28,022 nt of DNA, taken from positions 1 through 28,022 of the IMG/VR virus record IMGVR_UViG_3300020595_000151; one strand, written 5' to 3'. Within the stretch, counting starts at the first letter, position 1. Every line of letters starts with the position of its first letter. Origin of the DNA: a virus. Position numbers and translations under genes: made by a program. This document shows, one piece after another, positions 1 to 28,022 of the stretch. The notes under the pieces were generated by a model. That model made no database searches. It was not told where the DNA came from and saw only the letters and a list, made by a program, of their open reading frames with translations.

Positions 1-50
1 CTCACGAGATTCAAGATGAAGAAACGAACCATTTAAACAAGGAGAAATGA
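1..50 (+). CDS. 3' end of an upstream gene, frame unresolved
   Basis: The window opens inside or just after a gene. Frame 1 reads LTRFKMKKRTI and stops with TAA at 34-36. Frame 3 reads HEIQDEETNHLNKEK and stops with TGA at 48-50. The ribosome binding site of the next gene (AAGGAGAA, 39-46) lies in this stretch, which favours the frame-1 stop, while the acidic composition looks more natural in frame 3. The product cannot be named. Confidence 0.3.
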   Translation, partial: HEIQDEETNHLNKEK

Positions 51-51
51 A

Positions 52-906
52 ATGGCATTATGGGGAACAGTAGATACTCTGGCAGCAACGCCAAAAGTAA
101 ATACAAAAACTACAATTTTTGATGCAACCAGCGCCTCAGTCGTTGTACTAGCGTCAAATACAATTAAACTTCCAGCACACGGTTATATAACTGGTGATGC
201 TGTACAATACAATGATGCAGGCGGAACTGTTATTACTGGTTTAACTGATGCGGCTACCGTATTTGTTAACAGAGTTGACGCCGACACTATCAAGCTATAT
301 GGCACCAAAGCACAAGCTATTGCCGCTCACGCAACCACAGGTCTTAAAGGACTGACTGGTTTAGGTGTAGGCGCAGGACATAACTTTGTTAAAGTACCTG
401 ATGACATGTACTTTGTAGATACTACAGAAGCTGGCATTGCCGCTAACCGTGCTAAGGGTCTTCAGACTCCTGGTTGGGTTCAGTACAGCACTAAAGCTGT
501 ACCAGCAACAGTATTGTCATTTGATGCTACTGCCGGTGGTGTGGATTTAGCAAATAATATTATTAGCGTTGGCAATCAAACTGTATTACCTAATGGTAGT
601 GCAGTGACTTACTCTAGAGGCGGTCAAACAATCGTAACTGGTCTAACAGACAATGCTGTAGTCTACGTACATAATGTAGGCGCTGGCATGATTAAGTTGT
701 ACACAACAGCCAATAATGCTATTGCCGGTGGAGCAACTGGTCTTAAAGGACTTACAGTCATAGGCGCAGGAACTCAAACTCTTACAGCCGCTGACGGTGT
801 AACTAGACACGTTGCTGAAAATATCGTACCAATGAAAGTTGCCGCAGGAGTTGCTGGTGATGTTGGTGTCGATGGAACTGATGACGCAGTAGTAGCTGAT
901 AGCTAA
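52..906 (+). CDS. Virion structural protein with two internal repeats
   Basis: A 284-residue Gly/Ala/Thr/Val-rich protein of the kind seen as virion proteins in T4-like marine phages. The recognisable backbone is an N-terminal MALWGTVDTLAATPKV, a central YFVDTTEAGIAANRAKGLQ followed by TPGW (about 120-142), and a C-terminal RHVAENIVPMKVAAG to VVADS end. Two related segments of about 88 residues (23-111 and 157-243) share FDAT, GLTD, IKLY, AIA and TGLKGLT; they look inserted on either side of the central motif. The start follows a good AAGGAGAA site. No signal peptide or catalytic motif is seen. Its exact place in head or tail is unknown; the structural role is inferred from family resemblance and composition. 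Confidence 0.8.
   Translation: MALWGTVDTLAATPKVNTKTTIFDATSASVVVLASNTIKLPAHGYITGDAVQYNDAGGTVITGLTDAATVFVNRVDADTIKLYGTKAQAIAAHATTGLKGLTGLGVGAGHNFVKVPDDMYFVDTTEAGIAANRAKGLQTPGWVQYSTKAVPATVLSFDATAGGVDLANNIISVGNQTVLPNGSAVTYSRGGQTIVTGLTDNAVVYVHNVGAGMIKLYTTANNAIAGGATGLKGLTVIGAGTQTLTAADGVTRHVAENIVPMKVAAGVAGDVGVDGTDDAVVADS
118..384 (+). repeat. Internal protein repeat, copy 1
   Basis: Encodes residues 23-111 of the virion protein. It shares with copy 2 the order FDAT, AVxY, ITGLTD or VTGLTD, V(F/Y)V, IKLY, AIA, TGLKGLT. At DNA level the best conserved part is GGTCTTAAAGGACT. This suggests an old duplication of a beta-rich domain. Confidence 0.75.
520..780 (+). repeat. Internal protein repeat, copy 2
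   Basis: Encodes residues 157-243 and matches copy 1 in motif order, ending in ATGLKGLTVIGAG. It lacks the LPAHGY segment of copy 1 in exact form (TVLPNGSAV replaces it), so the copies have diverged substantially. Confidence 0.75.
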
Positions 907-925
907 ATTTGAGTCAAAATGAAGT

Positions 926-933
926 TATAAATA
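926..933 (+). promoter_or_regulatory. T4-type late promoter TATAAATA
   Basis: Exact TATAAATA in the gap between the virion gene and the gene at 989. By T4 geometry transcription would start near 939. The last bases of the box are also the first bases of a 13-bp stem-loop. Confidence 0.75.
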
Positions 934-965
934 TACTGGAGAGCAGAATAACGCTCTTCAGTATA
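932..965 (+). other. Stem-loop overlapping the late promoter
   Basis: TATACTGGAGAGC (932-944) pairs with GCTCTTCAGTATA (953-965): 13 bp with one G-U pair around the 8-base loop AGAATAAC. There is no U-run after it, so it is not a classic terminator. It may mark the 3' end of upstream mRNA or stabilise the 5' end of the late mRNA. Confidence 0.7.
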
Positions 966-988
966 ATTTAACTAAAGGTGAATAAACT

Positions 989-1363
989 ATGAAGCTAGAC
1001 GAAGACAGCTTTTTGCTGTATGCCGCAAAGTACTATGATATTAGAATGGCGGCATCAGCAGATGAATTTTATGACGATCTTAAACGCTTTCAGCATTTAA
1101 AGAGACTCTTTAAACGATACGAAGATGATGATGATTTAAAAGTCAGATTGATTCTAAATCATTTGACAGTTTTGTATAACTGTTTTGGTTCAGCCGCAAC
1201 AACTATGCTATTTTTTAAGCTTAGGGATTACCATAAGTATTTGAAACCATTCGTAGTGTTTCTAGCTTACATGCCTGACTTAGTAGAGTATAGTGAAGAG
1301 AAAATTATAAGTTCAGAAATACCTCTGGACATAAGAATTATTAGAGAGTTGAGAGAGCTATGA
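989..1363 (+). CDS. Conserved T4-like phage protein, unknown function
   Basis: A 124-residue, mostly helical protein with an acidic patch (EDDDD near residue 45-49) and a hydrophobic stretch (about 85-98). It resembles a conserved hypothetical family found beside the next gene in marine T4-like phages. AGGTGA lies 9 bases before the ATG. The stop overlaps the start of the next gene (ATGA, 1360-1363), so the two are probably translationally coupled. The late promoter upstream suggests a late, possibly morphogenetic role, which is inference. Confidence 0.8.
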   Translation: MKLDEDSFLLYAAKYYDIRMAASADEFYDDLKRFQHLKRLFKRYEDDDDLKVRLILNHLTVLYNCFGSAATTMLFFKLRDYHKYLKPFVVFLAYMPDLVEYSEEKIISSEIPLDIRIIRELREL

Positions 1364-1905
1364 TTGTTGATCTATTTTTAGTCTACCAGTTTATACGAAG
1401 GTTGGCAACACCCTTCAAAGAGTGGTCGGCATATAAATTAGGCATAATTGATGAAACTGGTAAACAACTCATCAAAAGAAAGAACTTTACGACACGAGAG
1501 CAGAAAGACTCATTTGCAATATTTGATATTATGATTGCAAAGCTCAAACGTTTGTTAGAGAAAGTGCCGGGTGGTAAGAGTCGAATAGGATCTTATGCCG
1601 CGGCATTGTATTTGATTAAAGAGCATAATGAAATAGAATCGGACTGTGAGACGCTCACGGAAGAGCAACTGTCCGAAAAACTAGAGCAGTACATGAATCT
1701 AGTTGAATCGACTATGGATATTGATATTGATAAGCTATTCGATAATGCTTTCAAAGAAGAGGCACCTGCTAACAGTGCAGGCTCAGGTAACATAGCTGGT
1801 ATTGGTGTAGGTCCAGACGGAGAGCCGGGGGTAACCAAAGCACAGCAGAAGAAAAAGAAAAAGGTACCGCTGAAACGCTTTAGAGATACTGCAATATCGA
1901 ATTGA
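1360..1905 (+). CDS. Conserved T4-like phage protein with Gly-rich and Lys-rich C-terminus
   Basis: 181 residues. The N-terminal two thirds (MIVDLFLVYQFIRRL, KEWSAYKLGIIDE, LLEKVPGGKSRIGSYAAAL) form a conserved, probably helical region seen in marine T4-like phages. The tail carries SGNIAGIGVGPDGEPGV (about 142-158) and then a run of five lysines (164-168) and KRFRD. That tail resembles C-terminal tails I recall on other proteins of these phages. It overlaps the preceding gene by 4 bases. No enzymatic motif is visible and the function is unknown; DNA or head association is only a guess from the basic tail. Confidence 0.8.
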   Translation: MIVDLFLVYQFIRRLATPFKEWSAYKLGIIDETGKQLIKRKNFTTREQKDSFAIFDIMIAKLKRLLEKVPGGKSRIGSYAAALYLIKEHNEIESDCETLTEEQLSEKLEQYMNLVESTMDIDIDKLFDNAFKEEAPANSAGSGNIAGIGVGPDGEPGVTKAQQKKKKKVPLKRFRDTAISN

Positions 1906-1943
1906 TGTACTCATAATTTTAAAACAAAAAATAGGTGTAAACA

Positions 1944-2399
1944 GTGGCAAGTGTAGACTACGAATTAAAAACTGATGTAGAAATACTGAAGAGCGATGTG
2001 ACAAATATACAAGGATTATTAACAAGACTAGATACGGCTATTGACAAGATAGCTGATGCAAGCAATGGTGTATCCAGAATCCTAGCAGTACATGATCAAC
2101 AGATCACTAATACTATTTCTGATCTAGCTGAATCGAATAGAATACGAGAAGCTAGTGATGATCTTCTACACAAAAGAATATCAGAAAAAGAGGCAGATCA
2201 TAGAGCCCTTGCTGAAAAGAACCATGAAACTCTTATGACATTTCTCAAAGATCACGATGACAGAAGTGAAACATATATAAACGCCATGAATGACCGCATA
2301 TCTGTGTTAGAGAGATGGAGATGGATAATGCTAGGTGGTGCTATGGTTGTTGGATTCTTACTTGCTGAACTAGAGAGCTTCCTGCAAATTCTTCGTTAA
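1944..2399 (+). CDS. Coiled-coil protein with C-terminal membrane anchor
   Basis: 151 residues. The first 120 or so are a long hydrophilic coiled coil (repeating I/L spacing, e.g. DVEILKSDVTNIQGLLTRLD). Near the end comes RWRW and then one membrane segment (IMLGGAMVVGFLLAEL, about 130-145). It starts with GTG after an AGGTG site; no nearby ATG in frame is better placed. The layout resembles small membrane-tethered phage proteins, including hemolysin XhlA-like proteins, but no specific family can be claimed. The tail-anchored topology would place the coil on one side of the inner membrane. Confidence 0.75.
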   Translation: MASVDYELKTDVEILKSDVTNIQGLLTRLDTAIDKIADASNGVSRILAVHDQQITNTISDLAESNRIREASDDLLHKRISEKEADHRALAEKNHETLMTFLKDHDDRSETYINAMNDRISVLERWRWIMLGGAMVVGFLLAELESFLQILR

Positions 2400-2405
2400 T
2401 TTGTC

Positions 2406-2433
2406 TTGACACCACGCTCCAATAGTGTATAAT
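2406..2433 (+). promoter_or_regulatory. Sigma70-like promoter upstream of primase
   Basis: TTGACA (2406-2411), 16 bp, TATAAT (2428-2433): full consensus at both boxes. It sits directly before the primase gene, so it probably drives early expression by host polymerase. Confidence 0.85.
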
Positions 2434-2469
2434 AGACATATTGGTTGAATTGAACGTGTGGAGTTTATA

Positions 2470-3519
2470 TTGAATATTACAGATTTAAAGTATGCTGGTA
2501 TCTTGTCTACTAGGCTAGAAAGATATGCAGTTAAGGCACATTCGCCTTATAGAGCAAACTTCAGATGTCCTATCTGCGGTGATTCACAAAAAAGTAAAAT
2601 TAAAGCACGTGCTTGGATTCTTGAGAAAGAAAACACTGCAATCATGTACTGTCACAACTGTGGTGCATCTCATAATATGCGTGGCTTCCTTAGGTTTATA
2701 GACAATAACCTATTCAATGAATATGTGATAGACACCGCTTTAGAGAGAGGTCAGAGACGTGAACTCTTTCAAAAGAAATATCAAGAACCAATACAACCAC
2801 TCGATAAACTTCGAATGAAAGCACCAAACTTTCGTAAGAAGGGTTCACCTCTGTTGAAAATTAAAAAGATATCTCAGCTAAATTATGATCATAAAGCTAA
2901 GATTTATTTGCAAAAAAGACGGATCCCAGCTTCGGTACAATATAAATTATACTATGCACCTAACTTTAACGAGTGGGTAAACTCTATCATACCAGGTAAA
3001 CTTCCTGTACTTGAGAGAGATAAGCCCAGACTGATTATGCCATTTATAGATAAGAGTGGCAATCTATTCGGTTTCAATGCTAGAGCATTTGGTAATGATG
3101 AGTTAAGATACATTACTATAATGCTAGATGATACTATGCCTAAGATGTTTAATCTAGACAAGGTTGATTTTAGTAAAAAGTACTACGTCACAGAAGGGCC
3201 TATAGATAGTCTTTTCTTGAGTAATGCTGTCGCTATGGCAGGCGCAGATGGAAATGCTAGAGGATTAGAGAATACTGAAAACGCTGTGTTTGTATTCGAT
3301 AATGAACCTCGTAATAAAGAGATCGTCCAACGTATGGAAAGATGTCTAGACAAGGGCTTTAAAGTCTGTATCTTCCCTTCGAAGATAACTGTCAAAGACA
3401 TCAACGATATGGTTCTTGATGGCACAAAGCCTATAGATATAGAGATGATCATAGATATGAATACCTATCAGGGACTCACTGGGAAACTAGAGATGGCTGA
3501 ATGGAAGAAAGTAACCTAA
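2470..3519 (+). CDS. 61: DNA primase, T4 gp61-like
   Basis: Makes the RNA primers for lagging-strand synthesis with the replicative helicase. From the chosen start the protein has 349 residues, close to T4 gp61 (342). The N-terminal zinc finger is CPICGDS about 40 residues before CHNCG; the TOPRIM part shows YYVTEGPIDSLFLS and VFVFDNEP. The start is judged to be TTG at 2470, because GGAG (2460-2463) lies 6 bases before it; GTG at 2458 is in frame but overlaps that site. It has its own consensus sigma70-like promoter, and a second promoter follows it. Confidence 0.93.
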   Translation: MNITDLKYAGILSTRLERYAVKAHSPYRANFRCPICGDSQKSKIKARAWILEKENTAIMYCHNCGASHNMRGFLRFIDNNLFNEYVIDTALERGQRRELFQKKYQEPIQPLDKLRMKAPNFRKKGSPLLKIKKISQLNYDHKAKIYLQKRRIPASVQYKLYYAPNFNEWVNSIIPGKLPVLERDKPRLIMPFIDKSGNLFGFNARAFGNDELRYITIMLDDTMPKMFNLDKVDFSKKYYVTEGPIDSLFLSNAVAMAGADGNARGLENTENAVFVFDNEPRNKEIVQRMERCLDKGFKVCIFPSKITVKDINDMVLDGTKPIDIEMIIDMNTYQGLTGKLEMAEWKKVT

Positions 3520-3533
3520 TGTAACATTGCGTA

Positions 3534-3562
3534 TTGACAGACTCTCAATACTATGTTACTAT
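3534..3562 (+). promoter_or_regulatory. Sigma70-like promoter upstream of transglutaminase-like gene
   Basis: TTGACA (3534-3539), 17 bp, TACTAT (3557-3562). It lies in the short gap after primase and would start transcription through the DHFR-ThyA-ribonucleotide reductase block. Confidence 0.75.
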
Positions 3563-3585
3563 AACTAAAATGTGGAGAGATGTTG

Positions 3586-4005
3586 ATGAGTAAAGAAGAA
3601 TTAGCCAAGTCACTTGGAAAAAAGTTTAAGTATAGATACGATTCAGAGCAGTACGGAAAAAGAGAAGCATGGTACATCATGCGAGAAGAAACTGCTAAGG
3701 GTAAACTAGAGGGTGACTGCGAAGACTTCGCTTTAACTCTCTTATGGCACATATCGAACGAAAGTTATGTGAAGTTTTGGTGGAATCTCATTTCACGTAA
3801 AGCTAAAATCTGTTATTGCTATGTAGAAACTCCAGATCGTGGACATGCTGTACTACGATACGATGGAGAATTTGCTGATAATATACAGAAGAAGTTCGTC
3901 AAAAAAGAAGTCATGGAATCTAAGGGCTATGTGTTCTCTAAGTGGATGTTCATTCCAAGCACAGTAGCTATTAAGTTAATAATAGGTAAATTCTACAAAA
4001 TTTAA
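3586..4005 (+). CDS. Transglutaminase-like cysteine protease-fold protein
   Basis: 139 residues from ATG at 3586. This start is preferred over 3580 because GGAG (3574-3577) is 8 bases away rather than 2. GDCEDFAL (43-50) carries the nucleophile Cys45; GHAVLRYDG supplies His87 and a likely Asp93, the Cys-His-Asp order of the bacterial transglutaminase-like cysteine proteinase (BTLCP) type. The C-terminal part is rich in Lys and aromatic residues. It heads the run of nucleotide genes and has its own promoter, which points to early expression. The substrate is unknown; it could process or inhibit a host protein, but nothing in the sequence shows which. Confidence 0.75.
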   Translation: MSKEELAKSLGKKFKYRYDSEQYGKREAWYIMREETAKGKLEGDCEDFALTLLWHISNESYVKFWWNLISRKAKICYCYVETPDRGHAVLRYDGEFADNIQKKFVKKEVMESKGYVFSKWMFIPSTVAIKLIIGKFYKI

Positions 4006-4026
4006 TCTTAACAATGGAGAAGTGAG

Positions 4027-4500
4027 TTGATTAGAGGTATATTTGCATGTGATCGTGAGAATGGTATTGGCAAGAACGGTACTCTTCCTTGGTCACATAA
4101 CAGTGAAGATTTAAAATGGTTTAAGAGATGTACTGATGGAGGCGTAGTGGTTATGGGCAGACGTACTTGGAACGATCACAAGATGCCTAAACCTTTACCT
4201 AATCGATACAACATTGTATTAACTTCTCAAAACATACTTTATGGACCAAATGTTGTAATCAAAGACAGTGAGTCTCTTATAGTACATATAGAGTCATTTG
4301 ATCAAGATGTTTGGGTAATAGGTGGAGCTACAACTCTAGAGAAATTGAAGCATTTATGTGAAGAAATCTGGATAAGTAGAATCAATGGTACCTATAACTG
4401 CGATACATTTATAAGTGACTTATGCGACTATGAGCTATTTCATAAAGAGTATGATGTCGATAAAAATTTACGAATCGAAAAATATAGAAGGTCAATATAG
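4027..4500 (+). CDS. frd: Dihydrofolate reductase
   Basis: Reduces dihydrofolate to tetrahydrofolate with NADPH, regenerating the cofactor used up by the adjacent thymidylate synthase. 157 residues. Motifs: [19 protein letters not shown] (residues 4-22), the substrate-binding acid at Asp28 (SEDLKWFKR), NADPH-binding VVMGRRTW (about 41-48) and [10 protein letters not shown]. There is one extra residue between the PW and the acidic residue compared with the E. coli enzyme. The start is TTG, 7 bases after GGAG (4016-4019). The stop shares one base with the GTG start of thyA (TAGTG), so the two are coupled. Confidence 0.93.
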
Positions 4501-5387
4501 TGAAGCAGTATCTAGAAGCAATGCAATATATTATGGATAGCGGTGAAGACCGTACTGATCGAACAGGAACTGGTACTAAAAGCATTTTTGGATATCAGAT
4601 GAGATACGACTTATCAAAAGGTTTTCCTGCTGTCACAACTAAGAAGTTAGCTTGGAAGTCTGTGGTTGGAGAGCTACTGTGGTTCTTAGAGGGCAGTACT
4701 GATGAGCGTAGATTGGCAGAGATTACCTTCGGTAAAAATAGAGATGATCTGTATGAACGCAATACTATATGGACAGCCAATGCAGATAATCAAGGTGTAG
4801 CTCTAGGCTATTACAATGACTACATGTACAAAGAGCTTGGTCCAGTTTATGGGCATCAATGGAGATCATTTGGAAAAATAGGTCAAGACTTTGCTGGTAC
4901 ACCTCGAGGTGTTGATCAGATCGAATGGCTTATAAACGAGATTAAGACCAATCCCGATAGCAGACGATTAATTCTTAGTGCATGGAATCCTAACCAGATA
5001 GATGCTATGACTTTACCACCTTGCCATACGCTATCACAATTCTATGTCAACAATGGTAAACTGAGTTGTCAGATGTACCAACGAAGCGCCGATATGTTCT
5101 TAGGAGTACCTTTTAACATTGCAAGCTATGCTTTATTGACGCACATTCTAGCCAAAATAACTGGTCTATATGTGGGTGATTTCATCCATACGGTTGGCGA
5201 TGTGCATATATATAATACACACTATGAAGCAGTGAGCGAACAACTAAAACGCATTCCGCAAAAACTACCTTCACTACGTATGCCAGCTTTTACTTCACTC
5301 GATGAAGTACTAGACTTGGATGTCTCTGACTTCCAGTTAGAGGGATATAAACCAATGAGTGCTATCAAAGCTATGATGGCAGTCTAA
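4500..5387 (+). CDS. td: Thymidylate synthase (ThyA type)
   Basis: Converts dUMP to dTMP using methylene-tetrahydrofolate. 295 residues. Motifs: the N-terminal DRTGTGT phosphate loop, [12 protein letters not shown] (about 114-125), the catalytic Cys175 in LPPCHT, and the pyrimidine-binding [11 protein letters not shown]. The Asn in FNIASY is the residue that favours dUMP; dCMP hydroxymethylases of T-even phages carry Asp there, so this gene should not make hydroxymethyl-dCMP. It starts with GTG overlapping the DHFR stop. With dCMP deaminase, DHFR and ribonucleotide reductase around it, it forms a complete dTTP supply line. Confidence 0.95.
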
Positions 5388-5409
5388 TTAACAAACAAAT
5401 GGAACTGAG

Positions 5410-7398
5410 ATGACAATAAAGATAGATAAGACAAGGGACAGTTTACTAGAATCCTACGCTGTAGGAATGCTAAAAGACTTTTATTTAACAGAATATGAGA
5501 AGTCGCCACAAGAGGCATTTAGACGTGCTTCTACTGCATGGTCGAAATATCGTGATGATATGGACGAGGACTTAGCACAGAGATTATACAATTATGTATC
5601 AAACAAGTGGTTCATGTTTGCTTCTCCTGTTTTGTCTAATGCTCCTAATGGTGCAAAGCAAGGTAAGGGAATGCCAATCTCTTGTTTTTTGACTTATGTT
5701 CCTGATACTCTTGAGGGTCTTATTGGACATACTTCTGAATTAAGATGGTTATCTGTTTATGGTGGTGGAGTCGGTGGTCATTGGAGTGATGTAAGAACTG
5801 TATCAGACATAGCACCAGGCCCTATGCCTTTCTTGCATACAGTTGATGCAGATATGATCGCTTATCGTCAAGGTAAAACACGTAAAGGTTCTTATGCGGC
5901 ATACATGGATATATCACACCCAGACATTATTGAGTTCCTGAATATGCGTATTCCTACAGGTGATGTACAGCGCAAAGCTTTGAACTTACATAATGCAATC
6001 AACATATCTGATGAGTTCATGAAGGCAGCCGCTGAAGGGAAATCTTTTGACCTCCGTGATCCAAAAGATGGAAGAGTTAAAGACACTGTAGATGCACGTA
6101 AACTATGGGAACGTGTTTTAGAGACACGATTCAGAACTGGTGAACCTTACATGAACTTCATCGATACAGCTAATCGTGATCTACCTCAACCCTTGAAGGA
6201 TCTGGGCTTGAAGATTAATGGATCTAATCTATGTAATGAAATTCATTTGCCAACAAGTGCAGATAGAACTGCTGTATGTTGCTTATCATCTTTGAATCTA
6301 GAATACTATGATGAGTGGAAAGATACTAGTATTGTAGCTGACCTTATCTGTATGCTAGACAACGTTATAGAGTTCTTCATTGAGAATGCTCCTGACACAA
6401 TTTCACGTGCTAAGTTTAGTGCTAGTCGTGAACGATCTTTAGGTCTTGGCGCTATGGGGTTTCACAGTCTATTACAGAAGCACGGTGTCGCTTGGGAGTC
6501 TGAGAAAGCTAAAGAGATTAATGATGTTGTCTTTAATCAAATAAAATCGCAAGCTGTCGAAGAGACTGAGAGACTAGCTGTAGAGCGTGGTGAGTACCCA
6601 GATGGGATTGGCTCAGGCAGACGTAACTCACACTTGCTTGCAATTGCACCTAATGCATCATCTGGTGTAATCCTATCGACATCTCCTTCTATCGAGCCAC
6701 TAAAAGCGAACGCATATACACATCGTACACGTGCTGGTTCGTTTCTAGTAAAGAATAAGTATCTCTCAGAATTACTGACTGCTAAAGGAGAGAATAACGA
6801 TACCAATTGGACTTCTATTATTACTAAGAAAGGTTCAGTACAACACTTGCCATTCTTGACAGAAGGCGAGAAAGCTGTTTTTAAAACTGCTGATGAATTA
6901 GATCAAAACTGGGTGGTACAACATGCCGCAGACAGACAGAAATATATCTGTCAAGGACAATCAGTAAATCTATTCTTCCCTGCAGGAGCACCTAAATCAT
7001 ATGTAAGTCAAGTACACTTACGTGCATGGAAAGAAGGACTCAAAGGGCTGTATTATCTGCGTACAGAGGCAAAACAACGTGCAGAGAACGTTAGTGAGAA
7101 AGTCGAAAGAGTTGCACTAGCTGGAGATATGCGTAGTATCGTATACTCTAAGAAAGACTGTCCGTTTTGTTCCATGGCTATGGAAGAATTAAAGTTACGA
7201 GGTATTCCATTCGATAAGATTGACCTCAAGTCAATCGGTAAATCAGCCGCAGAAGTAACAGGACGTAAAGGAGTCAATAGTGTACCACAGATATACATAG
7301 CAGGTGAATATGTAGGTGGATATAATGAGTTGATGGATTTTTTAAATAAGCCACTCGCCACAGAAGAAGGTGAAGAGTGTAGAGCGTGTGAGGGATAA
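5410..7398 (+). CDS. nrdA: Class I ribonucleotide reductase large subunit fused to glutaredoxin
   Basis: Reduces ribonucleotides to deoxyribonucleotides. 662 residues. The reductase part (1 to about 565) lacks an N-terminal ATP-cone and begins in the helical part of the catalytic domain. Active-site residues are Cys92 (PISCF), Asn273/Cys275/Glu277 (NLCNE), Cys290 (AVCCLSSLNL) and the radical-path Tyr548-Tyr549 (LYYLRT). A glutaredoxin domain follows at about 574-648, with CPFC (584-587), SVPQIY and GGY. After it comes a short tail ending in ECRACEG, with Cys657 and Cys660, like the redox tail normally found at the end of NrdA. The glutaredoxin thus sits between catalytic core and tail. The gene is 37 bases before nrdB. 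Confidence 0.94.
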   Translation: MTIKIDKTRDSLLESYAVGMLKDFYLTEYEKSPQEAFRRASTAWSKYRDDMDEDLAQRLYNYVSNKWFMFASPVLSNAPNGAKQGKGMPISCFLTYVPDTLEGLIGHTSELRWLSVYGGGVGGHWSDVRTVSDIAPGPMPFLHTVDADMIAYRQGKTRKGSYAAYMDISHPDIIEFLNMRIPTGDVQRKALNLHNAINISDEFMKAAAEGKSFDLRDPKDGRVKDTVDARKLWERVLETRFRTGEPYMNFIDTANRDLPQPLKDLGLKINGSNLCNEIHLPTSADRTAVCCLSSLNLEYYDEWKDTSIVADLICMLDNVIEFFIENAPDTISRAKFSASRERSLGLGAMGFHSLLQKHGVAWESEKAKEINDVVFNQIKSQAVEETERLAVERGEYPDGIGSGRRNSHLLAIAPNASSGVILSTSPSIEPLKANAYTHRTRAGSFLVKNKYLSELLTAKGENNDTNWTSIITKKGSVQHLPFLTEGEKAVFKTADELDQNWVVQHAADRQKYICQGQSVNLFFPAGAPKSYVSQVHLRAWKEGLKGLYYLRTEAKQRAENVSEKVERVALAGDMRSIVYSKKDCPFCSMAMEELKLRGIPFDKIDLKSIGKSAAEVTGRKGVNSVPQIYIAGEYVGGYNELMDFLNKPLATEEGEECRACEG

Positions 7399-7435
7399 AC
7401 ACGTATAACAAACAAACAATAAAGGAAAGAAATAA

Positions 7436-8440
7436 ATGTCATTATTAGATTTATCAAAAAGCTATCGCCCGTTTGCGTACCCGTGGGCAGTAGAACTAAC
7501 AAAGAAACATGAAGAGATTCATTGGGTAGAAGATGAGGCAGAATTGAGCGAAGACGTTCAAGATTGGAAAACAAAATTAAGTGAAGATGAAAAAGAATTC
7601 GTAACACAAATTTTAAGACTGTTCACGCAGTCTGACGTACAAGTAGGTGAGAACTATCACGAACTGATGATTCCTAGATTCAAGAATAATGAAATCCGTA
7701 ATATGCTTGCATCATTCGCTAATCGTGAAGGTGTGCATCAACGTGCATATGCTTTGCTGAATGATACTTTAGGTTTGCCTGACGAAGAGTTTCATTCTTT
7801 TCTAGAGTACTCAGAGATGGCAGATAAGCTAGACTTTATGAAAGAAGGTAACATTAACTCTCATACAGGTCTTGCTCTAGTTGTAGCTCAGTCGGTATTC
7901 AACGAGGGAATGTCGTTATTCGCATCCTTTGTTATGCTATTGAACTTTCAACGTTTCGGTAAGATGAAGGGTATGGGAACTATCGTTGAATGGTCTATTC
8001 GTGACGAGACTATGCACGTTCAAGGTAATGCTAAATTATTCCGTGAATTTGTAGAAGAGCATCCACGTATTGTGAATGATGAGTTAAAATCTAAAGTCTA
8101 CGAGATGGCATCAAACGCTGTTACTTTAGAAGACAAGTTTATCAAGCTTGCATTCGCAGGTAAAGATCAAGAGGGTATTACAGAGAAAGAAGTGAAGCAG
8201 TATATTCGACATATCGCTGATCGTAGATTATTACAGTTAGGCATGAAGCCTAAATTTGGCGTGAAAGAGAATCCTATGCCTTGGCTAGATTGGGTACTGA
8301 ACGGTGCTTCACATGACAACTTCTTTGAGAAGCGTGTGACCGAGTACTCTGTTAATGGTATGGAAGGTGATTGGGGCTGGGATGACAATGCGTCCGAAGG
8401 CGAAGTCTGTGGTTTAGACGGTAATGGTTGTCCAGCTTAA
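7436..8440 (+). CDS. nrdB: Ribonucleotide reductase small subunit
   Basis: Houses the di-metal site and tyrosyl radical used by NrdA. 334 residues. The class Ia-type ligands are all present: Asp in QSDVQVGENYH, Glu and His in REGVHQRAY (the Tyr sits in the radical position), Glu in FNEGMSLF, and Glu/His in WSIRDETMHV. The C-terminal tail ends VCGLDGNGCPA, with two cysteines (325 and 332) instead of the acidic-aromatic ending typical of NrdB tails. The start is preceded by AAAGGAAAG. It is followed at 18 bases by dCMP deaminase. Confidence 0.95.
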   Translation: MSLLDLSKSYRPFAYPWAVELTKKHEEIHWVEDEAELSEDVQDWKTKLSEDEKEFVTQILRLFTQSDVQVGENYHELMIPRFKNNEIRNMLASFANREGVHQRAYALLNDTLGLPDEEFHSFLEYSEMADKLDFMKEGNINSHTGLALVVAQSVFNEGMSLFASFVMLLNFQRFGKMKGMGTIVEWSIRDETMHVQGNAKLFREFVEEHPRIVNDELKSKVYEMASNAVTLEDKFIKLAFAGKDQEGITEKEVKQYIRHIADRRLLQLGMKPKFGVKENPMPWLDWVLNGASHDNFFEKRVTEYSVNGMEGDWGWDDNASEGEVCGLDGNGCPA

Positions 8441-8458
8441 CTAAAACAGGATTATATT

Positions 8459-8908
8459 ATGAATAAGTGGCAGAGTGCTTACATGGACACAGCAGAGAGG
8501 TTCGCCTCTCTGTCAACTGCTAAACGATTGAAAGTTGGTTCGCTTGTTGTGAAAGACAATCGAATCATCTCAATTGGATATAATGGTATGCCTTCTGGTT
8601 GGACTAATGAGTGTGAGTATGAAGTTGAAGATGAACTGCCAACTGGTCAACCAGCAGAAAATGAAGTATATAAACTTAGAACAAAACCGGAAGTCATTCA
8701 CGCAGAAGCAAATGCGATTTCTAAACTAGCTGGATCAAACGACAGTGGTAAAGATGCAACGATGTATGTTACACATGCTCCTTGTACAGAATGTGCTAAA
8801 CTGATTTACGGCACAGGTATTACTAACGTTTTTTATAAGCATAAGTATAGGGATGAAAATGGCATTAATTTTCTAGAACAATGTAATATAAAGGTTGAAC
8901 AATTATGA
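8459..8908 (+). CDS. cd: dCMP deaminase
   Basis: Deaminates dCMP to dUMP, the substrate of thymidylate synthase. 149 residues; zinc-binding and catalytic residues are His81 and Glu83 (VIHAEANA) and Cys109/Cys112 (APCTEC). The N-terminal part (AKRLKVGSLVVKDNRI, GYNGMPSGW) is typical of this family; T4 dCMP deaminase is somewhat longer (193 residues). The stop overlaps the next start by four bases (ATGA). Confidence 0.93.
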   Translation: MNKWQSAYMDTAERFASLSTAKRLKVGSLVVKDNRIISIGYNGMPSGWTNECEYEVEDELPTGQPAENEVYKLRTKPEVIHAEANAISKLAGSNDSGKDATMYVTHAPCTECAKLIYGTGITNVFYKHKYRDENGINFLEQCNIKVEQL

Positions 8909-9072
8909 AGAGACAGGATTTACTTTGCGAATATTGCGACAGTGAATGCACAGTAGAAACTCTCAACATGGAAGATCCAATTATTTTTTGTCCAATATGC
9001 GGATCTGAAGTAGAGTACACTGAAGAAGAGTTTGAGAACTGGGACGAGCAAAATGAAGAGGGATGGAATTAA
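8905..9072 (+). CDS. Small zinc-ribbon protein
   Basis: A 55-residue protein. Two CxxC knuckles, CEYC (8-11) and CPICG (29-33), form a zinc ribbon; the second half is strongly acidic (EEEFENWDEQNEE). It overlaps the dCMP deaminase stop by ATGA and is followed directly by the GTG of the next gene, so it is translated as part of the operon. Such ribbons bind nucleic acid or RNA polymerase in other phage proteins, but a partner here is unknown. Confidence 0.8.
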   Translation: MKRQDLLCEYCDSECTVETLNMEDPIIFCPICGSEVEYTEEEFENWDEQNEEGWN

Positions 9073-9486
9073 GTGTGGTATTTAAACAACGTAGAATTCA
9101 CTAGTGATATGATTGGTGACTATGTTGGCTTTGTGTATGTCATCACCGACCTCTTAAATAAGAAGAAGTATGTAGGAAAGAAACTATTTCAATCCAAACG
9201 TACATTGCCTCCATTGAAAGGTAAGACAAGAAAACGCAAGGTCATTAAAGAGTCTGATTGGATGACTTATTATGGATCGAGTGAAGAAGTCAAGCTACTG
9301 GTTGAAGAGCATGGTAGCAAAGCCTTTCTTAGAGAAATCATACACTTGTGCGACACTCGTGGCACTATGTCTTATCTCGAGGCAAAAGAACAGTTTGATA
9401 GAGAAGTCCTTCTATCTGATGATTATTATAACGGCATTATTAACTGCAAGATACACCGAACACATGTATCGAAGCTGAAAGGATAA
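9073..9486 (+). CDS. SegE-like GIY-YIG endonuclease
   Basis: 137 residues. The GIY-YIG-like core is GFVYVITDLLNKKKYVGKK (18-36); downstream come DWMTYYGSS, the FLREIIHLC helix and EAKEQFDREVLL, with the likely catalytic Glu in EAKEQ. This is the arrangement of the T4 SegE-like family common in T4-like phages. In T4, Seg proteins cut DNA and spread their own genes; whether this copy is a mobile gene or a domesticated nuclease cannot be told. It starts with GTG immediately after the previous stop, and is not inserted within another gene. Confidence 0.75.
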   Translation: MWYLNNVEFTSDMIGDYVGFVYVITDLLNKKKYVGKKLFQSKRTLPPLKGKTRKRKVIKESDWMTYYGSSEEVKLLVEEHGSKAFLREIIHLCDTRGTMSYLEAKEQFDREVLLSDDYYNGIINCKIHRTHVSKLKG

Positions 9487-9492
9487 TATACT

Positions 9493-9735
9493 ATGTATGT
9501 AATTTATGGATCTTACAATTGTGGATACTGTAGTCACGCTAAATCTTTACTGATGGAAAGAGGGTTAGACTATAAGTATGTTGATCTTACTGAGATCGAA
9601 GAGTGTGATCAAGAGAGTCTGATGAAAATTGCAGGCGTTAGATTCAGAACAGTACCGCAAATATTTACTCAAGAAGAAAGCAAGATGGTATATGTTGGTG
9701 GGTTTAATGAACTAAGGGAATCGCTCAATGGTTGA
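9493..9735 (+). CDS. nrdC: Glutaredoxin
   Basis: An 80-residue thiol-disulfide carrier, probably an electron donor to ribonucleotide reductase. Active site CGYC (11-14) after the first beta strand (MYVIYGS), cis-Pro loop TVPQIF, and GG in VYVGGFNEL. It overlaps the following SET-domain gene by 8 bases. The window encodes two further glutaredoxin modules, in NrdA and at 20903. Confidence 0.9.
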   Translation: MYVIYGSYNCGYCSHAKSLLMERGLDYKYVDLTEIEECDQESLMKIAGVRFRTVPQIFTQEESKMVYVGGFNELRESLNG

Positions 9736-10033
9736 AGAGATGTACCTACCACTGCCATCAACAGTAACCATAAAGAAGTCTAGTGTTCATGGATTAGGTC
9801 TTTGGTGTATAGAGAAGATAGAAGAAGGACAAGAGTTAGGACTATCTCACTTTTATTGGGGAGATAGACTTATGCGTACACCTTTAGGTGCTTTTTACAA
9901 TCATAGTACCACTGATGACAATATTGAAAAGCTAAGAAAAGATAGTCGTTACTTTATGGTAGCTAAACGTGCTATTTGGCCCGGTGAAGAAATTTTATGT
10001 AACTATACTTTCTATGATCCAACTCAGCAATAG
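9728..10033 (+). CDS. SET-domain lysine methyltransferase-like protein
   Basis: 101 residues, about the size of a minimal SET domain. Visible motifs are VHGLGLW (20-26, the SAM-site GxG strand), FYNHS (56-60, the NHS motif that contacts SAM), and GEEILCNY (86-93) with the catalytic-type Tyr93. No pre- or post-SET cysteines are present. It overlaps the glutaredoxin gene. SET proteins methylate lysines on proteins; a bacterial or phage target is not known from the sequence. Its 3' end overlaps by 10 bases the minus-strand gene that converges on it. Confidence 0.8.
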   Translation: MVEEMYLPLPSTVTIKKSSVHGLGLWCIEKIEEGQELGLSHFYWGDRLMRTPLGAFYNHSTTDDNIEKLRKDSRYFMVAKRAIWPGEEILCNYTFYDPTQQ

Positions 10034-10188
10034 TATCCACTACAGCTAACACTTCTTTGAATAAAGAGGTATATCATCATTCCCGTAAAGATTATGGTGA
10101 GTGCAAGACCGTACCAAGTTTCACTTTCTGACCAATCTTGACCTGCTTGTATTTGTTTTCTAGATTTGCCTTTGGGCTCTTCACTCAC
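10024..10188 (-). CDS. Small single-pass membrane protein downstream of lipase
   Basis: A 54-residue minus-strand gene. It starts at GTG (10188-10186), overlapping the lipase stop by 8 bases (GTGAGTGA), and stops at 10024-10026. The N-terminal 24 residues are polar and basic (SEEPKGKSRKQIQAGQDW), then comes one membrane segment (WYGLALTIIFTGMMIYLFI, about 25-43) and a short tail containing two Cys. Coupling to the lipase suggests a joint role at the membrane, for example in lysis or as an anchor, but that is inference. Confidence 0.7.
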   Translation of the reverse strand: MSEEPKGKSRKQIQAGQDWSESETWYGLALTIIFTGMMIYLFIQRSVSCSGYYC

Positions 10189-10948
10189 TATCTGCATTAC
10201 CTATGTGTTTGATATATTCATCGATACTGTGATCAGAGAAGCTATCTATCTTACCTTGCTTCAATCCCATCCAGAGTCCACGTAATTTATCTTTAACTCT
10301 TTGCCATCCAGTAGGATTGCGAACTTGACCATATGCATTGATGTAGTGTTCTATTCCGTGATGTTTATATCCCATAATTCTTAAAGGAACAGTCGTTACG
10401 ATATCGTTATTGTTTCTCCAACGATGATGTGTGACACTCAATGACTTGCAATATCCACTCCATCCAACTCTAGGAGAGCCATAAGTATACACCGCCGCAG
10501 GACTAGTTAGTGTGTCATCTAACTTACATCTAGAGGCCATAACAGTTGCCATTGCGGCACCTAAAGAGTGACCACAGAACCAAAGATTTTTCTTAGCGTT
10601 TACCGTTCTTGCGATGTCTTCAATGATCATGGGCCATAGATCATCTACCTCAGTTTTGAATCCCTTGTGAACTCTAGATACTGTTTCTGCCAAAACTGGA
10701 AATGCTTTAAGATCGGCTTTGATATCGCCAAATTCAGTTGGCTGAGTGCCTCTGCAAGCGATGACTAGATCGTGTTTGTTTTGGAATCTATATGCTTGTG
10801 CTCCGTCTCTATCATAAAATTCTGTTGTGGTAAAGCCTAATGCTCTGGCAGCCTTACTTGCTTCAGATGGATCAAAGTAGGCAATCTGTGACAATTTTGC
10901 AAATAGCAGTGAGCGAGATAGTACGTTTTGTAAAGTGATTTGGGTCAT
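10181..10948 (-). CDS. Lipase, class 3 alpha/beta hydrolase
   Basis: A 255-residue fungal-type (class 3) lipase. The oxyanion region is RGTQ (66-69), the nucleophile elbow is GHSLGAA (Ser128), the acid is Asp182 in NNNDIVTTVP and the base is His240 in SDHSIDEY: a complete triad. It has no clear signal peptide. The site AGGAG (10961-10957) precedes ATG, and a late promoter lies just upstream on the same strand. It is one of only two minus-strand genes found. A late lipase could attack host membrane lipids at lysis; acting on phospholipids is a guess from the family. Confidence 0.9.
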   Translation of the reverse strand: MTQITLQNVLSRSLLFAKLSQIAYFDPSEASKAARALGFTTTEFYDRDGAQAYRFQNKHDLVIACRGTQPTEFGDIKADLKAFPVLAETVSRVHKGFKTEVDDLWPMIIEDIARTVNAKKNLWFCGHSLGAAMATVMASRCKLDDTLTSPAAVYTYGSPRVGWSGYCKSLSVTHHRWRNNNDIVTTVPLRIMGYKHHGIEHYINAYGQVRNPTGWQRVKDKLRGLWMGLKQGKIDSFSDHSIDEYIKHIGNADSE

Positions 10949-10970
10949 AATTATTTCTCCTATATCTATT

Positions 10971-10978
10971 TATTTATA
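10971..10978 (-). promoter_or_regulatory. Minus-strand late promoter for lipase
   Basis: TATTTATA on the plus strand is an exact TATAAATA on the minus strand. By T4 geometry RNA would start near 10965, giving a leader of about 17 bases that contains the lipase ribosome binding site. Confidence 0.75.
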
Positions 10979-10988
10979 AAAAAAGACT

Positions 10989-11017
10989 TGACAAATAACA
11001 GATTATAGTGTACTATG
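10989..11017 (+). promoter_or_regulatory. Sigma70-like promoter for 11051 gene
   Basis: TTGACA (10989-10994), 17 bp, TACTAT (11012-11017), with a run of A before the -35 box. Its -35 box lies only 10 bp from the divergent minus-strand late promoter. Confidence 0.8.
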
Positions 11018-11050
11018 TAATAAGTAAATCATAACTCAAGGACTATAATA

Positions 11051-11263
11051 ATGTTAAATGAGAATGAGATATCATCGGTAGTTGAATCACTCAAGCTACC
11101 AGAAATAAGCAACTTTAGACTCTTTGTTCTGAACATGTGGGAAGATCATAAAGAAGAGGTATTTACTTGGACTAAAACTCCAGTAAATTATACATCAGAA
11201 GAGTACTTCAATAATAACAAGTGGTACCTTAAAACACTATATAAGAAACGATCATCAAAGTAG
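11051..11263 (+). CDS. Small protein, unknown function
   Basis: 70 residues, with AAGGA upstream of ATG. Amphipathic N-terminus, then an aromatic and basic C-terminal part (EEYFNNNKWYLKTLYKK) that resembles a recurring phage motif. It is the first gene after its own promoter and is followed at 9 bases by a small membrane protein. No function can be assigned. Confidence 0.75.
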   Translation: MLNENEISSVVESLKLPEISNFRLFVLNMWEDHKEEVFTWTKTPVNYTSEEYFNNNKWYLKTLYKKRSSK

Positions 11264-11272
11264 GAAAAGCTT

Positions 11273-11440
11273 ATGTTATTAGATGCTATACTTACAGTTT
11301 TTGGAATAGTTGTTTGTGCTATATTTTGTAGAGGTTTATACTTGGCAGAAGTAGCTCATAGTGCTAGAAGACAGGCATATTATGATGGCACACATGATTA
11401 TTATGGAAATAAAATTGAAAAAAGTGAAGAAAATGGTTGA
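11273..11440 (+). CDS. Small membrane protein
   Basis: 55 residues, with AGGAAA upstream of ATG. One N-terminal membrane segment (AILTVFGIVVCAIFCRGLYLA, about 5-25), then a polar tail with Tyr-rich QAYYDGTHDYYG. Its stop codon lies inside the -35 box of the next promoter (11437-11442), a very compact arrangement. Function unknown. Confidence 0.65.
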   Translation: MLLDAILTVFGIVVCAIFCRGLYLAEVAHSARRQAYYDGTHDYYGNKIEKSEENG

Positions 11441-11465
11441 CAATGCCATATAGTTCGTCTATAGT
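11437..11465 (+). promoter_or_regulatory. Sigma70-like promoter for 11497 gene
   Basis: TTGACA (11437-11442), 17 bp, TATAGT (11460-11465). The -35 box overlaps the stop codon of the preceding gene. Confidence 0.75.
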
Positions 11466-11496
11466 ATAAGAGTAATAAAGAGAAAGAGATAAAACT

Positions 11497-11751
11497 ATGA
11501 TCAACTATTTAAGCGCCTCAGACAGTCAACTTCAACTTTGGGACGATGCAGGCATCGTTGCCTCAAGTTCAGATGCCCTTATCCTATCCAACCTTATTCA
11601 CGATAACGGTGGTCTAGCTGATGAGATTTTTGCTTCTTCATCAATGGACTTTGCCTCAGAAGAAGGCTTTGCAACTGATGATGGTGCCAAAGAGTTATTT
11701 GAGTCAGCAGTTAGTCTATATAATGACCTTTTAATGATTAATAATGGTTGA
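11497..11751 (+). CDS. Small acidic protein
   Basis: 84 residues, very acidic (many Asp/Glu, almost no Lys or Arg), Ser-rich, with GLADEIFASSSMDFA in the middle. It has its own promoter and an AAAGAGAAAGAG leader. Small acidic phage proteins sometimes bind host proteins as DNA mimics, but nothing here proves that. Function unknown. Confidence 0.75.
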   Translation: MINYLSASDSQLQLWDDAGIVASSSDALILSNLIHDNGGLADEIFASSSMDFASEEGFATDDGAKELFESAVSLYNDLLMINNG

Positions 11752-11775
11752 CATTACTGCCAGTTGTGCTATAAT
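11748..11775 (+). promoter_or_regulatory. Sigma70-like promoter for 11810 gene
   Basis: TTGACA (11748-11753), 16 bp, TATAAT (11770-11775). The -35 box overlaps the stop of the preceding gene. Confidence 0.85.
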
Positions 11776-11809
11776 ACTTGTATAAACTAAAGAAATGAGA
11801 GAATATATT

Positions 11810-12148
11810 ATGATGAATGAGCAAATTGAAAAACTGATCGAAGCAATCAAGACTGACTACCTTAACTGGACAAGTCGTTCTGCTGACTACGAGTTGACTG
11901 ATATCAACAAAAAGATGATAGCTGAGTTCAACGAAGGTCTTTCTGTCACTGAAGGACAGAAGTATATCAAGATTCTCAGTAGAGGCAGTGTTTGGGGCTT
12001 TGTTGTTAAAGTTACTAACGATAAGCTGTTCAAGCAAGGTGATATCTTGAAAGCCGCTGGATACAATGCTCCTGCGAGAAACAAGCCAAGAGGAAACATC
12101 CTTGACGGTGGTTATTCAATCCAATGGACTGGTCCTAGATACCTCTAA
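11810..12148 (+). CDS. Conserved T4-like phage protein, unknown function
   Basis: 112 residues from ATG at 11810. The in-frame ATG at 11795 is rejected because it would leave a leader of only about a dozen bases without a binding site, whereas GAGAG precedes 11810. Conserved-looking parts are KYIKILSRGSVWGFVVKV, the GDILKAAGYNAPARNKPRGN stretch, and IQWTGPRYL. This family recurs in marine T4-like phages without known function. It is a single-gene unit between two promoters. Confidence 0.8.
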   Translation: MMNEQIEKLIEAIKTDYLNWTSRSADYELTDINKKMIAEFNEGLSVTEGQKYIKILSRGSVWGFVVKVTNDKLFKQGDILKAAGYNAPARNKPRGNILDGGYSIQWTGPRYL

Positions 12149-12156
12149 GAAAAAGT

Positions 12157-12180
12157 CAGGAACTCTTAAAAAAGTTCTTG
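12157..12180 (+). other. Stem-loop overlapping the next -35 box
   Basis: CAGGAACT (12157-12164) pairs with AGTTCTTG (12173-12180), 8 bp with one G-U pair and an A-rich 8-base loop. It follows the stop of the preceding gene and its 3' arm overlaps the following TTGACA. It may mark an mRNA end; there is no U-run, so it is not a standard terminator. Confidence 0.45.
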
Positions 12181-12206
12181 ACATTGTTTCCGGGATGTCG
12201 TATAAT
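12178..12206 (+). promoter_or_regulatory. Sigma70-like promoter for HD hydrolase
   Basis: TTGACA (12178-12183), 17 bp, TATAAT (12201-12206): perfect consensus with optimal spacing, among the strongest promoters in the window. Confidence 0.88.
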
Positions 12207-12232
12207 AGACATCTAATTGAGAGAGAATGAGT

Positions 12233-12739
12233 ATGTACGAAGCGTTAAAATTTGCCACTGAAATGCACGAAGGGCAGATAAGAAAATATGATGGGGGTGC
12301 CTACATTGAGCACCCAATTGCTGTTGCTGATCTTGTAGAAGAGCATATGGACTTTATGGGTTTCGAAGAAGAAGCTGTTCAGACTGCTATACAGATTGCC
12401 ATACTTCATGATACAGTTGAAGACACCCCGGCTACTATAGAAATGATAGAAGAAAAGTTCGGGACTGAGATTGCTCAAGGTGTCTGGTTTCTTACTAAGT
12501 GCCCTGACTATGTGGGTAACAGAGCAGTCAGAAAAAAGATTTGCGAAGCTAGGTTAGCGAATGCTCCAGAAGTTATTAAGATTATTAAGACTTTTGACAT
12601 GATGCATAACGCAACGACTATTGCTGAAAACGACCCTAAGTTTTGGGAAGTGTTTAAGAAAGAGACGATTGAATTGCTTAAAGCAATGGAGACTCAAAGC
12701 ATTTGGGTCGAAGCAGGAGGAACTGATATCTATGTATGA
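12233..12739 (+). CDS. SpoT/Mesh1-like HD hydrolase
   Basis: 168 residues from ATG at 12233, about the size of a single (p)ppGpp hydrolase domain. ATG at 12227 is in frame but too close to the GAGAGAG site. Motifs in order: HEGQIRK (His12), YIEHP (His27), the signature LHDTVEDT (His59, Asp60, Glu63, Asp64) and KTFDMMHN (Asp122), matching the metal and catalytic residues of the SpoT/Mesh1 family. No synthetase, TGS or ACT domain is present. The likely reaction is removal of the 3' pyrophosphate of ppGpp; another nucleotide substrate is possible. A perfect sigma70-like promoter suggests early expression. Confidence 0.8.
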   Translation: MYEALKFATEMHEGQIRKYDGGAYIEHPIAVADLVEEHMDFMGFEEEAVQTAIQIAILHDTVEDTPATIEMIEEKFGTEIAQGVWFLTKCPDYVGNRAVRKKICEARLANAPEVIKIIKTFDMMHNATTIAENDPKFWEVFKKETIELLKAMETQSIWVEAGGTDIYV

Positions 12740-12863
12740 AGATGAAACTCTAGAGGCTATGGTCTTAAAAGATATTAAAAGTTGGGCAGGCGCCAGATAC
12801 CATAAGCAATGCCACCCATCCCTCTTCAACGAATATTGGGTAATGAGACTAGGACTTAAGTAA
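12732..12863 (+). CDS. Very small protein coupled to HD hydrolase
   Basis: 43 residues (MYEDETLEAMVLKDIKSW then an aromatic basic part). ATG overlaps the HD hydrolase stop by 8 bases, and AGGAGGA lies 10-11 bases before it, a strong binding site that argues for real translation. A longer in-frame opening to 12621 exists but has no such site. It ends 6 bases before a tRNA. Function unknown. Confidence 0.65.
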   Translation: MYEDETLEAMVLKDIKSWAGARYHKQCHPSLFNEYWVMRLGLK

Positions 12864-12869
12864 GCTTTA

Positions 12870-12946
12870 GTCTCCTTAGCTCAGTTGGATAGAGCAACGG
12901 CCTTCTAAGCCGTAGGTCGCAGGTTCGAATCCTGCAGGGGACGCCA
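12870..12946 (+). tRNA. tRNA-Arg (anticodon TCT)
   Basis: Full cloverleaf. Acceptor GTCTCCT pairs with AGGGGAC (one G-U), D arm GCTC/GAGC, anticodon stem ACGGC/GCCGT with loop CTTCTAA (anticodon TCT at 12904-12906), T arm GCAGG-TTCGAAT-CCTGC, discriminator G, CCA encoded at 12944-12946. It reads AGA (and AGG by wobble). AGA is frequent in this phage's genes. It is probably cut from the mRNA of the HD hydrolase unit. Confidence 0.97.
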
Positions 12947-12968
12947 AAATAAAAACGAAAGAGAAACT

Positions 12969-13262
12969 ATGAGACAATATATTTACGATAGCTGGAACGT
13001 TGTTATGGATCACAACAAGAATCCATTAAGTTCCATTAACAATATTGCAGTACGTCATATGATTATGCAAGTACTGGCATGGATGTGGGTAATAACATTT
13101 ACTATTGCATCTGGTACGTGGGCATACATTGGCATCAATGCCATTGTGCATTCAGTGTTACTTGGGGCAGTAGTGATTACTGTTGCCACTTTTGAAACAG
13201 CAAAACGCAAGCCCGAATTTTTTAATGGTAATGGACGTGGAAGAGGTGGGGAGCATGAATAG
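12969..13262 (+). CDS. Membrane protein, copy 1 of a tandem paralogous pair
   Basis: 97 residues. After DSWNVVMDHNKNPLSSINN come two membrane segments (about MIMQVLAWMWVITFTIASGT and NAIVHSVLLGAVVITVATF) and a basic, Gly-rich tail. It shares DSWxxVMDxxxNPL, a MW-containing first segment and an IVxS..H..L..VIT second segment with the next gene. It overlaps that gene by 8 bases. Function unknown; both ends probably face the cytoplasm. Confidence 0.8.
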   Translation: MRQYIYDSWNVVMDHNKNPLSSINNIAVRHMIMQVLAWMWVITFTIASGTWAYIGINAIVHSVLLGAVVITVATFETAKRKPEFFNGNGRGRGGEHE

Positions 13263-13650
13263 ACCGAGTTTTTTTAGAAGATCAGTTATTTGGGTTGTTG
13301 ACAGCTGGAGATATGTAATGGATGTAAGATTCAATCCACTAAAGTATATTCCCGATCCAAGTTTACAGGCATATTTTATGCTAGTATTGTTTGTTATGTG
13401 GAGTGCATTCTTTGGCATCATGGCAGTATTTTATATGGGTCTTATTAACTATAGCATAGTGACAAGCATATTTGTGCATATGGCTATACTAATACCTATC
13501 GTGATTACTAATGCAATATTTGTAGATGCCGAGAGAGAAGGCAGTAGGTGGGTACAGGAATGGAGAGAAGAGCAGTCTAGATTTCTTCTCTTCACTAGAA
13601 GAGCTTCTAACGGAGTTAGAATACTTTGGGACATAGATAAGGAAGCTTGA
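13255..13650 (+). CDS. Membrane protein, copy 2 of a tandem paralogous pair
   Basis: 131 residues from ATG at 13255, which has GGTGGGGAG just upstream; the longer in-frame opening to 13183 is not used. VVDSWRYVMDVRFNPLKYI is followed by two membrane segments and a longer charged tail (AEREGSRWVQEWREEQSRF) than in copy 1. It aligns with copy 1 across the whole membrane part. Function unknown. Confidence 0.8.
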   Translation: MNRPSFFRRSVIWVVDSWRYVMDVRFNPLKYIPDPSLQAYFMLVLFVMWSAFFGIMAVFYMGLINYSIVTSIFVHMAILIPIVITNAIFVDAEREGSRWVQEWREEQSRFLLFTRRASNGVRILWDIDKEA

Positions 13651-13805
13651 ACACGAATAGAGAAAGCGGAGTATGGATACTTCGTGGATTACTGATGATA
13701 TGGTTATCCTTCTCAGTTAAGAACACTGACGATTTATATGGTGTAAGATATAGCATGAGAAATCTTGAAGAATGTAGAAAGGTAACAGACAAAGAAAGGA
13801 AGTAG
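13647..13805 (+). CDS. Small protein, probable paralog of the next gene
   Basis: 52 residues if translated from TTG at 13647 (overlapping the previous stop, with AAGGA 3-4 bases upstream); ATG at 13695 with GTGGA before it is an alternative 36-residue start. A hydrophobic N-terminal part (VWILRGLLMIWLSF) is followed by YGVRYSMRNLEECRK, which parallels YSVQAPNMVFPDLETCERM in the next gene. A degenerate or shortened copy is possible. Function unknown. Confidence 0.5.
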   Translation: MNTNRESGVWILRGLLMIWLSFSVKNTDDLYGVRYSMRNLEECRKVTDKERK

Positions 13806-13806
13806 A

Positions 13807-14001
13807 ATGTATGCGTTAGTGATCGTTCTAATGTTAAACGGAATGTACTCAGTACAAGCACCTAATATGGTGTTTCCCGATTTAGAAACATGTGAACGTA
13901 TGAAGGAACTAAATACAAAAGTTCTTAGAGATACTGCACCAAATGATTCAGCTAAATTTTATGCGGTGTGTGTAAAGGTAAATAAAGATATAGAGGTTTA
14001 A
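13807..14001 (+). CDS. Small protein with N-terminal hydrophobic segment
   Basis: 64 residues. A short hydrophobic N-terminus (MYALVIVLMLNG) may act as a signal or membrane anchor; the rest has two cysteines (CERM and VCVKV) that could form a disulfide outside the cytoplasm. AAGGAAG precedes ATG. Similar small proteins occur in marine T4-like phages. Function unknown. Confidence 0.7.
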   Translation: MYALVIVLMLNGMYSVQAPNMVFPDLETCERMKELNTKVLRDTAPNDSAKFYAVCVKVNKDIEV

Positions 14002-14014
14002 AGAAAGGTTATAA

Positions 14015-14164
14015 ATGGGAATCGGAGTAAAGAAGAAGAGTCAATCGTCAAAGACAACGAGTCAGTCGATTAGTAATGATGAGCTAGGGTTGATATATAG
14101 CGATATACTTGAACGCATGGATGCCATTGAGAAAAAACTTGATAAGTTGCTTGACGAAAAATAA
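14015..14164 (+). CDS. Small basic/coiled-coil protein
   Basis: 49 residues: a Lys/Ser/Thr-rich start (MGIGVKKKSQSSKTTSQ) and a coiled coil with regular I/L spacing (SDILERMDAIEKKLDKLL). AGAAAGG lies 7 bases before ATG. Conserved composition and good binding site support a real gene. Function unknown. Confidence 0.65.
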   Translation: MGIGVKKKSQSSKTTSQSISNDELGLIYSDILERMDAIEKKLDKLLDEK

Positions 14165-14177
14165 ATTTATTTTGTGC

Positions 14178-14206
14178 TTGACATGAGATGATTTTTATGT
14201 AATAAT
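14178..14206 (+). promoter_or_regulatory. Sigma70-like promoter for 14241 gene
   Basis: TTGACA (14178-14183), 17 bp, AATAAT (14201-14206); TAATAA one base earlier is the other reading. It could also transcribe the structured RNA and tRNA-Arg(ACG) downstream. Confidence 0.7.
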
Positions 14207-14240
14207 ACGTTATAACTTGATGATAGAAGTGAGATGAAAT

Positions 14241-14492
14241 ATGAATATAATGACTAGCTACCAACTGAGCGAATTCAACAAAGCATTCTTGAATGCAGTT
14301 GAATCAACTGAGAACCATGAAGCAGACAATTCTATTAATTGGAACTTTGTTGATGCAGACGTTACAATGGACATGAGCGAGATGTTCGGAACTGAGCTTG
14401 ATGATAAAACACTTCAAGTTGAGTTTAATTTAGCCGCCGATGCGTACTTGAATGACTTCGGTCACGAAGCAACGCATTACTACGGCGCTTAA
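14241..14492 (+). CDS. Small acidic protein, unknown function
   Basis: 83 residues, acidic, with several Met, Asn and His. GTGAGATG precedes the ATG; a second ATG three codons on is also possible. No recognisable motif. It is the only protein gene between its promoter and the structured RNA/tRNA segment. Confidence 0.7.
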   Translation: MNIMTSYQLSEFNKAFLNAVESTENHEADNSINWNFVDADVTMDMSEMFGTELDDKTLQVEFNLAADAYLNDFGHEATHYYGA

Positions 14493-14702
14493 AGAGACCC
14501 GTCGGATAGCGTCCGAATAGTATGCTAATGGTAATGCATATGAAGATGAAGCAAGGTCGCAGTTGCAAAAAAATTACCCGATGACAGTAGTCCGTATACT
14601 GGGATGCGTTAGCACTGAAGTGTGGAGCCCTAAAGTTCGAGATCAATAACAGATCGCTTTAGTTGGCAAAGAAGCATTAAGAGCACCCAGACCTATTAAT
14701 AG
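14493..14702 (+). ncRNA. Probable structured noncoding RNA before tRNA-Arg
   Basis: 210 bases without a convincing gene but with many possible pairings: TCGGA/TCCGA (14502-14506 with 14512-14516), TATGC/GCATA (14521-14525 with 14536-14540) whose loop GGTAAT can pair with ATTACC (14573-14578), GCAA/TTGC (14551-14566), CAGTA/TACTG (14585-14601), CAC-TGAA-GTG (14613-14622), GCC-CTAAAG with CTTTAG-TT-GGC (14627-14667, inner GATC/GATC), and a closing stem CTGGGaTGC with GCACCCAG (14599-14607 with 14683-14690). The palindrome CCTATTAATAGG touches the tRNA. T4 is known to make two stable RNAs of unknown role from its tRNA cluster; this may be an analogue. No known RNA family is recognised. Confidence 0.5.
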
Positions 14703-14778
14703 GCGCTTGTAGTTCAGTGGATAGAATATCGGTCTACGAAACCGGAGGTCAAAGGTTCGAATCCTTTCAAGCGCACCA
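14703..14778 (+). tRNA. tRNA-Arg (anticodon ACG)
   Basis: Full cloverleaf. Acceptor GCGCTTG/CAAGCGC is perfect, D arm GTTC/GAAT, anticodon stem TCGGT/ACCGG with loop CTACGAA (anticodon ACG at 14736-14738), T arm AAAGG-TTCGAAT-CCTTT, discriminator A and encoded CCA at 14776-14778. To read CGU, CGC and CGA, its A34 must be changed to inosine by the host TadA. Both tRNAs of this window are arginine tRNAs. Confidence 0.97.
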
Positions 14779-14791
14779 ACTGAGGAGAAAG

Positions 14792-15016
14792 ATGAGAATG
14801 AGAGATCAAATTCTAAAAGCCCTAAATCAACATGCTTTAGGCAATATCGAAAAGCATAGGATGAACGTAGAGGTGTACCTCACTAATCCTGCTGGTATCG
14901 GGGAGCATCCAAGTGTTCTCGAGGCAATTGAGGTAGAGCTAAATGCTATCTCTGTTTACCGTGATCAACTCGATATCATATCTGAGTTTTTTGATTCAAA
15001 AGAACCACGCATTTGA
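14792..15016 (+). CDS. Conserved T4-like phage protein, unknown function
   Basis: 74 residues from ATG at 14792 (GAGGAG 5 bases before). A longer in-frame opening runs back into the tRNA and is rejected. Helical, with the conserved-looking run HALGNIEKHRMNVEVYLTNP then GIGEHPSVLEAIEVEL, a family common in marine T4-like phages. It directly follows tRNA-Arg(ACG), and its stop touches the late promoter at 15017. Confidence 0.8.
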   Translation: MRMRDQILKALNQHALGNIEKHRMNVEVYLTNPAGIGEHPSVLEAIEVELNAISVYRDQLDIISEFFDSKEPRI

Positions 15017-15024
15017 TATAAATA
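15017..15024 (+). promoter_or_regulatory. T4-type late promoter TATAAATA
   Basis: Exact TATAAATA starting one base after the stop of the preceding gene. RNA would start near 15030 and meet a strong terminator at 15110-15149. Confidence 0.75.
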
Positions 15025-15109
15025 AACGTATAAGGTAAGACATAGAAATAATGATTTATTTAAATATGTACAGCCCAATTACGGGTACATCAAATTGCCT
15101 TATACCGGA

Positions 15110-15149
15110 CCCTCTAAGGCTAATGCTGTAGCTTTAGGGGGTTTTTTTT
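15110..15149 (+). terminator. Rho-independent terminator
   Basis: CCCTCTAAGGCT (15110-15121) pairs with AGCTTTAGGGGG (15130-15141), 12 bp with two G-U pairs and an 8-base loop, followed by eight T (15142-15149). The best terminator in the window. Just upstream, ATGTA..CCC (about 15065-15075) can pair with GGGTACAT to give another hairpin. Confidence 0.9.
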
Positions 15150-15166
15150 GTCCAAAGGAGAATATA

Positions 15167-15397
15167 ATGAATGAGGTTTCAGATGCTCTTTCAGAGTTGA
15201 AAGAAAGTGACACAGAAGTTGTGGTTAACAATGAACCATATATTGAACGTGCCTCAAAGTCAGATAGAATTACTAGGTCATATTTTGCACGTGTAGCAAG
15301 AAGAGGTGTAAAGAGGATTAGACGGCTTAGAAAGAAAAAAGATCCAAGACGTGGATATAACAGCCTTAAGAATTGGAGAGATCGTAATGGAAATTAA
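15167..15397 (+). CDS. Small protein with very basic C-terminus
   Basis: 76 residues from ATG at 15167 (AAAGGAG 7 bases before). Acidic N-terminal third, then a strongly basic part (ARVARRGVKRIRRLRKKKD). The in-frame opening to 15095 runs through the terminator and is not used. The basic tail suggests nucleic-acid binding. The end overlaps the next gene by 11 bases. Confidence 0.7.
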   Translation: MNEVSDALSELKESDTEVVVNNEPYIERASKSDRITRSYFARVARRGVKRIRRLRKKKDPRRGYNSLKNWRDRNGN

Positions 15398-15851
15398 TCA
15401 TGCACCAGTGTTTGACATAGAGAAGACAATCGCTATCTACGAAGATAAAGATGGTGTACCAATAAAATATGTATGCACGACGGATCTATTAGCAAGTGAC
15501 TTACCAGTAGACGTTTTTTATCGTGAAACTCCACACCCAGAGTTCGGCAATCATTACTTCGGGCTATACAAGAATCCTCATGCCAATGATGCACAGGTCA
15601 TGATCACAAACGCTGATGCAATAGAGACCTCTGACAGATACACTTTCAGCATGGTGCAAGACAAAGATGGCAAGTATTGGTACTCTAGATGTCACCACGA
15701 ATGCTTGTTTTTGGATGGTAACATGATTGATGGTGGTAGAGTGTATACCAGATCCACTGGTAAAGTTACACAGTTCAGAGTTATGAATGGTGAGCTAAAC
15801 ATCCATGAAGAAGATTACCCAGATTTTGTAGATAATATGGATTTTTCTTAA
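15387..15851 (+). CDS. Hypothetical protein, beta-rich
   Basis: 154 residues from ATG at 15387 with GGAGAG upstream. Acidic, with many aromatic residues and alternating strands (KYVCTTDLLASDLPVDVFYR, YTFSMVQDKDGKYWYSRCHHE). The RCHHEC-like cluster (Cys, His, His, Cys) could bind a metal. No family recognised. Followed by a new promoter. Confidence 0.75.
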   Translation: MEINHAPVFDIEKTIAIYEDKDGVPIKYVCTTDLLASDLPVDVFYRETPHPEFGNHYFGLYKNPHANDAQVMITNADAIETSDRYTFSMVQDKDGKYWYSRCHHECLFLDGNMIDGGRVYTRSTGKVTQFRVMNGELNIHEEDYPDFVDNMDFS

Positions 15852-15858
15852 AAAACAC

Positions 15859-15886
15859 TTGACATCCATGTCCAACCTGTTATAAT
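15859..15886 (+). promoter_or_regulatory. Sigma70-like promoter for 15922 operon
   Basis: TTGACA (15859-15864), 16 bp, TATAAT (15881-15886). It heads the chain of overlapping genes 15922-16636. Confidence 0.85.
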
Positions 15887-15921
15887 AGTATCTGATTTGA
15901 ACAATTGAGAGTGGTTATATT

Positions 15922-16020
15922 ATGAAGACTTGGGAAGAAATGACTAAAGCAGAGCGTCAAAAGATGCTAGATGATTGTTTTATCTCTGGTAAAACTCCAA
16001 AAATCGTGAGGGTTAAATAA
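15922..16020 (+). CDS. 32-residue protein
   Basis: MKTWEEMTKAERQKMLDDCF then a basic end. TTGAGAG is upstream of ATG, and the stop overlaps the next start (TAATG), as in neighbouring true genes. First in the unit after the promoter. Function unknown. Confidence 0.55.
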   Translation: MKTWEEMTKAERQKMLDDCFISGKTPKIVRVK

Positions 16021-16199
16021 TGATTAGAATTTTTATTGGTTTCTTTATGGTTCTTGGTTCAGTTGGTACGCAAGACCTTGCTATGGAAATGGGAGTCGCA
16101 GGACCACCATTATACGAGACGATGCTCTATTGTCTTATAGGTATCGTGATTGCTGGTTCAGCAGTACCGAAGTTGATTCGTCAAGGTGACTTAGGCTAA
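16020..16199 (+). CDS. Small membrane protein with two hydrophobic segments
   Basis: 59 residues. Segments IRIFIGFFMVLGSVGT (2-17) and MLYCLIGIVIAGSAVP (35-50) flank a short polar loop, a hairpin membrane topology. TAATG overlaps join it to both neighbours. Function unknown; holin-like size and shape, but many phage membrane proteins look like this. Confidence 0.7.
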   Translation: MIRIFIGFFMVLGSVGTQDLAMEMGVAGPPLYETMLYCLIGIVIAGSAVPKLIRQGDLG

Positions 16200-16636
16200 T
16201 GGAGTTCTTTATTGTCGGTAGGCATAAGAACACTAAAGTAGTCGATCAATATGTTTCAAATATGTTAGTGAATCTGAAGCTCCACAGACTTAAAAGTAGG
16301 TCTGTGGTTATTCAGTTTCAAACTACTCTAGAGGGAGAATGCATGGGAATGTGCTTCGGTGATAAAAATGTCGCTGAAGTGTTCATAGCAAGACAGTCGA
16401 ATGGTGATACATTATCGTTCCTTGAGCAGATGCATACTCTAGCCCATGAGCTGGTTCACGTGAAACAGTACATTCGTGGAGAACTATCCTACACTAGTAG
16501 CGGTGAGTTTCAATGGAAAAAGCGAAGTGCTGGTGGATATAAATATGAGAACCAGCCATGGGAGAAAGAAGCGATTGGGATTGCTGATAAACTTTTTTTA
16601 GAATGTTTTCCCTTTCATATGGATTTAACAAATTAG
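16199..16636 (+). CDS. Zincin-type metallopeptidase
   Basis: 145 residues. The zinc site is LAHELVHVKQY (His83, Glu84, His87), and Glu124 in PWEKEA may be the third ligand, as in gluzincin-like domains. No signal peptide, so it would act in the cytoplasm or virion. It overlaps the membrane gene at TAATG and is the last gene of this unit. The substrate is unknown; an internal virion or host target are both possible. Confidence 0.8.
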   Translation: MEFFIVGRHKNTKVVDQYVSNMLVNLKLHRLKSRSVVIQFQTTLEGECMGMCFGDKNVAEVFIARQSNGDTLSFLEQMHTLAHELVHVKQYIRGELSYTSSGEFQWKKRSAGGYKYENQPWEKEAIGIADKLFLECFPFHMDLTN

Positions 16637-16759
16637 TTTTGGGCTATTTCATCGTAAGATGAGACAAATTCGCCAACCTTACTGTCACCGAAGTAAGGGA
16701 AAAGTTGAAACAGTTTTTTCAGAGCGTGTTCAACAGCCCATACCCATTAGGAGAAATAT
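16637..16759 (+). other. Gap with a minus-strand open fragment
   Basis: 123 bases with no plus-strand gene that convinces. On the minus strand 16746-16636 is open for 37 codons between stops and reads like protein (WVWAVEHALKKLFQ through SSYDEIAQN), but it has no ATG, GTG or TTG start. It may be a gene remnant. AGGAG at its right edge serves the gene at 16760. Confidence 0.4.
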
Positions 16760-16894
16760 ATGGCAAAAACGTTAGGAGGGTGGAGACCAGAGCCAGTAAG
16801 CAAAAAGACTTCACAAGGTAATAAGAACGTAAAGATGTCTTCGATGAATAAATCAAAGAAGGCTAGTTTTAAAAAATATAGAGGGCAGGGATAA
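16760..16894 (+). CDS. Small basic protein
   Basis: 44 residues, very basic: MAKTLGGWRPEP, then KMSSMNKSKKASFKKYRGQG at the end. The ending matches a pattern I recall from other marine T4-like phages. AGGAG lies 7 bases before ATG. Likely binds nucleic acid; function unknown. Confidence 0.7.
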   Translation: MAKTLGGWRPEPVSKKTSQGNKNVKMSSMNKSKKASFKKYRGQG

Positions 16895-16913
16895 CTTGTC
16901 TTCGAGGTAAATT

Positions 16914-17039
16914 ATGAAAATTGAATTTAATATTAACATCGACACGATTGAGGATAAAGATATTGGCTTAGAGATTGTTGATCTCTTGGCACTCATAAAG
17001 GTCAGACTTGAACAACTTAATGAAGAAGAGGAAGATTAA
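16914..17039 (+). CDS. 41-residue acidic protein
   Basis: MKIEFNINIDTIEDKDIG then an amphipathic helix (EIVDLLALIKVRLEQL) and an acidic end. GAGGTAA lies before ATG, and the stop overlaps the next start (TAATG). The helix could mediate dimer formation. Function unknown. Confidence 0.65.
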   Translation: MKIEFNINIDTIEDKDIGLEIVDLLALIKVRLEQLNEEEED

Positions 17040-17320
17040 TGACTGCGTATAAGAAGAATGACGTTATTAGTGTAATTACCGTGGCTGGTGAATACATTGG
17101 TAAGTTTAAAGATGCAACTGCTGAGGGTGTGACTATTGATGACCCCAAGATGCTAGTGACAGGTAAAGAGGGTGTTGGATTTGGTCACGGTATCTGTGTG
17201 ACTGGTGAAGACAATCCTAAAGACATGACGTTCTACGTAGGTAGTATTGTGTTTATTACTAAGACTAGCGAAGTAGTGCGTAAAGCATACCATTCTGCTA
17301 ACAGCGGACTTATAGTATAA
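17039..17320 (+). CDS. Conserved T4-like phage protein, beta-rich
   Basis: 93 residues. Short beta strands (DVISVITVAGEYIGKFKDAT, VTIDDPKMLVT, GICVTG, SIVFITKT) suggest a small beta barrel like Sm/SH3 folds; that is inference. The family, with its GEYIGKF and GICVTGEDNPK motifs, recurs in marine T4-like phages. Linked by TAATG overlaps to the genes on both sides. Confidence 0.8.
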   Translation: MTAYKKNDVISVITVAGEYIGKFKDATAEGVTIDDPKMLVTGKEGVGFGHGICVTGEDNPKDMTFYVGSIVFITKTSEVVRKAYHSANSGLIV

Positions 17321-17487
17321 TGAGTAAGTCGTATATATGTAAAGTTGTAGAAGATCCAGATTATCCTGGTGAACTAGCACTAGACATACCAGATGACCTG
17401 ATCGAATTAGCTGGTTGGGCAATCGGGGACGAGTTACAGTGGATTAATAATGAAAACGGCAGTTGGTCCATAATCAAAAGTACTTAG
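17320..17487 (+). CDS. AbrB/MazE-like small DNA-binding protein
   Basis: 55 residues. The pattern LDIPDDLIELAGWAIGDELQ then WINNENGSWSIIK is that of the swapped-hairpin AbrB/MazE fold (acidic-Pro strand, Leu-Gly-Trp turn, GDxL strand). In toxin-antitoxin systems such proteins bind DNA; no toxin gene is visible beside this one. It may be a phage regulator. Function inferred from the pattern only. Confidence 0.6.
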   Translation: MSKSYICKVVEDPDYPGELALDIPDDLIELAGWAIGDELQWINNENGSWSIIKST

Positions 17488-17506
17488 TGTTAAAAGGAAT
17501 AAAGAG

Positions 17507-17839
17507 ATGCCGCCTCACGAATACCCAGACTCTTGGGTGGTTATTAAAATAGCCGATGGGTCTAAGTATCACCATAGGGTGATTGCTGGTTGGAATGATA
17601 ATTCAGTAGAAAGTGAAGTGTGGAAAGTAAATAGTGGTGTTAAGAGTGTTGAAGAAACTGATACACATTACGTGTTTAGAGGAGTCAGTTCCAGTTCGTA
17701 TCATTGCCCAAAGGATAGTTACGGTTTAACTGCCGAAAATTCTGGTGTATATATTCAACTGAAAGACCTGCATGGGGATAAGATCGAACTACTTGATGAG
17801 GATCAAGACTGGCTCAGTATAAATTGGATAGTAAAATGA
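17507..17839 (+). CDS. Conserved T4-like phage protein, unknown function
   Basis: 110 residues, starting MPPHEYPDSWVVIKI; then HHRVIAGW, WKVNSGVKSVEE, FRGVSSSSYHCPKDSYG. Beta-rich. This family recurs in marine T4-like phages. AAAGGAA precedes ATG; the stop overlaps the next start (ATGA). Confidence 0.8.
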   Translation: MPPHEYPDSWVVIKIADGSKYHHRVIAGWNDNSVESEVWKVNSGVKSVEETDTHYVFRGVSSSSYHCPKDSYGLTAENSGVYIQLKDLHGDKIELLDEDQDWLSINWIVK

Positions 17840-18360
17840 AAGTAAAAATATCAAACTACGTAAGCAGAAAAATATGTAATCTGCATAATAAATATATGAA
17901 CGATAAATATGGTTTTATCGATAGACCAGATTCGTTTCAAGACGATCCTATCGATTACTATGTCGAGATATTGGATGATGCAATACAATGGTTTTATGAC
18001 CATACTATTAATCTTTATCTAGATAGAAAGAAAAGATATGAGAAAGTCGTTATACATAAGTATGATACTTGGAGTATGGATGCCACTTTAGCTTTGATAA
18101 TACTTCCTATGCTAAAGCAACTTCAAGAGCAAAAGCAAAGTTCACCTATAGTGGATGAAGAAGATGTACCCGCTGAGATAACAGATGTCCATGAAAGATG
18201 GGATTATGTAATACAAGAAATGATCTTCGCTTTTGACATGAAAAATAATGACGATTATCCTTATAATGTCGATGATGCCAAAGAACAAGAGCGCATATGT
18301 GAAAGAGTGTTAAATGGTTTCAAGCTTTTTGGAAAGTACTACGAGGGGTTGTGGTCATAA
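17836..18360 (+). CDS. Conserved T4-like phage protein, unknown function
   Basis: 174 residues from ATG at 17836 (overlapping the previous stop as ATGA); a TTG four codons earlier is less likely. Helical and acidic. The strongly conserved part is VVIHKYDTWSMDATLALIIL followed by PMLKQLQEQK, then EEDVPAEI and RWDYVIQEMIFAF. The family is widespread in marine T4-like phages but has no known function. It overlaps the next gene by TAATG. Confidence 0.85.
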   Translation: MKVKISNYVSRKICNLHNKYMNDKYGFIDRPDSFQDDPIDYYVEILDDAIQWFYDHTINLYLDRKKRYEKVVIHKYDTWSMDATLALIILPMLKQLQEQKQSSPIVDEEDVPAEITDVHERWDYVIQEMIFAFDMKNNDDYPYNVDDAKEQERICERVLNGFKLFGKYYEGLWS

Positions 18361-18620
18361 TGGAAAATTACGAAGAAGACAGAGATGCGAGAAAAGAAGA
18401 ATACGAAGCGGCTAATGATGCTTGGTGGGAATCACTTTCGTATGAGGAAAAGGAACACGCCATGTACGCTATATCTAAGCGTATATTTCAAGGATCAGTT
18501 TTAGACCAGGGAAGTTATCGACACACAATGTATGATATTATGGGTCTTGAAGGTACTTCTTATGAGAAAGGGATGGACTGCGGTTTATTCGCTATTCACA
18601 ATTCAGTAATACCGGATTAA
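18360..18620 (+). CDS. Conserved small phage protein
   Basis: 86 residues from ATG at 18360. Acidic helix (YEEDRDARKEEYEAANDAWW) followed by YRHTMYDIMGLEGTSYEKGM and GLFAIHN, a motif recurring in related phages. TAATG overlap with the previous gene. Function unknown. Confidence 0.75.
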   Translation: MENYEEDRDARKEEYEAANDAWWESLSYEEKEHAMYAISKRIFQGSVLDQGSYRHTMYDIMGLEGTSYEKGMDCGLFAIHNSVIPD

Positions 18621-18626
18621 AGGTAC

Positions 18627-18809
18627 ATGTCAATAGTGAATAGATTGTGGACGATATGGAAACATGCTCTTGGATCTTTTGACGAAGAAGACGGATATGA
18701 TGCTCAGAATGAGAACAGAATATCAGTGATTCGAACGTTTATAGTACTGTCTAATCTATTGTGCGTTTATATCATAATGATAAACATAATAATTGGATGG
18801 ATAAAATGA
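18627..18809 (+). CDS. Small membrane protein, copy 1 of a pair
   Basis: 60 residues: NRLWTIWKHALGSFDEE, then ENRISVIRTFIVLSNLLCVY and a membrane segment continuing to the end. It shares RLW..W/A..A(L/I)G, (N/D)RI..IRT and the C-terminal membrane part with the next gene. ATGA overlap with that gene; AAAGGT before ATG. Function unknown. Confidence 0.7.
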   Translation: MSIVNRLWTIWKHALGSFDEEDGYDAQNENRISVIRTFIVLSNLLCVYIIMINIIIGWIK

Positions 18810-18964
18810 GTAAATGGTGGAGACTTTGGGCTAAGGCCATAGGAGAAAAAGAAGGAACAACCGATGCAGAAGCAGATAGAATTGCAATGATACGAACAAT
18901 TATAGTTGGTGTCAATTTTATCACGTGCTTCTTTATCATAGCAGGAAATATACACAATTGGTAA
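18806..18964 (+). CDS. Small membrane protein, copy 2 of a pair
   Basis: 52 residues from ATG at 18806 (GGA at 18795-18797, 8 bases away). MSKWWRLWAKAIGEKEG, then ADRIAMIRTIIVGVNFITCF and one membrane segment to the C-terminus. A paralog of the preceding gene, from tandem duplication. It overlaps the Fe-S carrier gene by 7 bases. Confidence 0.75.
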   Translation: MSKWWRLWAKAIGEKEGTTDAEADRIAMIRTIIVGVNFITCFFIIAGNIHNW

Positions 18965-19287
18965 ACACGATAGACATACAAGATAAAGCTGTTGAGATGC
19001 TTAGATCAAGATTGGCAGAAAATCCAGATAAGATAGGTATACGTGTATCTGTTGTAAATGCTGGCTGTGGAGGGTATGCATACAAACTAGAATATGCCAT
19101 AGATTCAGAAGAGGCAGATACTTTGATCGAACAAGACGGAGTAACATTGATAGTCGATCCTAAAAGTTTGTTGCACTTGATAGGCACTAGATTAGAGTAC
19201 GAAAAGGTAGGACTTAACGAGGGATATAAATTTGTTAACCCAAATGTTAGTGGAGAATGTGGATGCGGAGAAAGCTTTTATGTTTGA
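18958..19287 (+). CDS. A-type iron-sulfur carrier (IscA/HesB-like)
   Basis: 109 residues from TTG at 18958, with AGGA 11 bases upstream; no ATG is suitably placed. The three conserved cysteines of A-type carriers are present: Cys37 (NAGCGGYAYKL) and Cys101/Cys103 (GECGCGESF) near the C-terminus. Such proteins receive Fe-S clusters and pass them to target enzymes. Usual family length is about 107 residues, so it is complete. The target is unknown; a host or phage Fe-S protein could be served. It overlaps both neighbours. Confidence 0.88.
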   Translation: MVNTIDIQDKAVEMLRSRLAENPDKIGIRVSVVNAGCGGYAYKLEYAIDSEEADTLIEQDGVTLIVDPKSLLHLIGTRLEYEKVGLNEGYKFVNPNVSGECGCGESFYV

Positions 19288-19324
19288 TGAAGCGCATAAA
19301 AGTGCTGACAAACTTATGAAATAG
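19280..19324 (+). CDS. Possible 14-residue peptide
   Basis: ATG overlaps the Fe-S carrier stop by 8 bases, GGAG lies 9 bases before it, and the frame reads MFDEAHKSADKLMK. The arrangement copies neighbouring true genes, but the length makes this uncertain. Confidence 0.25.
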   Translation: MFDEAHKSADKLMK

Positions 19325-19334
19325 GCGCAGAAAA

Positions 19335-19604
19335 ATGAAGAAAACTGAGTTAACTGCACTGATCAAGACTTTAAAGAAAGGTGTCACTACAATAGTATTT
19401 ACTAAGATAGATACAGGTAAAGAAAGAAGAATGGTTTGTACACTAAATACTAACATGAGTAAGCATGTACAGATTTTAGATATCAATGATACAAGCGATT
19501 CGATAGTTGTTTGGTGCTTAGATAAAGATGCGATACGTGATGTACGAGTAAATACCATAACAGATTGGTATTCAGGTGAGGACAATAATGGCAACAAAAA
19601 ATGA
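19335..19604 (+). CDS. DUF2693-like small beta-barrel protein
   Basis: 89 residues. TTIVFTKIDTGKERRMVCTL and IVVWCLDKDAIRDVRVNTI match the two conserved halves of the DUF2693 (SH3 beta-barrel) family: a charged strand with xxCTLN, then V(W)D..x..R.xR. A second member is at 21144. These are common in T4-like phages; function unknown. It overlaps the following gene by 17 bases. Confidence 0.75.
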   Translation: MKKTELTALIKTLKKGVTTIVFTKIDTGKERRMVCTLNTNMSKHVQILDINDTSDSIVVWCLDKDAIRDVRVNTITDWYSGEDNNGNKK

Positions 19605-19779
19605 TGTGACAGGAGATACTATTCAGACCAGAGCTTTATCAAAACAAGGTAGAGACAACTGGGACAATATATTTGGCAATGCTAATGATATGGCAAACAA
19701 TATATTCCGCAAGAAAAAGGAACAAGATGATAGAGTTGACGGCAAGCAGATTGGCGATGATGCAGTTACAGAGAATTAA
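19588..19779 (+). CDS. Conserved small phage protein
   Basis: 63 residues from ATG at 19588, with GGTGAGG upstream. MATKNDVTGDTIQTRALSKQ, then RDNWDNIFG and a charged end. Resembles a small family of marine T4-like phages. Its 3' third overlaps the next gene in another frame by 53 bases. Function unknown. Confidence 0.7.
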   Translation: MATKNDVTGDTIQTRALSKQGRDNWDNIFGNANDMANNIFRKKKEQDDRVDGKQIGDDAVTEN

Positions 19780-19948
19780 AGAAACTGCCGTGCCTGCAGT
19801 TTATCCTATTATTGTTGATCGTAGAAACATGATAGTTGCTAAACAACATAGGGTTGTAGAGGCAACTAGTCGAAGTGGTGACTGCTTATATGATAAGCAC
19901 GGCCGTATGCTCTATGAAGTTGAAAATACAATAGACATAGAAACATAG
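19727..19948 (+). CDS. Small conserved protein
   Basis: 73 residues from ATG at 19727, chosen because AAGGA lies 6 bases upstream; ATG at 19757 is a weaker alternative. The C-terminal half (YPIIVDRRNMIVAKQHRVVE, SGDCLYDKHGRMLYEVE) looks like a small beta domain. Function unknown. Confidence 0.65.
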   Translation: MIELTASRLAMMQLQRIKETAVPAVYPIIVDRRNMIVAKQHRVVEATSRSGDCLYDKHGRMLYEVENTIDIET

Positions 19949-19957
19949 GAGGATAAT

Positions 19958-20413
19958 ATGAAATTAGCAGGAATATTTGCAATAATTACAGTCATGACTA
20001 TCGGTGCATTTTACTGGTACTACAATGACACTCAAGAACGTTTACGCATTTTAAATGCCAACAACGCAAAGCTGGAAACAGCTATTCAAATTAGCGAAGA
20101 AGCCGTAACATCTTTACAACAATCATATGCTCAGGCAAACGAACAGTTGACTAAAGTTAACTCAGAGTTTTCAGCTATCAGACAACAAAACAGAGTTCTA
20201 TCAGACAAACTAGGTAGACATGATTTAGGTAATCTAGCAGAGAATAAACCTGGTTTAGTAGAAAGAGTTATCAATGGAGCATCTCTGAAAGCAGGTAGAT
20301 GTTTTGAGTTGCTTTCTGGTGCACCATTAACAGATAAAGAGAAGGAGGCAGAAAATGGCAAGAAGTTCAATAGTGAATGTCCTTGGTTGTTTGACAATTA
20401 TAACAGTAATTAG
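19958..20413 (+). CDS. Inner-membrane spanin-like protein (Rz type)
   Basis: 151 residues. One N-terminal membrane segment (LAGIFAIITVMTIGAFYWYY, 3-22), then a long coiled coil (ERLRILNANNAKLETAIQIS onward to about 85) with a periplasmic C-terminal domain containing two Cys. This is the layout of i-spanins, which fuse inner and outer membranes during lysis. Its 3' end overlaps by 59 bases a lipoprotein gene in another frame, the usual spanin gene arrangement. AGGAGG precedes ATG. Confidence 0.7.
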   Translation: MKLAGIFAIITVMTIGAFYWYYNDTQERLRILNANNAKLETAIQISEEAVTSLQQSYAQANEQLTKVNSEFSAIRQQNRVLSDKLGRHDLGNLAENKPGLVERVINGASLKAGRCFELLSGAPLTDKEKEAENGKKFNSECPWLFDNYNSN

Positions 20414-20822
20414 TGGTTGCAGTAGTATGCCCCAGCCGATCACAGTATCGGCAAAGCCTATTGAAAAGCCAAAGCTAGTTCTACCAGTATCAGATCAACT
20501 ATTTCAGAGGAAGATTGATTGGGTTATTATTACGCCTGAAAACGTAGAAGAGCAGTTCAATAAGGTAAAGGAATCTGGTAGATCAATTGCAATTTTTGGT
20601 GTGACTGATGAAGGCTATCAAAACTTGGGACTCAACCTATCAGACTTAAGAGCATACATTCAACAACAGCAAGCCATTGTTGCGGCTTATGAAGGATACT
20701 ATCAAGAATCTGAAGATGCTATAGAAGAAGCAAACAGTGATATGGAAGAAGCTAAGACAAAGGCCGAAGAAGCTCAAGAAGCTGAAGAAAATGTTCCATT
20801 GTGGAAAAAACTTTTTAAATAA
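20355..20822 (+). CDS. Outer-membrane lipoprotein, o-spanin-like
   Basis: 155 residues. Signal peptide with lipobox: VLGCLTIITVISGCSSM, Cys22 being the predicted lipidated residue. Then a conserved-looking domain (IDWVIITPENVEEQF, IAIFGVTDEGYQNLGLNLSD, IVAAYEGYYQE) and an acidic C-terminal coiled coil. AGAAGGAGG lies before ATG. The overlap with the membrane coiled-coil gene suggests a spanin pair, but it is longer than classical Rz1 and not proline-rich. Confidence 0.7.
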   Translation: MARSSIVNVLGCLTIITVISGCSSMPQPITVSAKPIEKPKLVLPVSDQLFQRKIDWVIITPENVEEQFNKVKESGRSIAIFGVTDEGYQNLGLNLSDLRAYIQQQQAIVAAYEGYYQESEDAIEEANSDMEEAKTKAEEAQEAEENVPLWKKLFK

Positions 20823-20825
20823 GAC

Positions 20826-20854
20826 TTGACAAACGTGATTTGATAGTGTATTAT
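20826..20854 (+). promoter_or_regulatory. Sigma70-like promoter for glutaredoxin operon
   Basis: TTGACA (20826-20831), 17 bp, TATTAT (20849-20854). The -35 box starts four bases after the preceding stop. Confidence 0.8.
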
Positions 20855-20888
20855 ACACTAATACTTAAAGATGATTAAGGAGCACTAT

Positions 20889-20906
20889 ATGGGATCTAGC
20901 GAATGA
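20889..20906 (+). promoter_or_regulatory. Five-codon leader ORF before glutaredoxin
   Basis: ATG GGA TCT AGC GAA TGA (MGSSE) has the only strong ribosome binding site here (AAGGAG, 20877-20882). Its stop overlaps the glutaredoxin start as ATGA, so glutaredoxin may be translated by re-initiation. Confidence 0.5.
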
Positions 20907-21151
20907 TAGTTATATACGGATCAGCTAATTGCGTCTGGTGTTTAAAATCTGCACAGTTGTGTCAAGTAGCGCAACTAGAACATCAATACAAACTTGTAGA
21001 AGAAGATGTTCAAGATTTTATGACGAGATTTCCCGGTGAGAATGCTGTGCCACAAATATTGTGGGATGGTGAACACATCGGTGGATACGAGCAACTTGCT
21101 CAAAAGGTGAATGAAGTTTTAACAAATGAAAATGGAGAATATGATGACTAA
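20903..21151 (+). CDS. Glutaredoxin
   Basis: 82 residues. Active site CVWC (11-14) after MIVIYGSAN, cis-Pro loop NAVPQILWD, and GGYEQL. It is the third glutaredoxin module of the window and differs from the others in active-site residues, which suggests a separate partner. Overlaps the DUF2693 gene downstream by 8 bases. Confidence 0.88.
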   Translation: MIVIYGSANCVWCLKSAQLCQVAQLEHQYKLVEEDVQDFMTRFPGENAVPQILWDGEHIGGYEQLAQKVNEVLTNENGEYDD

Positions 21152-21416
21152 AGATGAAGTAAAAGATATGCTTAAAGCTGGATCAGTAAGAATCGAGTTT
21201 ATTAAAGCAAATGGCGCTAGAAGAACAATGAACGCTACACTAAGCGAATCTATGATTCCAGTGACCCCGACAATTGAGGGCAGTGCTGGTGGCACAAAGA
21301 AGTCTACTGATATGGCTTTACCCGTATGGGATACGGATGCTGTAGGATGGAGATCATTCAGGTGGGATAGTTTACGTGACGTAGCTGGACAAATGTTGCC
21401 AGATGGAGTCAAGTAG
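21144..21416 (+). CDS. DUF2693-like small beta-barrel protein
   Basis: 90 residues from ATG at 21144 (GGAG at 21134-21137, 6 bases before; earlier in-frame ATGs at 21126 and 21141 are less well placed). VRIEFIKANGARRTMNATL and VWDTDAVGWRSFRWDSL are the two signature halves of DUF2693. A paralog of the gene at 19335 and closer to the family norm. Function unknown; it overlaps the glycosyltransferase gene by 14 bases. Confidence 0.85.
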   Translation: MTKDEVKDMLKAGSVRIEFIKANGARRTMNATLSESMIPVTPTIEGSAGGTKKSTDMALPVWDTDAVGWRSFRWDSLRDVAGQMLPDGVK

Positions 21417-22344
21417 CTCTAATAAAGCAATTGTGACAAGTGTCGAACAAATCTTAACTCTTATCAGGAGAGATTTGAAAGAGTCTTTACTCGATAAATT
21501 TGAGTTTGTCACTTCTCCCATTAAGGTAGCTGACGGTGTGAAAACAATATTCATGCCGTCAGTTCCTGCTGACCATCAATCAGTCGAATGTTTGACTGAT
21601 GGTAGATGGAAAGATTATACCGCTATTGTGTTTTCTTCACATTGGCAACAACAGATGTACAATCTGTTTTTAGAAATACCTTTTGGTGCAGGAATAGTAT
21701 TGCGAAATGCAATCGAACCAACACCTAAAAAAGCCTCTAGAAATAAACCTGAGAATTTTATCAACGTGCTATACGTCGGTGAAATGAACAGAGGACTAGA
21801 CTTGGCATATGGTGCTTTTATCAAACTCACCAAAAAGAATTTTGAAAATGCACGACTTATAGTGGCCACTGGATTAACAAATCCAGAAGAAGATACCACT
21901 CAACTTCAATCAATTTCAAATGCAGTGAGGGATGACTCTTTAGTCACTGTGCATAGAAATGCTACTGAAGAAGATATACAGAGTTATATGGAAGAGGCTC
22001 ACATATTTGTGTATCCAACAGAATATCCAGAAATGTCGTACACTCCCATAATAAGAGCAGTTTCATCTGGTTGTATGTGTATACATTCTTCAGCTGGTTC
22101 TAATGCAGAGATATCTCTGGGAATGACATCAATGTATGGAGTGATCGAAGATAGACCTATTCACGGAGTTAAGTTCCTACATGAGTTAGAAAATGCTCTA
22201 CATATATATTCAAATCCTATGAGAAGAAATAGGCTAGCAGACCACCTTCAGGCATGTAAACAAACAGTGGATGCTATATACTCTTGGCAAAGAAGAAAGG
22301 AACAATGGGAAGATTTATTAAAAAACCTCTTGACAAGCACCTGA
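21403..22344 (+). CDS. GT-B fold glycosyltransferase (family 4-like)
   Basis: 313 residues. The C-terminal nucleotide-sugar domain begins NVLYVGEMNRGLDLAYGAF (121-139), continues with ARLIVATG, and holds YPTEYPEMSYTPIIRAVSSG (204-223), the acidic loop-helix that binds the sugar nucleotide in GT4-like enzymes, then CMCIHSS. The N-terminal acceptor domain is less clear. The acceptor is unknown: phage DNA, a virion protein and host surface glycans are all possible. No hydroxymethylase is seen in this window, and ThyA has the dUMP residue, so a T4-like glucosyl-hydroxymethylcytosine is not supported here. Confidence 0.8.
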   Translation: MESSSSNKAIVTSVEQILTLIRRDLKESLLDKFEFVTSPIKVADGVKTIFMPSVPADHQSVECLTDGRWKDYTAIVFSSHWQQQMYNLFLEIPFGAGIVLRNAIEPTPKKASRNKPENFINVLYVGEMNRGLDLAYGAFIKLTKKNFENARLIVATGLTNPEEDTTQLQSISNAVRDDSLVTVHRNATEEDIQSYMEEAHIFVYPTEYPEMSYTPIIRAVSSGCMCIHSSAGSNAEISLGMTSMYGVIEDRPIHGVKFLHELENALHIYSNPMRRNRLADHLQACKQTVDAIYSWQRRKEQWEDLLKNLLTST

Positions 22345-22358
22345 TAGTGTGTTAGGAT
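22330..22358 (+). promoter_or_regulatory. Sigma70-like promoter for 22388 gene
   Basis: TTGACA (22330-22335), 17 bp, TAGGAT (22353-22358). The -35 box lies inside the last codons of the glycosyltransferase gene. The -10 box is the weakest of the set. Confidence 0.6.
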
Positions 22359-22387
22359 GTAAACATAAATCGAAATGGAGTTAGTTA

Positions 22388-23542
22388 ATGGCTAAATCAG
22401 CAAAGAAAATGGTGCGATCAGCACCCCGCAGAAGCAATGCCGCTAAGTTAGTAGAAGAGGGTCACATCGGTAGAGAGACTACCGACTGGTCAGAAGTTCC
22501 TGCTGACAAGTATCAAGCTAAAATTATGGAGACTATGCGCCACTATGGGTACTTCTATGATAAGAAGAGCTACGTAGCTTGGACTATAGCTTGGATAAAA
22601 GAGAATCGTCCAGAAGACCTTAAGAACTATAAAGCCGCTGAAGATTGGAGAACTAGTTCTACTCTAGCATCACTCTGTAAGATGGAGAATGATGGGTGTG
22701 TGTTGACTGTAGACAGTAAAAAGTTTCAGAAAGAACATATAGACGAGGTCATTAAGATCGGCAAGAGTATGAAACCTGTTATCGATCCAGATGCTCCTCC
22801 TCCACCTAAAAGAAAAAGTCCTGCCGAACTATTAGGTGAAAAGACTAATGAGTTTATCGGTGAGATCGAAGGCTTTGTAGATGAGTATACTCAAGGCACT
22901 TTAGATAAAGACTGGTCAATCTATAATGAGATGATGAAGCTAGGTTCTGCCGCCCAGACTGCCCATGATACTATCAGGTATTATAAGGGATGTCAGGAAG
23001 AGTTACGTGAACTCATCGAAGATAAGACTGAGGATCTAGTTGAGGGTTATAACCACATGACCCCTAAACAGCAAAAAGATTTCTACAAGTTTATTAGTGG
23101 AATAATCACTGACTGTGAAAAGTTTCTAGTCACAAAGAAAGCGACCCGTAAGCCTCGCACTAAGAAGGCTACTCCTGCTCACAAGCAAGTTGCAAGGGTT
23201 CTATACTTGCCAACTTCTTCAGAGTACAAAATCGCTAGTGTTAGTCCTGAGAAGATGGTTGGAGCTGATTCTCTATACCTGTTCAATACTAAGACTAGGG
23301 TCATGAAGTATCTTGTGTCTGATCGAAGAGATGGTATGCAAGTTAAGGGTAGCACTGTCACTGGATTCTGCCGAGAGAACTCATTCAAGAAGATGCTGAG
23401 AAAGCCAGAGGAATATATAGCACTCTTAGGTAAAGCAACTAAAGCTAAGTCTCTCAAAGAGCTTAGAGCATTAAAGACTAAAGAAAATACGACAGACGGT
23501 CGTATTAACAGAGACACTATTATACTTAAGGTATTAACATGA
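22388..23542 (+). CDS. Conserved large phage protein, unknown function
   Basis: 384 residues, one of the larger genes without a known role. A basic N-terminus (MAKSAKKMVRSAPRRS), a helical part, a proline run (DPDAPPPPKRKSPAELLG) near 135-150, a central helical domain, a Lys/Arg linker (TKKATRKPRTKKATPAHK, about 253-270) and a compact beta-rich C-terminal domain (ARVLYLPTSSEYKIASVSPE, LVSDRRDGMQVKGSTVTGF). The basic linker suggests DNA or RNA binding. GGAG precedes ATG. It overlaps the next gene by ATGA. I recall similar proteins in marine T4-like phages but no function. Confidence 0.8.
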   Translation: MAKSAKKMVRSAPRRSNAAKLVEEGHIGRETTDWSEVPADKYQAKIMETMRHYGYFYDKKSYVAWTIAWIKENRPEDLKNYKAAEDWRTSSTLASLCKMENDGCVLTVDSKKFQKEHIDEVIKIGKSMKPVIDPDAPPPPKRKSPAELLGEKTNEFIGEIEGFVDEYTQGTLDKDWSIYNEMMKLGSAAQTAHDTIRYYKGCQEELRELIEDKTEDLVEGYNHMTPKQQKDFYKFISGIITDCEKFLVTKKATRKPRTKKATPAHKQVARVLYLPTSSEYKIASVSPEKMVGADSLYLFNTKTRVMKYLVSDRRDGMQVKGSTVTGFCRENSFKKMLRKPEEYIALLGKATKAKSLKELRALKTKENTTDGRINRDTIILKVLT

Positions 23543-23904
23543 GCAACGTTATTGATTTAACCGAAAGACTAAAAGAACGAATAGAGGACATGAAAGAGGC
23601 AGATGAAATCCTAGTTGACTACGATAAGAAAGTGGCAATGAGGTTTTCTATTGATGTTGCTCGTGACGTTGTTACTGCTATGCATGATATGGGATATGAT
23701 GTAGCTAATCACCCTAAGTCTGTATTAGATATTATGTCCCTTATTGAGACAGTGAGAGCATTGATGTTTAGAAGTATGGGAGAGGAATACCACTACCAAC
23801 ATATATCTGAGAAAGTATTTCAAGATGAGGAAATGGACTACAGCGAAGCTTTAGAGGAATTTCTAGATGAGATGTATGCCGCAGAGGATGAAGAAAGTAC
23901 TTGA
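23539..23904 (+). CDS. Conserved T4-like phage protein, acidic
   Basis: 121 residues, acidic and helical. MSNVIDLTERLKERIEDMKE at the start, then RFSIDVARDVVTAMHDMGYD, and a DEEMDYSEALEEFLDEMY acidic end. The N-terminal pattern is common in small proteins of marine T4-like phages. ATGA overlap with the gene before; its stop is overlapped by the next promoter. Function unknown. Confidence 0.8.
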   Translation: MSNVIDLTERLKERIEDMKEADEILVDYDKKVAMRFSIDVARDVVTAMHDMGYDVANHPKSVLDIMSLIETVRALMFRSMGEEYHYQHISEKVFQDEEMDYSEALEEFLDEMYAAEDEEST

Positions 23905-23929
23905 CAGCCTTTGGGTTTTGTGTTATGAT
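23901..23929 (+). promoter_or_regulatory. Sigma70-like promoter for RNase H
   Basis: TTGACA (23901-23906), 17 bp, TATGAT (23924-23929). The -35 box overlaps the stop codon of the preceding gene. Confidence 0.82.
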
Positions 23930-23961
23930 GTAATATCAATAATACAAACAAGGAGAATATT

Positions 23962-24813
23962 ATGATATTGGTCGATATGAACCAAGTTATGATTTCCAAT
24001 ATGATGATGCAGATTGGGAATCACCAAAATGCTCAGGTAGATGAGAACATGTTAAGACACATGATTCTTAATACACTGAGATTCAATAGACAAAAGTTCC
24101 ATCGTGAATTCGGTGAGTTACTTATAACATGTGACGATAAGAACTACTGGAGACGGACTATATATCCGTACTACAAAGCGGGTCGAAGAAAAGCACGAGA
24201 ATCATCAGAGATAGATTGGAATGCAGTATTCACTTCGCTCAATCGTATACGTGATGAACTCAAAGAGTTCTTTCCATACAAAGTTATCCAAATTGAAACG
24301 TGTGAAGCAGATGATATCATCGGTACTATCGTACACAAAGAAGGAACTGCACTAAACACAGGCGAGCCTATTCTCATTCTCTCTGGAGATAAAGACTATG
24401 TTCAGTTACATACATATGCAAATGTTAAGCAATATGATCCTACCCGTAAGCGTTGGATCTCTAATGCTAATCCCGATACGTTCTTACATGAACATATCAT
24501 TAAGGGAGATGCTGGTGATGGTGTACCAAACATCTTATCAGCAGACAATGCACTTGTTATGGGTATCCGTCAAAGACCAGTCACGAAGAAAAGACTGCTC
24601 GATTGGGCTGATATAAATAATATGGATAATGAAGTAAAACGCAACTATCTACGAAACAAGGCTATGATAGACTTAACTCAGGTCCCAGACCCAATTAAGA
24701 ATCAGATCCTTTCAGAGTATGAGGCAGAAAATCCAAAAGATAGAAGCCAGTTGATAAACTACTTCATTAAGAATAAATTAAGAAATCTAATGGAAAGCAT
24801 ATCGGAGTTTTAA
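23962..24813 (+). CDS. rnh: RNase H, T4-type 5' nuclease
   Basis: A 5'-3' nuclease of the FEN-1 family that removes RNA primers from Okazaki fragments. 283 residues (T4 RNase H: 305). Metal-binding acids visible are Asp5 (MILVDMNQ), Asp58 (CDD), Glu115/Asp117/Asp118 (CEADDIIG), Asp143 and Asp145 (SGDKDYVQLH) and Asp183/Asp186 (KGDAGDGVPN). AAGGAG precedes ATG. It works with primase at 2470 and is followed by the DUF6433 gene, an order I recall from related phages. Confidence 0.93.
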   Translation: MILVDMNQVMISNMMMQIGNHQNAQVDENMLRHMILNTLRFNRQKFHREFGELLITCDDKNYWRRTIYPYYKAGRRKARESSEIDWNAVFTSLNRIRDELKEFFPYKVIQIETCEADDIIGTIVHKEGTALNTGEPILILSGDKDYVQLHTYANVKQYDPTRKRWISNANPDTFLHEHIIKGDAGDGVPNILSADNALVMGIRQRPVTKKRLLDWADINNMDNEVKRNYLRNKAMIDLTQVPDPIKNQILSEYEAENPKDRSQLINYFIKNKLRNLMESISEF

Positions 24814-24815
24814 CT

Positions 24816-25346
24816 ATGACTACAGAATCACTAGCAGAAATTACTGCTAAATGTTGTGAAATGAAGGAGCCGTCTGAACAGATAGCATACTTGCAAAAGA
24901 ACAACTCAAAAGAACTGAGGAATATCCTCATACTAATGTACGACAAGAAATGGAGTTTTAATATTCCATCGTCACCACCACCATACACGCCTTCTGAGCA
25001 TTTAGAATCGCATGGAATGTTGTATCGTGAGGCACGTAAATTGTCGTATTTTGTTACAGAGATGAAAGAAGGAGAGAATCTAGATCAAACTAAAAGGGAA
25101 TCTCTATTCATCCAAATGCTTGAGACAGTTGATAAGGAAGATGCTTTATTGCTACTGAGAATGTTGCGTAAAGAACCTTTTGCTGAATTACTTTCAGAGA
25201 CTATCAACGAAGCATTTCCAGGAGAAGGTGATGGTATCATCTCTAATCCTATGCCCGCTACTCCTCTAAAGAAGAAGCGTGGGCGACCAGCTAAAGTAAA
25301 AGAAGAATCATGGGAAACGACAGTTCCCGCACAATCCGCAATCTAA
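24816..25346 (+). CDS. DUF6433-like protein
   Basis: 176 residues. Helical N-terminus, then WSFNIPSSPPPYTP (a conserved-looking Pro-rich motif), ESHGMLYREARKLSYFV, the core LDQTKRESLFIQMLETV and DALLLLRMLRKEPF, ETINEAFPGE, and a basic tail (LKKKRGRPAKVK) like an AT-hook. The core matches the DUF6433 family as I recall it from marine T4-like phages, usually beside RNase H. The AT-hook-like end suggests DNA binding. Role not established. Confidence 0.75.
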   Translation: MTTESLAEITAKCCEMKEPSEQIAYLQKNNSKELRNILILMYDKKWSFNIPSSPPPYTPSEHLESHGMLYREARKLSYFVTEMKEGENLDQTKRESLFIQMLETVDKEDALLLLRMLRKEPFAELLSETINEAFPGEGDGIISNPMPATPLKKKRGRPAKVKEESWETTVPAQSAI

Positions 25347-25364
25347 GAAAAGAGTGATGTTTCG

Positions 25365-25529
25365 ATGGGCAAAAGTAAGAAGTTTCGTGAGTGGGTCGAG
25401 GACGATGCTGAACAGAATGATGGAAGCAGGTTCAAAAAGAAAGACGCTAAACGATACGATAAGAGTAAAGCTTCTATTAAAGAAGCAAGACGTGCCAAGA
25501 AAAGAGCTAAAGATACCTTTTTTAATTAA
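25365..25529 (+). CDS. Small highly charged protein
   Basis: 54 residues: MGKSKKFREWVEDDAEQNDG, then a Lys/Arg-rich helix (DAKRYDKSKASIKEARRAKK). This reading is chosen because it matches a charged small-protein pattern recalled in related phages. An ATG at 25357 opens a second, 58-codon frame across the same DNA, which has no such pattern. Function unknown. Confidence 0.65.
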   Translation: MGKSKKFREWVEDDAEQNDGSRFKKKDAKRYDKSKASIKEARRAKKRAKDTFFN

Positions 25530-25536
25530 TTAGGGG

Positions 25537-25565
25537 TTGACTTTATTATGAATAGATGTTACAAT
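25537..25565 (+). promoter_or_regulatory. Sigma70-like promoter for HAD phosphatase
   Basis: TTGACT (25537-25542), 17 bp, TACAAT (25560-25565). It is the only site of this class here whose -35 box departs from TTGACA. Confidence 0.72.
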
Positions 25566-25590
25566 GTAATATCAAATTGAAAGGAATATT

Positions 25591-26178
25591 ATGATAAGAA
25601 AAAATGAAAAGGTAATGCTGGTCGACTGTGACGGAGTTCTGGTCGACTGGCTTTATAGCTTCAATAACTGGATGGAACAGCATGGACACTATGCTATTTC
25701 AGGTGTTACTGAGTACGAACTAGGCGCAGTCTACGGTTTACCAAAGACTGAGATGAAGAAACTGATTACACACTTCAACGAAAGTGCGGCAATCTGTTGC
25801 ATTCCTCCTTTGAGAGATGCCCTTAAGTATGTGCGTAAAATGCACGAAGAACTAGGATACGTGTTTCACTGTATTACTAGTCTGAGTCTAGATCAACATG
25901 CAGGTATCTTGCGTAAGCAAAACATCGAAAATCTATTCGGTAAAACGGCATTCGAGAAGATCGTTTGCCTTGATACTGGAGCTGATAAAGATGAGGCACT
26001 TCTACCATACAAAGATACTGGATGTATCTGGGTAGAAGATAAACCTCAAAACGCTGAATTAGGCGTTGACATGGGACTCGATGCTATATTGATGTCTCAT
26101 GATCACAATGAGTACTACACTCATGACGAAGTTACTGTCGTAAATAACTGGAAAGAAATTTACGAAATGGTGTCTTAA
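25591..26178 (+). CDS. HAD-superfamily phosphatase
   Basis: 195 residues. All four HAD motifs are visible: LVDCDGVLVDW (Asp12 nucleophile, Asp14 acid), CITSLS (Thr96/Ser97), Lys133 in GADKDEA, and WVEDKPQNAELG (Glu149, Asp150). The short helical cap after motif I resembles 5'(3')-deoxyribonucleotidases, so a nucleotide phosphatase is the best guess; another small phosphate ester is possible. AAAGGAA precedes ATG. A single-gene unit between an early-type promoter and a late promoter/terminator. Confidence 0.85.
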   Translation: MIRKNEKVMLVDCDGVLVDWLYSFNNWMEQHGHYAISGVTEYELGAVYGLPKTEMKKLITHFNESAAICCIPPLRDALKYVRKMHEELGYVFHCITSLSLDQHAGILRKQNIENLFGKTAFEKIVCLDTGADKDEALLPYKDTGCIWVEDKPQNAELGVDMGLDAILMSHDHNEYYTHDEVTVVNNWKEIYEMVS

Positions 26179-26192
26179 GAGCGTTGTGTAGA

Positions 26193-26200
26193 TATAAATA
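26193..26200 (+). promoter_or_regulatory. T4-type late promoter TATAAATA
   Basis: Exact TATAAATA 15 bases after the HAD gene. RNA would start near 26206, 9 bases before a terminator hairpin. Confidence 0.75.
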
Positions 26201-26214
26201 TCCTTGATGGGTAC

Positions 26215-26245
26215 AAGGGCGATCCTCAGTGATCGCCTTTCTTTT
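26215..26245 (+). terminator. Rho-independent terminator
   Basis: AAGGGCGATC (26215-26224) pairs with GATCGCCTTT (26231-26240): 10 bp with one G-U pair and loop CTCAGT, then CTTTT. It should end transcripts of the HAD gene, and also lies in the path of the late promoter just upstream. Confidence 0.85.
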
Positions 26246-26264
26246 ATTAATTGGAGAATAGATA

Positions 26265-26501
26265 ATGCCGATATACACTTTCGAGAACATCGAAACTGGT
26301 GAGCAATTTGACGAAATTATGAAGATGGATGAACGTGAAACCTACCTGTCTTCCAACCCCCAATTGAAGCAGATTATCACCAAAGCACCGTCTTTGGGTG
26401 ATCCGCATCGCTTGGGAATCGTCAAGACACCAGACAGTTTTAACTCACTGTTGAAAAACATTCATAAGAACAGTCCGGGGTCTAAAATAGAAACCAGATA
26501 A
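26265..26501 (+). CDS. Conserved small phage protein, FmdB-like without cysteines
   Basis: 78 residues: MPIYTFENIETGEQFDEIMK, YLSSNPQLKQIITKAP, then PDSFNSLLKNIHKNSPGS. This resembles small phage proteins related to FmdB zinc ribbons, but it has no cysteine, so no zinc knuckle. GGAG precedes ATG. It lies 12 bases before phoH. Function unknown. Confidence 0.8.
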   Translation: MPIYTFENIETGEQFDEIMKMDERETYLSSNPQLKQIITKAPSLGDPHRLGIVKTPDSFNSLLKNIHKNSPGSKIETR

Positions 26502-26513
26502 GGATGCAAACAC

Positions 26514-27269
26514 ATGCCTGCACAACAACAAGAACGTTTAACTAAAAGGCAACGGAGAGTACTTAGACAGCAAGGAATATTAGATACAGACAACAAACTG
26601 ACTTCAAACTTTACAGTCAGTAAAGATATCGGACCTATGACAGATAATCAATCAGTCGCATTCGAATCTTGGGACAAAGGAGAAAATTTGATGCTTCACG
26701 GCATCGCAGGAACAGGAAAAACGTTTCTTGGATTACTCTTCTCTCTCAAAGAAGTTATGGCAAAAAACTCAAAGTATAAAAAGGTATATATTGTCCGGTC
26801 GATTGTGCCGACTAGAGATATAGGCTTTTTGCCAGGATCACAGAAGGACAAGATGAAAGTCTATGAAGCTCCTTACTATGATATCGCATCTAAGCTGTTT
26901 AATCGAGGAGATGCATACGAGATACTTAAGCAACGTAATCAAGTAGAATTTATCTCAACATCTTTTCTTAGAGGATCAACATTTGATGATTGTATTCTTG
27001 TAGTAGATGAAGTGCAAAATATGAGCGACCAAGAACTACACACAGTCATGACACGAGTTGGCGAAAATTGCAGAATCATTTTCTGTGGTGACGTTAAGCA
27101 AGATGATCTGACAAGTGAACGCAAAAAAGAAATTTCTGGATTGAGAATATTCATGAAGATTATTGAGCGAATGAGAGAGTTTAAATTCGTTGAGTTTCAA
27201 CCCGCTGACATTGTACGTAGTGCATTAGTCAAAGCATACATTTTAGAACGAGATAGACAAGGACTATAA
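26514..27269 (+). CDS. phoH: PhoH-like ATPase
   Basis: 251 residues. Walker A GIAGTGKT (63-70), VRSIVPTRDIGFLPG (94-108), Walker B CILVVDEVQN (Asp165, Glu166), and the sensor CGDVKQDD. A leading basic segment (LTKRQRRVLRQQ) precedes the ATPase domain. PhoH-like proteins are typical of marine T4-like phages; the biochemical role in infection is not settled (RNA helicase or RNA metabolism is suspected for the family). Its stop codon lies inside the late promoter at 27265. Confidence 0.93.
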   Translation: MPAQQQERLTKRQRRVLRQQGILDTDNKLTSNFTVSKDIGPMTDNQSVAFESWDKGENLMLHGIAGTGKTFLGLLFSLKEVMAKNSKYKKVYIVRSIVPTRDIGFLPGSQKDKMKVYEAPYYDIASKLFNRGDAYEILKQRNQVEFISTSFLRGSTFDDCILVVDEVQNMSDQELHTVMTRVGENCRIIFCGDVKQDDLTSERKKEISGLRIFMKIIERMREFKFVEFQPADIVRSALVKAYILERDRQGL

Positions 27270-27272
27270 ATA
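27265..27272 (+). promoter_or_regulatory. T4-type late promoter TATAAATA
   Basis: Exact TATAAATA spanning the phoH stop codon. By T4 geometry RNA would start at about 27278, which is the A of the next gene's ATG. Confidence 0.7.
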
Positions 27273-27277
27273 GTAAC

Positions 27278-27490
27278 ATGAATGATTATAAGAAAAAGCT
27301 TAAAGAAATGACTGAACTCAATGCCGATGGTAATGAGAATCGTGGACGTGAGGGCGAAGAACTCTTAGTTGAGATCAAGCCCGAATGTGCTGGAGAACTC
27401 GGTCAAATGGGATGGGACTTTGGGGAAGATCAAGACTTTCCAAATACTCAAGAACGTAAATTAAACAGAAAGCATATGTTGAGGGGATGA
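27278..27490 (+). CDS. Small acidic protein, possibly from leaderless mRNA
   Basis: 70 residues: KKKLKEMTELNADGNENRGR, then GEELLVEIKPECAGELGQMG and GEDQDFPNTQERK. Acidic, with no membrane segment. No ribosome binding site precedes ATG, and the late promoter is placed so that the mRNA would begin at the start codon. Re-initiation after phoH is the alternative. Function unknown. Confidence 0.75.
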   Translation: MNDYKKKLKEMTELNADGNENRGREGEELLVEIKPECAGELGQMGWDFGEDQDFPNTQERKLNRKHMLRG

Positions 27491-27491
27491 T

Positions 27492-27614
27492 ATGGCTGTA
27501 GCAACGATAAGAGTTTTCGAATTGGCAAATGGTGATAGAGTCGCCAAACAAATGACTCCAGAAGAAGCGGCCGCATTTCTGGCATCCAATTCGGGCTCAA
27601 AGCTGATACGATAA
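27492..27614 (+). CDS. 40-residue protein
   Basis: MAVATIRVFELANGDRVAKQ, then MTPEEAAAFLASN and SGSKLIR. GAGGGGATGAT precedes ATG, a fair binding site one base after the preceding gene's stop. Looks like a small beta-helix unit. Function unknown. Confidence 0.65.
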   Translation: MAVATIRVFELANGDRVAKQMTPEEAAAFLASNSGSKLIR

Positions 27615-27636
27615 TAATTGTACATAGGTAAAAGCG

Positions 27637-28022
27637 ATGAGTGAAAAGTACTACACGATAGGAACGCATACTTCCAAACAATGGTCTGAACTTCACTCAG
27701 AACTTATTGCAGACGGAAACGTATATAAAAGTGTGCCTTCTAGACAGGTCACGATAGTCGATGATAAGTTGCACAGTCCCACAAGAGGAGAATATTTGCT
27801 TACTGAAGAGGAGGCAATTGCTCTAAAGAACGATGAGAGGGTAAAAGTTATAAACCTCTCTATGGACAAGCATAAAGATGTTTATGATTATGATCCAGAT
27901 GATCTTAAATGTGTTACTAACAATACATTAACAGATAGATGGTCTAACTCTTATAAAAACTGGCAAAAATGGTGGCAATCGCACGGCAGTTCAGATAACT
28001 TTAATCTTGTAACCACGAATTC
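27637..28022 (+). CDS. Start of a probable virion protein (cut by window end)
   Basis: 128 complete codons without a stop; the gene continues beyond the window. The start reads MSEKYYTIGTHTSKQWSELH, then ELIADGNVYKSVPSRQVTIV, DDKLHSPTRGEYLLTEEEA and, later, DRWSNSYKNWQKWW. The pattern recalls N-terminal parts of large structural proteins of marine T4-like phages; the YLLTEEEAIALKNDERVKVI part is also like subtilase propeptide (I9) domains, which would imply a following peptidase. AGGTAAAAGCG is a modest binding site. Confidence 0.65.
   Translation, partial: MSEKYYTIGTHTSKQWSELHSELIADGNVYKSVPSRQVTIVDDKLHSPTRGEYLLTEEEAIALKNDERVKVINLSMDKHKDVYDYDPDDLKCVTNNTLTDRWSNSYKNWQKWWQSHGSSDNFNLVTTN

Follow-up and report, generated by a model that had tools for sequence, protein, structure and literature searches.

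The 210-base gap at positions 14493–14702 of the 28,022-nt viral stretch analysed here (the window) holds a real structured RNA, which has relatives in eight other IMG/VR contigs and is linked to tRNA genes in T4-like phages. The structure is judged to be real because of comparative evidence, i.e., 28 core base pairs followed through seven sequences, rather than because of any single-sequence fold. This RNA probably represents a family of structured non-coding RNAs that had not been described before, each member being a discrete molecule which would be excised from tRNA-operon transcripts and would act in trans, by analogy with T4 RNA C/D, GOLLD or ROOL.

Genomic setting

The gap is bounded exactly by the end of an ORF at 14492 and the start of tRNA-Arg(ACG) at 14703, and the genes of the window, i.e., those for ribonucleotide reductase, thymidylate synthase, a deaminase, PhoH and an exonuclease, fit a T4-like phage. 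An earlier note on this DNA had placed the RNA between an early-type promoter and a tRNA. The tRNA is indeed directly 3′, but the promoter-like site is found 5′ of the preceding ORF (14241–14492) and not immediately before the RNA; as judged from its match to the consensus, this site is likely the source of the operon transcript. The coordinates of all features are collected in Table 1.

The preceding ORF encodes an 83-residue protein that has relatives at 13 loci in other virus contigs, several of which share the stretch DNSINWNF with it, and a PHROG search with this protein gave no match. On the 3′ side of the tRNA, a 74-residue protein (window 14791–15016) is part of a family which counts over 560 relatives among viral contigs, and this part of the window matches Prochlorococcus phage genes.

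Table 1 Features of the RNA locus in the window, with the evidence for each
Feature	Position	Strand	Evidence
sigma-70-type promoter-like site, 5′ of ORF 14241–14492	14178–14206	+	11/12 consensus matches, extended TG; consensus match only
Whole structured RNA, from the stop-codon region of ORF 14241–14492 to the tRNA-Arg(ACG) 5′ end	14497–14702	+	Homologs in 8 contigs; alignments
Hairpin H1, 5 bp, loop UNGCN	14502–14516	+	3/5 pairs change on both sides: UCGGA/UCCGA, CCGG/CCGG, UUGGG/CCCAA
Hairpin P1, GUAUGC/GCAUAU, with GGUAAU in its loop	14520–14541	+	Present in 7/7 sequences, invariant
Pseudoknot strand 1, GGUAAU	14530–14535	+	Pairs with 14573–14578; columns 37/82 A-U in 3 sequences, G-C in 4
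Invariant unpaired linker GAAGAUGAA	14542–14550	+	Identical in 7/7 sequences
Hairpin H3, conserved UCGC	14551–14566	+	3/6 pairs change on both sides; stem survives a 2-nt loop indel
Pseudoknot strand 2, AUUACC	14573–14578	+	Pairs with 14530–14535; evidence as for strand 1
Hairpin H4: CG, bulged AU, 3 bp, AGUA tetraloop	14579–14594	+	GAC/GUC in 4 copies, GCA/UGC in 3, all paired
3′ domain, closed by CUGGG-a-UGC (14599–14607) with GCACCCAG (14683–14690)	14599–14690	+	Closing helix invariant in 4 Arg(ACG) copies
Small hairpin CAC/GUG in the 3′ domain	14613–14624	+	Kept in four Arg(ACG) copies, loops differ; three pairs invariant
Variable helix GCC CUAAAG / CUUUAG GGC, inner GAUC/GAUC	14627–14667	+	GCC/GGC, GCU/AGC, GUU/AAC: two compensatory pairs
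Small hairpin CCUA/UAGG abutting the tRNA 5′ end, including tRNA base 1	14692–14703	+	CCUU/AAGG in L002 and L041
tRNA-Arg(ACG) with encoded CCA	14703–14778	+	ARAGORN; Rfam RF00005, 70.7 bits

Comparative evidence for the fold

The gap folded as a single sequence has an MFE of −46.7 (z = −0.94), with 34 of 200 shuffles equally good, and the homologs folded in the same way give z values from −0.5 to −2.0. Thus, the sequence taken alone offers no proof of structure; the folding program used for these single sequences is blind to pseudoknots. The comparison of the homologs, based on hand and MAFFT alignments, showed a nearly gap-free core (window 14497–14595) composed of four hairpins and a pseudoknot, which is common to seven distinct sequences. 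In this core, 95.9% of the cells formed by the 28 pairs and the seven sequences are paired, and nine of the 28 pairs have changed on both sides. Sliding the partner strands as a control lowers the pairing to 28–40%. The covariation score is 0.337 vs. 0.151 ± 0.027 in shuffles, none of 500 reaching it, although the seven sequences are few and come from about three lineages (those in L247, L259 and L275 are alike), so that the shuffle counts overstate independence. RNAalifold, given the alignment only, predicted 22 pairs, of which 21 are among the 22 nested pairs of the core and seven show a compensatory change.

The clearest case of covariation is H4, whose loop is identical while the stem changes. 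For P1, conservation suggests the helix and covariation speaks neither for nor against it. The pseudoknot proposed in the earlier note, between GGUAAU in a hairpin loop and AUUACC further 3′, is present and includes one compensatory pair; the Pro and Ser-Arg copies (three sequences) lack its sixth pair, and the remaining uncompensated pairs are invariant. The two strands that would form the long closing helix with a single bulged A are also found where that note had drawn them. Homologs which vary without keeping their pairs had been named there as grounds against the RNA; the opposite is seen, with compensation in H1, H3, H4 and one pseudoknot pair.

Outside the core, compensation in the 3′ domain helix was found within the Arg(ACG) group, and the copy in L010 has an additional hairpin at the variable helix. 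In L247 and L275 the 3′ domain differs in both sequence and fold and could be closed by more than one helix, and the long closing helix may take another form outside the Arg(ACG) copies.

Relatives and their linkage to tRNA genes

Including that of the window, nine copies of the RNA were identified. Four precede tRNA-Arg(ACG) (the window, L002, L010 and L041), four precede tRNA-Pro(TGG) (L247, L259, L268 and L270), and the one in L275 occupies the whole interval from tRNA-Ser(ACT) to tRNA-Arg(TCT). A tRNA gene thus lies directly 3′ of the RNA in all nine contigs, which places the RNA inside a tRNA transcription unit, as for T4 RNA C/D. The length of the RNA is 175–231 nt across all copies. When a covariance model was run on 50 whole contigs, the members scored 108–120 bits vs. 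at most 17.7 bits for everything else, with one copy per contig.

These relatives were reached by several routes. L002 and L010 were found through the upstream 83-residue protein, and in each the RNA is clearly present and is followed by the same tRNA. The fourth Arg(ACG) copy, in L041, was found with a DNA pattern taken from the core; its upstream gene is different, while the order of RNA, tRNA and downstream gene is kept. The divergent copies in L247, L259 and L275 were found by a pattern on the P1–pseudoknot geometry, and L268 and L270 were recovered afterwards with the covariance model. Five earlier pattern scans of viral sequences had returned only the first three relatives, plus coding false positives, and 80 loci fetched via the downstream gene gave no additional copy. 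The scans of the collection require exact patterns, and more divergent copies have likely been missed. L247 also encodes homologs of phage DNA-binding protein, endolysin and exonuclease families.

Beyond the IMG/VR contigs, blastn of the RNA against 50,697 phage records and against plasmids found no relative. A bacterial origin was rejected, with a copy in 0 of 398 Pseudomonadota genomes under strict filters and with no positive control among bacteria; three matches from the genome pattern scan were rejected as coding-like false positives. Two further matches of the covariance model were taken as chance, i.e., one in the T4 segB coding region (20.8 bits), which is missing the pseudoknot partner, and one in L288 (17.7 bits), which falls within a 253-aa ORF.

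Conservation relative to the neighbouring genes

Between the window and L041, and for this pair only, no element of the locus is as well conserved as the RNA, with 86.9% identity vs. 76.3% for the adjoining tRNA and 55.0% for the next gene; the stretch that runs from the 3′ side of H1 up to the variable helix is 94.4% identical. In comparisons with L002 and L010, conservation is higher in the tRNA than in the RNA, and higher in the RNA core than in the flanking genes. The tRNA-Arg(ACG) of L041 (8644–8720) differs from that of the window at 24% of positions, both following the same RNA, as if this tRNA had been exchanged or had evolved faster than the RNA.

Comparison with known RNAs

Searches for known families in the gap, covering all Rfam models at E values up to 5 (including those for riboswitches, ribozymes, group I introns and RNase P RNA), found none, and cmscan of four other loci at the Rfam gathering score returned tRNAs only. 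A tmRNA search of the window with ARAGORN also found none.

Stable RNAs from the T4 tRNA cluster have long been known. Like the present family, T4 RNA C and RNA D are small and are encoded in a T4-type tRNA cluster, beside a tRNA-Arg; however, they are 139 and 119 nt long, lie downstream of the tRNA and share no core motif with this family. An unfiltered cmsearch of T4 69500–73500 gave at most 3.6 bits on the sense strand of rnaC/rnaD, the best score there being 8.7 bits on the wrong strand. The description of the RNA in the earlier note as comparable but unrelated to these T4 RNAs therefore fits, since rnaC and rnaD adjoin tRNA-Arg yet do not match the model. The function of T4 RNA C and RNA D (the species 1 and 2 stable RNAs) is unknown (PMC9697503). 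GOLLD and ROOL, ornate phage RNAs that are often near tRNA islands, are also of unknown function (PMC12286853). In contrast to the present copies, these RNAs reach several hundred nt or more, and their Rfam models are unmatched by the window (gathering score, and E up to 5 in the gap) or by the four other loci (gathering score).

Proposed origin and alternatives

In the explanation that we consider probable, the RNA would be transcribed together with its neighbours inside the tRNA transcription unit, and RNase P, in maturing the downstream tRNA, would cut its 3′ end; in L275, the preceding tRNA-Ser, when matured at its 3′ side, would leave the 5′ end of the RNA. The borders of the RNA coincide with tRNA processing sites, on the 3′ side (RNase P) always and on the 5′ side (tRNA 3′ processing) in L275. 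Once freed, the RNA would presumably be stable and fold into an H-type pseudoknot (P1 plus the pseudoknot helix), with H3 in an A-rich third loop and with H1 and H4 flanking, and its invariant unpaired stretches (GAAGAUGAA, the A-run, UCGC and AGUA) would most probably act in trans by binding the translation machinery or a protein of the host or the phage. The core is kept while the following tRNA varies, i.e., Arg(ACG), Pro(TGG) or Arg(TCT), which makes a role tied to one particular tRNA unlikely. However, the linkage to tRNA genes is equally expected from a cis role on any downstream tRNA.

Such a cis role is the main rival, to which we give an appreciable but minor chance: the RNA may be a leader controlling the transcription, processing or stability of any following tRNA, e.g., as an antitermination or maturation element. 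It always stands directly 5′ of a tRNA, and the small hairpin that adjoins the 5′ end of the tRNA in the Arg(ACG) group would suit a leader; however, this hairpin is missing from L247 and L275, the core remains constant while the downstream tRNA changes, no terminator-like site was found between the RNA and the tRNA, and RNase P works without such a leader. A quite improbable alternative is a ligand- or tRNA-sensing aptamer, in which the pseudoknot would bind a metabolite, or UGGU the ACCA end of a tRNA, with a switch of conformation. The preQ1-II riboswitch is an H-type pseudoknot with an extra hairpin in its third loop, which is like the topology of the core, and UGGU is invariant. Nevertheless, preQ1-II sits before a coding gene whereas the present RNA sits before tRNAs, with no sequence match to it, no terminator or ribosome-site expression platform seen and no Rfam riboswitch match at E values up to 5. 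An alternative 8-bp helix, UAAUGCAU/AUGCGUUA, would permit a switch in the four Arg(ACG) copies, but it does not exceed chance expectation. A T-box reading was dropped, with no terminator and no specifier match seen.

The compact pseudoknotted core with near-invariant unpaired bases might also be expected of a self-cleaving or other ribozyme which trims the operon transcript, yet no Rfam ribozyme, intron or RNase P model matched at E values up to 5, and this is very improbable. The likelihood that the locus is instead a short coding sequence (MVMHMKMKQ.R.CKKITR in the window) is close to negligible: the short frame is conserved in the window, L002, L010 and L041, and some changes among these copies fall at third codon positions, but long stretches lack synonymous change, a ribosome-binding site was not seen, and in L275 a 2-nt and a 1-nt indel (columns 66–67 and 76) shift the frame to an early stop while the stem is kept. 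The loss of the frame with preservation of the hairpin refutes this reading for the family. Just as negligible is a decayed mobile element or a chance-structured spacer, with which the single-sequence fold, no better than shuffles, would be compatible; for the core, this is refuted by the compensatory changes together with a conservation above that of the tRNA (window vs. L041).

Returning to a discrete RNA acting in trans, a bolder proposal, which we hold to be speculative and somewhat less likely than the leader, is that the RNA belongs to a new class of phage RNAs which are carried in tRNA operons, are released by tRNA processing and act on the translation or tRNA machinery. For example, the invariant UGGU might bind tRNA acceptor ends, or the RNA might occupy a tRNA-binding protein; if true, phage translation would be kept going while host tRNAs decay. 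Another, unrelated RNA family makes the role of phage tRNA-island RNAs testable, and this one is compact enough for structure work. The consensus and the covariance model can be used for finding cultured phages with the RNA.

A second RNA candidate downstream

Further 3′ in the window, an exact TATAAATA late-promoter-like box (15017–15024) is followed by a 121-nt element (15028–15148), which is closed by an 11-bp stem, GUAUAAGGUAA/UUGCCUUAUAC, and includes a strong intrinsic terminator. This element was not found in GenBank phages. Its predicted fold has an MFE of −44.1 (z = −6.6), and it is conserved in three contigs (window 15017–15148, L002 about 5770–5870 and L010 about 595–725), among which the inner hairpin varies.
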